In this document: one piece after another, positions 1 through 64,000 of the stretch
How positions within the stretch are numbered: position 1 is the stretch's first letter
Layout of the letters: each line of letters opens with the position of its first letter
Assembly: GCA_020444475.1 (NCBI GenBank)
Contig: JAHLKV010000004.1
Span: 396,304-460,303, forward strand
Direction of reading: 5' to 3'
Source of the DNA: a bacterium
GTDB lineage: Bacteria > Zixibacteria > MSB-5A5 > GN15 > FEB-12
DNA: 64,000 bases
Notes under the pieces: generated by a model
Told to the model about the DNA's origin: nothing
The model's database searches: none
The model's input: only the letters and a program-made list of their open reading frames with translations
Made by a program: the position numbers and the translations under genes

Positions 1-1
1 G

Positions 2-997
2 GACTACTGGGCCGAGAAGATCGCCAACTGGGCGAACCGTTACTACCCCGGCGAAGTTGATTTCGTCGCTTCGCGCGACGTGATCAGACGACAGGAACAG
101 GACAACCTGTTGCCCCTTGGACAGCTCCTTAGTTACAAGGTGCTTGTGCTCTATAGTGACTACTTAGATCCGGCAGGTATTACCGATGCGGCCGGCTTCA
201 GTGTGAACGAAGAGGCGATGAATATTTTCACCGCCATCGATGCCGGCGTTAATGTCTGGGGTACATTCCGCACTCCCGGATACGGCGGTATCACCAGAGA
301 ACCGTCGCCTGAAATACGTGTGCCCGCTGAGTACACTTCTTACTTCGGTGTCCAGCAGCTTGCCTACTCCGGCTGGGGCTTCTTCGCTCGCGGCGGGCTC
401 ACCTTCCCGCACCTGAGAATCGAAGACTTCGTGGGAGCTACGTCGCTGAAGCCCACCGAAGGCTGGCCTGACGTTTCTGTCGACACAGCCAACCTGCACC
501 GACGTTATCTGTGGCCGATTCGCACCTCGGGACAGACTATCGATTCGTCGTATGTCTGGGAGCCGCCAGTCGGGTATAAATTCGATCCCAATGTGTACGC
601 CTATCCCGAGGTCAACTGGGCAGTCCGTACCTATGGTACCGAGCCGCTGTATCTGTACCGATCGTTCTATACACCGAACCTGCATCCGCTGGGAATAGAC
701 TTCTCGAACGAAGGCGCCCCGGTTGCCATCCGATACGAGACCGACCTCTTCCGCACGGCTTTCTTCTGCTTTACGCCGCTGCCGCTGGAAGAAGATGACG
801 GCCAGCTGATCATTGACAGTGTCCTCAACTGGCTCTACGATCCTCAGCTCGAGGTTCCGGTCTCCGGCAGCCGCTACGAGGGAGCCAAGGTGACGGTCGA
901 TGTCGATCAGGTTCGCAAGGAGTTCATCGAACGCGGCCTTCGCGAAGAGAAACTCAGACAGCGGACCAACAAGACGGTGAAGCTCGACGCTCGCTAG
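2..997 (+). CDS. C-terminal part of a large secreted protein of unknown function (5' truncated)
   Basis: The reading frame is open from base 2 of the window, so the gene starts outside it. The GTG at position 80 is an internal Val and not a start. The visible 331 residues contain an alpha/beta-looking stretch ('YKVLVLYSDYLD', then 'NEEAMNIFTAIDAGVNVWG' and 'RTAFFCFTPLPLEE'). This resembles the amidotransferase-like modules that secreted FCB proteins often carry; a related-looking segment is present near residues 589-770 of the M6 protease at 6499-9255. There is no FlgD-like sorting domain at the C terminus, which ends in a charged tail ('EEKLRQRTNKTVKLDAR'). I do not recognise the family and assign no function. 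A hairpin terminator follows at 1025. Confidence 0.6.
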   Translation, partial: DYWAEKIANWANRYYPGEVDFVASRDVIRRQEQDNLLPLGQLLSYKVLVLYSDYLDPAGITDAAGFSVNEEAMNIFTAIDAGVNVWGTFRTPGYGGITREPSPEIRVPAEYTSYFGVQQLAYSGWGFFARGGLTFPHLRIEDFVGATSLKPTEGWPDVSVDTANLHRRYLWPIRTSGQTIDSSYVWEPPVGYKFDPNVYAYPEVNWAVRTYGTEPLYLYRSFYTPNLHPLGIDFSNEGAPVAIRYETDLFRTAFFCFTPLPLEEDDGQLIIDSVLNWLYDPQLEVPVSGSRYEGAKVTVDVDQVRKEFIERGLREEKLRQRTNKTVKLDAR

Positions 998-1024
998 AGC
1001 CCACTGAAACACTACCGAAAACAC

Positions 1025-1055
1025 AAAGGACCGGTCAACAGACCGGTCCTTTTTC
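1025..1055 (+). terminator. Bidirectional rho-independent terminator between convergent genes
   Basis: A perfect 12-bp stem (AAAGGACCGGTC / GACCGGTCCTTT, 4-nt loop AACA) is followed by a T-run. It lies between the plus-strand gene ending at 997 and the minus-strand glycosyltransferase ending at 1074. The A residues flanking the 5' side provide a T-run on the other strand as well, so it can serve both genes. Confidence 0.9.
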
Positions 1056-1073
1056 TATTGGAGATTGTTGGTT

Positions 1074-3233
1074 TTATCGAAGCATGAAACGATTCAGGGC
1101 GTCTCGCCCGAACCTTCGTTTAGCATCAGTCATCACGCTGTCAGCAGCGCTCTGCCTCCCCGATCTGAAATACCCCCCCGCGAGGTTGATGTACGCCTCC
1201 GCCTTTGTCGAATCAAGTGTGATTGCCTTCTGCGAATACTCGATCACTGCTTGCAGATCATCGCGCAGCCCCGCCAGGTAACCACGCTGAAACGCACTCT
1301 CGGCCCGTGCCCGACGCCAGTTTTCCCGGCTGTTGCGGAACTCCCGATCAAACGCCGTATCATCCATCTCGATCGGCGGCGGTGATACGGAATCGGCGAC
1401 CGCGAAGATCGAATCCGCCGGGCTCATCATGCCGCGAGTCACCAGCAGCCCGGCGGCATCGTTGAGAAGGAATATATCATTGTCGGTTTGTGCGGCCATC
1501 TCATGTATCAGGGTAAGCAAATCGCCATTCGAGACAGTGCTGTCGGCGGCCGACGCCCGGATCATGATCCGCGCCGCCATGACATCATACGGCCGACGAG
1601 CCAGCGCCTCCGAGGCATACTGTCGAGCCCTCGACGGATCCCCGTCGACCAGATACAACGACGCCAGGTTCGCATAGCCTGCCGCGCGATCGGGATGAAA
1701 GGCCAGTTCACGCTCGAAGAAATACCGTGCCGAATCCGCCTCGCCGAGACGAAGGAAGGTAGTCCCTAAATCGAGATTCACCTCAGGGAAAGTCTCATCC
1801 GCGTCCCGCGCGGCCGTGTACCACTCGCGGGCCAGCTCGTAGTGACCGGCTGCATAGTAGTGCGAGCCGCGCACCAGTGCCGACTGCACCAGCGAACTCG
1901 ACGGCAGCGCCACCAGCGGTGTATAGCTGAAAAGCCCGCCGATCAGCAGCACCGCTATCGGCGTCACCAGCTTCGCCATGTTTCCCCGCCGGTTCCAGAT
2001 CGACACACCTCCGGCAGCCGCAAACACAAAGAACCAGGGGAGAATCGGTAGTCGGAAACGACTGGAAAAGAAGAACAGTGCCCCCGCCAGCACCGCCAGA
2101 AGGACCGTCACCGCCAGCCAGCGAGCCGCCGAGTTCTGCCGCCACAACAGAAATGCACCCACCAGTCCGAACCCAAACACCACCCCGAACCCAAGCGGAT
2201 TGTATTTCAGCAGCGCCACCCGTGAGAAAAAGAGGGGCAGATCCCGGTTGTTGGAAATCTCTCGATTCGAAAAACTGAAGTAGATCTTCTTCAGATAGAG
2301 CGCCGTGAACTTCCCCGGATTACGCCATATCCATTCCAGCGTATGGCCGTTCCAATACCCGGACACTTCTCCCGGCGTCAACTCTCTTCCCAGCTCTTTC
2401 TCGGCGATGTAAACGACATCAGCGATCCGCCAGTTGTGTCCGAGCGGCTCCGGCAGCGAAGCTGTCAGCCCGTCGGCGCTGTCATTGTTGCCGATATAGA
2501 AATTGACCCCGGCCTGGGAAGCGATCATCACCGGATCACCTGCCACCGCAATGTTGCGTATCGTTATCGGCGCGATCACCAGCAGCACCCCTCCGAGAAA
2601 CAGCGCCGCCCGCCGCATGCCGGACCGCCAGCCGTACAATACCAGCGGCAGTAGTGCGAAGACCACCACCCACACCAGTGCCGTCGGTCGGCAGATCGAT
2701 GCCAGCCCAAACAACAGCCCGCTCGATACAAACAGCCAGATGCCCTTTGACTGCCACCAGCCCAAAGAACGATAGACGGCAAACTGAAGTAGCAGCGTAA
2801 ACAGCGGGTCAAGCAGCAACTCCGACTCAAAATAGATCGCTATCGGAAACAGGGCATGAATCAGCCCCGCAACAATTCCGACAGTAGGGGAGACCAGCCG
2901 CCGACCTATCCGGTACGTCATGTAGACCGATCCCAGCCCGATCGCCAGACCAAATAACCTGCCCACCCAGAGCCCATCACCGAAGACGGCGTAGAGAAAC
3001 GACAGACACCATATATAGAGGGGCGCCCGGAAGTAGGTCGTATCACCGATCACCTCACCACCGGCGATAACCTGCGCCCAGTGATGGTGATAGAAATTGT
3101 CAACCGTCAGCATGGTCCAGTCCGGCATCCCCTGATAGACCCACAGGTAGATCAGCCGGACCAGCAAAGCCAGCCCCATGACCGCAAGCAGTCCGCTCCT
3201 CTTTGACCACCCTGCTTTTTGTGTCTGATCCAT
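1074..3233 (-). CDS. GT-C family (PMT/ArnT-like) glycosyltransferase with C-terminal TPR repeats
   Basis: This is a predicted membrane glycosyltransferase that would use a polyprenyl-phosphate sugar donor on the extracytoplasmic face. The first 440 or so residues hold about ten membrane helices. They include the early acidic loop 'VDNFYHHHWA' and 'YFRAPLYI' typical of PMT_2 proteins. The last 260 or so residues are soluble TPR repeats ('YAAGHYELAREWYTAARDA', 'YANLASLYLVDGDPSRARQY', 'AYINLAGGYFRSGRQSAADS'), probably for partner binding. I chose the ATG at 3233 (MDQTQKAGW) because the helices begin shortly after it; an upstream in-frame start at 3335 would add 34 residues without clear coding character. 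The gene stands alone, divergent from the subtilisin gene and convergent with the gene ending at 997. The sugar and acceptor cannot be told from sequence. Confidence 0.8.
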   Translation of the reverse strand: MDQTQKAGWSKRSGLLAVMGLALLVRLIYLWVYQGMPDWTMLTVDNFYHHHWAQVIAGGEVIGDTTYFRAPLYIWCLSFLYAVFGDGLWVGRLFGLAIGLGSVYMTYRIGRRLVSPTVGIVAGLIHALFPIAIYFESELLLDPLFTLLLQFAVYRSLGWWQSKGIWLFVSSGLLFGLASICRPTALVWVVVFALLPLVLYGWRSGMRRAALFLGGVLLVIAPITIRNIAVAGDPVMIASQAGVNFYIGNNDSADGLTASLPEPLGHNWRIADVVYIAEKELGRELTPGEVSGYWNGHTLEWIWRNPGKFTALYLKKIYFSFSNREISNNRDLPLFFSRVALLKYNPLGFGVVFGFGLVGAFLLWRQNSAARWLAVTVLLAVLAGALFFFSSRFRLPILPWFFVFAAAGGVSIWNRRGNMAKLVTPIAVLLIGGLFSYTPLVALPSSSLVQSALVRGSHYYAAGHYELAREWYTAARDADETFPEVNLDLGTTFLRLGEADSARYFFERELAFHPDRAAGYANLASLYLVDGDPSRARQYASEALARRPYDVMAARIMIRASAADSTVSNGDLLTLIHEMAAQTDNDIFLLNDAAGLLVTRGMMSPADSIFAVADSVSPPPIEMDDTAFDREFRNSRENWRRARAESAFQRGYLAGLRDDLQAVIEYSQKAITLDSTKAEAYINLAGGYFRSGRQSAADSVMTDAKRRFGRDALNRFMLR

Positions 3234-3507
3234 GTCCCGAATATACAAACTGGCCAACCCGTAAACCTTGAAAAAAAATGCACTATAGGACCGCCAGAGA
3301 CCGTGACGGTCGTAGGTTTGCATACTCGTGCGCACTCACCGCCGGCGTCCCTCGATCTTGCTGTCTCTTTTTGTCTCCGCTACTCCATTGCTGCACAATT
3401 CGTTAACGGTCTATGGCCCAATTGTCATTGCAAAAGAATGCAGGGTACCATTCGTTCTCCGACTGCGGCACAGCCTTTGCAGCAAGACCCTGTGAATGGA
3501 GGAAAGC

Positions 3508-6414
3508 ATGAAGACACTCGCCATCACATTCGGTCTTGCGATTCTGACGCTCCTGTCGGCCTCCGGCGCCGGCGCCGCCGGGTCCAAGCTGTCTCCGTCC
3601 CTCCAGGCGATCGACGGCCAGATGACCGAATCCGACAGCCTCGTCAGCGTGGTGGTTTTCTTGCAGGACCGCTCCGCGCAGAACAACCTGATCTACGCGA
3701 TGGCCCGACCGAGCATAAAGCGCTCAGAGCGCATTAAGACCGTCCTGTCGCGCCTTTCCTCCTCCCGCGCCGCCGGTTCGGCCACTGTTCAGAGCTTCCT
3801 CGATACGTATAGCTCGGGCGAAGTGCGCCGTTTCTGGATTGTCCCGGCCTTTTCGGCCACCATCCCGGCTGATCGTCTGGCCGACCTGGCTGCGATCGAC
3901 GCGGTCGACCTGATCGTTGAAGACGCCACCCTGGCGTTCGAAGAGCCGGTCGAGATTCGCCGGACCGCTCAGACCGCCAGCGCTTCGTCGGCTCAGCTGG
4001 ACCTCCTGCGCGTGCCCTATCTCTGGCAGCGCGGCTTGACCGGCGCCGGCCGCCTCGTCTGCTCCTTCGATACCGGAGTCGAAAGCACCCATCCGGCGCT
4101 CTCTTCCAAGTGGCGCGGCAACCACACCGATCTTTCTGAATCCTGGTTCTCGCCTGTCAATCCGACCTTAAGTCCGTACGATGTCGCCGGCCATGGCACC
4201 CACACGATGGGCATCATGGTCGGTTCCACCCCGACCGATACCTTCGGAGTCGCCCCCGGCGCCGAGTGGATCACTGCCGGCGTGATCGATCAGGGCCGCA
4301 GTTTCAATACCACCCTCGCCGATATCATCGCCGCCTTCCAGTGGGCCCTGAATCCCGACGGTGACCCGAACACGACCGACGATGTGCCCGACGTCATCCT
4401 CAATAGCTGGGGCGTCCCGGCCGGTATTTTCGATCCCTGCGACGACCGCTTCTGGGGCGTGATCGACGCCGTCGAAGCTGCCGGTATCGTGACGATATTC
4501 GCCGCCGGCAACGAGGGTCCCAATGCGCAGACGCTGCGCGATCCCGCCGATCGCGCCAGCTCACCGCTCAACTCCTTCTCGGTCGGCGCCGTCGACAACT
4601 CCCGAACGATCGCCAATTTCTCCAGCCGCGGACCGTCCCGCTGTGACAATTCGCAGATCAAGCCCGAAGTCGTCGCGCCCGGCGTCTCCGTCTTCTCCTC
4701 GACCAAGGGTGGCGGCTACGCCTTCATGAGCGGTACCTCGATGGCGGCTCCGTATATCGCCGGTCTGGTTGCGCTCTGTCGCCAGTACAACCCGGACGCC
4801 ACGGTCGAAGAGATCAAAACCGCCTTCATCGAGTGCGCCATCGACCTCGGCACCGTCGGCGAAGACAACGCTTACGGTCACGGCCTGGTCGATGCTTCGC
4901 AGTTGCTCGAACTGCTGCCCCCTCCCGGCGGTTACGAGTTTATCATGATGGGTGAGCCGTATGTCGAAGGCGGCGTGGCCATGCCCGGCGAAGATGCTTC
5001 AGTGCAGGTGCTTTTGACCAATACCAGCGGCAATGTCAACACCGTCACCGGCCGCCTCGTCAGCAGTGATCCGAGCAAGGCCGATGTGATCGACGACGCC
5101 AAGACGTTTATCTTCGGCTCCGGCGCTACCACCGCGCTCAATCAGAATCCCTACACGGTTCACCTGGTCTCCGAGTTGATCAACGGCACGAACCTCGACT
5201 TCACGCTCTATCTCGAACTCGAGGACGGCACGGTTGTCGACACCCTGACGTTCGACCTGACCGCCGGTTATGCCGCGCCCGGCAATATCCTCGAACATTC
5301 CGGCGGCAATCTTGACTGGACCGTCTCCGACTTCGCCCAGTACGGTCTTGCGCCCGGTTCGATCTACAACCTCGGCGGCGCCGGCTTTTCCGCCTTTGGC
5401 GGCAGCAACCTGCTCTATGAAGCCGGCATCATTGTCGGCCGGAACGAAGTCCAGCTTTCTCGGTCGATTCGCAATACCGACGGCTCTTTCCGCCCGAGCG
5501 ACTTCACCCCAATCGAGGATATCCGGTCCGCTCGTGAGGACGATGACGGCGCTGTCCACTACACCGCTCGTCTGGTCGATACGTATGCCGAAGTCTCTCT
5601 GCCGATCACCATAAGTCAGCAGACAACCAACTTCGTCAACGAGCAGTCCGGTGGCGTCACGATTATCCGCTACCAGCTCGTCAACGACTCTATCGAGCGC
5701 CTGACCCACGTCAGCTTCGGCTTCCTCGCCGACTTCGATCTCTCAGCCGGTTCCGACCGCCTCGTGTACGATGAAACCGCCGGTCTGCTCTGGCAGACCA
5801 ACGATAGCGGCATGTTAGTCGGCCTGCTGGCGCTCAGCGGTGTCGATGCCTTCCAGGGTTTTACCGGCGAATCGAGCAAGACCGGCTTCACCGCCGCCGA
5901 ACAACTTGGACTGACCAACGGCGCAATTTCGACAATGGATGACTCCACGAGCGGCGACAAGCTGATGATGGCCACTTCCGGCGCGCATGATATCGACGCC
6001 GGTGACTCGGTTGAGGTCGCCTTCGCGATCGTCGTCGGCCGTGACATCACCGAGCTGTACGGTGCTGTCGAAGATGCCCGCCATGCGTTTGATATCTCGA
6101 CATTGGCGGGCGAGGACACGCAGGAAAACCTGCCACAATCGTTCACGCTCGAACAAAACTATCCCAATCCGTTCAATCCGACTACGACCATTTCTTTCGC
6201 GCTGCCGACCGCAACCGATGCGCGCCTCGAGATCTTTAACAGCCTCGGGCAGTTGGTGTCCGTGATACACGATGGTTCGCTGCCGGCCGGCACGCACAGC
6301 TTCGAGTGGAATGCCACCGGTGACCACGGCGGCAAAGTTGCCTCCGGAGTCTATTTCTATCGTCTCTCCACCGACACCCAGACCGACTCGCGCAAAATGA
6401 TTCTTTTGAAATGA
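3508..6414 (+). CDS. Secreted subtilisin-like serine protease (S8) with FlgD/Por-type C-terminal domain
   Basis: The start is the ATG at 3508, preceded by a perfect GGAGG at 3498-3502; the ATG at 3496 lies just upstream of that Shine-Dalgarno. Residues 1-26 are a signal peptide, followed by a propeptide-like region to about 160. The S8 domain has the full triad: Asp188 in 'FDTGVESTHP', His229 in 'GHGTHTMGIM' and Ser411 in 'GTSMAAPYIAGL', plus the oxyanion Asn in 'AAGNEGP'. A long beta-rich region follows. The last 90 residues are a sorting-type module: 'LEQNYPNPFNPTTTI', 'GVYFYRLS' and the end 'SRKMILLK'. The protein (968 aa) is therefore probably exported across both membranes. It is followed directly by a second secreted protease with the same tail. 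Substrate is unknown. Confidence 0.92.
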   Translation: MKTLAITFGLAILTLLSASGAGAAGSKLSPSLQAIDGQMTESDSLVSVVVFLQDRSAQNNLIYAMARPSIKRSERIKTVLSRLSSSRAAGSATVQSFLDTYSSGEVRRFWIVPAFSATIPADRLADLAAIDAVDLIVEDATLAFEEPVEIRRTAQTASASSAQLDLLRVPYLWQRGLTGAGRLVCSFDTGVESTHPALSSKWRGNHTDLSESWFSPVNPTLSPYDVAGHGTHTMGIMVGSTPTDTFGVAPGAEWITAGVIDQGRSFNTTLADIIAAFQWALNPDGDPNTTDDVPDVILNSWGVPAGIFDPCDDRFWGVIDAVEAAGIVTIFAAGNEGPNAQTLRDPADRASSPLNSFSVGAVDNSRTIANFSSRGPSRCDNSQIKPEVVAPGVSVFSSTKGGGYAFMSGTSMAAPYIAGLVALCRQYNPDATVEEIKTAFIECAIDLGTVGEDNAYGHGLVDASQLLELLPPPGGYEFIMMGEPYVEGGVAMPGEDASVQVLLTNTSGNVNTVTGRLVSSDPSKADVIDDAKTFIFGSGATTALNQNPYTVHLVSELINGTNLDFTLYLELEDGTVVDTLTFDLTAGYAAPGNILEHSGGNLDWTVSDFAQYGLAPGSIYNLGGAGFSAFGGSNLLYEAGIIVGRNEVQLSRSIRNTDGSFRPSDFTPIEDIRSAREDDDGAVHYTARLVDTYAEVSLPITISQQTTNFVNEQSGGVTIIRYQLVNDSIERLTHVSFGFLADFDLSAGSDRLVYDETAGLLWQTNDSGMLVGLLALSGVDAFQGFTGESSKTGFTAAEQLGLTNGAISTMDDSTSGDKLMMATSGAHDIDAGDSVEVAFAIVVGRDITELYGAVEDARHAFDISTLAGEDTQENLPQSFTLEQNYPNPFNPTTTISFALPTATDARLEIFNSLGQLVSVIHDGSLPAGTHSFEWNATGDHGGKVASGVYFYRLSTDTQTDSRKMILLK

Positions 6415-6498
6415 GGCCTCTGCGGGCTATATTACTCCACGAAATACGAGGAGGATTCGTCTCCTCCAGCATAGCACTTAACCAGAGGTTTGCACGGT

Positions 6499-9255
6499 AT
6501 GGAGAGGTTCAAGAGGCTCACCGTAGCCATCGTTTTTTTCGCCGCGTTTTTCACCCTGCTGTCATCGGCTGAAGGCCGTCCACCCTCCGAAGAAGCCATC
6601 GCGAAATGGAAAGCCGAAGGCGTCTATGAGCAAAAGATGTCCCAGTGGCAGGACTTCCTGAAACGGGAAGGGCTACACCTGTCAACCTGGACGCCCGATC
6701 AACTCCAGCGCGTGGCGCGCGATGCCGGTCTCGATGACAACGATCCTACCGATGTCGATACCATGAACCTCTGCGTGATCATCATTGACTTCTCCGATAA
6801 TCAACTTCCATGGGGCAACGTCAACGGTACCGCGGCGATCTTCGACTCCATCCTGTTCGGCAACAACAACCCAACCGGCTCCATGACCGACTACTATACC
6901 GAAGTTTCTTACGGTCAGATCTACGTCACCGGCAAATGCTACGGACCGTTCCGCATGCCGGAGTTGTACTCGTACTACGTCGGCAATGACAACGGCCTGT
7001 CCAAGGGTCCGGAACTGGCTGCCGACGCTGCTGCTGCTGCTGACGGCATCATCGACTACACCGACCACGGCACGCCCGGATTGGCCATGCACGGACTGAC
7101 CATTATCCACGCCGGCCCCGGCGCCGAAAGTGGTGTCAACGGCATCTGGTCGCACAAAGCCAACATGAGCGCCACCCATGACGGCGTCTATATCGCCGAC
7201 TATATCATGAACCCTGAAGAGGTCCCCGGTGGTGGTCTCTCGCCGATCGGTGTCTTCTGTCACGAGTTCGGCCACACCCTCGGCTGGGCCGACTTCTATG
7301 ACATCGCCTACAACCCGGGCTCCAGCGGACTCGGCGGTTGGTGTCTCATGGCGTCGGGCAGTTACAACGGCGGTTCGCGGCGCCCCTCGCACCCGTGCGG
7401 TTGGAATAAGGTGCTCAGAAGCTGGCTTGCGCCGGTTACGTTGCAACAAAACGCAGATAGCGTTGAGATTGCACCGCTTTCAACTTCCCCTGTGCTCTAT
7501 CGTCTGACTCCCGACCCGACCTATCCGGCCGTTACCGAGGAGTTCCTTGTTGAAAACCGTCAGCCGTATGGTTTCGACGAAGCCCTGCCGGGACACGGTA
7601 TGCTCATTTATCATCTTGACAAGTCACGACCCGGCAACACCAACCCGTATGCGTATTACCTGGGCGTTGTGCAGGCCGACGGCAAATGGTCGCTCAATTT
7701 CGGCGGCAGCCGTGGCGATGGAGGCGATCCCTATCCTGGCACGACCGACAACAGAAACCTCCATGCCTACTCATATCCAAACACGCATCTTAACACCGGC
7801 GATACCACGGAGATCGCCGTTTGGAATATCTCCGACTCCGACTCACTGATGTACGCCGATCTCGATGTTTCCTGGTCGCGTCCCTGGCTCATCTTCACCG
7901 GCACTGACTCCCTTGTGTTCACCGAGCAGTCCGGCGATGGTGACGGGTATCTCGAAGCGGGGGAGACAGTAGCATTCAACTGCCGTACGAAAAACCTGAT
8001 GCGCAACGCCGGTTTCGGGACCGTTACACTCAGCGCCGACGCTCCGGGGCTGAGCTTCACGACCAATGGTGTCCTCACCAATCAGGCCTTCGCCCCGATC
8101 TATCGCCCGATTCTGAGCGAGCCGATCATCTTTGAAATCCCCTCGGATTTCGAGACCCGCAACGTAACGTTTACACTCTCTTTCGATATCGATTCGGTCC
8201 TGACTCCCGGACCCGGTGTCTACCATTTTGAGTTCCAGTTCGAGCGCCTGATCGGTACGCCGGAGCTTCTGATTGTCGACGACGACAACAATACCGACTC
8301 GCAGGAGCGGATGAAGGATATCTTCGACCGTCTCGGGATCGGCTACGCCGTCTGGGAGAGCGCGGGTGGCAACGATGCTCCTGATTCGCTGGACATGTTC
8401 GAGTTCCCGTACGTTTTCTGGCTCACCGGTTATCCTCACACTGATCCTGCAGCGGACGGCCAGATCGGTCTTGCGGACCGCGCCGCCATTCGCGCCTACC
8501 TGAACCAGGGTGGAAACCTGTGTGTCTCGTCTGCATCGACCGCCCGAATCCTCGATCAATACGACTCTACCTTCCTGGCCAACTACCTCCATACGCGCTA
8601 CGAGGGAACCACCACTACGGGAAATCCGCTCAGCATCGTAGGAGTAGCCGGCAACGACCTGTCCGGTGATCTGGTCAGCTTCGAAATCGACCCTACGCTT
8701 GGATTCAGCTTCTCGTGCAACCGGCTGGTCGCCGCCAACGGCGGCTCCGTCGCCTTCAACGGGACTTTCATCACCGGCACTATGGGCATCACCTACAGTG
8801 GGGCCTACCGTACGGTACTGCTGAGTTGTCCCATCGAATACCTTTCGCCGGAGCCCTCGTTCGGCACCAACTACAAGTCCGTAGACACGCTTGTCGCGCG
8901 GATTCTCCAGTTCTTCGGCCGCATCCCGACCGCGGTTGGCGACGGTGACTCGATTGAGCTGCCGGGCGGTTTTGCTCTGGACCAGAATTACCCGAACCCG
9001 TTCAACCCGACCACCACGATTAATTACGCCATCAGCGCCTCCGAAGGCGGCCCACAGCGAACGCAACTTTTCATCTACAACTCCCTCGGCCAGCGCGTCA
9101 AGACACTGGTGGATAAGGTCCAGTATCCCGGCGGGTATTCTGTCGAATGGAACGGTACCAACGATGCCGGCGCGAAAGTATCAAGCGGCGTTTATCTCTA
9201 TCGACTTATCAGGGGAGACCAGGCCGAAAGCCGCAAAATGGTGCTTCTGAAATAA
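6499..9255 (+). CDS. Secreted M6-family metalloprotease with amidotransferase-like insert and C-terminal sorting-type domain
   Basis: The start is probably ATG 6499 (MERFKRL, hydrophobic signal next, AGAGG upstream at a normal distance); a TTG at 6490 is possible but too close to that site. The zinc site HEFGH at residues 255-259, continued by 'TLGWADFYD', is the HExxHxxGxxD signature of immune-inhibitor-A-like M6 peptidases. Residues 589-770 form a separate alpha/beta module starting 'TPELLIVDDDNN' with 'AYLNQGGNLCVSSAS', like a class I glutamine-amidotransferase-fold domain without obvious catalytic residues. The C terminus repeats the motif seen in the preceding protease ('LDQNYPNPFNPTTTINY', final 'SRKMVLLK'). 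The 84-nt gap to the S8 gene suggests co-transcription. A terminator follows at 9286. Confidence 0.88.
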   Translation: MERFKRLTVAIVFFAAFFTLLSSAEGRPPSEEAIAKWKAEGVYEQKMSQWQDFLKREGLHLSTWTPDQLQRVARDAGLDDNDPTDVDTMNLCVIIIDFSDNQLPWGNVNGTAAIFDSILFGNNNPTGSMTDYYTEVSYGQIYVTGKCYGPFRMPELYSYYVGNDNGLSKGPELAADAAAAADGIIDYTDHGTPGLAMHGLTIIHAGPGAESGVNGIWSHKANMSATHDGVYIADYIMNPEEVPGGGLSPIGVFCHEFGHTLGWADFYDIAYNPGSSGLGGWCLMASGSYNGGSRRPSHPCGWNKVLRSWLAPVTLQQNADSVEIAPLSTSPVLYRLTPDPTYPAVTEEFLVENRQPYGFDEALPGHGMLIYHLDKSRPGNTNPYAYYLGVVQADGKWSLNFGGSRGDGGDPYPGTTDNRNLHAYSYPNTHLNTGDTTEIAVWNISDSDSLMYADLDVSWSRPWLIFTGTDSLVFTEQSGDGDGYLEAGETVAFNCRTKNLMRNAGFGTVTLSADAPGLSFTTNGVLTNQAFAPIYRPILSEPIIFEIPSDFETRNVTFTLSFDIDSVLTPGPGVYHFEFQFERLIGTPELLIVDDDNNTDSQERMKDIFDRLGIGYAVWESAGGNDAPDSLDMFEFPYVFWLTGYPHTDPAADGQIGLADRAAIRAYLNQGGNLCVSSASTARILDQYDSTFLANYLHTRYEGTTTTGNPLSIVGVAGNDLSGDLVSFEIDPTLGFSFSCNRLVAANGGSVAFNGTFITGTMGITYSGAYRTVLLSCPIEYLSPEPSFGTNYKSVDTLVARILQFFGRIPTAVGDGDSIELPGGFALDQNYPNPFNPTTTINYAISASEGGPQRTQLFIYNSLGQRVKTLVDKVQYPGGYSVEWNGTNDAGAKVSSGVYLYRLIRGDQAESRKMVLLK

Positions 9256-9285
9256 AAGATGATTTCATCTGTTATGTTTATAGTG

Positions 9286-9311
9286 AGCCGCCCGGTGACG
9301 GGCGGCTTTTT
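9286..9311 (+). terminator. Rho-independent terminator after the M6 protease
   Basis: Stem AGCCGCCCG / CGGGCGGCT with a GTGA loop, then a run of T. It separates the protease pair from the fur promoter. Confidence 0.9.
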
Positions 9312-9359
9312 CATTGTATGACAATGCCTTAGAAAAGTGAAATTATTCTCAATTTTCGC

Positions 9360-9387
9360 TTGACTCCTGCCGAAATACTAGTATAAT
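9360..9387 (+). promoter_or_regulatory. Sigma70-type promoter of the fur-feo operon
   Basis: TTGACT (9360-9365), 16-nt spacer, TATAAT (9382-9387). The start site should fall near 9394, inside the Fur-type palindrome at 9391-9411. This is the closest match to consensus noticed in the window. Confidence 0.75.
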
Positions 9388-9390
9388 CGA

Positions 9391-9411
9391 AATTGAAAAT
9401 CGTTTTCAATT
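9391..9411. promoter_or_regulatory. Fur-box-like operator (perfect inverted repeat)
   Basis: Arms AATTGAAAA and TTTTCAATT are exact reverse complements around a central TCG. The core matches the TTGAAAA...TTTTCAA form of Fur-family sites. It sits on the predicted transcription start just 3 nt after the -10 box. A second, imperfect A/T-rich element (GAAATTATTCTCAATTTTC, 9339-9357) lies directly upstream of the -35 box and may be a weaker second site. Confidence 0.75.
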
Positions 9412-9453
9412 GGCCGAGACGACACGTGTCAGGGTTAGAAGGGCCGAGGCAAC

Positions 9454-9909
9454 ATGAGAGAGTTCCTGAGAACCAAAGGCTTCAAGATGACGCCCCAGCG
9501 GGAGTTGATCTTTAAGTCTTTTTTCGCTATGGGCAAGCACGTCTCAGTTGATGAACTGTATGACAAGGTGCGCCAGCAGGACTCTTCGATCGGCTACTCA
9601 ACAGTCTGGCGCAATCTCAAGCTGATCTGCAAGGTCGGCCTGGCGGAAGAGGTGAATTTGGGCGATGGAGTCACCCGCTATGACCGGGCGACCGAAACGC
9701 CTCATGGCCATTTCTACTGTATCGATTGCAGGAAGCTGACCGAGTTTGGTATGGACAACATAGTCGGCCAACTGGCCATCATCTCCCGTGAGAACGATTT
9801 CGTTCCCTCGGGATTCAAGATCGAGATTCAAGGGCGCTGCCGGGCGTGCCGCGACAAAAGGGCCGGTGAGAAGACAACTGCAGAAAGCGCGGAGGCACAA
9901 AGGGCATGA
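9454..9909 (+). CDS. fur: Fur-family metal-dependent transcriptional repressor
   Basis: This is a 151-aa protein of typical Fur length. The winged-helix part spans residues 1-80 ('MTPQRELIFKSFF', 'GYSTVWRNLKLICKVGL'). The dimerisation/metal part has 'HGHFYCIDC' (His84, His86, Cys89, Cys92) and a second CxxC at Cys129/Cys132, the structural zinc pair. The C-terminal tail is charged and dispensable-looking. Its stop overlaps the feoA start (ATGA), and a Fur-like palindrome covers the promoter. It therefore most likely represses itself and the ferrous iron transporter when iron is sufficient. The Fur family also contains Zur and PerR; the feoAB linkage favours iron sensing. Confidence 0.9.
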   Translation: MREFLRTKGFKMTPQRELIFKSFFAMGKHVSVDELYDKVRQQDSSIGYSTVWRNLKLICKVGLAEEVNLGDGVTRYDRATETPHGHFYCIDCRKLTEFGMDNIVGQLAIISRENDFVPSGFKIEIQGRCRACRDKRAGEKTTAESAEAQRA

Positions 9910-10136
9910 CGATACTCAGCAAGCTTCACCCCGGACAGCGGGCCAGGGTGGTCGGGTACTCCGAGGACTCGCCACTGGTGCGCCGGCTCACCGAACTGGG
10001 ACTTATTCCCGGTCGCGAAGTTACCTATGTCCGCAACGCGCCGCTTCGCGATCCGCTCGAGATACAGGTCGGCGCCAGCTACCTCTCGCTTCGCCATGCC
10101 GACGCATCGCTCGTTTCTGTCGAGCTGGAAGACTAG
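9906..10136 (+). CDS. feoA: FeoA ferrous iron transport accessory protein
   Basis: This is a small (76 aa) SH3-like FeoA-domain protein with the family pattern 'LHPGQRARVVGY ... RRLTELGLIPGREVTYVRNAPLRDPLEIQVGASYLSL'-type strands (written here in discontinuous parts). FeoA proteins bind or modulate FeoB in the cytoplasm. The ATG overlaps the fur stop codon by four bases, implying translational coupling. The feoB gene starts 43 nt downstream. Confidence 0.9.
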   Translation: MTILSKLHPGQRARVVGYSEDSPLVRRLTELGLIPGREVTYVRNAPLRDPLEIQVGASYLSLRHADASLVSVELED

Positions 10137-10179
10137 CCCTGCGACGGGCTGATGCCCGAAGCAGTCAGGACATGGAACT

Positions 10180-12594
10180 ATGCATTCTCCAGCGTCGATA
10201 AAGAGCACCGGGACCGCCACCGTCGCCATCTGCGGCAACCCCAATTGTGGCAAGACCACCATTTTTAACGCCATCACCGGTCTGCGCCAGCGGGTCGGCA
10301 ACTATCCCGGCGTGACGGTCGAAAAAGTCTCGGGCGAATTCAGAACCGACAGTAACTCCAAACAGCAGTTCCTCCTCATTGATATCCCCGGCAGCTACTC
10401 ACTGGCGGCTTTCTCTCCCGATGAGTACATAGCGGCACGGGCGTTGTTCGGCAGTATCGACGGCGAACCGACTCCCGATCTGGTAGTGTGTGTGATTGAT
10501 GCGACCCAGCTGGAGCGCGGACTCTATCTGCTCTTCCAGGTCATGCAGATCGGTCGCCCGGTTGTGGTCGCTCTCAATATGATCGATCTCGCCCGGCGCA
10601 AGGGAATCCATATCGATTCAAAGAAACTGTCCGAACACCTCGGTGGTGTGCCGGTGGTCGAAGTCATCGGCAGCCGGCGACAGGGGATTGATGAACTGAA
10701 AGACATTATCGGCAAGACGTACGCCCACCGCCGCCACAGCAAGGCCCGCTTCTACGACAAGGAAGTCGAAGAGGCCATCGACCGTCTGGTACAGGTCAGC
10801 GACAACGGCCACCGCACCCGCGCCGAATACCTGCGAGTCCTGTTCGATGTCGACGGTCCGGCCGAGCGAGCTTATCTGGCGGAGCAGGGAACCGCCGACT
10901 CTGGTTCTCTCGAAGAAAACCGCGAGCGACTTCGCCGTCGCTACGGTACCCTCAGCTCGGCGGAAACATCACCCCTGACAACCTGCGCCGAGAGCATCAG
11001 CAAAGCCGTCATCAGGACCGGAGAGGGCAGGACCCCCTGGTCGGACCGCATCGACCGCGTCGCCCTCCATCCAATAGCCGGACCGATCCTTCTGGTCCTG
11101 ATCATGACCGTGATGTTCCAGTCGATTTTCAGCTGGGCCGAGCCGCTCATGAATCTCGTTGACACCGTTTTCGGTTCCCTCGCCGGTATGGTCGAAGCCG
11201 GCATGGTCGAGGGTCCTCTTCGCTCGCTCCTCGCCGATGGCATCATCGGTGGGGTTGGCTCGGTAGTGATCTTCCTGCCGCAGATCGTCATCTTGTTTCT
11301 GTTTATTTCGCTGATCGAGGACTCCGGCTACATGCCGCGGGCGGCCTTTCTGGTCGATCGGCTTTTCGGCTGGTGCGGTCTTTCCGGCAAGTCGTTTATC
11401 CCGATGCTGTCTTCGTTTGCCTGCGCCGTCCCGGGGATTATGGCCACCCGCACGATCGAAGACCGTAAGCTTCGCCTGATCACCATCATGGTTGCGCCGC
11501 TCATGGCCTGCTCGGCTCGCCTGCCCGTCTATGCCATAATGATTGCAGCCTTTATCCCACATAAGACCTATCTCGGTCTGTTCAACTCGCAGGGTCTCGT
11601 GCTCACCAGCCTGTACCTGCTGGGGATTGTGGTTGCGGTACTGGTCTCTTTCGTCCTCAAGAAGCTGGTGCTTCGCTCGGCACGAAACTCCTTCGTGATG
11701 GAAATGCCCTCGTACAAGCTGCCGACTATCAGCTCGGTGCTCATCCGCGTCGTCAACCGCGCCAAGTCGTTTCTGGTCCGCGCCGGGACCGTTATCGCCG
11801 CCATAACCATCATCGTCTGGGCGCTGAGCTACTACCCGCGCTCGCCCGAGGTCCTGGCCGAGTACGAATCCGCCCGCGCGATGGCGACCGAAGTGTATCA
11901 GGCCCAGGTGGCCGCAATCAACGGTGAGTTGGCGACTGTCCTGGCACAGGTCGCTCCAACCCATCGGCTTGAGCTCGCCCGTTTCGACGAACGGCTGGCC
12001 GCCGCGGAATCCCAGGAAGCCACCGCTGAACTCAGCACCGGATTTGAACCCTCGACACCACTCGTCGCACAGGCAGCCGACATCATGCTCCAGCGGCGAC
12101 AGATTCAGATGGTGCACGACGCCCGGGCCGGGGAACTCGGCCGGGAAGAAGCCGGCGCCCTCCTGCGACACTCTTACTTCGCACGAGCCGGCAAGACCCT
12201 CGAACCGATCTTCCAGCATCTGGGCTGGGACTGGAAAATCACCATGGCCGTGCTTTCGTCCTTCCCGGCGCGCGAAGTTATCATTGCAACCCTCGGCACC
12301 ATCTACAATTTGGGCGGCGACGTCGATGAGGAGTCCAGCTCGCTTGTCGAGAAGATGCGCCGGGCCACCTGGGAGGACGGTCCGAAAGTCGGCGAACGTG
12401 TCTTCACGCCGGCGGTAGCATTGTCGGTGATGGTCTTTTTCGCTTTGTGCTGTCAGTGCGGCGCCACCGTGGTGACCATCCGGCAGGAAGCCGGCGGCTG
12501 GATCTATGCCATAGGTACATTTACCTATATGACCACCCTCGCCTTCGTCGGCGCCTGGGTAACATACAACCTCTTTAGCTGGTTGGGGTACTGA
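10180..12594 (+). CDS. feoB: FeoB ferrous iron transporter with an unusual periplasmic-side insertion
   Basis: This is an 804-aa GTP-gated Fe(II) permease of the inner membrane. The N-terminal G domain has G1 GNPNCGKTT (residues 19-27), G3 'DIPGSYSL' and G4 'NMIDL'. The membrane part carries the FeoB pattern 'VIFLPQIVILFLFISLIEDSGYMPRAAFL' (read in parts) and 'SFACAVPGIMATRTI', and a C-terminal 'CCQCGATVVTI' helix. Between about residues 553 and 670 there is an Ala/Glu-rich, probably helical stretch ('EYESARAMATEVYQAQVAA', 'ARFDERLAAAESQEATAEL') inserted in a loop between helices. Many FeoB proteins have a shorter loop there. It overlaps the next small gene by one base (TGATG). Confidence 0.95.
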   Translation: MHSPASIKSTGTATVAICGNPNCGKTTIFNAITGLRQRVGNYPGVTVEKVSGEFRTDSNSKQQFLLIDIPGSYSLAAFSPDEYIAARALFGSIDGEPTPDLVVCVIDATQLERGLYLLFQVMQIGRPVVVALNMIDLARRKGIHIDSKKLSEHLGGVPVVEVIGSRRQGIDELKDIIGKTYAHRRHSKARFYDKEVEEAIDRLVQVSDNGHRTRAEYLRVLFDVDGPAERAYLAEQGTADSGSLEENRERLRRRYGTLSSAETSPLTTCAESISKAVIRTGEGRTPWSDRIDRVALHPIAGPILLVLIMTVMFQSIFSWAEPLMNLVDTVFGSLAGMVEAGMVEGPLRSLLADGIIGGVGSVVIFLPQIVILFLFISLIEDSGYMPRAAFLVDRLFGWCGLSGKSFIPMLSSFACAVPGIMATRTIEDRKLRLITIMVAPLMACSARLPVYAIMIAAFIPHKTYLGLFNSQGLVLTSLYLLGIVVAVLVSFVLKKLVLRSARNSFVMEMPSYKLPTISSVLIRVVNRAKSFLVRAGTVIAAITIIVWALSYYPRSPEVLAEYESARAMATEVYQAQVAAINGELATVLAQVAPTHRLELARFDERLAAAESQEATAELSTGFEPSTPLVAQAADIMLQRRQIQMVHDARAGELGREEAGALLRHSYFARAGKTLEPIFQHLGWDWKITMAVLSSFPAREVIIATLGTIYNLGGDVDEESSSLVEKMRRATWEDGPKVGERVFTPAVALSVMVFFALCCQCGATVVTIRQEAGGWIYAIGTFTYMTTLAFVGAWVTYNLFSWLGY

Positions 12595-12773
12595 TGTCAC
12601 TTCTCTGGCAACAGATCGTCATCGGCGTCCTTCTGATCGGGGCTATCGCCTATCTGGTCTACTATCTGACGCGCCGCCGCAGGCACAAAGGCTGCCCCGG
12701 GTGCAGTCTGAACAAACTCTCGCAACCGGTCTCCGATCGGACGCAGACCGATCCCGGTCAGTCTTCACGTTGA
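12594..12773 (+). CDS. FeoB-associated Cys-rich membrane miniprotein (59 aa)
   Basis: The ATG overlaps the feoB stop (TGATG). The product has one membrane helix (residues 8-25, 'IVIGVLLIGAIAYLVYYL'), a basic stretch 'TRRRRHK' and then 'GCPGCSLNK' with a CxxC pair, and a polar tail. This is the layout of the short FeoB-associated Cys-rich membrane proteins that follow feoB in many bacteria. In that family the CxxC is thought to help metal handling or FeoB assembly. The position, topology and CxxC support the call; function is by family only. Confidence 0.8.
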   Translation: MSLLWQQIVIGVLLIGAIAYLVYYLTRRRRHKGCPGCSLNKLSQPVSDRTQTDPGQSSR

Positions 12774-12799
12774 CACAGCGGCGCCTGACGGCCTATATT
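12770..12799 (+). promoter_or_regulatory. Sigma70-type promoter of the ecfT-truA-pur operon
   Basis: TTGACA (12770-12775), 18-nt spacer, TATATT (12794-12799). The -35 box overlaps the stop codon of the FeoB-associated miniprotein gene. The expected start is near 12806, inside the palindrome at 12803-12820. Confidence 0.6.
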
Positions 12800-12802
12800 C
12801 CC

Positions 12803-12820
12803 AGCGACTTGTAAGTCGCT
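12803..12820. promoter_or_regulatory. Palindromic operator candidate at the ecfT start site
   Basis: AGCGACTTGTAAGTCGCT is an 8-2-8 perfect inverted repeat placed 4 bp after the -10 box and 3 bp before the ecfT ATG, where a ribosome site would be expected. It could be a repressor operator, or an RNA hairpin occluding initiation. No regulator in the window is an obvious partner. Confidence 0.5.
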
Positions 12821-12823
12821 CTT

Positions 12824-13627
12824 ATGTTACAGCGCTCCTCCATATTCCTTGGGCAATACCGGCCGCTGGACTCGTTTCTCCACCGCCTGGACGCCCGCGC
12901 CAAACTGGCCCCGGTTGTGCTGGTGATGATCCTGGCGCTCCTGACCGAGTCCTATGCCTTCTATGCGGCCACTCTCGGCGTTCTCGTAGCCGCCCTGCTG
13001 GCCTCGGGTATCGGCGCTGCCCGGCTGGCGTCCAGTTTTCGCCCGGTCCTCTACATGGTCGCTATCACAGCCCTCTACCACCTGATCTTCTCGGAGCGTG
13101 CCAGCCAGTCGCTGTTCGAAATCTTCGGATTCGCCATCACCGAAGGTGGCGCCCGCATGGCGGTTTTTTTCTCGCTGCGCCTCTTGATTTTCGTCTCTAT
13201 AGCGTTTCTTGTGACGCTGACCAGTTCACCCTCGGATCTCGCCGAAGCCCTCACCCGACTGGCCCGGCCGCTGTCCGCGCTCAAAGTCCCGGTCAACGAC
13301 CTGGGACTTGTCTTGTTTATGGCGATCCGCTTCGTCCCGATCCTGATGGAGGAGTTTGAAGCTATCCGCAATGCCCAGGTGATCCGCGGCGTTGATTTCG
13401 CCGGCGGCTTTTTCGCCCGCATCAAAAAGACCGGCTACCTGCTCGTACCCGTCTTTATGGCCGCCCTTAATCGGGCCGACGATCTCGCCCTGGCGATGGA
13501 AGCACGCGGCTATGACGGCCGCAAGCCAAGAACGTTCTACACGCACACGGCATTTGGCACAATCGAGCTCTATTTCGTTATGACCACCACTGCCGCCCTG
13601 CTGGCGCTTTTCTGGGGGACCCGTTGA
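12824..13627 (+). CDS. EcfT-type transmembrane component of an ECF (vitamin/metal) transporter, CbiQ family
   Basis: This is a 267-aa integral membrane protein with about six helices. The N terminus 'RPLDSFLHRLDARAKLAPV' and the two cytoplasmic coupling motifs ('RNAQVIRGVDF' and 'LALAMEARGYDGRK') are those of EcfT/CbiQ scaffold subunits that couple EcfA ATPases to an S-component. No ecfA or S-component gene is in the window, so its partners must be elsewhere. It has no clear Shine-Dalgarno; the palindrome at 12803-12820 occupies that place. It heads a long operon whose next gene, truA, starts 3 nt after its stop. The pairing of EcfT with TruA is familiar from Firmicutes gene order, there with ecfA genes. 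Confidence 0.85.
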   Translation: MLQRSSIFLGQYRPLDSFLHRLDARAKLAPVVLVMILALLTESYAFYAATLGVLVAALLASGIGAARLASSFRPVLYMVAITALYHLIFSERASQSLFEIFGFAITEGGARMAVFFSLRLLIFVSIAFLVTLTSSPSDLAEALTRLARPLSALKVPVNDLGLVLFMAIRFVPILMEEFEAIRNAQVIRGVDFAGGFFARIKKTGYLLVPVFMAALNRADDLALAMEARGYDGRKPRTFYTHTAFGTIELYFVMTTTAALLALFWGTR

Positions 13628-13630
13628 CCG

Positions 13631-14386
13631 ATGGCTGAACGTAATATCAAACTCCTGATCGAATACAAAGGCACCTCGTTCGCCGGCTGGCAGATCCAGA
13701 AGGAGCAGTCAACCGTCCAGGGCGCCATCTCCGATGCCATCTTCAGCGTCACCGGCTCTCGCGTCACCCTTACCGGCGCCGGTCGCACCGACTCCGGCGT
13801 CCACGCTCTCGGCCAGGTCGCCAACTTCAGGATCGACCACCGCCTCGAACCGGAGCGTTATCGCGACGCCCTGAATTTCTACCTTCCCGATGACATTCGT
13901 ATCCGAGCTTCCGAAGAGGTCCCGACCGACTTCAACGCCCGATTCAGCGCCACCTTCCGCCGTTATCGCTACCTGATCGCCGCCGAGAAATCGGCCCTCT
14001 ATCGCGATTATCGATGGGAACTGCCCGACCGGCTTGATTCCGACAAGCTTCGGCAGGCGGCGAACATAGTCCTCGGAGAGCACGATTTCACCCCCTTCTG
14101 CGTCATGGCGTCCAGACAGGAAGACAACCGCTGTACGATCTATCACTCCCGGTGGCGGGCAATAGGCCCTTTGCTGGTCTATGAAATTCGAGGTAACCGC
14201 TTCCTGCACAGCATGGTACGGTCACTGGTGGGGGCTATGATCAATATTGCGACGATTGATCGCGACAATCACCCGGCCAACTTGACTTTGACATCCTTTA
14301 CAGATATCATAAACGTTCCTTCGGAAACACGCATTCCCTTCACGGCACCGGCGCACGGGTTGTACCTGGTCGCTGTAGGGTACTAA
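13631..14386 (+). CDS. truA: tRNA pseudouridine synthase A
   Basis: This 251-aa enzyme would isomerise uridines 38-40 of the tRNA anticodon arm. The family signature '[18 protein letters not shown]' contains the catalytic Asp54. The N-terminal '[12 protein letters not shown]' and the C-terminal '[16 protein letters not shown]' are also characteristic. Length is normal. It lies in the ecfT-to-tatA operon. Confidence 0.95.
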
Positions 14387-14403
14387 ACGCAGGGTCGAAC
14401 CAC

Positions 14404-15051
14404 ATGAAGTTCTTTATCGACACCGCCAATATCGACGAAATATCCAAAGCCGCCGCGATGGGCGTGCTCGACGGCGTAACGACGAATCCATCACTCGCCG
14501 CCAAAGAGTCGCTGCCGTACCGCGAGTTGCTCACCGAAATCTGCAGGATCGTCCCCGGGCCGGTCTCCGCCGAAGTGCTCGCCACCGACTATAAGGGCAT
14601 GCTCGCGGAAGCAGAACAGCTCTGCAAGATCGCCGACAATATCGTCATCAAGATACCGACTATCAGCGAAGGTCTCCGCGCGACGAAAGCACTCTCCGAT
14701 GACGGCATCCCGGTCAATGCCACACTCGTCTTCTCCGCCATGCAGGCGCTGCTGGTGGCCAAAGCCGGTGCGGCCTATGTCTCGCCGTTTGTCGGCCGCC
14801 TCGACGACATCTCTACCGACGGTATGCAGTTGATCGAGGACATCATTACCATGTATCACCAGTACGACTATCGGACCGAAGTGCTGGTTGCTTCGGTGCG
14901 CCATCCTATGCATGTCCAGCAGGCGGCCCTGATGGGCGCCGATGTCGTCACCATGCCGTTTAAAGTCATCGACCAGTTGATCAAACATCCTTTGACCGAT
15001 ATCGGTCTGGAGAAGTTCCTCGCAGACTATAAAAAAGCCGGAAAGAACTGA
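14404..15051 (+). CDS. Fructose-6-phosphate aldolase / small transaldolase (TalC-type)
   Basis: This is a 215-aa TIM-barrel of the short transaldolase subfamily. '[10 protein letters not shown]' opens the barrel, 'DGVTTNPSL' is the phosphate/substrate loop and Lys83 in 'NIVIKIP' is the Schiff-base lysine. The subfamily contains both true transaldolases and fructose-6-phosphate aldolases, which this sequence alone does not separate. Its TGA overlaps the purB ATG (TGATGA). Confidence 0.9.
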
Positions 15052-16346
15052 TGATAGAGCGCTACACCCTGCCCGAAATGGCCACTCTCTGGAGCGAGCA
15101 GTCCAAGTTCGAAAGCTGGCTCGAGGTTGAAGTCGAAGCTGCCCACGCGATGGCTGAGGCGAAAATCATTCCCCTGAAAGCCTATCAGACCATCAAGCGC
15201 AAAGCGAAGTTTGATATCAAGCGGATCGACGAGGTGGAGGCCGAGGTCAACCACGACGTCATCGCGTTCCTGACCGCCGTCTCCGAACATGTCGGCGAAG
15301 ATGCCAAGTATCTGCACTTCGGGCTCACCTCCTCAGATGTTGTCGATACCGCCCTGGCCCTTCGTATGAAGCGCTCGGCGGAAATCATCGATAAGAAGAT
15401 TGTCGCCGCACTCAAGGAGATCAAGCGCCTCGCCTTCAAACACAAAGACACACCCTGCATCGGCCGCACCCACGGCGTGCTCGCCGAGCCGACCACGGCC
15501 GGATTGAAATTCGCCCTCTGGTACAGCGATCTGACTCGTTGTCGGGACAGATTCACTCGGGCGGCCGATACCATGGCAGTCGGCAAACTCTCCGGCGCCG
15601 TCGGAAATTTCGCCAATCTCGACCCTAAAATAGAACGCGCCGTTTGTAAACGGCTTGGTCTCAAACCGGCTCCGATCTCGACTCAGGTCCTGCAGCGTGA
15701 CCGCCACGCCGAGTTCGTGACTGCACTGGCCCTCCTTGCATCCTCGCTGGAGAAATTCACCACCGAGATTCGAAATCTCCAGCGACCGGAGATAGGGGAG
15801 ATGTCCGAAGGATTTGCGAAAACCCAGAAGGGGTCCTCGGCTATGCCGCACAAGCGTAACCCGATCACCTGCGAACGCATCTCCGGTATCGCGCGCCTGG
15901 TGCGGGGTTACTCACTCACCGCCATGGAAAACATCGCTCTCTGGCACGAGCGCGACATCACCCACTCATCGGTCGAACGAGTCATCATACCCGACGCCAC
16001 GACCATCGTCGACTACGCGCTGCATAAATTTATCGGCGTTTTGAAGGATCTGGTCGTAAACGAACAGAAGATGATGCGGAACATCTATTTTGGTGGCGGG
16101 CTGGTTTTCTCGCAGAAACTCCTGCTCAAGCTGGCCGGGCCGGTGGGTTCGCGAGACAAAGCCTATCGCATGGTCCAGCGCAATGCACTGGCGGCCGCCG
16201 AAGGGCATGGTTTGTTCAACGAGCTTGTCAAAAAGGACAAAGATATTCGACAGCATCTGTCCGTTGCGGAAATCGATACCTGCTTCGATCTGAAGCAATA
16301 CACGCGCAACGTACCAAAAATCTTCAAACGGGTGTTTAAGGGATGA
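15051..16346 (+). CDS. purB: Adenylosuccinate lyase
   Basis: This 431-aa fumarase/aspartase-superfamily enzyme acts twice in purine synthesis (SAICAR cleavage and adenylosuccinate cleavage). The signature loop 'GSSAMPHKRNPI' lies near residues 261-272. Other family blocks are 'HFGLTSSDVVDTALAL' and 'GRTHGVLAEPTTAGLKFA'. The overlap with the upstream and downstream genes shows tight translational coupling. Linkage to purS and purQ downstream fits the pathway. Confidence 0.95.
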   Translation: MIERYTLPEMATLWSEQSKFESWLEVEVEAAHAMAEAKIIPLKAYQTIKRKAKFDIKRIDEVEAEVNHDVIAFLTAVSEHVGEDAKYLHFGLTSSDVVDTALALRMKRSAEIIDKKIVAALKEIKRLAFKHKDTPCIGRTHGVLAEPTTAGLKFALWYSDLTRCRDRFTRAADTMAVGKLSGAVGNFANLDPKIERAVCKRLGLKPAPISTQVLQRDRHAEFVTALALLASSLEKFTTEIRNLQRPEIGEMSEGFAKTQKGSSAMPHKRNPITCERISGIARLVRGYSLTAMENIALWHERDITHSSVERVIIPDATTIVDYALHKFIGVLKDLVVNEQKMMRNIYFGGGLVFSQKLLLKLAGPVGSRDKAYRMVQRNALAAAEGHGLFNELVKKDKDIRQHLSVAEIDTCFDLKQYTRNVPKIFKRVFKG

Positions 16347-17044
16347 TCGCACGCGAAGGTCTTATTCTCATTACGATAGCCCTGGCGGCAACCGGCGTAT
16401 TCGTCCTTCTGGCCGCCCGATTCGACAGTATCTTCCTGTTCATCGTCAGCGTCGTATTCGGGATGCTGACGGTCTTCACGACCTTCTTCTTCCGTGACCC
16501 GCCCCGGCAGATTCCGGAAACCGCCGGTGTACTCGTATCTCCTGCCGACGGAAAGATCGTGGCGATAGACCAGCTGGCCAACCACCCGGTCATCGGAGGT
16601 CCGGCCACCAAGATATCGATCTTCCTGTCCGTCTTCGACGTTCACGTCAACCGCGTGCCGACCGCGGGCGTAATAGATTACGTCAACTACAACCCCGGCG
16701 AATTCCTCGCCGCCTACGAAGACAAGGCGTCGGAGGTGAACGAGCAGACCGAGATCGGTATGACCAGTGATTCTGGGCATAAGGTGGTCTACAAGCAGAT
16801 TGCGGGGATTATCGCCCGAAGGATCGTCTGTCATCTGGCCGCCGGTGATACGGTCGGAACGGGTGAGCGGTTTGGCCTCATTCGCTTCGGGTCGCGTACC
16901 GATCTGATCGTTCCGGCCGGAAGCCGCATAGATATAGCTATGGGCGACAAGGTCAAAGGCGGCCAGACCGTAATCGGCCGGCTCCCGGAAGCCGCCACCG
17001 GGCTCGCCGATTCGACCGCACAGGAGAACGACCATGCAGGTTAA
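16343..17044 (+). CDS. psd: Phosphatidylserine decarboxylase proenzyme (short type)
   Basis: This 233-aa protein has two N-terminal membrane segments and 'FFFRDPPR', 'VSPADGKIV', 'IFLSVFDVHVNR'. The self-cleavage site is Gly183-Ser184 in 'RFGSRTD', which gives the pyruvoyl group. It is the short PSD type common outside enterobacteria. The gene overlaps purB by 4 nt and pssA by 11 nt. With pssA it completes phosphatidylethanolamine synthesis from CDP-diacylglycerol and serine. Confidence 0.95.
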   Translation: MIAREGLILITIALAATGVFVLLAARFDSIFLFIVSVVFGMLTVFTTFFFRDPPRQIPETAGVLVSPADGKIVAIDQLANHPVIGGPATKISIFLSVFDVHVNRVPTAGVIDYVNYNPGEFLAAYEDKASEVNEQTEIGMTSDSGHKVVYKQIAGIIARRIVCHLAAGDTVGTGERFGLIRFGSRTDLIVPAGSRIDIAMGDKVKGGQTVIGRLPEAATGLADSTAQENDHAG

Positions 17045-17798
17045 CCGAGGGATGATCCCCGGCATTTTCACGATGGGGAATGTCGTATGCGGGTTTTTCG
17101 CCATTCTCTCGGCTTTCGACGGCAAAATCACGGCCGCCTGCTGGTTTGTGCTTCTGGCCGGCTTCCTCGACGTACTCGACGGTAAAGTCGCCCGCCTCAG
17201 CGGCTCGACCTCACGGTTTGGCGTCGAACTGGACTCCCTCGCAGATTTTCTCTCGTTTGGCGTCGCGCCGGCGGTTATCGTCTACGTCATCAAGCTCCAC
17301 GAACTCGGCGAATGGCGCTGGATTCTCTCGGTGGTCTATATCATCGCCGCCGCCTACCGTCTGGCCCGGTTCAATGTGCTCGCCGAGACCGACGAGAAGA
17401 AAGACTTCATGGGCCTGCCGGTGCCGATGGCCGCCATCGGCCTCGTCTCCTTCGTCATCTTCTGCTGGGAAGTCTGGGGCAAGCTGGAGTACTCCGAATG
17501 GCTCATTACCATGATCGTACTCTTTGCCTTCCTCATGGTCTCCCAGGTCGCGTACGATGCCGTCCCGGACCGCTTCTCCACACCGCGCGATCGCATCAAA
17601 CTCGCCGTCCTCATTCTGGCCGGTGTGGCGGTCGTGATCAAGCCGAGACTCCTGTTGTTTCCAATTGTGGCTTTGTATATATTGTACGGCATGATTATAG
17701 AGGGTTTTCGGCTCTTCAACGCCGGCGTCGGACGGGTCACCGGACGATCGTTCGGACCCGGCAAAACGAGGCAAATCGACAGCAATGACGACGAATAA
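17034..17798 (+). CDS. pssA: CDP-diacylglycerol-serine O-phosphatidyltransferase
   Basis: This is an integral-membrane CDP-alcohol phosphatidyltransferase (254 aa) with the complete motif D49-G50-x2-A53-R54-x8-G63-x3-D67-x3-D71 ('LDGKVARLSGSTSRFGVEL' and 'DSLAD'). It makes phosphatidylserine for the adjacent decarboxylase. About seven hydrophobic segments follow. It overlaps psd upstream and purS downstream, each in a different frame. Confidence 0.93.
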   Translation: MQVNRGMIPGIFTMGNVVCGFFAILSAFDGKITAACWFVLLAGFLDVLDGKVARLSGSTSRFGVELDSLADFLSFGVAPAVIVYVIKLHELGEWRWILSVVYIIAAAYRLARFNVLAETDEKKDFMGLPVPMAAIGLVSFVIFCWEVWGKLEYSEWLITMIVLFAFLMVSQVAYDAVPDRFSTPRDRIKLAVLILAGVAVVIKPRLLLFPIVALYILYGMIIEGFRLFNAGVGRVTGRSFGPGKTRQIDSNDDE

Positions 17799-18030
17799 AA
17801 CCGCCACCGTATACGTTCGCCTCAAGGATGGCGTGCTCGATCCCCAGGGAGTGACAATTCAGAAGGCACTCTCCCAGATGGGCTACGACGATTTCCTGTC
17901 GGTCCGCACCGGCAAGTTTTTTGAACTCGAAGTCAGCGGCTCGGCATCGGATATCGACCGAAAAATCGACGAAGTCTGCTCCAAACTGCTGACTAACCCG
18001 GTCATCGAGACCTTCGAGGTGAAGAAGTAA
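17785..18030 (+). CDS. purS: Phosphoribosylformylglycinamidine synthase subunit PurS
   Basis: This 81-aa ferredoxin-like subunit bridges PurQ and small PurL in the three-subunit FGAM synthase. It has the family pattern '[19 protein letters not shown]' and '[11 protein letters not shown]'-type C terminus ('[15 protein letters not shown]'). It is followed 1 nt later by purQ. PurL is not in the window. Confidence 0.92.
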
Positions 18031-18031
18031 C

Positions 18032-18745
18032 ATGAAAGTCGGCGTTGTTACATTCCCCGGCTCGAACTGCGATTATGATGCCTACGCGGCTATCCGCCAC
18101 GTCCTGGGCGAACAGGTCGATTTCCTCTGGCACAAGTCCGAAGACCTGGCCGGCTCCGACCTGATCATCCTGCCGGGCGGATTCTCCTACGGCGACTATC
18201 TTCGCTCCGGCGCAATCGCCCGCTTCTCACCGATCATGAAGAAGGTCGTCGAGTTCGCCGACTCGGGCGGGTTGGTCATGGGTATCTGCAACGGCTTCCA
18301 GGTGCTGACCGAATCCGGCCTGCTCCCCGGCGCCCTGATTCGCAACCGGAGCCTCCGCTTCAGCTGCAAGTACGTAAACCTGCGCGTCGAGAACAACGCC
18401 ACTTCATTCACCAATACCTGTAGTAAGGGAGAGGTGCTTCGTATCCCGATCGCTCACGGCGACGGCAACTACTACAATTTCGACGGCGACATTGAAACGC
18501 TCGAGAAGACCGGCCGGGTGGTCTTCCGCTATGTCGATGCGAACGGCGAGCCGACTGATATCTCCAACCCCAATGGCTCGATCAACAATATCGCCGGAAT
18601 CGTCAACAAGGAAGGTAACGTCCTCGGCATGATGCCGCACCCCGAACGGGCAGTCGAGTCGATTCTCGGATCCGGCGACGGCCTGAAGGTGTTTGAATCT
18701 GTTCGGGCCGCGCTGCCCGCACTCAACCTGGTAGGGGAAAAGTGA
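18032..18745 (+). CDS. purQ: Phosphoribosylformylglycinamidine synthase subunit PurQ (glutaminase)
   Basis: This class I glutamine amidotransferase (237 aa) supplies ammonia to PurL. Cys86 in '[10 protein letters not shown]' is the nucleophile, with His203 and Glu205 in '[10 protein letters not shown]'. '[11 protein letters not shown]' at the N terminus is typical of PurQ. The stop TGA overlaps the GTG start of the next gene. Confidence 0.95.
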
Positions 18746-19008
18746 AACGACGAGAGCTTACGTTTATTATCACCGCACTCGTGCTCGGGGCGGTGATGGG
18801 CGGACTGGTGGGTGATATCATCGGCACCTATTTGCCGCCGGGAGCCGCCAAGACGGTCTTCACCAAATCAGTCCAGATTGGTATCAACACCACGCAGGTG
18901 GATCTGTTCGCCGTGTCCCTGACATTCGGCCTGATGTTCAAGATCAATTTTATGTCTGTCCTCGTGGTGCTTCTGGTAATTGTCTATTTCCGCTGGTGGT
19001 ACCTGTAA
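18742..19008 (+). CDS. DUF4321-type small membrane protein
   Basis: The GTG start overlaps the purQ stop. The 88-aa product has an N-terminal helix ('[19 protein letters not shown]'), an extracytoplasmic middle ('[17 protein letters not shown]') and a C-terminal helix with '[17 protein letters not shown]'. This layout matches the conserved DUF4321 family, whose function is unknown. It sits directly before tatA. Confidence 0.75.
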
Positions 19009-19038
19009 TCGCGCGGGTGCAACCGCAGGAGGTTTCTG

Positions 19039-19287
19039 ATGTTTGGAATGGGACCCTGGGAACTGTTTCTCATATTCGCCGTCATCTTGCTGCTTTTCGG
19101 CGCCAAACGGCTGCCCGAGATGGCGCAGGGTCTCGGCAAGGGAATCAAGGAGTTCCGCAAGGCGATGAAAGAGACGACCGACGAGATCAAAGGCTCGACG
19201 GACGCCGCCGATTTTGTCGAAAAGAACGACCCGAAGAAAAACGCCACGCAGCCGCGCACCGGCGACAGCGACAAATCCCACGGCTGA
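19039..19287 (+). CDS. tatA: Twin-arginine translocase subunit TatA/TatE
   Basis: The 82-aa product has one short helix ('WELFLIFAVILLLFGAKRLP'), an amphipathic helix ('EMAQGLGKGIKEFRKAMKE') and a charged tail, the canonical TatA arrangement for forming the Tat pore. 'FGxKRLPE' and 'GxGxxxFK'-like residues are present. AGGAGG precedes the ATG. No tatC is in the window. Confidence 0.93.
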   Translation: MFGMGPWELFLIFAVILLLFGAKRLPEMAQGLGKGIKEFRKAMKETTDEIKGSTDAADFVEKNDPKKNATQPRTGDSDKSHG

Positions 19288-19311
19288 GCGCGACCGGGAG
19301 GATAGGGCGAT

Positions 19312-19794
19312 ATGAGTGTGAGGTTCAGCAAGGATGACGCCGAGAAAATCGGCGCCGTGATCGGCGTCGAGAAACTGACGTTCGAAAATGACCACTTCCG
19401 CATGAAAGTCTCCAACCCCGAGGAAAAACGTATCCTCGTCCTGGAGATTTATCCGGAAACACAGCTCGGCCGACGGCGAGGTATGCTCGTGGTCGTCTAC
19501 ACCGGCAACTCCCACCTGCAGCTGCATAACTGCACGGGATACGTCGTCTCCGAAGAACTGGGCGAAGTGACGTTTGTCGCGGAAAAACGCGACCGCCTCT
19601 CCGGTCTGGTCGTCGAACGCGGCGCTTCCTGCTCGCTCTACGCCGGCCTCGATCGCGATCTCATCTCCTCCGACTTCACGCAACTGGGCGTCGAGGTCAT
19701 GCTCTCCGGTGTCGCACTGTCCCTCACCGAAGAGATTCTGAGCAAGGACCATGACTCCGACGACGCGTCCGAGCCGCACGACCAGGAAGATTGA
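19312..19794 (+). CDS. Conserved-looking hypothetical cytoplasmic protein
   Basis: This 160-aa soluble protein has no signal, no helix of membrane type and no motif I recognise. It is beta-rich ('LVLEIYPETQ', 'GMLVVVYTGNSHLQLHNC') with an acidic C-terminal tail. It is the last gene of the ecfT-to-tatA operon: 24 nt after tatA with a GGGAGG-like site, and the terminator begins 36 nt after its stop. No function is assigned. Confidence 0.75.
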   Translation: MSVRFSKDDAEKIGAVIGVEKLTFENDHFRMKVSNPEEKRILVLEIYPETQLGRRRGMLVVVYTGNSHLQLHNCTGYVVSEELGEVTFVAEKRDRLSGLVVERGASCSLYAGLDRDLISSDFTQLGVEVMLSGVALSLTEEILSKDHDSDDASEPHDQED

Positions 19795-19829
19795 CCCACT
19801 CCCTGTTATCCTGCGAAGCCAGAAAGTAA

Positions 19830-19858
19830 AAAGGCCGTCACAAGACGTGACGGCCTTT
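19830..19858 (+). terminator. Bidirectional terminator between convergent operons
   Basis: Stem AAAGGCCGTCAC / GTGACGGCCTTT with a 5-nt loop, T-rich on one side and A-rich on the other. It lies between the plus-strand operon ending at 19794 and the minus-strand kinase ending at 19886. Confidence 0.9.
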
Positions 19859-19885
19859 CTTCTATCCAGGTCTGTGTCGGATAGA

Positions 19886-22372
19886 TCATCGTGAGGCAAA
19901 CGACTCAACGAAATCTTTCATATCATTCGACAGCTCGCTCGCCCGCTGGTATCTCGCAGCCGGGTCTTTCTTGAGCGCCTTGGCGATGATGTGGTCGAAC
20001 AACAGCGGTACGTGCGGGTTGATATCCGACGGCTTCTGCGGTTCGTGATTCATGATCGAGTAAATCAATGACGTAATATTTTCACCCTTGAACGGGCGCC
20101 GCCCCAGCAGCATCTCATAGACTACGACACCCAGCGAGAAGAGATCGGCCCGACGGTCGATCGCCATCCCCTTGAGCTGCTCAGGGGAGATGTAGTTCGG
20201 TGTACCCATCGCAATACCCGTTTTGGTCATCGAGTTGGAGTCAATACGGGCGATACCGTAGTCCATCACCTTCACCCGATAGTCCGACAGGATCATGATA
20301 TTGGCGGGTTTGATATCGCGGTGTACGATTCCCTGATCGTGCGCATAGTCGAGCGCATTGCAAATCTGCATGATTATCTGGGCGATAATCCGATAGTTGA
20401 ACCGCGTTTTCTTCTTGATCAGATCTTCCAGCGTCACGCCCTCGAGGAACTCCATGGCGATATACTGAAGCTGCCCCTCGGAGCCGACGTCGTACACCGT
20501 TACGATATTCGGATGTGACAGCTTGCCGGCCGCCTGCGCCTCGCGGTGCAGACGCTCCTTCAGCTCGGCCATCTCCTCCGGGTCATTGACGAAATCCAGG
20601 CGGATCGTCTTGAGCGCCACCGGACGATTGATCGCCGGGTCGATACCCTTATAGACCAGACCCATCGCGCCCTTGCCCAGAATACCGGTCACCTGATAGC
20701 GACCAAGATTCTTGACGTCTGGCGGACGGTGCTGCAGTTCGACCTTCTGGCTGTCCGTCATGCTGCCGGAACGGTCAATCTCGCCGGAATCGGCGAAATT
20801 GTCGATCGATTCGGGAAGCTTGATCTCATCCGACGAAGTTCCCACCGGACCGGAATCACGCAGACCGGGAGGGGTGTCATCATCGAGCGGCGATGATGCC
20901 GTCGCGCCGTGACGCTGCGAATCGGACAGCTTATCAGAGCCGTCGAGCCGAAGGCTCTGGTAATCATCGTAGGATTCAGGTTGGCGATCATAGTCCATGG
21001 CGGCAGTCGCGACATTCAACGGATCGCTGGCGCCGGACTCGATGAATCGCACCTTGCCGCTGTCCCCGTGACTGACCGTCTCGCGCGTCTCAACCATACG
21101 CGAGGGCCGACTCTTGGAGACCGGTCGCTTCGTCGGCTGCTCGCCGGCCATGAATGCGGAATCGAGCAGCGGCGAGGCCACCATAAACAACACCAATTGC
21201 AGCCCGATATAGACGGAGTTGAACAATACCGCGGCACTGGTCAGCATTAGATAGTTGATATTGGCCAGCACGATAATGCCGCCCAGAAGAATCACGAACC
21301 GATACAGCAGGGTGACCCGGGGCAGGACGAACGCGCAGATACCACCCAGCAAGAACAGCACCAGCATATCATACATCGGCGAGTGAGTCTGTTCGAGCGT
21401 GAAGCGCTCGTCGAGCATATTCGCTATTGCCGTCGCCTTGACCAGCGAAGCCGGTACCGCCTCGTCAACCGGGGTCTCGAACTGCTCCTCGCGAGTCGGA
21501 TCATCGGCCGTGATAAACACCAGCCGACCCTGGAGTCTCGACCGGTCGAAACTGTCCGACAGGACTTCGGCCGCCGAATACTGCTTGAACGAGTTGCCAT
21601 CGGCGAACGTCAGGAAGAAGTTCCCGTGCTCGTCGAGCGGTACCGTCCGTGCTGCGCCGATCTCGACACGCTGTCCCTCGTGTACCGTGATCATGTCCGG
21701 CGGGACATTCAGGTACAGACCGGTCGCCACGAGCGCCAGCGAAGGATAGTAGAACCCTTCGAAATTCACCATCATCGGTGTGCGGCGAAGGGTCCGGTCA
21801 TCATCGGGGCTCTCATAGTTGAATCCGAGATACACGTGGGTTGCCAGCAGTTTCTCGGCCGGAAGGAAGACTTTGCGTGCCAGCAGGCTCGACTGCTCGT
21901 CCATCAGCCCGATCGGATTTTCGATTACAAGCGCATTGTTGAACAGATACTTCGGATTGCTCGTCAGATTGCTGCGGTAGGTCGCCAGAGCGATATCGTA
22001 CGGCAGCACCGTGTTTTTGATCCAGCTCAATTGTCCGGCCAGTATATCCGTGTAGCCGGCCGAGTCCTGCGCCGCTTCGTCGAACAATTCGGTGTTCAAC
22101 ACCAGCACTTTCGGCTCCCCGGCCGCCGTGGCGGCCGCCAGGTCCGCAAGACGATCTCTATTCCACGGCCAGGCGCCGTATTCCTTCTGTGCTTTCTGGT
22201 CTATCTTGACCAGTACGACCTTCGCCTCATGCGAATCCGGGGCCGTCACGCGGCACATGAAATCGCTGATCGATCGCTGCAGGCCGTCCAGCGGTCCGAT
22301 ACCGTTGGCATACAGGATGACGATGAAAATCGTTATCAGCAGATAGAGTATATACGACGAATACTTGGCCAT
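19886..22372 (-). CDS. Membrane Ser/Thr protein kinase with extracytoplasmic CHASE2 sensor
   Basis: This is an 828-aa receptor kinase. One N-terminal helix (about 7-25) is followed by a CHASE2-type domain to about 310 ('VVLVKIDQKAQKEYGAWPWNR', read in parts, with 'LQGRLVFITADD'). A cluster of helices (about 325-400) and a polar linker with many Ser/Asp come next. The kinase domain spans roughly 557-820: Gly loop 'LGKGAMGLVYKG', VALK lysine, 'HRDIKPANIM' and 'GTPNYISPEQLKG'. The Mg-binding motif is DYG rather than DFG. It is the last gene of an operon with a metallophosphoesterase and a two-FHA protein, which suggests a phosphorylation circuit with its own reader and possibly eraser. Confidence 0.92.
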   Translation of the reverse strand: MAKYSSYILYLLITIFIVILYANGIGPLDGLQRSISDFMCRVTAPDSHEAKVVLVKIDQKAQKEYGAWPWNRDRLADLAAATAAGEPKVLVLNTELFDEAAQDSAGYTDILAGQLSWIKNTVLPYDIALATYRSNLTSNPKYLFNNALVIENPIGLMDEQSSLLARKVFLPAEKLLATHVYLGFNYESPDDDRTLRRTPMMVNFEGFYYPSLALVATGLYLNVPPDMITVHEGQRVEIGAARTVPLDEHGNFFLTFADGNSFKQYSAAEVLSDSFDRSRLQGRLVFITADDPTREEQFETPVDEAVPASLVKATAIANMLDERFTLEQTHSPMYDMLVLFLLGGICAFVLPRVTLLYRFVILLGGIIVLANINYLMLTSAAVLFNSVYIGLQLVLFMVASPLLDSAFMAGEQPTKRPVSKSRPSRMVETRETVSHGDSGKVRFIESGASDPLNVATAAMDYDRQPESYDDYQSLRLDGSDKLSDSQRHGATASSPLDDDTPPGLRDSGPVGTSSDEIKLPESIDNFADSGEIDRSGSMTDSQKVELQHRPPDVKNLGRYQVTGILGKGAMGLVYKGIDPAINRPVALKTIRLDFVNDPEEMAELKERLHREAQAAGKLSHPNIVTVYDVGSEGQLQYIAMEFLEGVTLEDLIKKKTRFNYRIIAQIIMQICNALDYAHDQGIVHRDIKPANIMILSDYRVKVMDYGIARIDSNSMTKTGIAMGTPNYISPEQLKGMAIDRRADLFSLGVVVYEMLLGRRPFKGENITSLIYSIMNHEPQKPSDINPHVPLLFDHIIAKALKKDPAARYQRASELSNDMKDFVESFASR

Positions 22373-22384
22373 GGCTTCCTCGCC

Positions 22385-23113
22385 TTACTGTCCCACCGTG
22401 AGTCGTTCCACAAGCATAGTCGGCACGCCCGCCGCCCGCATCTTCTCCTGCGTTGTGGCGATGTCGTACGGGACACGGCGATAATTGACCGAACGACTCT
22501 CCGTGTCAAACGACACATAACACGCGTCGGGATCATTATCGCGCGGCTGTCCCACCGAGCCGACGTTGATCAGGTATCTCTTCTCGTCAAAAGGCTGAAT
22601 ATCGTGTCCCACCTGATGGCGGATGTCTCCCTCATCGGAAAGCGAGAAGATCATCGGCAGGTGTGAATGACCATAAAAACAGATGCGCCCCTGCATGTGA
22701 TCAAACGCGCGCCGCGCCTCCTGCGTGGCGAGAATATACCGCCAGGTCTCCGGCTGGTAAGGCGACGCGTGCACGAGATCGACATCAGCAAGATGCGCCT
22801 CCATCTCGAAATTCGAGATTCTCTCGATATCCCGTTCCCCCAGGTGCTCCTGCGTCCAGACCGCCGACTGCCGCGCAATCGGACTCAGGTACTCCTCGGA
22901 CACCAGGCCGAGCGCGTAATATTCATGGTTGCCCATCAGGCGAATGTCACAGTTTTCCATTACCAGATCGAGACAGGCGGTCGGATCGCAGCCGTACCCA
23001 ACCACGTCCCCCAAACAATAGACGGCGTCATGATTCCGGGAACGGATGTCGTTCAGTACCGCAGTGAGAGCCTCGAGATTTGCATGGATGTCCGATATCA
23101 GGGCGACTACCAC
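22385..23113 (-). CDS. Calcineurin-like metallophosphoesterase (YfcE/diadenosine-phosphatase-like)
   Basis: This 242-aa cytoplasmic phosphoesterase has the five family blocks: 'ISDIHANLEAL' (Asp8, His10), 'GDVVGYG', 'GNHEYYAL', 'VHASPY' and 'YGHSHLPMI'. These bind two metals. Relatives act on phosphodiesters, nucleotides or phosphoproteins, so the substrate is open. Its ATG overlaps the stop of the FHA gene, and the kinase gene follows 12 nt after its own stop. This placement makes an opposing phosphatase for the kinase plausible but unproven. Confidence 0.88.
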   Translation of the reverse strand: MVVALISDIHANLEALTAVLNDIRSRNHDAVYCLGDVVGYGCDPTACLDLVMENCDIRLMGNHEYYALGLVSEEYLSPIARQSAVWTQEHLGERDIERISNFEMEAHLADVDLVHASPYQPETWRYILATQEARRAFDHMQGRICFYGHSHLPMIFSLSDEGDIRHQVGHDIQPFDEKRYLINVGSVGQPRDNDPDACYVSFDTESRSVNYRRVPYDIATTQEKMRAAGVPTMLVERLTVGQ

Positions 23114-23808
23114 TACGCGCCTCCTTCGACGAATTTCAATGTGGTTTTGCCGACCGTCACCAGGTCGCCATTTTTCAGCCAGCTCCGCTCGATCGGCTCA
23201 CCGTTTACCAGCGTCTTGCCCTTACGGCCGAGATTCATTACCGCATAGCCTTCCGGCTCTTTGGTGATTTTGGCCTGAATGCCGGACAGCATGAAGCCGC
23301 GCGCTTTGATGTGCACGAACTTCGCCTTCCCGATCGTCGTCACCTCACGATCGAGCGCGTACTCGGCAAATTCGCTGTTTTCTTCGCCCAGCAGCACCGA
23401 ACCGCCGTACTTGGCGACGATTTCCCGCTCCGAACGATCGGTTGCCAGCAGCTCTTTCTGCTTTTTCGTGTTCAGGACCATCGTCCCGTCCAAATCGGAA
23501 CCGTCATCGACCGGACCCGATGCACTGCAGTTGTAAACGAGCGAGTACTTGCCGATCGTCACGATATCCTTGTCGCGAAGGACATCCTCGCCGATCTTGC
23601 GGTTGTTCACGAACGTCCCGTTCAGAGACTCGTTGTCGATGATTACCGCCGCGTTGTCGTTGAACTCGATCATGGCGTGCTTGCGGGAAACGCCTCGGTT
23701 CTCGAGCACGATATCGTTGTCGTTGGTCCGACCGATCGAGATTCGCTTCTTCTCAGTTACGATTCGCTCGATCACTTTGTCTTCGTACTTAACGATGATC
23801 TCCGGCAT
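23113..23808 (-). CDS. Protein with two FHA phosphothreonine-binding domains
   Basis: This 231-aa soluble protein has two FHA domains. The first (about 20-75) has the classic 'IGRTNDNDIVLENRGVSRKH' and 'NGTFVNNRKI' motifs for phospho-Thr recognition. The second (about 140-225) has 'TIGKAKFVHI' and 'GKTLVNGEPI' but lacks the canonical Arg/Ser-x-x-His pair, so it may bind differently. It heads the kinase operon; AAAGGA lies 7 nt before the ATG. It is probably the reader of threonine phosphorylation by the kinase two genes downstream. Confidence 0.92.
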   Translation of the reverse strand: MPEIIVKYEDKVIERIVTEKKRISIGRTNDNDIVLENRGVSRKHAMIEFNDNAAVIIDNESLNGTFVNNRKIGEDVLRDKDIVTIGKYSLVYNCSASGPVDDGSDLDGTMVLNTKKQKELLATDRSEREIVAKYGGSVLLGEENSEFAEYALDREVTTIGKAKFVHIKARGFMLSGIQAKITKEPEGYAVMNLGRKGKTLVNGEPIERSWLKNGDLVTVGKTTLKFVEGGA

Positions 23809-24003
23809 ACCGGTATCCTTTCATCCTGTTTAGTACGTCACTACCCCGCACGGAAACCGGGTGGCGGTTTCGGCACGCCGAGAAACGGACGGGATAGGCG
23901 CTTCTCTTTTCCTCTTTTGTCGGCATCCGTTTGACAAAACTAAACCCTCATAACATAAGCCGTTGTGTCAGTTCTCGCGGATTGTCCACCGGCTTGAAAA
24001 AGG

Positions 24004-24032
24004 TTGCCTGCCCTCCTGTCGATTTCTATATT
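24004..24032 (+). promoter_or_regulatory. Candidate promoter of etfA
   Basis: TTGCCT (24004-24009), 17-nt spacer, TATATT (24027-24032), 36 nt before the etfA ATG. Confidence 0.45.
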
Positions 24033-24068
24033 GGCCGGAAATTGACGCTCAAACCTACAGGTGATAGC

Positions 24069-25028
24069 ATGAAGATCTTGTCGATAGCCCTGCAGAAAAA
24101 CGGCACCCTGCTGGCGGCCGATTTCGAGGTCATCGAAGCGGCTAAAGCGCTTGGCGGAGAACTACATACAGCCGTGCTGGCGGAACACGCCGAGCCCCTT
24201 GCCAAGAAACTCGCCCAACGCGGCGGCGGCAAGGTCCTCGCCGTCTCCAACCCAGCCGCAAAAGACTTCCACGACGAGATTTACGCCAAAGTTGTCAGCG
24301 AATTGGTCAAAAAGCACGGCATCGACCTCGTCCTCTGTCCCGCCACCACCTACGGCAAAGCCCTGATCGCCCGGCTGGCCGGCGCCAACGGTGGACGGGC
24401 GGCCTCTGATGCCACCGGTTTGAAAGCCGATGGTGATTCGGTGGTGGTCACGCGCCCCACATACGGCGGCAACGTGCTGGCCAGCGTACAGGCCGGCGGG
24501 GGCCCCTTCTTCGTTTCCGTCCGCCCCAAGATCTTTAACGAATCGAAAGACGGCGCCGGCGAGGTGGTCATCGAAAACGTCGATCCCTCCGCATTCGAAG
24601 GCAAGGCGGTCATTAAAGAGGTGAAAGTCGAAGCTGCGGCAACCCAGAATCTCGCCGAGGCCGACGTTATCGTGGCGGCCGGCCGCGGCATTAAAGGCCC
24701 GGAAAACGTCGCTATCGTTCAGGATCTGGCCGGCTCACTCAATGGCGCCTTTGGCGCCTCCCGCGCCATTGTCGACGCCGGTTGGGTCGAGTACAAGCAC
24801 CAGGTGGGACAGACCGGGCGTACCGTCAACCCCAAGCTGTACGTAGCGGTCGGTATCTCCGGCGCCATCCAGCATCTGGTCGGTATGCAGACCTCCAAGA
24901 CGATTGTCGCCGTCAACAAAGACAAGGACGCCCCGATCTTCAACATCGCCACCTACGGCATTGTCGGCGATCTGTTCGAAATCGTTCCGGCGATGACGAA
25001 GAAGTTCAAGGCCGAACTCGGCGCCTGA
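24069..25028 (+). CDS. etfA: Electron transfer flavoprotein alpha subunit
   Basis: This is a 319-aa protein. The start ATG 24069 (MKILSIALQ) has AGGTGA upstream; in-frame codons further 5' add 46 residues with no family resemblance. The N-terminal domain has '[15 protein letters not shown]'-like blocks ('[17 protein letters not shown]'). The C-terminal FAD domain has '[10 protein letters not shown]', '[11 protein letters not shown]', '[19 protein letters not shown]' and '[10 protein letters not shown]'. EtfA carries the FAD that passes electrons from dehydrogenases to the quinone pool via ETF-QO. The usual etfB neighbour is absent on both sides, so the beta subunit must be encoded elsewhere. 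Confidence 0.93.
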
Positions 25029-25050
25029 TCAGATTCCATCAATCAACAAA

Positions 25051-25085
25051 AGGCCCGCCGGTCAGTTGATCGGCGGGCCTCTTCT
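25051..25085 (+). terminator. Rho-independent terminator after etfA
   Basis: Stem AGGCCCGCCG / CGGCGGGCCT (25051-25060 and 25071-25080), then CTTCTTT. It is shared with the convergent PKD lipoprotein gene that ends at 25108. Confidence 0.85.
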
Positions 25086-25107
25086 TTATTGTCTGGTCGC
25101 GACCTGA

Positions 25108-26277
25108 CTACGGCGCAGGGAAGCTGGTCGAGTCAGTCACCGTGATGGTATCGTATAAGGTATCCGGGTTGTTGCAGTCATTATCAACCGCGAGGAAGAC
25201 CTCGTAGTCACCAGCCGTGTCGTACGCATGGTTGGCGACAGCGGAAATCGAGGTTGCGCCGTCGCCGAAATCCCAGAAGTACGAGGTTGCATTCGATACC
25301 GCCTGATTGGCAGTGAACGTAACACTGGTGACGTTCGAATCAATTTGTCCGGTGGAGAAAGTCGCCACTGCCAGCGGCTTCACGTACACTGCGTTGTTGA
25401 GCGTATCACCGACTACGAGGCCCTCAGTGTAAACCTTATTGTAGATTCTCTTGCTTCCCGAACCGGTGTAGGATGAATAGATGACCGGCGAAATGTCCTC
25501 TCGCACGGAGTCGTCGACCTCAAAGAACCAGTAGATACTGTCGATATCCCCCGTGACCGTGAAATCGACAGTTACCGGCTCCAGTTCACAAACCGTATCC
25601 TGCTCGAGTCCACCGTTAACCGTCCACGATACAGCGGCGCAGTCCCGTACATCAAGAAGGTCCTCGCGGACGATTGTCGAATCCCCGCAGGCGCCGCTGA
25701 CAGTGAGCGAGACGGAGTAGACGCCCGGCTGAGTGAACGTGTAGTCCGGGTTCGACCGATAGCTGGAATCGATAATCGAGGAGTCAGCGGTGTAGAACAT
25801 CCACTTGTAGTCGGTGATGCCGCCGGTCGATAAATTGATGAACTCGATCCGCGTCCCGACACACACCAGCAAATCACCCCCGGTCGTGAAATCGGCAATC
25901 GGGTTGGACACCAGTATGTACCTCGTCTTGCTCTCGGAGTCCGTGCGGTCCAGCGAGTCGCCAACCAGCAACGACACCGAGTAGAACCCCGGCTCTATAA
26001 ACACGAACTGGGGATTGGTATCCCGCGACGAGTCCACGATACTGTCCGAATAGCGGATCACCCAGCTCCAGCTGTCAACCGGTCCGTTGGACTCATCCGA
26101 CAATGTCACCGTGCACGGCGCACAGCCTTCGCGCTTGTTGGCGGAAAACTCGGCTTCGGGATAATCAAAAACAACCGTCGTGTTGCTTTCCGTAATCAAT
26201 TCGTCGCAGCCGGGTCCGGTGATAATGAGAGCTATGACAAAGAGGGCGGACGCGGCCAGAAGCAGTTTACGATGCAT
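25108..26277 (-). CDS. Lipoprotein with three PKD-like domains
   Basis: This 389-aa protein begins with a lipoprotein signal ending 'IITGPGC' (Cys24). It contains repeated PKD-type beta domains recognised by 'FVFIEPGFYSVSLLV', 'YTFTQPGVYSVSLTV' and 'YFWDFGDGATS ... TAGDYEVFLAV'. A fourth segment around 210-300 looks related but degenerate. PKD proteins usually act in adhesion or substrate binding at the cell surface. The gene is monocistronic. Nothing indicates a specific ligand. Confidence 0.85.
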   Translation of the reverse strand: MHRKLLLAASALFVIALIITGPGCDELITESNTTVVFDYPEAEFSANKREGCAPCTVTLSDESNGPVDSWSWVIRYSDSIVDSSRDTNPQFVFIEPGFYSVSLLVGDSLDRTDSESKTRYILVSNPIADFTTGGDLLVCVGTRIEFINLSTGGITDYKWMFYTADSSIIDSSYRSNPDYTFTQPGVYSVSLTVSGACGDSTIVREDLLDVRDCAAVSWTVNGGLEQDTVCELEPVTVDFTVTGDIDSIYWFFEVDDSVREDISPVIYSSYTGSGSKRIYNKVYTEGLVVGDTLNNAVYVKPLAVATFSTGQIDSNVTSVTFTANQAVSNATSYFWDFGDGATSISAVANHAYDTAGDYEVFLAVDNDCNNPDTLYDTITVTDSTSFPAP

Positions 26278-26434
26278 GTAATAGTCCTGTTACCTGAGTG
26301 AGTCTCGGTCCTATATAGCGATGTGGGCGAAGGCTGTCAATCCTGGAAATCCATCCCAACCCCGGTCCTTCTTTCTACACGCCCCGCCCGCTGACGGTTT
26401 CAGGCGCTTTCCGGCTGGTTCCGACCGGGCTGAT

Positions 26435-26470
26435 GCCGGTTCCACCGGCGAGGGCGCCGGTCCCACCGGC
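26435..26470. repeat. Two near-identical 15-bp hairpins in tandem
   Basis: GCCGGT-TCC-ACCGGC (26435-26449) and GCCGGT-CCC-ACCGGC (26456-26470) are 6-bp inverted repeats differing only in the loop. They lie in the 432-bp gene-free stretch 26278-26709, whose 5' half is very G+C-rich and otherwise empty. Confidence 0.7.
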
Positions 26471-26557
26471 CGATTGTAACAAATTGTTGCAAGCCGGCCG
26501 GAACCGCCCCTCCTGCAGCCGGTATAAGAGTCAGCGAGACAACCAGATCCAAACCGC

Positions 26558-26586
26558 TTGCCTCGGAGGAGTCTTTTCGCTATTAT
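26558..26586 (+). promoter_or_regulatory. Candidate promoter of the beta-propeller gene
   Basis: TTGCCT (26558-26563), 17-nt spacer, TATTAT (26581-26586). The -10 box overlaps the left arm of a long inverted repeat (26582-26596 with 26642-26656). Confidence 0.4.
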
Positions 26587-26656
26587 CTCGACTGTTATCG
26601 ATATATGAACGAAATCAGAACTCTCGACGTTACTTTGTGCAAACAGTTGAGATAAT
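26582..26656 (+). promoter_or_regulatory. Long inverted repeat: structured leader or operator
   Basis: Bases 26582-26596 can pair with 26642-26656 over 15 positions with a single G-T wobble (ATTATCTCGACTGTT against AACAGTTGAGATAAT). The 45-nt interior is not obviously structured. It is followed at once by a terminator-like hairpin. It could be the stem of a regulatory RNA, or a DNA site that loops, since the candidate promoter's -10 box lies on the left arm. Confidence 0.55.
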
Positions 26657-26657
26657 C

Positions 26658-26696
26658 CCGTACTGATCGTCGCTCGACCGGGTACGGACTTTTTTT
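26658..26696 (+). terminator. Terminator-like hairpin directly before a start codon
   Basis: CCGTAC (26658-26663) pairs with GTACGG (26682-26687) around an inner GTCG/CGAC stem, followed by ACTTTTTTT. It ends 13 nt before the GTG start of the next gene. No plus-strand gene lies upstream for 1.6 kb, so it is either an attenuator in a leader or the 3' end of a small RNA. Confidence 0.55.
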
Positions 26697-26709
26697 GTGG
26701 GAGCGTAGT

Positions 26710-29349
26710 GTGAGAACTATTGGATCTCTGTTTCTCGCCCTTCTGATCATTCCAGCCGCCTTTGCCGAAACACCCAACACCTATCAGTTGACACCGTCCC
26801 GTCAGGCCGCGGATGCCGCCTCCGTCGCCCCTGACACCGGACTGGTGACCAACTCAGCGGTTGATATCGTGGTGCACAACGGCGGAGTCTGGCTCGGCAC
26901 CAGCAAGGGACTGATGTTCACCTACGATGGCGGACAAACCTGGCTTCGATACGATCAGTCCAACGGACTGATCAGTGCCAACCTCTCGGCTGTCTGGGCC
27001 GATCCCGATGATGGCCGTCTGTGGATCGGCAGCAACCACGACGAGCTCATTCAGGAACAGCTGTACACCCTTTCCGACGGTATCTCGTATACCGACGATG
27101 CCGGCGACAACTGGACCACAGTAGACTTCTCCATCTCCGGGCAGAACATCCCCTATGTCACCGGAGGCAGCCGACAGATCTTCGATATCACCGGCCTGGA
27201 CCATCCCACCCTCGGTGGGGATTGGCGCTTTTTCGCCGCCTTCGCCGGCGGCCTGCTTGCCTCCCAGGACGGGGGCGCTAACTGGCGAAGGATCTTCCCG
27301 ACCCCGTCGGATTCGGTCCAGTACTACACGGTTGGCGCGACACCCTCGCTGCGCAACCGCTACTTCTCATGTATCGCCGACAGCGCCCACGCCGACTCCG
27401 TCTTCATGTGGGCCGGGACCGCGTCCGGTATCTTCCAGTACGTCTGGGTTGAACCCGGCGACAAACTCTACAACCGGACCATGCGCTCGGTCGCGTTCTG
27501 CGATACCTGCTCACTCGATGATGACATCTCCCTTTATATAGGGGGCAATCTCGGTCTCAGCCGGGGCAGGTTCACCGGCGGACCGTTCGATACGAAATTC
27601 GAGTCCGATGGCCTCCCCGGTGAGTTCATCTCCGCGCTCGGCGTCTTTGAAGGACGCCTGGTGCTCGGAATCCTTGATCTGCCCGGCTTGACGCCGATCG
27701 TCGCTTACTCCGACGATCAGGGTGAAACCTTCACCGAAACCACGCCTGCCGGTCTGACCGACAGCGTCACCCACTTCGAACGTATGGGCGACCGTATCTA
27801 CATGACCGCGGGGACCTCAGGTCTCTACGTCTCCAACGACACCGGCCTGAGCTGGACCCGCCTCTACATCGACTCGACCGACATGCCGTCGGCCGTCAAC
27901 GCCGCCAACGCGCTCGAAATCATGGCCGACACCCTCCGGGTCGGCACCGACTCCGGCTATGCGGCCATCACGATGGATCCGTCGGGTAACTTCGACTCGG
28001 TTTTCATTAACAGCGATACCGTCTTCGTTGAATCGCTGCGCCGTTCGCGCCGAGTAGTCGGTATCCGCACCCAGCAGCTCGACACCGACACCATCACCTG
28101 GCTGCTCTGTCACCCGGCGACAGCACAGGGGACACCGGTTGTGCTTTACACAAATGACGGTGGCGTCGACTGGGACGGCCGCTTCGCCGACTCGATCATG
28201 ACCGACATCGAGATAGTCAACGACACCCTCTATGTCGTGGGCCAGGACGGCATCTTCTACAATACTACGGGCGACGGTACCGACTTCATCACCGGCTCGA
28301 TAACCTCCGGCGGTTTCTCGCTTGCCGATGACTCCGTCTATACCGTCGTGGCTCGTGATTCGCAACTCGTGTTCGGAACCAATCGCAGTCTGGCGCTTTC
28401 GACCCAGCCCGATTCCCAGCGCGTCTACACGATCTACCGCGCCAACTTCGATACCCTGACCGCCGACGTCATCATAAACTACACGTTCGACAACACCCTG
28501 CTGGTCGACACCGGCGGTGTCCGGGTCGGTCTCACCGGCGACTTCGTGCCCGCGATAGACATCCAGTACCGCGATGGTGGCCAGCGCCCTCGCATCTGGG
28601 CTTCGGGCCGTCCCGTCGCCAGCGGCGGCAACGGCATCTCGGTCGCCCGCTTCGATGAAACCGAAGTCGTCGACACCCTCGGCACCGTCCTCGACACCAT
28701 TATCCAGACCCGCTGGCGCGGCGTCAATTTCGAAGACTACGCCTGGAACTTCGCGTTCGACGGCGAGGTCGTCTTTGCGGCCACCAACGCCGGCCTCCTT
28801 ATGAAAGACATGAGCGCCGCCGACAGTCTCGAAGGCACCTGGGACACGGTCCGTTTCGAGAGCACCAATGAGACCCTGGTCAACCCCGGGACGCCCGTCT
28901 ACGCGGTCGAGGTCGTCGAAGACGGCCCCGACAAGTATCTCTGGGCCGGGACCGACGACGGCACGGTGCGAATCAATCTCGACGACTTTTTCGATCAGCG
29001 GCGCTTCTACTACACCGATGAGTCCGCTCCCGACGACGAAGTCTACGCCTTCCCGACACCGTTTAACCCGGACCGGGGGGAGCAGCTTGACTTCCACTTT
29101 ACGGTCAAGGCCAATGCCTACGTCACGCTCGAGATTTTCGACTTCGCCATGAACCTTGTCGCAACGCCGATCGACAACGTCTTCTTGACGGCCGGCATCT
29201 ATCACGGCGGTACGCCGACCGGGGGACAGGGCATCCAGTGGGACGGCTACAACGACAAGGGCGACCTTGTCGCGGTCGGCGTCTACTACTTCAAAGTTAC
29301 CTATTCAACCGGCGAGGTCCACTGGGGCAAGCTGGCGGTGATCCCATAG
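26710..29349 (+). CDS. Secreted beta-propeller (BNR/Asp-box-like) protein with FlgD-like C terminus
   Basis: The start is GTG 26710 with GGGAG just upstream, giving the signal peptide 'TIGSLFLALLIIPAAFA'; a TTG at 26695 is less likely. The 879-aa product has recurring Asp-box-like blades: 'YDGGQTWLRYD', 'SQDGGANWRRIF', 'SDDQGETFTET', 'SNDTGLSWTRLY', 'TNDGGVDWDGRF'. Many repeats are also rich in 'DTL/DTV'. The last 90 residues form a FlgD-Ig-like domain ('FPTPFNPDRGEQLDFHFTV', 'GIQWDGYNDKGDLVAVGVYY'). It is followed 9 nt later by two PorV-like genes, so it may be cargo or a surface partner of that outer-membrane pair. Confidence 0.82.
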   Translation: MRTIGSLFLALLIIPAAFAETPNTYQLTPSRQAADAASVAPDTGLVTNSAVDIVVHNGGVWLGTSKGLMFTYDGGQTWLRYDQSNGLISANLSAVWADPDDGRLWIGSNHDELIQEQLYTLSDGISYTDDAGDNWTTVDFSISGQNIPYVTGGSRQIFDITGLDHPTLGGDWRFFAAFAGGLLASQDGGANWRRIFPTPSDSVQYYTVGATPSLRNRYFSCIADSAHADSVFMWAGTASGIFQYVWVEPGDKLYNRTMRSVAFCDTCSLDDDISLYIGGNLGLSRGRFTGGPFDTKFESDGLPGEFISALGVFEGRLVLGILDLPGLTPIVAYSDDQGETFTETTPAGLTDSVTHFERMGDRIYMTAGTSGLYVSNDTGLSWTRLYIDSTDMPSAVNAANALEIMADTLRVGTDSGYAAITMDPSGNFDSVFINSDTVFVESLRRSRRVVGIRTQQLDTDTITWLLCHPATAQGTPVVLYTNDGGVDWDGRFADSIMTDIEIVNDTLYVVGQDGIFYNTTGDGTDFITGSITSGGFSLADDSVYTVVARDSQLVFGTNRSLALSTQPDSQRVYTIYRANFDTLTADVIINYTFDNTLLVDTGGVRVGLTGDFVPAIDIQYRDGGQRPRIWASGRPVASGGNGISVARFDETEVVDTLGTVLDTIIQTRWRGVNFEDYAWNFAFDGEVVFAATNAGLLMKDMSAADSLEGTWDTVRFESTNETLVNPGTPVYAVEVVEDGPDKYLWAGTDDGTVRINLDDFFDQRRFYYTDESAPDDEVYAFPTPFNPDRGEQLDFHFTVKANAYVTLEIFDFAMNLVATPIDNVFLTAGIYHGGTPTGGQGIQWDGYNDKGDLVAVGVYYFKVTYSTGEVHWGKLAVIP

Positions 29350-29358
29350 GAGTTTGCC

Positions 29359-30342
29359 ATGAAACATCTCTTCATAACAGCCCTCGTGAGTCTCGCCCTG
29401 CTGTCACCCGCCGTGATGGCCGGAGACGGTGACGGCGGCTACGGCGGCGCCTTCTACCAGGTCCCCGTCGGCGCCCGTCCGACCGCCATGGGCGGCGCCT
29501 ATCGCTCGATATCCAACGACGGCGCCGCACCGCTGTTCAACCCGGCCGGGCTCGCCCTGCTCGACCGCACCCTGATCGCATCCTCCTATCGCGCCATGAA
29601 GCTCGACCGTCAGATGGGTTACTTTACCGCGATGATCCCCGTTGAAGGGGAGACCGCGATCGGCGTGCACTGGCTCTACGCCGGCTCCGGCAGCGTGCGG
29701 GAGCGCGACGGTGACGGCTTCGATCTCGGCCGCGACTTCTCGCTCAACAGCCACCAGTTTTCGGTCGTCTTCGCCAAACGCTTCGAGAAGTACCTCGCCG
29801 TCGGCGCCAACCTGAGCTATCTTTATGCGCACTTTCCCGAAGTCTCCGCGACCGGTGTCGGCTTCGACTTCGGCGGCATCCTCTTCGTCGACGAGCTGAT
29901 CGACCGCGAGAAGCGGATCGACATGCCCGTCCGCGACATCCGTATCGCCCTGACCGTTCGGCACATCGGCAAAGAGTACATCTGGAACAGCGAAGCCTAC
30001 AATGCCAGGTACGATGGCAACGCGGTCGGCTACGAGCAGACCGACAAGGTGCCGATCGAAGCTGCCCTCGGCGCTTCGGCTCGCTTCTTCAATCGCAAGC
30101 TGCTGCTGGCGGCGGACCTGTCCAAAAACGAGAAGCAGGATCCGATCGCCTATTTCGGCTCCGAGTTTTTCATCCGTCCGGAGTTCGCCCTTCGCGCCGG
30201 CTACTACCAGTCGCGCTTCACGGCCGGCACCGGCTACGTCTTCACGTTTGGTAACATCACCATGGCGGTCGACTACGCCTTTACGACCGACCGCCAGGAT
30301 GAAGGCTCCGAGCATATATTCTCATTCGACTTCCTTCTGTAG
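29359..30342 (+). CDS. PorV/UPF0164-like outer-membrane beta-barrel protein
   Basis: This 327-aa protein has a signal peptide ('MKHLFITALVSLALLSPAVMA'). The family start block is 'VPVGARPTAMGGAYRSISND' followed by 'PLFNPAGLALL'. Amphipathic strands continue to the terminal 'HIFSFDFLL', ending in an aromatic/Leu pair as outer-membrane barrels do. In Bacteroidetes PorV shuttles type IX cargo; the family is wider than that. It is paralogous to the next gene and lies within one operon with the upstream propeller protein (AGGAG at proper spacing). Confidence 0.85.
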   Translation: MKHLFITALVSLALLSPAVMAGDGDGGYGGAFYQVPVGARPTAMGGAYRSISNDGAAPLFNPAGLALLDRTLIASSYRAMKLDRQMGYFTAMIPVEGETAIGVHWLYAGSGSVRERDGDGFDLGRDFSLNSHQFSVVFAKRFEKYLAVGANLSYLYAHFPEVSATGVGFDFGGILFVDELIDREKRIDMPVRDIRIALTVRHIGKEYIWNSEAYNARYDGNAVGYEQTDKVPIEAALGASARFFNRKLLLAADLSKNEKQDPIAYFGSEFFIRPEFALRAGYYQSRFTAGTGYVFTFGNITMAVDYAFTTDRQDEGSEHIFSFDFLL

Positions 30343-30359
30343 AGAGGCGATAAATCGTT

Positions 30360-31253
30360 ATGCGAACCCTGATCGTGATTTGTGCCCTGATGTTGATGAC
30401 CGGCGCCGCGCTTGCCAACGACGGTCTCGCCCTGATGCGGGTTGAGCCCGGTGCGCGCCCGTCCGGTATGGCCGGCGCGTTTGTGTCGATTTCCGGCGAC
30501 CCGCTCTCCAGCGCCTACAATCCGGGTGGCGCGTTCGCCGACGCCGACCTGGTGACCTCGTTTGGTTACAACACGTACTGGGAAAACATCGATCTCGCCG
30601 ACGGCTTTTTCATCGCACCGCTTTTCGAGAAGTGGTGTCTGCACGGCGGCATTCGATATGCGGGTGTGAACAATATCGAAGGTCGCACGCAGCCGACCCT
30701 TGATCCGCTGCAGGTGACGAATATCGACGCCGAGGACGTTTCTTTCAAGGCCGGTCTGAGCTATCGGGTGACGCCGAAAATCGCCGTCGGTGTCGCGGCG
30801 GGCTGGTTTCTCGAGAAGATCTCCAGTTATCGCGGTTCGTCGTTTAATATCGATCTCGGCGTGCACATGCTGGCCACTCCGGCGCTGGCGCTGGGCGCCT
30901 CGGCGACCAGTCTCGGCTCCGACTTCCAGCTCGAAGAGTCCGGGCAGGTTCGCTCGCGCGATATCTCCCTGCCGACAACGTATCGCATCGGCGGCTCGTA
31001 CACGTACGACCGCTATCTCGGCGCTCTCGATATCGTCTATGTCAACGATGATCCCCATGTGCACCTTGGCGCCGAGGCCGAAGTGCATCCGGTCTTTTCG
31101 GTGCGGGCGGGAGTAATGACCGGCTATGACTCGAAAAACATCACGGCCGGCGGGACGATCCGCGAGCGCAATTTCTCGTTCGACTACGCCTTCGTTCCGT
31201 ACACCAACGACTTCGGGACCTCTCATTTGTTCAACCTGACGATTACTCTCTAA
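30360..31253 (+). CDS. Second PorV/UPF0164-like outer-membrane protein
   Basis: This 297-aa protein has a signal peptide ('IVICALMLMTGAALA') and the same opening block as its neighbour ('VEPGARPSGMAGAFVSISGD ... SAYNPGGAF'). Alternating strands run to 'SHLFNLTITL'. It begins 17 nt after the first PorV-like gene with GAGGCG upstream. Tandem duplication followed by divergence is the simplest history. Confidence 0.83.
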   Translation: MRTLIVICALMLMTGAALANDGLALMRVEPGARPSGMAGAFVSISGDPLSSAYNPGGAFADADLVTSFGYNTYWENIDLADGFFIAPLFEKWCLHGGIRYAGVNNIEGRTQPTLDPLQVTNIDAEDVSFKAGLSYRVTPKIAVGVAAGWFLEKISSYRGSSFNIDLGVHMLATPALALGASATSLGSDFQLEESGQVRSRDISLPTTYRIGGSYTYDRYLGALDIVYVNDDPHVHLGAEAEVHPVFSVRAGVMTGYDSKNITAGGTIRERNFSFDYAFVPYTNDFGTSHLFNLTITL

Positions 31254-31291
31254 CATATCATTCTCAAGTACCAAGGAGCGCAACAGGTCAG

Positions 31292-32410
31292 ATGGCTAAG
31301 TACAAAATCGCGTGGATGCCCGGCGACGGCGTCGGTAACGACGTCATGGAAGCCGCCAAGATCGTTCTCGACAAAGTCAACTTCGATGCCGAGTATGTCC
31401 ACGCCGACATCGGCTGGGAGTTCTGGAAGACCGAAGCCAACCCGCTTCCGGATCGCACGATCGACATTCTCAACAACACCGACTGCGCCCTCTTCGGCGC
31501 AATCACCTCGCTGCCCAAAGAGGAGTGCGAGAAGGCGCTGATCCCGGCTTTGCAGGGGAAAAACCACGTCTATGCATCGCCGATCGTTCGGCTTCGCCAG
31601 GAATTCAACCTGCGCACCAACCTTCGTCCGTGCAAGGGCTACCCGGGCAACCCGCTGAACTACCGCGACAATATCGACCTGGTCGTCTTCCGCGAGAACA
31701 CCGAAGACCTCTATGTCGGTGTCGAGTTCTTCCCGCTTCCGGACGAAGTCCGCGAGGCGGTCAAGAAGCACAACAAGAAGATGGCCCGGTTCGACAAGAC
31801 GCCCGGCGATGAAATCGCCGTCTCGCTTCGCATCAACACCAAAACCGGCTGCCGCAACATCATCACCGACGCGTTCGAGTACGCCAAGAAACACGGCTAC
31901 AAGAGCGTGACGGTGGTCGAAAAGCCGAATGTCGTGCGTGAGACATCGGGTCTCATGGTCCGAACGGCACGCGAGGTAGCGAAAAACTACCCGGGTATCG
32001 AGCTGTGGGAGACTAATATCGACGCCATGTGCATGTGGCTGATCAAAAACCCGCTCGACTACGGTGTGCTGGTGACCTCGAACATGTTCGGCGACATCGT
32101 TTCCGATCTCTGCGCCCAGCTTGTCGGCGGACTCGGATTCGCCGCCTCGGGCAATATCGGCGACAAGTACGCCGTGTTCGAACCAACTCACGGTTCCGCT
32201 CCGAAGTATGCCGGCCAGTACAAGGTGAACCCGATGGCGATGCTGCTGTCGGTCAAGCTGATGTTTGACTGGCTGGGCGAGACCGCGCTGGGAAGCAAGC
32301 TCGACGCCGCGATGGCGGAAGTGATTGCCGAAGGCAAGGTGCGCACGTACGACATGGGCGGCAAAAACACGTCGCTGGAGGTCGCCGAGGCGGTCGCCGC
32401 GAAGCTGTAG
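31292..32410 (+). CDS. NAD(P)-dependent isocitrate/isopropylmalate dehydrogenase family enzyme (probably isocitrate)
   Basis: This is a 372-aa beta-decarboxylating dehydrogenase. It opens with 'MPGDGVGNDVMEAA'. Substrate residues are in 'SPIVRLRQEFNLRTNLRP', 'FRENTEDLYVG' and 'EKPNVVRETSG'. Metal and cofactor blocks are 'NMFGDIVSDLCAQLVGG' and 'FEPTHGSAPKYAG'. The 'RENTEDLY' block and its flanks are more like NAD-isocitrate dehydrogenase than LeuB, so a TCA-cycle role is likelier; homoisocitrate dehydrogenase is another option. It is 38 nt after the second PorV-like gene with AAGGAG upstream. The gene-poor repeat region follows. Confidence 0.8.
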   Translation: MAKYKIAWMPGDGVGNDVMEAAKIVLDKVNFDAEYVHADIGWEFWKTEANPLPDRTIDILNNTDCALFGAITSLPKEECEKALIPALQGKNHVYASPIVRLRQEFNLRTNLRPCKGYPGNPLNYRDNIDLVVFRENTEDLYVGVEFFPLPDEVREAVKKHNKKMARFDKTPGDEIAVSLRINTKTGCRNIITDAFEYAKKHGYKSVTVVEKPNVVRETSGLMVRTAREVAKNYPGIELWETNIDAMCMWLIKNPLDYGVLVTSNMFGDIVSDLCAQLVGGLGFAASGNIGDKYAVFEPTHGSAPKYAGQYKVNPMAMLLSVKLMFDWLGETALGSKLDAAMAEVIAEGKVRTYDMGGKNTSLEVAEAVAAKL

Positions 32411-32772
32411 GGCGATGTATTTGCGCCGGGCTGCAAGCAGCCTCGGCCTACTCAGCTTTGTCATTCCCGCCTTCCTTGTCATTCCCGCGAGAGGGCGTGT
32501 CGAAAGAGGTCTTGGGTTGCGGGAATCCATCTTCGATTTCTATGTGCCGTCGGGCGATCCCGCCTGACGGCACTTTCTGTGTGTGGCGTTTTGCGAGCGC
32601 TGTAGATCAGGTCCCATCCAGAGACTTTCGGTTTGGCGCGCTGTCGTCGAATCGAAACCAAATCACCAACCGATACCGACCGGTCGAGGACCTGATTCCG
32701 TTCACGGCCGGTTCGCACGCAGGTCCTCGCCATGCTGGTCGCAATCGAACGGCGCATCCTGCATTTTATTTC

Positions 32773-33024
32773 TCAACCAACCGTCGAGGCCGTGGATGGG
32801 ACCTGCGCTACGGGGTTGTGGGGCAACACATTGCCCGAAGCGTCAAGCCTTGTCGTTTGCAATGCTGACAGCAAGACTTCGTTGTACAAGTATGCCTGCG
32901 TGCGAGTTACGGCGAAATGGGTTTGTTTTGTCATTTTTCAGGGTCCTTTTTTTTTGATTCTTCCCCGATGACACAACTCGATTTGATTCGTGGCGATGAA
33001 TTGGGATGTGGAGACGGGTCGCAT
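32773..33024 (-). other. Two tiny overlapping-type reading frames with a strong Shine-Dalgarno (doubtful genes)
   Basis: On the minus strand an ATG at 33024 follows a perfect AAAGGAGG. It opens a 28-codon frame (MRPVSTSQFIATNQIEL...) that crosses a run of nine A and stops at 32938. A second frame starts 3 nt later at 32934 (MTKQTHFAVTRTQAYLYNEV) and runs 53 codons to 32773. A one-base slip in the A-run would fuse the first frame to a third one. Composition is not clearly coding. I list it because of the ribosome site only. Confidence 0.2.
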
Positions 33025-33123
33025 GGTACCTCCTTTGTTCTATAAAAGGGGACCGTTTGTGCGTTTTGCGGTGAAGTTGTAGGGAAAGTGTAAGGTAGCG
33101 TGGCGCACGGGGATGGCGGGAAC

Positions 33124-33165
33124 GCGTCACATGTCGATCACCTGCGGTGATCTAGCATGTGACGC
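33124..33165. repeat. 42-bp near-perfect palindrome
   Basis: GCGTCACATG (33124-33133) pairs with CATGTGACGC (33156-33165), and inside them GATCACC pairs with GGTGATC around TGC. There is no T-run, so it is not a normal terminator. It may be a REP-like mobile palindrome or a protein site. Confidence 0.8.
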
Positions 33166-33186
33166 AACAGGGTGAGGGGGTTCGTG

Positions 33187-33352
33187 GCCGTGACCCCGGA
33201 TCAAGTCCGGGGCATGCTTTAGTCACGGTGCGCACGCTTGTCGTATGTGAGTTCGGTGTTCGTTGCCGTGACTTCAGTCACGGTGCGCACGCTTGTCGTA
33301 TGTGAGTTCGGTGAACCGTGACTGAAGTCACGGCCACGCAGAGTCACGGCCA
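33187..33352. repeat. Cluster of 38-bp direct repeats and CCGTGAC palindromes
   Basis: A 38-bp unit beginning AGTCACGGTGCGCACGCTTG occurs twice without mismatch (33221-33258 and 33276-33313, 55-bp period). Palindromes CCGTGAC-TTCA-GTCACGG (33266-33283) and CCGTGAC-TGAA-GTCACGG (33316-33333) flank and interleave with it. CCCCGGA-TCAAG-TCCGGGG (33194-33212) precedes it. Further GTCACGG copies lie at about 33343. Only two direct copies and a 17-bp interval argue against a CRISPR array. Confidence 0.85.
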
Positions 33353-33359
33353 CGGACTA

Positions 33360-33983
33360 TCACTCTTCGTACATGTCGTCGGGGAGATTCTGATTCAAGC
33401 GTTCGATCAACAGGTCGCGGGCTTTCTGAAGCGCCCTGCCGCGATGGCTGACGACGTTCTTCTCGTCGAGCGTCATCTCCGAGAAGCGCTTCTTTGCAGG
33501 GGGGTAATAGAAGACCGGATCGTAGCCGAACCCCTGACGCCCGGCACTCTCTTCGGCGATCACACCCTCGGCTGATCCTTCGACCGTCTCCACCGAACCA
33601 TCGGCCCAGGCGATCGCGATCACACAGCGAAACCGCGCCGTGCGTTTTTTTGCAGGCACGCCTTTGAGTTCGTGCAGCAGCTTGCGGTTGTTGTCATCGT
33701 ACGTGCAGTCTTCGCCCGCATAGCGCGAGCTGAACACGCCGGGGGCGCCGTCGAGCGCATCGACCTCGAGCCCGGAGTCGTCGGCCAGCGCCGGCATCTC
33801 GCAGAAGTCGCGGATGGCGGTCGCTTTGATGATAGCGTTGTCTTCGAGCGTCTCGCCGTCTTCGACCGGATCGGGAAACTCGAGGAAGTCATCGCGGGTG
33901 AAGATACTTACCGGGAGATCATCGAGCAGGTCAGTGATCTCGCGGATCTTGTCTTTGTTATTCGTTGCCAGGACGAGTTGCAT
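33360..33983 (-). CDS. rdgB: XTP/dITP diphosphatase (RdgB/HAM1)
   Basis: This 207-aa house-cleaning enzyme hydrolyses non-canonical purine triphosphates. The N-terminal 'LVLATNNKDKIREITDLL', 'ALADDSGLEVDALDGAPGVFS' and 'GFGYDPVFYYP' are the family blocks (SHR-like end 'VSHRGRALQKA'). It is the last gene of a minus-strand set smpB-amidase-murI-rdgB. Confidence 0.95.
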   Translation of the reverse strand: MQLVLATNNKDKIREITDLLDDLPVSIFTRDDFLEFPDPVEDGETLEDNAIIKATAIRDFCEMPALADDSGLEVDALDGAPGVFSSRYAGEDCTYDDNNRKLLHELKGVPAKKRTARFRCVIAIAWADGSVETVEGSAEGVIAEESAGRQGFGYDPVFYYPPAKKRFSEMTLDEKNVVSHRGRALQKARDLLIERLNQNLPDDMYEE

Positions 33984-34016
33984 GGGAGTGATCTGTATGT
34001 CGATTGGTTGATGTCA

Positions 34017-34832
34017 TCAATACTGCGCTATATCGATGCGCGTTACCTTGTCGATGTTCCAGCCCAGGAAACGGCTCGCCACCTGCGTAAATTTGTCCGG
34101 AACATCGGAGACATAAAACTTCTTCTCGCCTTCCATGCGCGGGTTCTGCGAGGCGCGCGAGTGAAGCAGGCTCGTCTCGGTCAGCCGTCGGTAGAGCACT
34201 CTCGCCGTTTCCTCGCCGCTGTCGATCAGGGTGACCTTATCGCCCATGACATCGGCGATGACATCCTTCAGCATCGGATAGTGCGTGCAGCCGAGAATCA
34301 ACGTGTCGATCTCGACATCGTGCATGGTCTGCAAATAATCCTGCGCGATCAGGTAGGTCGCTTTCTTAAGATAGCCTTCTTCGGCGAGCGGCACGAACAG
34401 GGGGCAGGCGAGAGAGAATACTTTGATATCGGGATGTTTTTCATGGATCACGCGGGCGTACGCATTCGACGCGATAGTTGCGTTGGTGCCGATGACACCG
34501 ATTCGGCCGGTCTTGGTTTTTGCGACCGCCGCATCGGCGCCGGGGTGGATCACGCCGACCATCTCGATCGTGTAGTTGCCGGCGATCTGGTCGAGCGCCA
34601 CCGACGAGGCAGTATTGCAGGCGCAGACGATGTATTTCACCTTCTGCTCCATGAGGAAGGCGATATCCTGGACGGTGAACTGGATGATGATTTCTTTGGA
34701 GCGGGGACCGTACGGGGTCCGGCCGACATCGCCGAAATACACCACGTCTTCGTGGGGCAGGAGTTTGAATACTTCGCGGGCGACTGTCAGTCCGCCGACG
34801 CCGCTGTCGAAAATACCAATCGGTGCATCCAT
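34017..34832 (-). CDS. murI: Glutamate racemase
   Basis: This 271-aa enzyme makes D-glutamate for peptidoglycan. The N terminus 'PIGIFDSGVGGLTVAREV' and the two catalytic cysteine blocks 'CACNTASSVAL' and 'LGCTHYPML' are present. It is placed between the amidase and rdgB genes with short gaps. No unusual feature was seen. Confidence 0.95.
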   Translation of the reverse strand: MDAPIGIFDSGVGGLTVAREVFKLLPHEDVVYFGDVGRTPYGPRSKEIIIQFTVQDIAFLMEQKVKYIVCACNTASSVALDQIAGNYTIEMVGVIHPGADAAVAKTKTGRIGVIGTNATIASNAYARVIHEKHPDIKVFSLACPLFVPLAEEGYLKKATYLIAQDYLQTMHDVEIDTLILGCTHYPMLKDVIADVMGDKVTLIDSGEETARVLYRRLTETSLLHSRASQNPRMEGEKKFYVSDVPDKFTQVASRFLGWNIDKVTRIDIAQY

Positions 34833-34847
34833 GCGTGTCCTGTCCGT

Positions 34848-36365
34848 TTAGTCTTTCGAGGCCAGTTCGTATTTGGCTTTGAAGCGTTTGATCGCCTGAT
34901 AGATTCCTTCGGCGACGTCTTCGTGGAAGTCACTGTCGCGAAGCAGTTTCTCTTCGTTTTTGTTCGAGATGAAAGCCGATTCGATCAGGACCGAGGGCGT
35001 AAACACTTTGTTGAGAACAAAGAACCCGGCTTGATCGACGCCGCGCGAGGGGTTTTTGAGCCGGCGTCGAAGTTCCCGGTCGACCATCATGGCGAAGTCG
35101 TGCGACTCGACCTGGAATTCGGTCATGATCATCTGGTTGAGGATATCGCTGACCGGATCGAGCCCGGGCATAAACGGTTCGTCATCGTTGTCATGGCTCT
35201 GTGCTTCAGCCAGTTCGCGCAGGAAAAACGAGTTTTCGAACTGCTCGACGGCACGCGCCGAATCGTTTTTGGCCGGGGCGAGGAAAAAGACATTCCATCC
35301 CTTGACGTGTTTTTTCGGCGAGGCGTTGGCGTGGATGGAGACAAACAGGTCGGCGCCGGCGTCGTTGGCGATCTGCGCCCGCTTATCGAGCGGGACGTAG
35401 GTATCGCGGTCGCGGGTCATGATGACTTTGAACTCTTTGTCTTTGCGGATCTTTTTCGCGAGCTCGCGAGCGATATCGAGCACGACATCCTTCTCGCGGG
35501 TGCCGCCCTGCCCGACCGCGCCGTAGTCCTTGCCGCCGTGGCCGGGATCGATCACGATGACATCGATCTTGTCATCGGGGCCGACCGCGGGTTTGGGAGT
35601 GGTGTCGATGTCGAAGTCCGGATCGGCGATCGATATCTGGATGCGGGGCGGGTTGTAGGCCAGTTTGTGGTTGAGCGTGCCGATCCCGCGCCGCAGTCGA
35701 AACGACACCTGACCGGTGTTGTCGACCTGGTGCGTTTTGAGCTGGTACATGTAGGTCGAATTGCGGCGGGATTCTATCCGCGCCCGATTGAGGAGGCCGT
35801 CGCGGATCGACACATTCACCCAGTTGCCCTCGGTGACAAACAGCTCATAGTTGAGGGCATGGGTAAGGAATATCTCCACCAGCAGGCCGTTGGCTTTGGG
35901 GCTGACGCCGAGGTCCGTGACATTGAAGTAGTCCGAGTCGACCCGGATCGTCTCGCTGTCGGCGTTCCAGGTGACTTTCTGGGCGACGACGCGGTCGAGA
36001 AACGGGATGAATGTCTGAGCCGGCACAAAAACCTGACCATCGCGGAAATCGACCGGGTAGGTCAGGTTGAAAAGGCTGTCGACGAGTCGGAAGTAGGGGG
36101 CGCCGATGATCATCGTGAACGGTTGGTCGTTCTGCCTGAACGTGACGCGATGGCCGATCATCTCCCAGTCGAGCGAGCCGCCGAGGATTTCTCCCAGTTG
36201 CGAGAGAGAGACGTAGATGACGCCGTTGTTCTCGATGGCCTCGATGTTTTCATAGCCGCCCGAAATGGCGACCTTGACGTCTTTGGCCTCCACGGTCGAC
36301 GGGAACACAAGAGCGGCGAAAGCCAGTCCCGTGATGAGGAAAGAAAGCAATATCAGTCGCGCCAT
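34848..36365 (-). CDS. Exported N-acetylmuramoyl-L-alanine amidase with copper-amine-oxidase-like N-terminal domain
   Basis: This 505-aa protein has a signal peptide ('LILLSFLITGLAFAALVFPS'). The N-terminal stalk (about 30-150) resembles the copper-amine-oxidase N-terminal fold ('ISVSLSQLGEIL'-like 'VSLSQLGEILGGSLDW', 'DGQVFVPAQTFIPFL'), followed by an AMIN-like region. The zinc amidase domain (Amidase_3) spans about 265-500: 'VIDPGHGGKDYGAVG', 'SIHANASPKKH' and a late Glu in 'IESAFISNKNEE'. It cleaves the peptide side chain from glycan strands in the periplasm, typically at division. It is adjacent to smpB and murI. Confidence 0.92.
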   Translation of the reverse strand: MARLILLSFLITGLAFAALVFPSTVEAKDVKVAISGGYENIEAIENNGVIYVSLSQLGEILGGSLDWEMIGHRVTFRQNDQPFTMIIGAPYFRLVDSLFNLTYPVDFRDGQVFVPAQTFIPFLDRVVAQKVTWNADSETIRVDSDYFNVTDLGVSPKANGLLVEIFLTHALNYELFVTEGNWVNVSIRDGLLNRARIESRRNSTYMYQLKTHQVDNTGQVSFRLRRGIGTLNHKLAYNPPRIQISIADPDFDIDTTPKPAVGPDDKIDVIVIDPGHGGKDYGAVGQGGTREKDVVLDIARELAKKIRKDKEFKVIMTRDRDTYVPLDKRAQIANDAGADLFVSIHANASPKKHVKGWNVFFLAPAKNDSARAVEQFENSFFLRELAEAQSHDNDDEPFMPGLDPVSDILNQMIMTEFQVESHDFAMMVDRELRRRLKNPSRGVDQAGFFVLNKVFTPSVLIESAFISNKNEEKLLRDSDFHEDVAEGIYQAIKRFKAKYELASKD

Positions 36366-36809
36366 CTATTGAAAGTCCTTTTTGAGAGCCTGCTTCATGC
36401 GGCGCTGGGCATCGGCCTTGGCGATCGCCTCGCGCTTGTCGTACTTTTTACGTCCGACTGCCAGTCCCAGTTCGACTTTGACGAGTTTCCCCTTGAAGTA
36501 AACCGCCAGGGGGATGAGGGTCATGCCCTTCTGTACGGTCCGGGCGGTCAATTTTCGTATCTCCTGGCGGTGCAAAAGGAGGCGCCGGGGGCGGTCGGGA
36601 TCGAGCCGGTCGTGGGTCGCCATCTTGTAGGTTGGGATATGCAGGTTTCTGAGGATGACCTGGCTGCCCTCGATAACAGCGTAGGCATCGGCAAGGTTGA
36701 GCTTGCCCTCGCGGAGCGACTTGACCTCGCTTCCGCGCAGTTCGATACCCGCTTCGACGGTTGACTGAACGTCGTAATCCCGCCGTGCGCGCCGATTTCG
36801 GGCGATCAT
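36366..36809 (-). CDS. smpB: SsrA-binding protein
   Basis: This is a 147-aa tmRNA partner in trans-translation. I place the start at ATG 36809 (MIARNRRARRDY) because AGGAA lies 7 nt upstream and the family begins there. The in-frame ATG at 36836 has no ribosome site, and the longer open frame to 37058 overlaps the receiver gene on the other strand. 'GIELRGSEVKSLREGKLNLADAYA' (read in two parts) and the basic C terminus 'AVGRKKYDKREAIAKADAQR' are diagnostic. The ssrA RNA gene was not found in the window. Confidence 0.93.
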   Translation of the reverse strand: MIARNRRARRDYDVQSTVEAGIELRGSEVKSLREGKLNLADAYAVIEGSQVILRNLHIPTYKMATHDRLDPDRPRRLLLHRQEIRKLTARTVQKGMTLIPLAVYFKGKLVKVELGLAVGRKKYDKREAIAKADAQRRMKQALKKDFQ

Positions 36810-37024
36810 TCTGATTTCCTGCGAACCCTGTACCATCGTAGGAGAATAGAAAAAGCCTCCCGGGTTCGCAATGTAAAACGCTGGCGGGAAACCGGTTGAA
36901 TTTGGACGGTGGGCCGTTGGGTTCGGCGATTCTGATGGGGGCAGGCTCAGATATCCGGGGGGGCGGTCGATACAATCCTTACTGGCAGTTGGTGTTGAAA
37001 TGACGGAGCGAAGAAGGGGAAGGC

Positions 37025-37423
37025 ATGAATCGTCAGGGGATGGAGCGAAAGGCGTCAATACTGGTCATCGACGATGATCCGATGATAACCCGTTTGGTTA
37101 CCACGGTATTGGAGTCGGACGGGCATCGGCTTCTTGCCGCGCACAATGGTGCGGACGGACTGGCCAAGGCTAAGGAATCCCGGCCGGATTTGATATTCGT
37201 TGATATTTCGATGCCTGACATGACGGGGTACGAGGTAACCCGTACGTTGAAAGAGGACGACGAGCTCCGCAATACGCCGGTGATTTACCTGACCGGGAAA
37301 CCGCCCGCGGAGGATGCCGGTCGGTCGTTTTCGACCGGGGGGCTGGCGTTTATTCGAAAGCCGTTTTCGCCCCGGCAGCTCAAGGATCTGGTTCGGGTAA
37401 CGCTTTTGTCCGTTGGGGATTAG
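37025..37423 (+). CDS. Stand-alone receiver-domain response regulator
   Basis: This 132-aa CheY-like protein has only a REC domain. The acidic pair is in 'LVIDDDP', the phospho-acceptor is Asp60 ('IFVDISMPDMTG'), then the switch Thr ('YLTGK') and Lys ('IRKPF'). There is no output domain, so it acts by protein contact. A purine-rich ribosome site (AAGGGGAAGG) precedes ATG 37025. It is related to the next receiver (37513) and may be a duplicate. No histidine kinase is nearby. Confidence 0.88.
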   Translation: MNRQGMERKASILVIDDDPMITRLVTTVLESDGHRLLAAHNGADGLAKAKESRPDLIFVDISMPDMTGYEVTRTLKEDDELRNTPVIYLTGKPPAEDAGRSFSTGGLAFIRKPFSPRQLKDLVRVTLLSVGD

Positions 37424-37512
37424 GTCTGACGCCGTTAAGAGGGGGCGCACCCAGGCCGATATATACAGGAGTAGACAAGGACTGTCCTGCATCAGAAAAG
37501 TAAGGATTCGAG

Positions 37513-37914
37513 ATGTCCCACAATGTCACAACACAGCAGGCCCGCGTTCTGGTGGTCGACGATGAGCCGGAAATCACGGATATTGTCGAGACCTTCCTGA
37601 CCGAATCGGGTTATGCGGTGAGTGTCGAAAACGCACCCCAGAATGCGATCAACACTATCCGCCAATTCAAACCGGACCTCGTGCTGCTTGATATCATGAT
37701 GCCGCAGGTCGACGGATACAGCATTTGCAACGAGCTGAAAAAGGATCCAACCCTTTCTCATATCCCGGTGATCTTTCTCACCGGTAAAGACCGCAACGAC
37801 GATATGGGGCGCTCGTTCAAAGTGGGCGGGGACATGTTCATCAAAAAGCCGTTCTCCTGTGAGCGCCTGCTCGAGATCGTCAATATCGTGATCATGTCGA
37901 CCGGCAAGCGCTGA
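37513..37914 (+). CDS. Second stand-alone receiver-domain response regulator
   Basis: This 133-aa REC-only protein has 'VLVVDDEPEITDIV', acceptor Asp60 in 'VLLDIMMPQVDG', 'FLTGKDRNDDMGRSFKVGG' and 'IKKPFSCERL'. The segment 'TGK...D(D/A)xGRSF..GG..FI.KPF' is shared with the receiver at 37025, which argues for a local duplication. The two are separated by 89 bp. A small hairpin (ACCCGC / GCGGGT, 37935-37954) follows without a good T-run. Confidence 0.88.
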   Translation: MSHNVTTQQARVLVVDDEPEITDIVETFLTESGYAVSVENAPQNAINTIRQFKPDLVLLDIMMPQVDGYSICNELKKDPTLSHIPVIFLTGKDRNDDMGRSFKVGGDMFIKKPFSCERLLEIVNIVIMSTGKR

Positions 37915-38006
37915 GCATCGGTACGCTGCCGTGGACCCGCGATCCGAAGCGGGTTCGCTCTGATTCTCTCGTTCTATTTCAGATTTCAACAACACCGCTT
38001 CGCCTC

Positions 38007-38034
38007 TTGACTTTTTTGTGCACTGCACTATATT
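38007..38034 (+). promoter_or_regulatory. Promoter predicted to give a leaderless mRNA
   Basis: TTGACT (38007-38012), 16-nt spacer, TATATT (38029-38034). The -10 box ends 10 nt before the ATG at 38045, so transcription should begin within a few bases of the start codon. There is no Shine-Dalgarno. Confidence 0.6.
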
Positions 38035-38044
38035 TCCTGTAACA

Positions 38045-38644
38045 ATGCGTATCATAAAACGGTATAAGAATCGACGGCTGTACGATACTGAGTCCAGCCG
38101 AAGCATCACCCAGTTCGAGCTGGCCCGAATGATCGAGGAGGGGGAGAAGATCCAGGTCATCGATTCGGTCACGGGCGAGGACATCACGCTGACGGTCCTG
38201 GGCCGGGTGATGGCCGGGCAGTCGAGCGTCTGGGAGAACGTCTCTGAGGCGACCGAGTTTTTGCAAACCGCCATACAGTTGGGAAAGGATACCTCTATGT
38301 CGATCCTGAAGAACACCGTCCTGGCCTCGATCGGTCTGTTCAACGTGACCAAGGCGAAGGCCGAGCAGATTGTCGACGACCTGATCAAGAAAGGCGAAGT
38401 CGACAAGTCCAAACGCAAAGACGCCGTGATGGAACTGCTGGAGAAGGCGGAGAAATCGACCGAATCGTTCCGCAAGAAAGTGCTCTCCGAAGCGGACAAG
38501 GCTCAGAAGGGTGTCAGCAAGTTCGCCAAGGAGAACATCTGGGTCCGGCAGTCGGATTTGGACAAGCTCGACGGCAAGATCAATCGGTTGGCCAAGAAGG
38601 TTCGGGAGCTGGAGTCGAAGATCGACGAGCTGCATCCCGAATAG
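38045..38644 (+). CDS. PhaR-like polyhydroxyalkanoate-regulator-domain protein
   Basis: The 199-aa product starts at ATG 38045 (MRIIKRYKNRRLYDTESS); the upstream GTG at 38018 lies inside the promoter. Residues 1-60 match the PHB/PHA accumulation regulator DNA-binding domain ('KRYKNRRLYDT', 'SITQFELARMIEEGEKIQVID'). The rest is a Lys/Glu-rich helical region resembling phasins or the poly(hydroxyalkanoate) granule-associated family ('VTKAKAEQIVDDLIKKGEVD'), ending in a coiled coil ('KINRLAKKVRELESKIDEL'). This is a fusion of a PhaR-type head with a phasin-like tail. No PHA synthase is in the window, so the role may be different. Confidence 0.78.
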   Translation: MRIIKRYKNRRLYDTESSRSITQFELARMIEEGEKIQVIDSVTGEDITLTVLGRVMAGQSSVWENVSEATEFLQTAIQLGKDTSMSILKNTVLASIGLFNVTKAKAEQIVDDLIKKGEVDKSKRKDAVMELLEKAEKSTESFRKKVLSEADKAQKGVSKFAKENIWVRQSDLDKLDGKINRLAKKVRELESKIDELHPE

Positions 38645-38707
38645 CATACTCGACAGCTGGACGGTAAGATAGGCGACGGAGTCGGTGCGTGCACCGGCTC
38701 CGTTTCT

Positions 38708-40753
<2,046 letters not shown>

Positions 40754-40764
40754 TCAATTACAAG

Positions 40765-41280
40765 CTATACACTTGGTCGGCTCTTGCGGAAGGCGGCGAT
40801 ATCCTGCCCGGCGAGGTCGTCGACGATGTCGGTGATCCAGAGGCGTGTGACGCAGCCGTCGTCGTCGCAGTCGATCAGCACCGACCAGGCCGGCTGATAA
40901 CTGGCGACCGAGGGTCGATCGCTGAACTCGACGACCAGCAGGGAGTGGTCCTTGTTTGTCAGGAAACGTGCCTCCGGAAGCGCCGTACGGAAATCGAGCC
41001 AGCGAATATCGGCCGGCTGGGAGTAGTGCGGGACATTCAGGTCATCAACGACCGACCAGCGGCGACGCGCTTCGCGAATCTCCACAAACAGCAGCCTGCC
41101 GTCCTTGTCGAGATCGAAACGGACGAGATCGGATTCGAGATAGTTGAAGAAGCGATGGTTCGGATCGTAGGGAGCCAACTGGACATAGAGGGTGTCTTCT
41201 TCCAGTTGATAAAAACCCCGACCGACGGGTATTTCGTCGGCCGGGGGTGTCACTGTTATCTCTAACCGTGCGGTCGTCAC
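40765..41280 (-). CDS. Hypothetical protein at the end of the tol-pal operon
   Basis: This 171-aa soluble, beta-rich protein has no signal peptide. Visible features are 'DTLYVQLAPYDPNHRFFNYLESD' (in parts) and 'SLLVVEFSDRP'. Its ATG follows the cpoB/ybgF stop by one base, so it is translated with the Tol-Pal genes. I do not recognise the family. A role in envelope maintenance is possible from position only. Confidence 0.7.
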   Translation of the reverse strand: MTTARLEITVTPPADEIPVGRGFYQLEEDTLYVQLAPYDPNHRFFNYLESDLVRFDLDKDGRLLFVEIREARRRWSVVDDLNVPHYSQPADIRWLDFRTALPEARFLTNKDHSLLVVEFSDRPSVASYQPAWSVLIDCDDDGCVTRLWITDIVDDLAGQDIAAFRKSRPSV

Positions 41281-41281
41281 G

Positions 41282-42085
41282 CTATAGTTCCTTCAGTCGG
41301 TCCCTGGCCTGAGCGGCTTCGGGCGACGCCGGGTAGTCATCGACAACCTTCTGGAACGCCGTGCGTGCCTCATCGGACTTACCCAACTCCTGTTTGCAGC
41401 GCCCGATCTTGTAGAGGGCCGAAACGATCTTGGACGACTGCGGGTAGGTGGCGACGAGATGCTCGAACTCCGGCACGGAGCGGTCGTAGCGCTCCTGGCG
41501 ATAGTAGCACTCGCCGATCCAGAAGTAGGCATCGGCGACATTCGCATGACTGCCGCACTCGGCGAGAAAATTACGGAAACCGTCGACCGCCTTGTCATAC
41601 TGCTCGGCGCGAACGAGCAGGAACGTCTCGTCGTAAGTTGAGTCGCAGTTGAATGCCTGCTGGCTCCGCGGCGGGGGAGGCGGCGTCGTGGACGGTGTGC
41701 CGGCGTTGGTCGGGCCGGTGTATGTCTGATTGCCGACTGAACCGCGAAGCACACCGCGCGATTCGAGCTGCTGTCGCATCTGGTTCAGTTCATTAATCAA
41801 CTGGTTGTAGTTCTCGAGCAGGGTCGCGATCTGCTGCTGCAATTCGGAGACAGAGACGCGGACATCAGAACGCAGCGCGTTGTTGGACGCGGTCGACAGC
41901 GCGATGAGCGAATCGACGCGTTCGACCACACGTGAGCTGGTCCGGTTCTGGCTCTCGATCCGTGTCAGGCTGTCTTTGATCTCCTCGGCGTCACGCTTGG
42001 TAGCGCAGGAGACGACCATCAGGCCGAGAACAAGAACCGCCGTCGCGAGGACGGCGGTTCTGTAGATATGTTTTACGCTAAACAT
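41282..42085 (-). CDS. CpoB/YbgF-like Tol-Pal lipoprotein with coiled coil and TPRs
   Basis: The 267-aa product has a lipoprotein signal ending 'LMVVSC' (Cys27), counting from ATG 42085; upstream GTG codons at 42097 and 42094 are alternatives. A coiled-coil segment ('RDAEEIKDSLTRIESQ', 'LQQQIATLLENYNQLINELNQ' in parts) is followed by a Pro-rich linker. C-terminal TPRs ('AEQYDKAVDGFRNFLAE', 'QERYDRSVPEFEHLVATYP', 'KSDEARTAFQKVVDDYP') match the CpoB domain. In E. coli CpoB links Tol to peptidoglycan synthesis; here the protein is lipidated, unlike E. coli. Confidence 0.88.
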   Translation of the reverse strand: MFSVKHIYRTAVLATAVLVLGLMVVSCATKRDAEEIKDSLTRIESQNRTSSRVVERVDSLIALSTASNNALRSDVRVSVSELQQQIATLLENYNQLINELNQMRQQLESRGVLRGSVGNQTYTGPTNAGTPSTTPPPPPRSQQAFNCDSTYDETFLLVRAEQYDKAVDGFRNFLAECGSHANVADAYFWIGECYYRQERYDRSVPEFEHLVATYPQSSKIVSALYKIGRCKQELGKSDEARTAFQKVVDDYPASPEAAQARDRLKEL

Positions 42086-42106
42086 GATCTTCACCACAAG
42101 TCGTGG

Positions 42107-42622
42107 TTACTGCGAGATAATGCGGAACTCGACCCGGCGGTTTTTAGCCCAGGCAGCTTCGGTGTGACCGTTATCGGCCGGACGCTCTTCACCGTAGCTT
42201 ATGGTCGAGAGGCGAGCCTCATTGATACCGCGATCGACGAGGTACTTCTTTACCGCATTGGCGCGCTTTTCACCGAGCGCGATGTTGTATTCAACGGTGC
42301 CGCGCTCGTCGCAGTGACCTTCAAGCATGATCATCGCATCCGGGAACTCGACCATCAGTTCATAGTTCTTGTCGAGCGCCGTGAGCGCATCGGGACGAAG
42401 GTTGAACTTGTCGAAATCAAAATAGGCGGTTGCCAGCTGTGACTGTTTCAACTCCGGCGGCGGGGGCGGCGGCGGAGGCGGCGGCGGCGGCGGTTCCGGG
42501 GTGGTATCGACGACAACCGGAGTCGGTTCTTCCGGCGGCGGCGGAGGTGTACCACCACCACAACCCCAAACGGCGACAAGTGCGAGGCTGGCCAGCGCCA
42601 GTAACAACAATACTCTCTTCAT
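42107..42622 (-). CDS. pal: Peptidoglycan-associated lipoprotein Pal
   Basis: This 171-aa OmpA-like lipoprotein has the lipobox 'LVAVWGC'. A Pro-rich linker contains 13 consecutive prolines. The OmpA C-terminal domain has 'YFDFDKFNLRPDALTALDK', 'MLEGHCDERGTVEYNIALG' and 'AKNRRVEF', which bind diaminopimelate. It anchors the outer membrane to peptidoglycan and works with TolB. A promoter lies at 42684-42712, so pal and cpoB can be expressed apart from tolQRAB. Confidence 0.95.
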   Translation of the reverse strand: MKRVLLLLALASLALVAVWGCGGGTPPPPPEEPTPVVVDTTPEPPPPPPPPPPPPPELKQSQLATAYFDFDKFNLRPDALTALDKNYELMVEFPDAMIMLEGHCDERGTVEYNIALGEKRANAVKKYLVDRGINEARLSTISYGEERPADNGHTEAAWAKNRRVEFRIISQ

Positions 42623-42683
42623 ACTTCCCTGCCCTTCCTAGCGGGTATAAGTAAATTATTGCTATCGAGCCAATATCGGCCCG

Positions 42684-42712
42684 AATCTAAATAACGTACT
42701 GAGACGGGTCAA
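42684..42712 (-). promoter_or_regulatory. Promoter of pal
   Basis: On the minus strand TTGACC (42712-42707), 17-nt spacer, TAGATT (42689-42684), about 62 nt before the pal ATG. The rest of the 198-bp pal-tolB gap is A+T-richer and has no gene. Confidence 0.55.
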
Positions 42713-42820
42713 CATAAAAAGCACCGAAATTCCCCCCGCACTTCGGCTCTAAACCCGGCTTCGCCTATCCAGTAAGCCCATTTCCGAGTCTTATACGCTT
42801 AAGCGAGCCGGGAAGTTTAG

Positions 42821-44137
42821 CTATCTGCGCGGAAGCGGTCCCCAGGCCGGATTGGAGCAGATTCCCTCGCTGGTCAGTCGCCGCTGGTTCCGGCCGGAGA
42901 GATCCATGGTGTAGATATCCCCTTCGCTGAGGCGGGTAGAGCTGAAAATGATATGTTTGCCGTCAGGCGAAAAATGCGGATTCTCGTTGGTCCCAACCTG
43001 GGTCATAATCCGGTAGTCATATCCCGACGTGTCTATCGAGGCCAGATCAAACCGTCCGCGGGGCGTTCTCGATACAAAAGTGATTCTGTCCCCTCGGTGT
43101 GACCAGAGCGGCGAATCGTTGTAACCACCCGCGAACGTCAGGCGCCGGGTGTCGATACCGTCGGCGTCGGATATGTAGACCTGCGGCGAGCCGGTGCGGT
43201 CCGATGAATACGCGATATAGCGGCCGTCGGGCGACCAGGTGGGGGAAGACTCGATGGCGGGATGTCGGGTCACGCGCTTGATAATGCGGCCCTCCAGATC
43301 GAGAACATAGATCTCATGATTGCCGTCTTTCGAGAGCACACAGGCGATCTTCTTGCCATCGGGTGAGATCGACGGCGCCGTGACGGAGCCGGGGAAATCA
43401 CCTATCTTCTTTTCTTCGCCGGTGTTGACATCTACCCGGTACAACTGCGGCCGACCGTCCTTGTAGCTCGTGAAGTAGACCTCTTCGGCATCAGGGGAGA
43501 AGGCCGGGGAGACGTTTAACGACTTGTTGTGGGTGAGTTGTTTTTCGTTGGCGCCGTCGTAGTCGGCCATAAACAACTCCTTGGCCTGGCCGATTTTCTT
43601 CACATAGACGATTTTTGTCCGGAAGATCCCCGGATCGCCGGTCATCTCCTGGACGATCTGGTTGGCGATGTCGTGCGCCATAAGCCGCCAGAACTGGCGG
43701 TGGTAGTCGAAGTCGCCGTCGGCAATCTCGCGCAGTGAGCGGGTGTCGAACAGTTTCCAGGAGACTTTCATGTTGCTGCCGGGGAAATGCCCCTCGAGTT
43801 TGACGACATAGTCGGCGCCGAGTCGTTTCCAGCCGCCGACCGTGAGCTCGGTCAGCTCGTAGGTTTCGAGATAGAAGGGATCGAGCGGGATGAGTTCGAA
43901 ATCGGCATAGAAATCGAGATCGTGCTGCAGGACACGTACGACGTACTGCATGAGCAGGGAGTCATCGGCCGTGAGCGGATCGGAGGTGGCCGGTTTCATG
44001 TTGTCGACGGCTATCGGGATGGCGCGGAAGCCGCCCGAGATGGTGTCGAACGGGATGGTGCGGATTCCTGCTTCCTGCGCGGAAACGCCGCAGACAACTA
44101 TCAAAAACAATGCAACGACAACAAGAGCGGTTTTCAT
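42821..44137 (-). CDS. tolB: TolB periplasmic beta-propeller
   Basis: This 438-aa protein has a signal peptide ('ALVVVALFLIVVCGVSAQ'), the TolB N-terminal domain and six propeller blades with the WD40-like pattern 'SPDGKKIACVLSK', 'SPDGRYIAYSSDRTGSPQVY', 'SPDGKHIIFSSTR'. It binds Pal and TolA-type partners in the periplasm. The order tolQ-tolR-tolA-tolB-pal-cpoB is complete. Confidence 0.95.
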   Translation of the reverse strand: MKTALVVVALFLIVVCGVSAQEAGIRTIPFDTISGGFRAIPIAVDNMKPATSDPLTADDSLLMQYVVRVLQHDLDFYADFELIPLDPFYLETYELTELTVGGWKRLGADYVVKLEGHFPGSNMKVSWKLFDTRSLREIADGDFDYHRQFWRLMAHDIANQIVQEMTGDPGIFRTKIVYVKKIGQAKELFMADYDGANEKQLTHNKSLNVSPAFSPDAEEVYFTSYKDGRPQLYRVDVNTGEEKKIGDFPGSVTAPSISPDGKKIACVLSKDGNHEIYVLDLEGRIIKRVTRHPAIESSPTWSPDGRYIAYSSDRTGSPQVYISDADGIDTRRLTFAGGYNDSPLWSHRGDRITFVSRTPRGRFDLASIDTSGYDYRIMTQVGTNENPHFSPDGKHIIFSSTRLSEGDIYTMDLSGRNQRRLTSEGICSNPAWGPLPRR

Positions 44138-44148
44138 CGCCAGTCCTT

Positions 44149-44895
44149 CTATCTGTTCGTAAACGGCACGGTGATGCCGATGATTTCGTCGCGGAATTCC
44201 CGCGGCAGGGGATTAAACGGCTTGGAGCGTTCGATGGCCGCCAGGCAGGCGTCGTCAAACGCCGGGATACCGCTTGGCGTGAGCACTTTGAGATCCAGAA
44301 CCCGACCGGAGCGAATGACCTGGAAGTAGACGACACAGACCAGTTTGGCATCGGAGTTGATCGGGTTGCGGAAGTTGTTCGCTATCTGGGTGAAGGCGAG
44401 GTCGAACCAGTAGGGGTAGTCAAACGATGCATTGTCAACGGTCGCGCCGGCGAACGGTGAACTGGCGCCGGCCACTTCGACATCGGCATCGCCGTCCTTT
44501 GTCCCTGCCTGTTTGGAGTCGCCTTTGACGGCGTCGAGGTTCTTCTGCGTCTTGTCGGGTTTCGGTTTTTCCGGCTGAGGTTTGGGCGTCGGTTTTTTCT
44601 CTGGTATTTCTACCGGCGGGGCGGTGGTGGGATCGTCGATCGGGATCTCTACCGGTTCTTCTTCCATCGCTCTGGGAATCTCGAGCGGCTTGATCGGCTG
44701 CGGTGCGGCTTCGGGCTGAGCAGGCATCGGCGGCGCCGAGATGAGCCTGACTGAAATGACGTTGCCGAGGTTATCCGGTCGCGAGCCGAAGGAGACGGGC
44801 AGGAAGGTCGACCCGACGATCAACACGTGCAGGATCAGCGACAGGGCCATGTCGCGCGAGGACAGTTCCGTCTTCATGGTGGCGAGATTACGCAC
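44149..44895 (-). CDS. TolA/TonB-type energy-transducing protein
   Basis: This 248-aa protein starts at GTG 44895 (GGAG upstream, 2 nt after the tolR stop). One N-terminal helix ('MALSLILHVLIVGSTFLPV') is followed by a Pro/Lys/Glu-rich periplasmic spacer ('EIPEKKPTPKPQPEKPKPDK'). The TonB-like C-terminal domain ends 'GRVLDLKVLTPSGIPAFDDA' and 'RSKPFNPLP'. Position between tolR and tolB suggests it plays the TolA role even though the C terminus looks TonB-like. Confidence 0.88.
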   Translation of the reverse strand: MRNLATMKTELSSRDMALSLILHVLIVGSTFLPVSFGSRPDNLGNVISVRLISAPPMPAQPEAAPQPIKPLEIPRAMEEEPVEIPIDDPTTAPPVEIPEKKPTPKPQPEKPKPDKTQKNLDAVKGDSKQAGTKDGDADVEVAGASSPFAGATVDNASFDYPYWFDLAFTQIANNFRNPINSDAKLVCVVYFQVIRSGRVLDLKVLTPSGIPAFDDACLAAIERSKPFNPLPREFRDEIIGITVPFTNR

Positions 44896-44897
44896 GG

Positions 44898-45320
44898 TTA
44901 TCTCCGTCGACCCTCTTCGTGGCCGGTGACGAGGCCGATCGTTTCGATGCCCATCACTTTCATGCGACCGATGATATCGATCACGGCGCCGTAGGCGACC
45001 GCCGAGTCACCGCGTACGTAGACCGAGCCGGTGTTTTTGCTGACCATCTCCGCCTTGAGGCGTTCTTCGAAATTGCCCGGGTTGGCGAAGACGTCGTTGA
45101 TATAAACGCCGCCTTTCTGATCGACCGTGATCACGACCCCTTCGGCTTCCTCTTCGATCGCGGCTGCCTTGGTTTTGGGCAGGTTGATTTCGATGCCCGA
45201 CTGCAGCAGCGGCGCCGAGATCATGAAGATGATCAGCAGGACCAGGACGACATCGACAAGGTTGGCGATATTGATGTCGGCCATGGTGTGATAGCTGCGT
45301 CTTTGACGACGGTTGATCAT
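44898..45320 (-). CDS. tolR: TolR/ExbD-type proton-channel subunit
   Basis: This 140-aa protein has one helix ('IANLVDVVLVLLIIFMISAPLL') carrying the conserved Asp in 'NLVDVVLVLL'. A periplasmic domain follows ('INLPKTKAAAIEEE', 'VYVRGDSAVAYGAVIDIIGRM'). It couples the proton motive force to the TolA-type partner. It overlaps tolQ by four bases. Confidence 0.9.
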   Translation of the reverse strand: MINRRQRRSYHTMADINIANLVDVVLVLLIIFMISAPLLQSGIEINLPKTKAAAIEEEAEGVVITVDQKGGVYINDVFANPGNFEERLKAEMVSKNTGSVYVRGDSAVAYGAVIDIIGRMKVMGIETIGLVTGHEEGRRR

Positions 45321-46009
45321 CGCGATTCTTTCTTGGCGCGGGCGAGGAAGTCGAGGACGAAGCCGTCGGTCTGCTCCGTCATTTGTCGCATCCAGTTGTT
45401 CGCCCAGTTATAGGCGATCACCGCCGGGATGGCGGCGCCGAGTCCGACGATGGTCGCGAGCAGTGCTTCCGCGATACCGGGCGCCACGACCGCCAGCGAG
45501 GCCGAGCCGCGTTCGCCGATCGACCAGAAGGCGTCCATGATCCCGACCACCGTTCCGAGCAGGCCCATGAACGGGGTGGAGGAGCCGGTGGTGGCGAGAA
45601 AGACGTTGCGTCGTTCCAGTTTGCTCAGTTCTTCGGTGGCTGTCTTCTGCATGGTCATCTCGACGATTTCGAAATCGTCGTTGTCGAGATGGTCGAGTTT
45701 ATCCTGCAGGGCGCCCCCTTCGTTTTTCAGTTCGCGCAGTCGGGTCATTTCCTCGTAGCCGGCGGCGTACATGACCGCCATCGGTGAGAGGGCATACGAT
45801 TTGGCCTGTCCGAGCGAGTCGGCCAGTCGCCGCGAGCGTGTGAACTGAGCGCGGAACGCCGCGTTGGCGTGCTGGACCGCGCGGAAGAGGCGCCACTTGT
45901 GGCCGATAATCGCCCAGGAGACAAGAGACATCGTTACGAGGACCAGTAGGATGAAGACACCGAAGGTCGATGTCTGCTTGACTATTTGCCAGATCGAGAT
46001 GCTGTCCAT
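45317..46009 (-). CDS. tolQ: TolQ/ExbB-type proton-channel subunit
   Basis: This 230-aa membrane protein has three helices. The family block is 'FLATTGSSTPFMGLLGTVVG' followed by 'MDAFWSIG' and 'GIAEALLATIVGLGAAIPAV'. It forms the stator with TolR. It heads the tol-pal operon and has its own promoter at 46087-46115. Confidence 0.93.
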   Translation of the reverse strand: MDSISIWQIVKQTSTFGVFILLVLVTMSLVSWAIIGHKWRLFRAVQHANAAFRAQFTRSRRLADSLGQAKSYALSPMAVMYAAGYEEMTRLRELKNEGGALQDKLDHLDNDDFEIVEMTMQKTATEELSKLERRNVFLATTGSSTPFMGLLGTVVGIMDAFWSIGERGSASLAVVAPGIAEALLATIVGLGAAIPAVIAYNWANNWMRQMTEQTDGFVLDFLARAKKESR

Positions 46010-46086
46010 ATCGGTTCTACACGCCTTTCAGAGCAAAGTTTGCACCGTCGCGGGCGGACGGCGGGAAAAAAGTACCCGGCTTGCAA

Positions 46087-46115
46087 TCATTAGAGCGTCC
46101 GACCGGACCTGTCAA
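46087..46115 (-). promoter_or_regulatory. Promoter of the tolQ operon
   Basis: On the minus strand TTGACA (46115-46110), 17-nt spacer, TAATGA (46092-46087), about 78 nt before the tolQ ATG. The divergent lipoprotein gene starts at 46246. Between them AAAAAGTAC (46137-46145) and GTACTTTTT (46186-46194) form an inverted repeat of unknown meaning. Confidence 0.6.
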
Positions 46116-46245
46116 CAACAATAGGCCGTACGTGAAAAAAAGTACTTATAAGGCGACTATAAAACTTGACTTGGTTTCGCAGGCGGTACTTTTTGTCGCC
46201 GATACTTGTAAAACGTCTCGTTCAGTCTCTAAGGAGTCCGTATCT

Positions 46246-46488
46246 ATGAAAAAGTTTCTAGTACTGCTGTTCTGTTCGATCCTGGTGATCGCAGTTGTCG
46301 CCAGTTGCGGTCAGAAGAAGACCGATGAAGGCGACGATATGACGGCCGGCGGCCATGCCGACGAAATGGCTGACACAACCCGCATGGATGAAGGCATGAT
46401 GGATTCCGTCCAGGAGATGGGCGAAGAGATGCTGGACTCTGCCGAGGCCATGGGGAAAGAAGTGATTGAGGACGCAGGCGGTCACTAA
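46246..46488 (+). CDS. Small acidic Met-rich lipoprotein
   Basis: This 80-aa product has AAGGAG 9 nt before ATG 46246, a lipobox 'VIAVVASC' and then a highly acidic tail rich in Met, Glu and Asp ('MDEGMMDSVQEMGEEMLDSA'). The tail looks like one amphipathic helix. No family was recognised. It is monocistronic, between the divergent tolQ promoter and a strong terminator. Small abundant envelope lipoproteins often look like this; function is unknown. Confidence 0.75.
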   Translation: MKKFLVLLFCSILVIAVVASCGQKKTDEGDDMTAGGHADEMADTTRMDEGMMDSVQEMGEEMLDSAEAMGKEVIEDAGGH

Positions 46489-46512
46489 GATCGCAAGCGT
46501 AGAAAAAGCAAG

Positions 46513-46544
46513 AAGCCTCGCACCGCCTGGTGCGAGGCTTTTTT
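46513..46544 (+). terminator. Strong bidirectional terminator
   Basis: Perfect 12-bp stem AAGCCTCGCACC / GGTGCGAGGCTT with loop GCCT, and six T on the plus strand. It lies between the lipoprotein gene and the convergent gene ending at 46566. Confidence 0.93.
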
Positions 46545-46565
46545 CTTGTCGTTTTCGTCAGCCGG

Positions 46566-47687
46566 CTAGTCTTCGATCATTTCCACGTTGGCTCGCGGGA
46601 CGATCGAACGGGAACCGTCGGCGAACTCCACCTCGAGAATACGAGCTTTCGACTCAGATTCCAGCTTGTGCAGCGGCGCCGGGAGGTCTGTCACGGCGCC
46701 AAGCTTGCCGAAATGAGGATGGCGAATGACCCGGATCGGGGAGCCGATCTGCAGCCCGAGGACCTTGTCTTCGACTTCGGCCTTCTCCACCTGCTCGGTT
46801 TTGAGCGGAATGACCACTTCGGGGCGAATCACGCCGGCGCGAATCTGTGTGGCGCCGTTGATACAAGCCAGCTCGCCTTCATGACGATGCAGCAGGGAGA
46901 AGGTTTTTTGGGCCATGTCGATGGTCCCGAAACCTTCGGTCACCACCAGCGTCACACCGATTTCTTCGGAGCCGGTGATGGCGACACCGATATCGTAGCC
47001 GAGGAAATCACGAAGGTCCTTGTCGTCGAATCCACCGGTGACGATACCGCGCACGCCGGTCTTGATTGCCTTCTTGAGGGCCGCCGCGGTCACCATCGAA
47101 CCGCCGACGATAATCTTGCCCTTCATGTTGTCCTGAATCATGCCTTCGTCTAGTACCGTCGCGTTGTCGGACGTGGCCATCATGATCGGGCCGGATGTTT
47201 CGCCGCCGATACCGAAAATGCCCTGCACGAAGGAGCCGATACAGGTGACGACGACGCCTTCGTTGGGGATCACCTCGGTTACCTCACCCTTGACATAGGC
47301 TTTCACTTCGACCGGGGTCGGATTGCCGCGCTGGAGAACCTGGCCGGTGACGGTGGAAACAGACTCGATTGTCCCGTCGATGGTCGCGGCGCAGCGAGAC
47401 TTGAAGATCCAGAGAGAGACGGAAAGAGCGATTTCCTCGCCTTCCTTGATCCGATCGCCCGGTTTCTTGGTCATGACCAACTCAAGGTCTTCGGGCGGGA
47501 CACCGAGTTTGTTGGCGACGTTGATCGGGACAACCTGTCCCGGCAGATGCGTGCGCGCAACGACCGTCTCGGGCTCGACGTGATCCCCGACTTTGACAAC
47601 CACATCCCCCTTGAGAGGCAGGATGCGCTGCTTTTTGATGACCATTTGATCGGTGACCTTCAGTCCCGGGGTGTATGCGTGACCCAT
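46566..47687 (-). CDS. Barrel-sandwich plus KOW-like protein linked to the MutL-type ATPase
   Basis: This 373-aa cytoplasmic protein has no signal. Residues 10-60 ('LPLKGDVVVKVGDHVEPETV') look like a lipoyl/RnfC-type barrel-sandwich segment, with a second similar piece near 100-130 ('DGTIESVSTVTGQVLQRG'). The middle is Gly-rich alpha/beta ('GKIIVGGSMVTAAALKKAI', 'GVRGIVTGGFDDKDLRDFLG'). The C terminus resembles a KOW/SH3 module ('GSPIRVIRHPHFGKLGAVTDL'). I know of no characterised member. It is the third gene of the minus-strand operon that begins with the MutL-type protein. Its binding partner or ligand cannot be named. Confidence 0.7.
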   Translation of the reverse strand: MGHAYTPGLKVTDQMVIKKQRILPLKGDVVVKVGDHVEPETVVARTHLPGQVVPINVANKLGVPPEDLELVMTKKPGDRIKEGEEIALSVSLWIFKSRCAATIDGTIESVSTVTGQVLQRGNPTPVEVKAYVKGEVTEVIPNEGVVVTCIGSFVQGIFGIGGETSGPIMMATSDNATVLDEGMIQDNMKGKIIVGGSMVTAAALKKAIKTGVRGIVTGGFDDKDLRDFLGYDIGVAITGSEEIGVTLVVTEGFGTIDMAQKTFSLLHRHEGELACINGATQIRAGVIRPEVVIPLKTEQVEKAEVEDKVLGLQIGSPIRVIRHPHFGKLGAVTDLPAPLHKLESESKARILEVEFADGSRSIVPRANVEMIED

Positions 47688-47709
47688 GACTTACCCTTCT
47701 CTATTCAGA

Positions 47710-48501
47710 CTACTTTTTCTCACGTTTTTTCTTACGGCGCGACGCCATCACAATGATCAGGACCACGATGAATCCGATCGGGGCGCCGAACAACCAGGTA
47801 CGATTGGCTCCAGAACCGTCGCTCTTCGACTGCACTTTGTCCGGGTCGGCCAGCTTGACGCTCTCTTTGGGCATGTGGGAGTCCAGATTCTCGGTCGAGA
47901 AGGACGCGAGGATATTGTAGAACTCCGGGCGATACTGATCGAACGTCGAGTCCGGCGTGAAGAAATAGAAATGTGCGGTACCGCGTTCATAGAAGCGGAT
48001 CACATACAGGTGTTTCTTGAATCCTTCCTGATCATCGCCGACATCCGCCAGACGCACAAACAACTGACGGTCGCGGTCGTAGGACGGGTCGTCGACCTGC
48101 AATGCGGCGAATGACTCCTGAATCGGTCTATAGTTGATTGTCTCTCCGAACAGGTCTCCCAGGTCGGCGACAACGGAGTCGCGTTCACGGCGGGAGAACT
48201 CGCCGGTAGTGGTGTCAACCGTCAGGATGCAGTACTCATGATCGTAGAATGGCGGGATCTTGCGGGCGGAGAAGACGGCGTCGTAGTTGTACGTCTCCGG
48301 GTCGGCCTGCAGCTGGCTCAGATAGTAGTCAACCGTCTGGTAGTCCACCTGCCACCACTCGTCGGGGTATTCGATATAGAATCCGCCGTTCAGGGAGACA
48401 TAGACATGTGCCGATACCGTCGCCGCCAGGGCGACAACGAAAAGCAACCCGACGACTGCAGCTATTTTCATGCCGTATGAAATGCTTCCTTCGGTGCGCA
48501 T
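47710..48501 (-). CDS. Single-pass exported protein of the MutL-type operon
   Basis: The 263-aa product starts 3 nt after the ATPase stop (TAAccATG); ATG 48471 is an alternative start that gives a cleaner signal peptide. Residues 11-32 are a signal ('VVGLLFVVALAATVSA'). A soluble extracytoplasmic domain of about 190 residues follows ('LNGGFYIEYPDEWWQVDY', 'GTAHFYFFTPDSTFDQYRPEF'). One helix ('LFGAPIGFIVVLIIVMAS') and a basic cytoplasmic tail 'RRKKKREKK' close it. The 'YPDEWWQVDY' part resembles PsbP-like domains faintly. It links the envelope to an operon whose other products are cytoplasmic. Confidence 0.72.
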   Translation of the reverse strand: MRTEGSISYGMKIAAVVGLLFVVALAATVSAHVYVSLNGGFYIEYPDEWWQVDYQTVDYYLSQLQADPETYNYDAVFSARKIPPFYDHEYCILTVDTTTGEFSRRERDSVVADLGDLFGETINYRPIQESFAALQVDDPSYDRDRQLFVRLADVGDDQEGFKKHLYVIRFYERGTAHFYFFTPDSTFDQYRPEFYNILASFSTENLDSHMPKESVKLADPDKVQSKSDGSGANRTWLFGAPIGFIVVLIIVMASRRKKKREKK

Positions 48502-48503
48502 GG

Positions 48504-50357
48504 TTACTGCTTCAGCGCCCCCTCGGGATAGATATTCAGTTCCTCGGCCCAGGAGACGAGATGCGAGACGCGCTCCGTTTCGGAGAGCGAAGAGAGGTCA
48601 AACGGCCGTCCGCGACCATCGAGAATGATACCAACCACGCCGCCGTGGATCTCCTTCTCGACCGGTCGGCCGGGGCCGGCGCCGAGATCGAAATTGCGTT
48701 CCGGTTCGAAGCGGGCCTTGGCCTTGATCGGCAGACTGTCGTCGCCGATGCCCAGTTCGAATTTCTTCATCTCCAGATGATTGAGCGTGCCGCTCACCTG
48801 TCCGCTCGGGAGGTCGATGGTGTACTTCATGACCGGGCCACCCTTCTTGGACTGTCCCGACGGGGCAATACAGGTGCCGAGATGGATCAGGCAGTCTTTT
48901 TCGAACACTTCGGTGGCTGCCTTCGGCTGCACTTCGGTGAGCACGCCGAGCTGGGGCATCATGAAAATCGAGTCGACCGCGAGGCGCGTGATGCCTTCCG
49001 GCAGGAAGGCGTCGATCATCATCAGGGCCGACTGCTGGCGGCGCGGCGCGTGCGAAAGCACACCGCCGGAGCCGATAAGCATATCGAGCGTCATCATATT
49101 GACGATAGTCTTACCCGATGCCGACTGCTCGAACGCGTCGGCGATCGTACGCTGCTGCTGCACTCCCTTGAGAACGGTGGCGAAGTTCTTGTGCTGGACG
49201 AATGCCAGGCGAAGGGCCTCGCGTGCGATAGCCTGCTCGAAAATAAGTTCTTCCATCGACTGCGGAATCGTAGTCGGACGGATCATTTTGTTTTTGACGC
49301 GGTTGCGCAGATCGCGCTCGTCCATAATGAACGGCACCCAGCGCATAACCATGGGAAGCGTCGCCTCGGCGAACACGTTGGAAATCGAGTAGGACATGCC
49401 GAGGTTGGCCGATACGGTGCGATTGAAGACCGGTTCGTCCCCGGGACGGAAGACCGAGAAGACGTCGGTCGTGGCGCCGCCGATATCGACACCGACGGCC
49501 TCGATGCCGTACTGTCTGGCGATTGTCTGGATGATGAGTCCCACCGCGCCGGGAGTGGGCATGATGGGAGCGTCCGCCCAGTCCATCAGCTTCTTGTAGC
49601 CCGGGGCCTGAGCCATCACGTGTTCCATGAACAACTCGTGGATCTCTTCGCGGGCCGGGCCGAGGTTCTCGCGCTCAAGTACGGGGCGGAGGTTGTCGAC
49701 CACTCGCAGGTCGACCTTGTCTTCCAGTACTTTCTTGACTTCGCCGGTGGCGTTTTTGTTACCGGCGTAGATGATGGGCAGCTTGTACGAAGAACCGAGA
49801 CGCGGACGCGGATCGGCCGCCGCGACCAGTTCGGCCAGTTCGACCACGTGGGTGGTCGTGCCGCCGTCGATACCGCCGGAGAGCAAAATCATGTCGGGAC
49901 GGAGATGGCGAATTCGCTCAATCTGCTGGTGGGGCAGACGCTTGTCGTTGGAGGCGATCACGTCCATCACGATCGCTCCGGCGCCCAGCGCTGCACGCTC
50001 GGCTGATTCGGCGGTCATCGACCGCACCACGCCCGCCACCATCATCTGCAGACCACCACCGGCGGATGACGTGGAGATGTAGACATCGGTGCCGACATCA
50101 CCCCTGGCCGGAGAAATGAACTTTCCGTTTTCGTCGAGAATCTTGCGTCCGGACAGTTCTTCGAGCTCGCCGACCGCATTGAGCACGCCCATCGTAACGT
50201 CTTCGAACGGAGCTTCGACAGTGGTCGGGGCTTCACCTCGGGTGGTCTGTCGATACTCGCCGTTAACGTACTCGATGAGGATAGCCTTGGTGGTAGTCGA
50301 TCCGCAGTCGGTTGCAACAATGATTTTAATGTCGTCCGGATTGTCGAATTTAGCCAT
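48504..50357 (-). CDS. Glutamate-mutase-L (MutL/GlmL)-type ASKHA ATPase family protein
   Basis: This 617-aa protein has the actin/Hsp70-like nucleotide motifs 'VATDCGSTTTKAIL' (phosphate 1), 'GVDIGGATTDVFSVF' (phosphate 2) and 'LLSGGIDGGTTTHV' (adenosine). The family-typical C terminus is 'GGVVGIILDGRGRPFDL'. In clostridia the MutL protein is encoded between the glutamate mutase subunits and is thought to reactivate the B12 enzyme. Here no B12-binding or mutase subunit is present. Instead it heads an operon with an exported protein and a barrel/KOW protein, divergent from the triplicated membrane cassette. I infer that it serves that system, but this is unproven. Confidence 0.85.
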   Translation of the reverse strand: MAKFDNPDDIKIIVATDCGSTTTKAILIEYVNGEYRQTTRGEAPTTVEAPFEDVTMGVLNAVGELEELSGRKILDENGKFISPARGDVGTDVYISTSSAGGGLQMMVAGVVRSMTAESAERAALGAGAIVMDVIASNDKRLPHQQIERIRHLRPDMILLSGGIDGGTTTHVVELAELVAAADPRPRLGSSYKLPIIYAGNKNATGEVKKVLEDKVDLRVVDNLRPVLERENLGPAREEIHELFMEHVMAQAPGYKKLMDWADAPIMPTPGAVGLIIQTIARQYGIEAVGVDIGGATTDVFSVFRPGDEPVFNRTVSANLGMSYSISNVFAEATLPMVMRWVPFIMDERDLRNRVKNKMIRPTTIPQSMEELIFEQAIAREALRLAFVQHKNFATVLKGVQQQRTIADAFEQSASGKTIVNMMTLDMLIGSGGVLSHAPRRQQSALMMIDAFLPEGITRLAVDSIFMMPQLGVLTEVQPKAATEVFEKDCLIHLGTCIAPSGQSKKGGPVMKYTIDLPSGQVSGTLNHLEMKKFELGIGDDSLPIKAKARFEPERNFDLGAGPGRPVEKEIHGGVVGIILDGRGRPFDLSSLSETERVSHLVSWAEELNIYPEGALKQ

Positions 50358-50460
50358 CTGAAAACCGCTATGTCAGAGATTGATTTATTCTTCTATGTTA
50401 TTGTCATTCTTGGGCGTACACCGCCCCAACCGGGCTTATCCCCGGTTTTGTTAGACCCCG

Positions 50461-50488
50461 ATTATAACATACCTTCCAAAGTTTGTAA
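50461..50488 (-). promoter_or_regulatory. Promoter of the MutL-type operon
   Basis: On the minus strand TTACAA (50488-50483), 16-nt spacer, TATAAT (50466-50461), about 100 nt before the ATG at 50357. The leader contains a hairpin AACCGGG / CCCGGTT (50428-50447). Confidence 0.55.
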
Positions 50489-50610
50489 AGCGGCATTTTG
50501 ATGACCGGACAGCAGTGTGCAAGAAGCAGGGGAGGGGCGGTGTGTGACGCCGGGTGGTCTCGTAACCTGCTGCGGGGCAGAAACGTAACCGAGTCTGTCG
50601 ATTTTTTCGC

Positions 50611-50639
50611 TTGACTTGCTCTGGGGGCGCTCCTAAATT
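50611..50639 (+). promoter_or_regulatory. Promoter of the 12-gene membrane-cassette operon
   Basis: TTGACT (50611-50616), 17-nt spacer, TAAATT (50634-50639), giving a leader of about 150 nt. A TTGACA at 50719-50724 could head a second promoter but lacks a good -10 box. The 441-bp divergent gap 50358-50798 holds no convincing gene. Confidence 0.6.
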
Positions 50640-50798
50640 GCGACCTTTCGCTGGGAACGGTTGTCTTCTTCCCCGCATGAAGGGCTGACGGCGTCGGGTT
50701 ATTGTGGTAAATCGCGGTTTGACAAACGCCCCGATCAACCGTCAATCAATAGATATTGCAGGCACGTGCGGACTGAATATGGGTAAGGGAGCCTGAGC

Positions 50799-52052
50799 TT
50801 GATTCTGCCACCAAAGAATGCGATCTCCCGAGCTGTAACGCTGCTTATAGCAGCGGCCCTTATCTGTTGGGCTGTCCCATTGGCAGCTCAGGAATCTCCT
50901 TCCGATATCCCCGATTCACTTTCCAACGACAGTTTACTGACTCCCCCGATGCCGAGCGTGGTGGCTTCGATTACGGTCGAAGATACACCGAATGACGGTG
51001 GCGGCGCGGTGACGGTCAGGTGGGAAGTATCTGCCGATGAACTCAGCGGCGGGGTGAACCGTTACGTGCTCTATCGTTCAACCTCGCAGGACGGTGCGTT
51101 CGAAGAAGTCGGCGATGCCACCAGCAATGCAACGACGTTTATTGACGGCAGCACCGAAGACGGTGTTTCCTACTACTATAAGATAGTCCCGCTTCCGAAA
51201 TCGATGATCGGTCAGCCGACCCCGCCGGCGTGGGTCGACGCCGCCCGGACGGCGGGCCCGGTTTCTTCGTCGGCGCAGTGGTTCGACTGGCGGCGCATCA
51301 ACGTGCTGGTCGGGGTGCTCATTCTCTGTGTCTTCATTATTTACTACATCAATCAGGCGAAAGCGGGGAAGAAGCTCTTCATTCGCAAGATCGCCGGTTT
51401 AGAGGCAGTCGATGAAGCGGTCGGACGCGCCACGGAGATGGGGAAGAAGATATATTATATCCCCGGTACCCAGGACATGGACAATGTCCAGACGATCGCC
51501 GGGGTGACCATTCTCGGCCGGGTGGCGGAACTGGCCGCACAGTACGAGACCTACCTGCAGGTGCCGGTATCGCGTTCCCTGGTGCTGGTGACGGCGCGGG
51601 AGATCGTGAAAGAGGCGTACTCGAAGGCCGGTCGTCCGGACGCCTTCCAGGAAGACCAGGTGCACTACCTGACCGATGACCAGTTCGGGTATGCAGCCGG
51701 TATCGACGGTATGGTGGTTCGTGAGAAACCGGCGACGATCTTCTTTATGGGGGCCTTTTATGCCGAGTCGCTGATCCTCGCGGAAACGGGGAACTCGATC
51801 GGCGCCATCCAGATAGCCGGCACTGGGATGCCTTCTCAGCTGCCGTTTTTTGTGGCCGCCTGTGACTACACCCTGATCGGCGAGGAGCTGTTCGCAGCTT
51901 CGGCGTATCTCTCTCGCGAACCGAAACTGCTCGGGTCGCTCAAGGGGCAGGACATGGGTAAGGCGCTCATTTTGATTGCGATTATTGTCGGTCTCCTGCT
52001 GGAGACCTTTGGTATTTGGAACTTTTCGCGACTATTTTCGGTGATCCAGTAG
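50799..52052 (+). CDS. Cassette 1, D protein: signal peptide, Fn3, membrane helix, conserved cytoplasmic domain (DUF6754-like)
   Basis: The 417-aa product starts at TTG 50799 with AAGGGAG 7 nt upstream. The signal peptide ends near residue 31 ('CWAVPLAAQ'). An Fn3-like domain (about 53-150; 'VTVRWEVSADELSGGVNRYV', 'GVSYYYKIVPL') would face outward. One helix (about 167-186) is followed by the basic 'KAGKKLFIRK', so the rest is cytoplasmic. The conserved domain (about 190-390) has 'GRATEMGKKIYYIPGTQDMD', 'VPVSRSLVLVTAREIVKEAY', 'AESLILAETGNSIGAIQIAG' and 'GEELFAASAYLS'. A last helix closes it. The name DUF6754 is from memory and should be checked. Paralogues are at 54408 and 58165. It resembles a receptor: an outside Fn3 and an inside effector domain without known catalytic motifs. 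Confidence 0.85.
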   Translation: MILPPKNAISRAVTLLIAAALICWAVPLAAQESPSDIPDSLSNDSLLTPPMPSVVASITVEDTPNDGGGAVTVRWEVSADELSGGVNRYVLYRSTSQDGAFEEVGDATSNATTFIDGSTEDGVSYYYKIVPLPKSMIGQPTPPAWVDAARTAGPVSSSAQWFDWRRINVLVGVLILCVFIIYYINQAKAGKKLFIRKIAGLEAVDEAVGRATEMGKKIYYIPGTQDMDNVQTIAGVTILGRVAELAAQYETYLQVPVSRSLVLVTAREIVKEAYSKAGRPDAFQEDQVHYLTDDQFGYAAGIDGMVVREKPATIFFMGAFYAESLILAETGNSIGAIQIAGTGMPSQLPFFVAACDYTLIGEELFAASAYLSREPKLLGSLKGQDMGKALILIAIIVGLLLETFGIWNFSRLFSVIQ

Positions 52053-52053
52053 C

Positions 52054-52701
52054 ATGCGCAGAGAAATACCACTGATCATAACCGGCCTTGTGGGCATCGT
52101 CTTTGTCGTCCAGTACTTCATACCGCACTGGCCGTTCAATCGTATGAATGCCTGGTTCTCCGATTGGTTTTCGATCGTTCAGGCCTGCGCGATCTGGCTG
52201 GGGGCCCTGAACCTGCTCAAGATATCGCTCGAGAAGATCGCCCGCCGCAAGTCGGACTGGGGCTACGCGGTGGTGATCATCGCGTCATTTCTCCTGATTA
52301 CGATAATCGGTTTTGTCGAAGGGGAGTCGTTCCGCGATCCCGGCACGCGGTTCACCTGGCTGTACGATTTTGTCTACACGCCATTGTCATCGACAATGTT
52401 TGCCATCCTGGCGTTTTTTGTCGCATCGGCGTCGTATCGAGCCTTCCGCGCCCGCAATTTCGAGGCGACCCTGCTTCTGCTGGCGGCGTTTTTCGTTATG
52501 ATGGGTCGCGTGCCGGTAGGTGATGCCCTCACCGCCTTCATGCCGGAAGGCTGGCGGTTGACCGATCTGGCCACCTGGATCATGAACTTCCCGCAGACGG
52601 CCGGCCAGCGGGCGATCATGATCGGTATCGCGCTTGGTATCGTGTCGACATCGCTGCGCATTATCCTCGGAATCGAGCGTTCGCACCTGGGAGGCGACTG
52701 A
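52054..52701 (+). CDS. Cassette 1, A protein: six-helix membrane protein
   Basis: This 215-aa polytopic protein has helices at about 6-25, 38-58, 70-90, 108-130, 133-150 and 185-205. The family-conserved blocks, shared with 55682 and 59792, are 'STMFAILAFFVASASYRAFR' and 'GQRAIMIGIALGI ... LRIILGIER'. It starts 1 nt after the D gene stop and ends 1 nt before the B gene, so the genes are translationally coupled. No transporter motif was recognised. Confidence 0.85.
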   Translation: MRREIPLIITGLVGIVFVVQYFIPHWPFNRMNAWFSDWFSIVQACAIWLGALNLLKISLEKIARRKSDWGYAVVIIASFLLITIIGFVEGESFRDPGTRFTWLYDFVYTPLSSTMFAILAFFVASASYRAFRARNFEATLLLLAAFFVMMGRVPVGDALTAFMPEGWRLTDLATWIMNFPQTAGQRAIMIGIALGIVSTSLRIILGIERSHLGGD

Positions 52702-52702
52702 T

Positions 52703-53713
52703 ATGAGTACTCGTATCAAAGAGATTTTGGTGGTCGCCCTGGTCCTGGTGTTCTGCGCGATCATCTACATCGGCAAAGTGTCCGGGTGGATGAAGGGCGT
52801 AACGTTCTCGCCGGCGGTCTCCATGATCGTCATCATTCTGCTCGCCGCGTCGCTGGCGGTTATACTCGTGCTGACCATCAGGGGTCGGCTGGTCGGGCGG
52901 CGCACGGTGTTTGTGTATGTCGGCATCGCGGTCGCTCTGCCGCTGTTCATGTCGATTAGTCAGTATATCCCGATTTCTCCCGAGGTCCGTACGTTGCACG
53001 ACGGGCTGGAAGACTTGCAGGACGGGTCGAAGGTGCTGGTGTCGTTCGACTACGACCCACCTTCCGCGCCGGAGCTGCAGCCGATGGCGGAGTCGTTTTT
53101 CCGGTACTGCATGGACCGGGATTTCAAGATCGTCATCATGGGACTGTGGCCGCAGGGCCCGCTCCAGGCCAACCAGGCGATGGAGAAGGTGCTTGAGGAC
53201 CCCAAGTATGCAGCGAAGAACTATCAGTATGGCGTCGACTGGGTTAATCTGGGATTCCAGACCGGCAACGAGTTCGTGATTCAGCGAATGGGAACCGACT
53301 TCCGGTCGATGTTTGCGACTGACTACAGCGGCGCCAACTACGAGACGTTGCCGATCGTCAAAAACGTCAAGAATTTCTCCAACGTAGATTATGTCTTCAA
53401 CCTGTCGGCCGGATATCCGGGGACGGTGGAGTGGGTGCAGGTGGCGGTCGACCGCTATGGCGTCAAGCTGGGCGCGGGCAACACCGCCGTGCAGGCGCCG
53501 CAGTGTTATCCGTACCTTCGGTCGGGGCAGTTGATCGGCATTCTCGGCGGTATGAACGGGGCGGCTGAGTTCGAGAAGCTGACCGGGCATGAAGCCAAGG
53601 GAACGAAGTTCATGCTGTCGCAGTCGTTCTCGCACATGATCGTTATCGCCTTTATCATAATTGGTAACGTCGCGTTCTTCATGGGCGGTCGTAAGAAGAA
53701 CCTGTCGGTATGA
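52703..53713 (+). CDS. Cassette 1, B protein: membrane-anchored extracytoplasmic alpha/beta-like domain
   Basis: The 336-aa product starts at ATG 52703 with GGGAGG upstream. Three N-terminal helices (about 7-27, 35-57 and 66-84) and one C-terminal helix ('MIVIAFIIIGNVAFFMG') flank a soluble domain of about 220 residues. Positive residues between helices 2 and 3 (RGRLVGRR) put that domain outside. Conserved blocks, shared with 56356 and 60455, are 'VSFDYDPPSAPELQPMAES', 'FKIVIMGLW' and 'YPYLRSGQLIGILGGMNGAA' followed by a Glu. The pattern of strands and helices suggests a Rossmann-like fold. Catalytic function, if any, is unknown. Confidence 0.85.
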   Translation: MSTRIKEILVVALVLVFCAIIYIGKVSGWMKGVTFSPAVSMIVIILLAASLAVILVLTIRGRLVGRRTVFVYVGIAVALPLFMSISQYIPISPEVRTLHDGLEDLQDGSKVLVSFDYDPPSAPELQPMAESFFRYCMDRDFKIVIMGLWPQGPLQANQAMEKVLEDPKYAAKNYQYGVDWVNLGFQTGNEFVIQRMGTDFRSMFATDYSGANYETLPIVKNVKNFSNVDYVFNLSAGYPGTVEWVQVAVDRYGVKLGAGNTAVQAPQCYPYLRSGQLIGILGGMNGAAEFEKLTGHEAKGTKFMLSQSFSHMIVIAFIIIGNVAFFMGGRKKNLSV

Positions 53714-53730
53714 TGGTGGAAGGACAGTAG

Positions 53731-54408
53731 ATGTTCTGGGAGCACTTTGCAGTTTGGGTGGCCGCGTTTCTGACGCTCGGGATCTACTCGTTCCTGTACA
53801 AGGATAACCCCTGGTACAAGCTGTGCGAGTCGATTTTCGTCGGTATCTCCGCGGGCTACTGGTTCGTTACGCTCTTCTGGGACAACATCTACGGCAAGTT
53901 CTGGGTGGGGGTGTTCCCGCCGACCCATGTCAATGAACTCGGCGAATCCGTTCGGACGGCGCAGCCGGATTACTGGTTGCTGGTCGGCGCGGTACTCGGC
54001 CTGCTCATGCTGCTTCGGCTGGTGCCGAAAATCGGTTGGTTGTCGCGCTGGTCACTGGCGTTTATTGTCGGCGCCACCGCTGGATTCTATCTGATAAATT
54101 ACTTCTCTTCGAACGTCATGCGGCAGGTGCAGGATACCATCATGCCGCTGTTCGGCTCCGGGTTCGACGCCTCGGCGTATGTCATCATCGGCAACATCGT
54201 CGTGGCCGTTGGTACCTTCACCGGTCTGATTTACTTCTTCTTCTCGAAAGAGCACCGGGGAGCGTTTGGGTTCTCGGCGAAGGTCGGTATTTTCTTCCTG
54301 ATGGTCACCTTCGGCGCTTCGTTCGGCTACACCGTCATGAGTCGAATGTCGCTGTTGATCGGCCGTATAGATTTTCTGCTAAGCGACTGGCTGGGGTTGA
54401 TTCGATAG
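53731..54408 (+). CDS. Cassette 1, C protein: six-helix membrane protein
   Basis: This 225-aa polytopic protein shares with 57315 and 61334 the N-terminal block 'AFLTLGIYSFLYKDNPWYK' followed by 'VGISAGYW', the central 'GWLSRWSLAFIVGATAG' and the C-terminal 'IYFFFSKEHRGAFG' plus 'FGASFGYTVMSRMSLLIGR'. The short cytoplasmic loop 'FFFSKEH' is nearly invariant. GGAAGGAC precedes the ATG. Its TAG overlaps the GTG start of the next D gene, joining cassette 1 to cassette 2. Confidence 0.85.
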   Translation: MFWEHFAVWVAAFLTLGIYSFLYKDNPWYKLCESIFVGISAGYWFVTLFWDNIYGKFWVGVFPPTHVNELGESVRTAQPDYWLLVGAVLGLLMLLRLVPKIGWLSRWSLAFIVGATAGFYLINYFSSNVMRQVQDTIMPLFGSGFDASAYVIIGNIVVAVGTFTGLIYFFFSKEHRGAFGFSAKVGIFFLMVTFGASFGYTVMSRMSLLIGRIDFLLSDWLGLIR

Positions 54409-55679
54409 TGCAGTATATTCGACCCACAGACGGGGGACGTCGCTCCCGCCTTGCGTTTGGTTTCCTCTCGATACTGATCGTCTTCGCGGCCTTATCGGCG
54501 CCGGTTGTTGCGCAGGATGTCGTTGCAGACACGCCGGCCGATACAACCGCCGTCTCACACGTTCCCGCACCGGCCACTTCGGTCGTTGTTGACGACTACA
54601 AGTACGACTTCGGTGATCGCCTCAACCTTTCGTGGGTGCCGTCGATCGACGACCAGATCGGCGAGCGCATGGTCCTGGGTTACATCGTCTACCGCTCCAT
54701 CAACGGCGGTGAGTTCAAGCCGCTGGAGTCGCTGCTGCCGGGGGCATCCTCGTTCGAAGACAAGGATCTGCACGCCGATTCGAGCTATGTCTACTATGTG
54801 GCGGCTTTCTCAGAAACCGACACCGTACCGTCGATCCACACCCAGGCCCACCAGCCGGAGCGTGAGTTTATTCATTTCGATCTGCTCTGGTTGTTCGTCA
54901 TCGCGGCTCTCATTTCCTTTTCGGTGATTTACTTCATCTGGATGGCGCGTGCCGGAAAAGATTTATTCGTGAGAAAGATCGCCGGACTCGATGCGGTCGA
55001 CGACGCGATCGGACGTGCGACGGAGATGGGTCGGCCGATTCTGTTCATTCCCGGTATTCAGGATATGGACGACGTCCAGACGATTGCCGGCCTCACCATT
55101 CTCGGCCGGGTGGCCAAACAGATAGCGGACTATGACACCCGCATCCGCATGCCTGTCTCCCGATCGCTGGTGATGACGGCTGCCCGGGAGACGATCAAGG
55201 CCGCCTATCAGATTGCGGGACGACCTGACGCGTACTCCGACGACATGGTGAACTACGTTACCGACGAGCAGTTCGGCTATGTGGCGGCGGTCGACGGTAT
55301 CATGGTGCGCGAAAGACCGGCGACGATCTTCCTGCTTGGCGCCTTTTTCGCCGAGTCACTCATTCTCGCCGAGACCGGCAACTCGGTCGGGGCCATCCAG
55401 ATCGCCGGCACGGCCCGTCCGGCACAGCTGCCGTTCTTTATCGCCGCGTGCGACTTCACGCTCATCGGCGAAGAGCTCTTTGCGGCTTCGGCGTATCTGT
55501 CCGGTGAACCGAAACAGCTTGGCTCGCTCAAGGGACAGGATGTAGGCAAAGGTATCGCTATGGCTGTTATTCTTATTGGTGTGATTTCGGTAACACTCGG
55601 CAAAGCGTTTGATATTGAGATATTCAACTGGATAGCCGATGCGCTGTCGACCGTATTCTCGAAGGCGGGAGGTAGCTGA
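54408..55679 (+). CDS. Cassette 2, D protein: Fn3 receptor-like membrane protein (DUF6754-like)
   Basis: This is a 423-aa protein. The GTG at 54408 (VQYIRPTDGGRRSRL) shares its G with the previous TAG; the longer open frame upstream overlaps the C gene and is not used. A signal peptide ('FGFLSILIVFAALSAPVVAQ') precedes an Fn3-like domain ('RLNLSWVPSIDDQIGERMVL', 'SSYVYYVAAFSETD'). A helix ('LFVIAALISFSVIYFIWMA') and then 'RAGKDLFVRKIAGLDAVDDA' open the cytoplasmic domain. That domain keeps every block seen in the copy at 50799 and ends in a helix. It is the closest of the two other copies to D1 in length and layout. Confidence 0.85.
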   Translation: MQYIRPTDGGRRSRLAFGFLSILIVFAALSAPVVAQDVVADTPADTTAVSHVPAPATSVVVDDYKYDFGDRLNLSWVPSIDDQIGERMVLGYIVYRSINGGEFKPLESLLPGASSFEDKDLHADSSYVYYVAAFSETDTVPSIHTQAHQPEREFIHFDLLWLFVIAALISFSVIYFIWMARAGKDLFVRKIAGLDAVDDAIGRATEMGRPILFIPGIQDMDDVQTIAGLTILGRVAKQIADYDTRIRMPVSRSLVMTAARETIKAAYQIAGRPDAYSDDMVNYVTDEQFGYVAAVDGIMVRERPATIFLLGAFFAESLILAETGNSVGAIQIAGTARPAQLPFFIAACDFTLIGEELFAASAYLSGEPKQLGSLKGQDVGKGIAMAVILIGVISVTLGKAFDIEIFNWIADALSTVFSKAGGS

Positions 55680-55681
55680 TA

Positions 55682-56359
55682 GTGAAACGCCAGGTACCCC
55701 TGCTCATAACGTTTTTTGTCGGAACGCTGTTGATTGTCTCGATCTTCAGCCCGGCCACGGAAAACCTCGGTGAAGAATTCTCGGTCTTTTTCGATGTTAT
55801 CGCTGTCTTCGCGTTTTTCCTCGGCGGTGGTAACCTCCTTCGGGTTCACCTGACCAAAATCTCCCGCAAGCGCGAGGACTGGGTCTACTCGGTGGTTACC
55901 CTCGTCGGCTTTATCGTCATGCTCTGGGCGGGGCTGTTCAAGATTGGCAACGAGGGTGGTATTGCGGCCTCGGTGACCGAAGAGAGTTCGTTGTTCGGGA
56001 TGGTGTTTTATTCCGTCCTGATCCCCTTGCAGTCGACCATGTATTCGCTGCTGGCGTTTTTTATCGCTTCGGCGTCGTACCGCGCTTTTAGAGCGAAGAA
56101 CCGTGAAGCGACCATTCTGCTGGTGGCGGCGTTTATCATTCTGCTTGGTCGCACCGCGTTCGGGACCATGCTGACATCGTGGATGCCTCCCAGCCTCTCG
56201 CTGGCGGAGATTCCGAATTTGGCAATCTGGATCATGAACTCCCCCAACCTCGCCGGACAGCGGGCCATCATGATCGGCATCGGTCTCGGCGTGGTATCGA
56301 TGTCGCTGCGCATCATCCTCGGTGTTGAACGAACTTATCTGGGAGATGACGGCAAATGA
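55682..56359 (+). CDS. Cassette 2, A protein: six-helix membrane protein
   Basis: The 225-aa product has a GTG start 2 nt after the D stop. The shared blocks are 'STMYSLLAFFIASASYRAFR' and 'GQRAIMIGIGLGVVSMSLRI' then 'ILGVER'. The loop between helices 3 and 4 ('FKIGNEGGIAASVTEESS') is longer than in copy 1. The stop overlaps the next ATG by four bases. Confidence 0.84.
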   Translation: MKRQVPLLITFFVGTLLIVSIFSPATENLGEEFSVFFDVIAVFAFFLGGGNLLRVHLTKISRKREDWVYSVVTLVGFIVMLWAGLFKIGNEGGIAASVTEESSLFGMVFYSVLIPLQSTMYSLLAFFIASASYRAFRAKNREATILLVAAFIILLGRTAFGTMLTSWMPPSLSLAEIPNLAIWIMNSPNLAGQRAIMIGIGLGVVSMSLRIILGVERTYLGDDGK

Positions 56360-57318
56360 TGTTTGATTCTCCCATGTTGTTGCTGCTCACGGCGGGCAGC
56401 GGAGCCACGGTCGGGACTTATATCGGTCTGGCCATCATCGTGCTTGGTCTGCTGGCCCTCCTCTATACCTCGATCAAGGCTATCGAGGTCGACCGCCGGA
56501 TCGTCTTTCTGTTCATTTTCGTCGCGGTCTCGATACCGATCCTCTTCCCGATTACGTTCGAGGAGAAGGCGACGCCGGTGGTGAAACGAATTTTCGACAA
56601 GATTGAGAGCCTCCCCGAGGGCTCGCGTATTCTGCTTTCGTTCGATTTCGATCCGGCCATGGCGCCGGAAGTGCAGCCGATGGCGGACGCCGTCATGCGG
56701 CACGCGCTGGCGAAGAACCACCGGGTAATTTTCATGTCGCTGTGGGCGACCGGTCAGGGGCTGCTCGACCGCACCATGCAGCGTATCCTGCCGAACGAGT
56801 TCCCGGACAAGGTCGACGGTGTCGACTTCGCTTCGGTCGGCTACACGGCCGGAAATGAAGGCGTGCTCAATGTCATCGTATCGGACTTCAAAAAGATGTT
56901 TCCGTCGGATGCCAACTCCATACCGCTCGACAGCCTGCCCGTCTTCAATCGATTCTCGTCGTGCAAGGACCTTGATCTGGTCGTTACCTTCGGCGGTGGC
57001 AAGCCGGGCGCCAAGGAGTGGGTGCTGTTCGTGGGTGACAAAGCCAATGTACCGGTGGCGGTTGGTGTCGCCGCGGTGGTCGCACCGCAGATGTACCCGT
57101 ACTTCCCGAACCAGGTGCTGGGCATCATGGGCGGAATCAAAGGGGCTGCGGAGTATGAGTCCGAGTTGATCAAGCACTATCCGCAGTTCGCCGAGCAACC
57201 GACCCCCGGCATGGTCATGATGGGGCCGCAGACGCTGGCGCATATCGTTATCATCGCGTTTATCGTCTTCGGTAACGTCGCCTACTTCTTCGGCCGCCGT
57301 CGGGAGGAGAAGCCATGA
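56356..57318 (+). CDS. Cassette 2, B protein: membrane-anchored extracytoplasmic domain
   Basis: The 320-aa product has two clear N-terminal helices (about 21-42 and 50-67) separated by the charged 'KAIEVDRR'. This again places the soluble domain outside if the N terminus is outside. Shared blocks are 'LSFDFDPAMAPEVQPMADA', 'HRVIFMSLW', 'YPYFPNQVLGIMGGIKGAAE' and the C-terminal helix 'IVIIAFIVFGNVAYFFG'. It overlaps both neighbours by four bases, so production of A2, B2 and C2 is tightly coupled. Confidence 0.85.
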   Translation: MMFDSPMLLLLTAGSGATVGTYIGLAIIVLGLLALLYTSIKAIEVDRRIVFLFIFVAVSIPILFPITFEEKATPVVKRIFDKIESLPEGSRILLSFDFDPAMAPEVQPMADAVMRHALAKNHRVIFMSLWATGQGLLDRTMQRILPNEFPDKVDGVDFASVGYTAGNEGVLNVIVSDFKKMFPSDANSIPLDSLPVFNRFSSCKDLDLVVTFGGGKPGAKEWVLFVGDKANVPVAVGVAAVVAPQMYPYFPNQVLGIMGGIKGAAEYESELIKHYPQFAEQPTPGMVMMGPQTLAHIVIIAFIVFGNVAYFFGRRREEKP

Positions 57319-58118
57319 AGAAAACCTCGGTCATCATTCTGAGCGGCGTGGTGATTCTCTTCCTGGTAAGCTGGCTCGTTAAGGGCGCCTCCTTGTCGGG
57401 CGAGGAGAACCCGTATCTGCAGGGTTTCCTGACTACCTTTGCAGCGTTTCTGACCCTGGCGGTGTTTTCTTTCCTCTACCGGGACAATCCGTTTTACAAG
57501 TTCGCGGAGCATCTGTTTGTCGGCGCATCGGCGGCTTACTGGATGACGCTCGGGTTCTGGCAGACCCTGGTTAAGAAGCTGATCCCGAAGCTATCCGACG
57601 GACTCGCGAATTTCTTCGAAGTACCGACCGAGGAGCACAGCTATTGGTACTTCCTGCCGGTTATCCTGGGCCTTCTGTTGCTGATGCGTCTCTCCAAGAA
57701 GGGCGGATGGCTGTCGCGCTGGCCGCTGGCGTTTATTGTTGGCTACACTGCCGGTATCAATTTCGTCGGCTATCTCCGGTCCGACTTCGTCAAGCAGGTT
57801 TCCTCAACCTTTGTCCCCCTGCTGATCGACTGGCAGGGCGTGGGACATTTCTTCAGTAATTTCTCGCTTGCCATCGACGGTCAGTTTGTGATGATGCTCG
57901 CCAACGTCGTGATTTTCGTGGGCGTCTTGTGCGGCCTGGTCTACTTCTTCTTTTCCAAGGAGCACACGGGCCTGTTCGGGACCGCTTCGCGGGTGGGTAT
58001 CTGGATTCTGATGATCACCTTCGGCGCCTCGTTCGGCTACACCGTAATGGGACGTATCTCACTCCTGGTAGGGAGGTTGACCTTCCTGTTCAAGGACTGG
58101 CTCGGGCTGATCAGCTGA
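57315..58118 (+). CDS. Cassette 2, C protein: membrane protein with an extra N-terminal helix
   Basis: This 267-aa protein carries the C-family blocks 'AFLTLAVFSFLYRDNPFYKF', 'GWLSRWPLAFIVGYTAG', 'VYFFFSKEHTGLFG' and 'FGASFGYTVMGRISLLVGR'. Unlike copy 1 it has about 40 additional N-terminal residues with one more helix ('VIILSGVVILFLVSWLV') and a longer central loop. This suggests that the cassettes have diverged in their outward parts while the core is held constant. Confidence 0.85.
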   Translation: MKKTSVIILSGVVILFLVSWLVKGASLSGEENPYLQGFLTTFAAFLTLAVFSFLYRDNPFYKFAEHLFVGASAAYWMTLGFWQTLVKKLIPKLSDGLANFFEVPTEEHSYWYFLPVILGLLLLMRLSKKGGWLSRWPLAFIVGYTAGINFVGYLRSDFVKQVSSTFVPLLIDWQGVGHFFSNFSLAIDGQFVMMLANVVIFVGVLCGLVYFFFSKEHTGLFGTASRVGIWILMITFGASFGYTVMGRISLLVGRLTFLFKDWLGLIS

Positions 58119-58164
58119 TTTGATGAACATTACACGAGGTACTCTTCATGACTGTGGAGGGACT

Positions 58165-59778
58165 ATGACATATTTGCTACGGGTACTCCTGACCCTGGCC
58201 CTGTTGACAGGTACGGCCGTGTTCGCACAGGGCGAGCCGCCGGCTGTCGACACGACGTTAGTCGACACCACCACCGTCGCCCCGCCGGCGCCGGTGACCG
58301 GGTTGACCGGCAAGGATCGGGACAACGACCACGGCCACGCCATTGAGCTGACCTGGACGCCGTCGGTCGACGACCTCGAGAACCCGAGCGGCGCCCGCAG
58401 TGTGTTGCGTTATCGCATCATGATGTGGAAACCGACCGAGGCATATCGGGTCGACACACTTCGGCAGATGTACGACATGGTGCGAAGCAACTACGCACCT
58501 ATCCGCGTCTACAAGCCGCTGGTCGATTCGGCGCTGATTCTCATCGACCAGGGCATGGTCGATGTTTCGGCCCTGCCGTTTGAGGTGTTGCTCCCTGAAG
58601 GGATCAACCGCACGGACGCCCCGGCTGAGATGATGAAATACGTCCGCAAGGCGCTTCAGGACACGCTCGCCGCGATGACGGCGCAGGTGGACATTTCGAA
58701 GGACTCCGTGAAGGTGTTCCGGTCGAATTTTCTTGCCGCTGTCGAGTCGCTTCCCGAGGCGTTTAACGCCAACGGACCATCATCGGGCCACGGTGCGTGG
58801 GACTCGGTAGGCGCCGAAGTGCCCGGCGCGACCTTCTTCCGGCATGCCGGATCGAAAGAAGAAGTTTCTCCCGATTTCCTGCCGGATTACGCCGATCTGT
58901 ACTATCGGGTAGATGCCGCGACGTCCGATCCGGCCGTCTACACCGCTTCCGACGTATGCGGTCCGGTGCAGGCATCGGGACAGTGGTACAACTCCGGCCG
59001 CACGGTAGTGCTGATTTCGGTGATCATATTCACCATCCTGACGGTGGTGTTCGTGCAACAGGCCCGGAGGGGCAAGGAGCTGTACGTCCGTCCTCTGGCC
59101 GGTATCGAGGCGGTCGATGACGCCATCGGCCGTGCCACCGAGATGGGCAAGCCGATTCTCTATGTGCTGGGCCTCGGCGCCGCATCGGATATCGCAACCA
59201 TCGCCTCGTTCACGATCCTGAGTCGTGTCGCCAAGCGGGTTGCCGAGTATCAGACGCAGCTTATCGTGCCGACCTACGATCCGATCGTCATGACGGTGGC
59301 GCAGGAGGTTGTGAAATCGTCGTATCTCGACGCCGGACGTCCCGACGACTACAATGAAGATATCGTCTACTTCGTTACGCAGTCGCAGTTCGCCTATGTG
59401 GCGGCCGTCAACGGCGTGATGCTTCGTCAGCTCCCCGCGACCAACGTCTACATGGGCAAGTTCTACGCCGAGTCGCTGATCCTGGCGGAGACCGGCGCCC
59501 TGGCCGGTTCGATTCAGATCGCCGGTACCGACGAAATCGCGCAGATACCGTTCTTCGTCGTGGCGTGCGACTACACGCTGATCGGGGAAGAGCTCTACGC
59601 AGCCTCGGCCTATCTCGGCGGTGAGCCGGTTTTGCTCGGTTCGCTCAAGGCACAGGATTACGCCAAGGCGTTGTTTGTTGTTTGTGCCGTAGCCGGTTTC
59701 CTGACGCTGATTCTGGCCGATGCCACCGGTGCGCACTGGCTGGCGCAGTTCAAACAGTGGTTTATGGTGGCGGACTAG
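58165..59778 (+). CDS. Cassette 3, D protein: receptor-like protein with a helical insert in the Fn3 domain
   Basis: This is a 537-aa protein. ATG 58165 (MTYLLRVLL) has GGAGGG at ideal distance, whereas the ATG at 58120 would add 15 residues before the signal peptide. The Fn3-like start ('AIELTWTPSVDDLENPSGAR') is interrupted by about 130 mostly helical residues ('LRQMYDMVRSNYAPIRVY', 'MMKYVRKALQDTLAAMTAQ') before the domain resumes ('YADLYYRVDAATSD'). The helix and cytoplasmic domain ('ARRGKELYVRPLAGIEAVDD', 'GRATEMGKPILYVLGLG', 'AESLILAETGALAGSIQIAG') are the most divergent of the three copies. Confidence 0.85.
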   Translation: MTYLLRVLLTLALLTGTAVFAQGEPPAVDTTLVDTTTVAPPAPVTGLTGKDRDNDHGHAIELTWTPSVDDLENPSGARSVLRYRIMMWKPTEAYRVDTLRQMYDMVRSNYAPIRVYKPLVDSALILIDQGMVDVSALPFEVLLPEGINRTDAPAEMMKYVRKALQDTLAAMTAQVDISKDSVKVFRSNFLAAVESLPEAFNANGPSSGHGAWDSVGAEVPGATFFRHAGSKEEVSPDFLPDYADLYYRVDAATSDPAVYTASDVCGPVQASGQWYNSGRTVVLISVIIFTILTVVFVQQARRGKELYVRPLAGIEAVDDAIGRATEMGKPILYVLGLGAASDIATIASFTILSRVAKRVAEYQTQLIVPTYDPIVMTVAQEVVKSSYLDAGRPDDYNEDIVYFVTQSQFAYVAAVNGVMLRQLPATNVYMGKFYAESLILAETGALAGSIQIAGTDEIAQIPFFVVACDYTLIGEELYAASAYLGGEPVLLGSLKAQDYAKALFVVCAVAGFLTLILADATGAHWLAQFKQWFMVAD

Positions 59779-59791
59779 GAGGACGGAATAT

Positions 59792-60442
59792 ATGAGACGA
59801 CAATTACCTTTCGTACTGGTCTTCCTGTCCGGCTTCTTCATGATCTTCCAGTACTTCGTGCCGCACCAGAAGTCTGAGTTCGTGTACGAGTTCCTGCTGG
59901 ACTGGCTGACCATTATCGGCGGCTTCGCCATGGCGCTGGGCATCTGGTCGTTGATCCGCGTATCGTACGACCGCATCAAGCGCCAACGTGAGAATTGGGG
60001 CTACTCGGTTATTACCCTGACGGGCCTCTTCCTGATGATGTTTTTCGGCATCACCAACTGGGAAGACGGTTCCTTCGGCGTCTATATCTACACGGCCGAG
60101 GGTCTCAGCAATTCGATGTTCGTACATTTCTTTGATTTCATCCTCATCCCGATCCAGGCGACGATGTTCTCGCTGCTGGCGTTTTTTATCGCTTCGGCGG
60201 CCTATCGCGCTTTCCGCGCGCGCAGCGTGATCGCTTCGCTGCTGTTGCTGGCGGCGCTGATCGTGATGATGCGATTTAACCCGATTTTCGGCGCCTGGAT
60301 CGAGACGGTTGCCAACTGGCTGATGAACGTGCCCAACCTCGCCGCCCAGCGGGCGATCGTGATTGGGCTCGGACTCGGGATGGTGGCGACCGCGCTCAAG
60401 ATCATTCTCGGCATCGAACGCGGCTACATGGGACAGGGATAA
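59792..60442 (+). CDS. Cassette 3, A protein: six-helix membrane protein
   Basis: The 216-aa product starts at ATG 59792 with AGGAGGA upstream, 13 nt after the D stop. The shared blocks are 'QATMFSLLAFFIASAAYRAF' and 'AQRAIVIGLGLGMVATALKI' then 'ILGIER'. N-terminal 'FMIFQYFVPH' echoes 'FVVQYFIPH' of copy 1. Confidence 0.85.
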   Translation: MRRQLPFVLVFLSGFFMIFQYFVPHQKSEFVYEFLLDWLTIIGGFAMALGIWSLIRVSYDRIKRQRENWGYSVITLTGLFLMMFFGITNWEDGSFGVYIYTAEGLSNSMFVHFFDFILIPIQATMFSLLAFFIASAAYRAFRARSVIASLLLLAALIVMMRFNPIFGAWIETVANWLMNVPNLAAQRAIVIGLGLGMVATALKIILGIERGYMGQG

Positions 60443-60454
60443 GGAGAGAAGACT

Positions 60455-61330
60455 ATGAGCATTTTTGATCGGTTGATGAGACTTGACCGGCGCTGGGTCT
60501 TCCTCTTTCTCACGGCGGTTTGTATCGCCGGGTACTATGTGGACTACTCGATTCCGATTCGAGTGACCAACGAGACCAGGTCGATCTACACCTTTATCGA
60601 TTCACTGCCGCCCGGCGATATCGTGTTCGTCGCGATCGACTACGATCCCTCGAACCAGGCCGAGCTGCATCCGATGACCTACGCTATCATGGAGCATGCT
60701 TTCCGGAAGAACCTCAAGGTGATCTTCACGGCGCTCTCGCAGAACGGCCCCGGTATGGCGGATCAGGCGATTCGAGATATCACCGATTCGGTCTCGCTTG
60801 ACCGTACCTACAACGGCGTGGAGTTCAAGGGGCGAGAAATCAGAAACGGTATCGACTATACCTTCCTGGGATACAAACCATACTATGCGATTATCATCCT
60901 CAGTATGGGACAGAATTTCAGGATCTCGTTCCCGACCGACTACTACGGCACGCCGCTCGACTCGATTCCCATGATGCGGGGTGTACTCAACTATGACAAC
61001 GTCGCCTGCCTGATCGATCTCTCCGGCGGTAACATCACCGACGCGTGGATTTCGTACGGGCAGGGAAGATATAACTTCCCGCTGGCGCTCGGCCTGACCG
61101 GTGTCATGACGGCGCAGTATTACCCGTATCTGAACTCCGGACAGGTGTTCGGGATCATGGGCGGGATGCTCGGCGCCGCGCAGTATGAGAGAATGGCCGA
61201 TAACCCCGGACTGGCGATCGATGGCATGCGCGTACAGCTGCCGGCGCATATCGTGATCGTGCTGTTTATTATCATCGGGAATATCGGGTACTTCGTAACG
61301 CGGCGGCGAGAACAGCTGGAAGGGAGGTAA
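60455..61330 (+). CDS. Cassette 3, B protein: membrane-anchored extracytoplasmic domain (shortest copy)
   Basis: The 291-aa product has a single N-terminal helix ('WVFLFLTAVCIAGYYVDYSI') after a basic start, so the soluble domain is again outside. Shared blocks are 'VAIDYDPSNQAELHPMTYA', 'LKVIFTALS', 'YPYLNSGQVFGIMGGMLGAA' and the final helix 'IVIVLFIIIGNIGYFV'. The loss of the extra N-terminal helices present in copies 1 and 2, with conserved sidedness, supports the topology. Confidence 0.85.
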   Translation: MSIFDRLMRLDRRWVFLFLTAVCIAGYYVDYSIPIRVTNETRSIYTFIDSLPPGDIVFVAIDYDPSNQAELHPMTYAIMEHAFRKNLKVIFTALSQNGPGMADQAIRDITDSVSLDRTYNGVEFKGREIRNGIDYTFLGYKPYYAIIILSMGQNFRISFPTDYYGTPLDSIPMMRGVLNYDNVACLIDLSGGNITDAWISYGQGRYNFPLALGLTGVMTAQYYPYLNSGQVFGIMGGMLGAAQYERMADNPGLAIDGMRVQLPAHIVIVLFIIIGNIGYFVTRRREQLEGR

Positions 61331-61333
61331 CAG

Positions 61334-62143
61334 ATGGATTTTACCACATTCCTGTGGACGACCCTGGGTGCCTTCCTGACCCTGGCGACGTTCTCGTTTT
61401 TGTACAAGGATAACCCGTTCTACAAGCTGGCCGAGCATCTGGTGGTCGGCGTGTCGGCGGGGTATTTCGTCATCATCGTCTGGCACGGCACCATGGTGCC
61501 GAACCTGTTCCAGAAGCTGGCCGACGGTGACTGGTATCTGCTGTGGCTGAATTCGACCCAGCCCTGGTATATCGTGCCGGGGATACTCGGTATCCTCATG
61601 TGGACGCGTTTCTCGAAGAAGTACGGATGGATATCGCGGTGGCCGATGGCGCTGTATATCGGCATCGCGGCCGGTGTGGCGGTGCCGCTGGAGATGTCCA
61701 ACAAGGTCAACAAGCAGCTGGTCGCGACTATGGTCGATATCGACTGGTCGAATTTCATGGGGGCGGGCTTTTTCGATCCCTTCTCCGGTATGGCCAGTCT
61801 GCTGATCTTCATCGGAGCCGTCTCCGCCCTGATTTACTTCTTCTTCTCCAAAGCGCACACCGGTGTGTTTGGGGGAGTGGCGAAACTCGGCATCTGGACG
61901 CTGATGATCGGATTCGGCGCCTCGTTTGGGTTCACCGTGATGGCTCGTATCTCGCTGTTCATCAACCGCCTGCAGTATCTGGACAAGAACTGGCGGGAGG
62001 CGGCTTTTGACGCCTCCAATCCGAACTACAGTTTCGGGTTTCCGCTGGTTTTCTGGTTGGTGATGGCGCTGATTCTCGTTTACATCATCTGGGAATTAAT
62101 GGCCCACTTGAAGCATAAGAACCAGACGAGCGCTCCGCAGTAG
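61334..62143 (+). CDS. Cassette 3, C protein: membrane protein with an extra C-terminal helix
   Basis: This 269-aa protein has the C-family blocks 'AFLTLATFSFLYKDNPFYKL', 'GWISRWPMALYIGIAAG', 'IYFFFSKAHTGVFG' and 'FGASFGFTVMARISLFINR'. After these it has an additional segment with a further helix ('FPLVFWLVMALILVYIIWEL') and a basic tail. It is the last gene before the terminator at 62171. Confidence 0.85.
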   Translation: MDFTTFLWTTLGAFLTLATFSFLYKDNPFYKLAEHLVVGVSAGYFVIIVWHGTMVPNLFQKLADGDWYLLWLNSTQPWYIVPGILGILMWTRFSKKYGWISRWPMALYIGIAAGVAVPLEMSNKVNKQLVATMVDIDWSNFMGAGFFDPFSGMASLLIFIGAVSALIYFFFSKAHTGVFGGVAKLGIWTLMIGFGASFGFTVMARISLFINRLQYLDKNWREAAFDASNPNYSFGFPLVFWLVMALILVYIIWELMAHLKHKNQTSAPQ

Positions 62144-62170
62144 ATCACATTTGTGATATAGAATGCAGCA

Positions 62171-62203
62171 ACTGCCCGGTTTTTTCGGCCGGGCAGTTTT
62201 TTT
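62171..62203 (+). terminator. Terminator of the 12-gene cassette operon
   Basis: Stem ACTGCCCGG / CCGGGCAGT (62171-62179 and 62189-62197) followed by seven T. The stretch to 62576 otherwise holds only a promoter (62462-62490); no gene was seen. Confidence 0.92.
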
Positions 62204-62461
62204 ATGTGGCATTGTGACGGAGGCTTCAGTATAAGATACAAATTCGGTCACCAAACGGGCGCTATGTCCGGGTCAGAAACTGACGGGCCGATTTCACCGT
62301 TCGGGCCAACATCTTGAATCACAACAGGGTAGGCGTGCGACGAGACCACCCATAAAACCCTACGGCACAATAACTTACCGACCGGTCAACTTCCCGATCT
62401 AATAACCCATTCGGCCACCTTCGTTTAGGTGATGTTTTTTTACTGTCAAGCAAAAAAGTTC

Positions 62462-62490
62462 TTGACACCCCGGCAAATTTTTCCTACCGT
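62462..62490 (+). promoter_or_regulatory. Promoter upstream of the small basic protein gene
   Basis: TTGACA (62462-62467), 17-nt spacer, TACCGT (62485-62490). The leader to the ATG at 62577 is about 80 nt. Confidence 0.45.
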
Positions 62491-62576
62491 ATTAACGGAG
62501 TGAGGAACCTAAAACCAAACAACATCTAAACCACGGAAAGGGTAGCAACCGCAACACATGGAAAGTGAGGTGGCTC

Positions 62577-62930
62577 ATGCCGCGGACCAAACCAAGTGCC
62601 GAGGCCAAAGCCCTAGCCGACTCCGTGTCGCCGGACACTTCAGCACAGGAAGAACAGAAGCCGAAATCGAAGCTGTCGACTGCTGAAGCACGACGTGAAT
62701 ACCAGCGACGGTATTATCAGATGCACAAGGAAAAAGCAAAAGAATACCAGAGACAGTATAATCTGACCCACAAGAAAAAGGCTCGCGGACGGGGCAAATC
62801 GAGTTTTTCGGCCCCGCGCGAGGTGGTGCGGTCAACGTTCAACACGTCGGACATCATGCACGCACCCGTCGAGAAGACTGTTCGCATGCTGGAGCAGATT
62901 ATCAAGGGTGATCGATTTTTTACGATGTAA
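62577..62930 (+). CDS. Small basic protein with an internal Tyr/Lys-rich repeat
   Basis: The 117-aa product starts at ATG 62577 (AGGTGG upstream); a GTG at 62565 is the longer alternative. The middle contains two similar basic repeats, 'EYQRRYYQMHKEKAK' and 'EYQRQYNLTHKKKAR', suggestive of nucleic-acid binding. The ends are Ser/Glu-rich ('SPDTSAQEEQKPKSK') and 'VEKTVRMLEQIIKGDRFF'. Repeats of this kind occur in short plasmid or phage proteins, but nothing else mobile is near. Function is unknown. Confidence 0.6.
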   Translation: MPRTKPSAEAKALADSVSPDTSAQEEQKPKSKLSTAEARREYQRRYYQMHKEKAKEYQRQYNLTHKKKARGRGKSSFSAPREVVRSTFNTSDIMHAPVEKTVRMLEQIIKGDRFFTM

Positions 62931-62954
62931 GCTGGGTGGCTCAGACCGGACTTC

Positions 62955-62990
62955 AGGCGACCGAATCCTTCGGACTCGGTCGCCTTTTCT
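62955..62990 (+). terminator. Rho-independent terminator before ppdK
   Basis: Stem AGGCGACCGA / TCGGTCGCCT (62955-62964 and 62976-62985) then TTTTCTT. Confidence 0.88.
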
Positions 62991-62992
62991 TG

Positions 62993-63020
62993 TTGCCTCG
63001 CAACGTTTTTTTCATACATT
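62993..63020 (+). promoter_or_regulatory. Candidate promoter of ppdK
   Basis: TTGCCT (62993-62998), 16-nt spacer, TACATT (63015-63020), directly after the terminator and 45 nt before the ATG. Confidence 0.4.
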
Positions 63021-63065
63021 GGTGGGACTTTAACAGAGAAATTAAGTCGTAACTTGGGAGAACGT

Positions 63066-64000
63066 ATGCCCGCGAAGAAAGGTGCCAAGGCCAAGAAGGC
63101 TGCGGCCAAAACAACCGGAAAGAAAGCTGCCAAAAAGACCGCGACCAAGAAGGCCGCAAAAAAACCAGCTGCTTCCAAGGCCACGGCGGCCAAGACCAAG
63201 TCGACGGCTGTCAAGAAGGCGTATTATTACTTCGGCGGCGGCAAAGCCGACGGCCGCGCCGACATGAAAGATCTCCTCGGCGGCAAAGGCGCCAATCTCG
63301 CCGAGATGACCAATGCCGGCGTGCCGGTGCCCCCCGGATTCACTATTACCACCGAAGTCTGCACTGCGTTCTACGAAAACGGCATGGAAGTGCCGAAAAA
63401 GATCGACGCTGAGACTGAAACGATGATGGCCCGAATCGAGAAGGAAACCGGCACCAAGTTTGGTGATCCGGACAATCCGCTGCTCGTTTCGGTTCGCTCC
63501 GGTGCGAAATTTTCGATGCCCGGCATGATGGACACCGTCCTCAATCTCGGTCTCAACGAACAGACGGTCGAAGGTTTGGCCAAAAAGACCGGCAACACCC
63601 GCTTTGCGCTCGATAACTACCGACGGTTCATCCAGATGTTCGGCAATGTCGTGCTCGGTATCGACAAGGATACGTTCGAAGAAGTCATCACCAAGCTGAA
63701 GAAAGATCGTCGTATCAAGCAGGACAGCTCCCTGCAGGAGAACGACCTTCGCGAGATCATCAAGAAGTTCAAATCAATCGTGAAGCGCAAATCCGGCGAG
63801 CCGTTCCCTGACGATCCGTACGTCCAGCTCCGTATGTCGCGCGACGCCGTCTTTCGCTCCTGGAACAACCCTCGTGCAATTACCTATCGTCGTCTGAACG
63901 ATATCCCGGCCGATCTCGGCACGGCGGTCAACATCCAGGCGATGGTGTTCGGCAACATGGGGACGACTTCCGGGACGGGTGTCGGATTCACCCGCGATCC
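63066..64000 (+). CDS. ppdK: Pyruvate, phosphate dikinase with a histone-H1-like N-terminal tail (3' truncated by the window end)
   Basis: ATG 63066 has GGGAG upstream. The first 52 residues are a tail of 19 Lys and 17 Ala with no acidic residue (MPAKKGAKAKKAAAKTTGKK at its start). The PPDK nucleotide-binding domain begins right after it: 'YYYFGGGKADGRADMKDLLG' then 'GKGANLAEMTNAGVPVPPGF', and 'VSVRSGAKFSMPGMMDTVLN'. The enzyme interconverts pyruvate, ATP and phosphate with phosphoenolpyruvate, AMP and diphosphate. Known PPDKs start near the 'YFG' block, so the tail is an addition. The frame is open to the last base; the phosphohistidine and PEP-utilising parts lie outside the window. Confidence 0.93.
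   Translation, partial: MPAKKGAKAKKAAAKTTGKKAAKKTATKKAAKKPAASKATAAKTKSTAVKKAYYYFGGGKADGRADMKDLLGGKGANLAEMTNAGVPVPPGFTITTEVCTAFYENGMEVPKKIDAETETMMARIEKETGTKFGDPDNPLLVSVRSGAKFSMPGMMDTVLNLGLNEQTVEGLAKKTGNTRFALDNYRRFIQMFGNVVLGIDKDTFEEVITKLKKDRRIKQDSSLQENDLREIIKKFKSIVKRKSGEPFPDDPYVQLRMSRDAVFRSWNNPRAITYRRLNDIPADLGTAVNIQAMVFGNMGTTSGTGVGFTRD

Follow-up and report, generated by a model that had tools for sequence, protein, structure and literature searches.

A candidate transcription attenuator in the leader of a surface-protein operon of Candidatus Zixiibacteriota

What do a long inverted repeat and the terminator-like hairpin beside it do immediately before a gene for a signal-peptide protein? Both lie on the plus strand of the window (the whole 64,000-nucleotide stretch of DNA analyzed here), within a 152-nt segment that runs up to the start codon. 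By sequence inspection, the left arm of the repeat (26582–26596, ATTATCTCGACTGTT) and its right arm (26642–26656, AACAGTTGAGATAAT) form 15 pairs, including one G-T. The hairpin, CCGTAC...GTACGG (26658–26687), is followed by AC and by seven T (26690–26696), and the whole element (26658–26696) was taken as intrinsic-terminator-like on account of its sequence, its fold and its recurrence in relatives. A Shine-Dalgarno-like GGGAG (26699–26703) starts 2 nt past the T-run, and the GTG start (26710) follows 13 nt past the last T. When the coordinates were read again, the repeat with its single G-T, the adjoining hairpin with seven T and the distance to the GTG were all as given in the preliminary description of this DNA. 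RNAfold drew the repeat stem and the terminator stem together; in stability, the 152-nt segment did not stand out from its shuffles (z −0.51, with 55 of 200 as stable), and its minus strand gave a z of −1.54.

Concerning the genes behind these elements, ORF and domain searches gave a signal-peptide, beta-propeller, FlgD-Ig-like protein (26710–29349, plus strand), with a FlgD_ig score of 26.6 bits, just below the cut-off of 27. Against the NCBIfam PorZ model the protein reached 19.2 bits (cut-off 260) over its C-terminal part only, and a PDB profile search with it found no PorZ structure, so that "PorZ-like" is used here as a description of layout and not of membership. Two PorV/PorQ-family genes follow on the same strand, one 9 nt past the propeller gene (29359–30342; NF033709, 102.3 bits, cut-off 90) and the other 17 nt past the first (30360–31253; 92.4 bits, same cut-off). 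The next gene is of the isocitrate/isopropylmalate dehydrogenase type, and visual inspection of five other loci at 20 kb (L119–L123) showed the order propeller, two PorV-like genes, dehydrogenase in every one. In Porphyromonas gingivalis, an attachment complex has been described in which PorZ acts with PorU, PorV and PorQ (PMC8545088). Named relatives were sought by protein scan; a single-sequence query gave none and an alignment query 38, and these belong to Candidatus Zixiibacteriota or candidate division GN15. On the other side of the segment, a PKD-domain protein gene (25108–26277, ORF and domain search) lies divergently on the minus strand, and thus no same-strand gene stands directly 5′ of the terminator. 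Farther downstream, at 33230–33350, an inverted repeat around CCGTGACTTCAGTCACGG and two direct copies of GCGCACGCTTGTCGTATGTGAGTTCGGTG have the look of a small repeat element.

The recurrence of the hairpin was followed through the orthologs of the propeller gene. All 61 genomes searched had one at E ≤ 0.001 (several as short partial matches), and at 1e-60 so did 50 of 54 genomes of the family. Upstream regions were readable for 68 of 78 genomes; left out were G017, G044, G051 and G058, whose matches were short or weak, G061, G062 and G068, which had none at 1e-60, and G064, G070 and G074, on account of contig ends. A hairpin with a T-run no more than 32 nt from the start was present in 37 of the 68 orthologous regions. 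The same code, run on 442 control ORFs, gave 5 such cases (own genome, 400 kb: 3 of 261; G039, 300 kb: 2 of 181). In this comparison the 68 start codons were picked by hand from ribosome-site listings, the T-runs having already been seen in some, while those of the controls came from an automatic rule, and the genomes counted are related rather than independent (the upstream regions of G072, G073 and G075 hardly differ). The terminator score followed a d'Aubenton-Carafa-type formula with a gap penalty of our own; its gap-free version missed the hairpin of the window itself, and gaps were then allowed for the count of 37. By family, the positive regions were 23 of 47 in the own family (f1), 6 of 6 in f2, 8 of 12 in f4 and 0 of 3 in f3, the three families with positives belonging to a single order of Candidatus Zixiibacteriota; in two further f4 genomes (G042 and G050) a terminator lies 38 nt from the start, outside the range. 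In most positive genomes the T-run ends 8–17 nt 5′ of the start. The own genome holds nine places with T6, GGAG and RTG in register (12 matches listed), and only the site of the window combines a hairpin immediately next to the T-run with a long ORF downstream. A regulon of the same module was looked for in the own genome and not found.

The pairing of the terminator stem is kept despite changes of its sequence. In most genomes the stem starts with GCCG and ends with CGGC, and its loop varies in sequence and length. In a table of 37 rows (G067 and G075 were omitted because they lacked an anchor, and G042 and G050 were entered manually), the pair at position +3 was paired in 33 rows against a mean of 22.8 in shuffles, none of 2000 shuffles doing as well, and it occurred as UA, CG, UG, AU, GC and GU; the paired percentages of the table lean upward, since anchoring fixes the CC/GG pairs and folding had served to select the hairpins. 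In the ten f4 sequences alone, both sides had changed in 6 of 11 pairs, the covariation score was 0.287 against 0.183 (1 of 500 shuffles), and 82.7% of the alignment cells were paired, a share that fell to 25–50% when the sides were slid by 1–3 columns. Covariation, which the preliminary description had named as the check for both stems, was thus found for the terminator in the form of compensatory changes and was not found for the long inverted repeat. A model built on the f4 terminators (R1) was discarded as a family model: besides its ten training sequences, it recovered from the 68 sources four f1 sites, in the right place and only weakly (E 0.25 to 0.58), along with weak matches elsewhere.

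Upstream of the hairpin, a −35-like TTGCCT (26558–26563) and a −10-like TATTAT (26581–26586), both on the plus strand, form a promoter-like pair with a spacing of 17 nt. The candidate −10 that had been noticed on the left arm of the repeat is present as a pattern, and it is conserved in relatives. The pattern TTGC-N17,19-NTATKWT occurred between −200 and −80 in 42 of 47 f1 upstream regions and in none of the five other 120-nt bins, and it sits 5′ of the terminator position; TTGAC-N17,19-TANNTT occurred in 6 of 6 f2 and 9 of 12 f4 regions, again in no other bin. Measured from the end of the −10, the start codon lay 99–144 nt away in f1 genomes with a terminator, 137–141 nt away in f2 and 133–139 nt away in f4 genomes with a terminator. 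In the own genome, CTTGC-N18-CTATTWTC has two mismatch-free occurrences. Judging from the position of TATTAT, the RNA would start near 26593, inside the left arm, giving a predicted 5′ leader of about 117 nt (26593–26709, plus strand). Leader sequence differs between genera, while leader length is constant within a few bases in f2 and in f4.

Several other sequences were seen in and around the leader. In f2 and f4 upstream regions (e.g., L065, L063, L082) a GGAGG lies 8–15 nt past the −10, near the predicted RNA 5′ end; all 6 f2 regions and all 9 f4 regions for which a promoter was called have it (15 in total, at 8–12 nt), as do 2 of 42 regions of the own family, the window being without one there. 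With the codons read by eye, this GGAGG mostly lacks an ordinary start codon at the usual distance; it is a pseudo ribosome site about 60–80 nt 5′ of the terminator. In the window, ATGAACG...CTYGACGT (26607–26657) recurs in the three congeners; it would give leader-peptide ORFs of 10–16 codons with no ribosome site by eye, none was seen family-wide, and the end of the leader ORF in the window is altered by a 1-nt indel. An imperfect dyad, TTGTAACAAATTGTTGCAA, lies 5′ of the promoter (26474–26492) as a possible operator and, by eye, is not kept in the congeners G001 and G002.

Considering promoter and terminator together, the hairpin and its T-run are probably, in our estimation, a leader transcription attenuator of the operon of PorZ-like, PorV-like and PorV-like surface proteins. 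The promoter-like and terminator-like elements, their order, their recurrence and the compensatory changes of the stem can be read directly from the genomes, and from them we infer promoter use, termination and regulated read-through. Given that the terminator recurs at the same spot in many relatives, control of the operon probably lies in whether RNA polymerase is allowed past it. The polymerase would start from TTGCCT-17-TATTAT, near 26593, and would have made about 104 nt by the T-run, where either a short RNA would be released or read-through would lead past the ribosome site into the operon, so that operon output would be the share of polymerases passing the terminator. Because the T-run ends so close to the start codon, there is no room for another promoter and the RNA of the gene itself must pass the terminator; because the upstream gene is divergent, the terminator of the window could affect only transcripts that start between the two genes. 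These two circumstances, with the position of the terminator between promoter and ribosome site, argue that it acts on the operon's own RNA, as an attenuator does. By sequence, then, the gene has what marks an attenuator, namely an intrinsic-terminator signal in its own leader, between promoter and gene. Of the three roles suggested in the preliminary description, the attenuation leader is the one favored by the conserved promoter, the placement of the terminator and the compensatory stem changes. The second, a small RNA with its own terminator, would hold in so far as such an RNA would be a by-product of attenuation; a conserved trans-acting RNA is disfavored, since MAFFT alignment across the family shows no conserved sequence from the promoter to the hairpin.

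The search for what might set the read-through covered structure, pairing and known families. Over 36 genomes, no structured leader was found (mean fold z 0.00), nor a pairing of the leader with the 5′ arm of the terminator (mean z +0.24), the arrangement expected of an antiterminator, which may instead be bound by a regulator. MAFFT alignment and RNAalifold of the leaders gave no consensus fold in f1 or f4 and only the terminator in f2. Rfam gave no match at the gathering score, its only hit being a chance match on the other strand (E 2.7). A riboswitch was accordingly set aside, there being no Rfam family, no conserved ligand-binding fold and no conserved leader sequence. As a speculation that we hold to be rather improbable, the site could be an order-wide attenuator of a surface-attachment operon that itself lacks an aptamer, a leader peptide and an antiterminator, where a dedicated elongation or RNA-binding factor would set read-through by recognizing the GCCG/CGGC stem or the part of the leader next to the promoter; the GGAGG at the leader start in two families, a strong ribosome-binding sequence with no start codon, could recruit the 30S subunit, couple it to the polymerase and suppress the terminator.

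Several observations count against attenuation: the absence of a terminator, by score, from 31 of the 68 regions, the failure of the leader-fold, pairing and Rfam searches to find a conserved sensor, the T-run of the window standing 2 nt from its stem, and the greater frequency of terminators downstream of a same-strand neighbor. The negative regions are scattered over the tree, so the terminator is dispensable; in a protein tree built from 42 of the 68 genes (21 with and 21 without a terminator), well-supported branches force at least seven changes between presence and absence. In the upstream regions of G005, G033 and G077, CCGTATT...AATACGG-like arms enclose a loop of about 70–80 nt and are followed by a weak T tract; they are possibly a decayed or long-loop version of the terminator. 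The dependence on the neighbor bears on the alternative that survives best, an insulating terminator that mainly stops transcription from upstream, whether from same-strand genes or from stray starts, and that a strong promoter of the operon would tolerate with no regulated read-through. Where the upstream gene lies on the same strand, 22 of 30 genomes had a terminator, compared with 11 of 33 where it is divergent (5 of the 68 were unclear), as this alternative would have it, the direction classes being crude ORF calls on genomes that are not independent. However, the terminator lies 3′ of the promoter-like pair, so that the operon's own RNA would be affected, and the upstream neighbor is divergent in the window, in G001 and in G002. 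On balance, insulation as the main role seems unlikely.

Less likely still is that the stem-loop and the U-tract act on translation or mRNA stability, as a stand-by site, by S1 binding or by protection of the 5′ end. U-rich tracts 5′ of a ribosome site can aid translation, and the hairpin leaves the ribosome site free and lies just 5′ of the place where the 30S subunit binds, which agrees with such a role. Nevertheless, stem and T-run are 0–3 nt apart in most genomes (2 nt, AC, in the window), a hallmark of intrinsic terminators that a translation element would not need.

As to the long inverted repeat, pairs with 15-nt arms, at most one wobble and a separation of 20–100 nt were counted in dinucleotide shuffles. 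None of 2000 shuffles of the local 152 nt gave such a repeat, yet shuffled 64-kb windows held a mean of 0.17 such pairs (30 shuffles, 3 copies having any); from these counts, the repeat is locally unusual and one per 64 kb is only about a one-in-ten event. In an alignment of the three species of the genus, the stretch between the −35 and about 26613 hardly varies, the left arm is conserved in G001 and nearly so in G002, and the terminator with GTGGGAG is kept in all three; of the right arm, 14 of 15 bases are kept in G001, giving one further G-T pair, and the arm is broken in G002. The conservation of the left arm is probably due to the promoter. About 11 of its 15 bases lie 5′ of the predicted RNA start, so the repeat could not form an RNA stem, and as the main feature of the leader such a stem was rejected, given the conserved −10 in the left arm and the loss of the right arm in G002. 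Since most of the left arm, the −10 included, lies 5′ of the predicted RNA start and the right arm is kept in only one of the two other species, the repeat was placed outside the mechanism, and it is most likely a bystander. That it is functional, either as paired DNA-looping operators or as an RNA stem made from a start farther upstream, is very unlikely: the local shuffles, its persistence in G001 and a TATAA at 26523 that is present in all three congeners and could be a more upstream promoter speak for it, while the broken arm in G002, the number of pairs expected per 64 kb and the −10 box, which accounts for the left arm, speak against it. The looping operator, the third of the roles suggested earlier, would need this repeat, for which support ends at two species and whose left arm overlaps an independently conserved −10. 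A repeat element or MITE was likewise dismissed, the own genome containing, besides the repeat itself, only two 14-base chance matches and no second copy.

To our knowledge, Candidatus Zixiibacteriota are known only from metagenome-assembled genomes. Literature searches found nothing on Zixibacteria with type IX secretion, the promoter motif or a riboswitch, and among the matches listed for Zixibacteria with attenuation, all were on other subjects by title. The attenuator proposed here would be a concrete conserved cis-regulatory site in this phylum, linked to a single operon similar to the type IX secretion attachment module, and its position, conservation and covariation make it directly testable. 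Once relatives are compared, the eye-catching long repeat and the plain hairpin exchange their importance.

Terminator-type riboswitches have the same layout, a terminator and then a ribosome site; those of Rfam differ from the present leader in that no gathering-score match and no leader sequence conserved across the family were found here. Another class to compare is the general one of leader attenuators with an intrinsic terminator, exemplified by premature 3′ ends in E. coli 5′ UTRs (PMC7815308). No leader peptide, aptamer or alternative pairing is recognizable family-wide here, and the likeness lies in sequence signals: an own promoter, a leader of about 100–140 nt, a terminator 5′ of the ribosome site and the gene behind it. 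In the LoaP/dfn system, as outlined in PMC12691694, a NusG paralog acts in antitermination and an elongation factor brings about read-through of an intrinsic terminator in the operon leader. Here, a conserved extra leader hairpin was not found in 36 genomes, and a NusG-domain protein, even the housekeeping one, was not found in the own genome, which is 79% complete; what is shared is a leader with an intrinsic terminator before an operon. The class of attenuator to which the site would belong is an ordinary one, and this instance of it is conserved.
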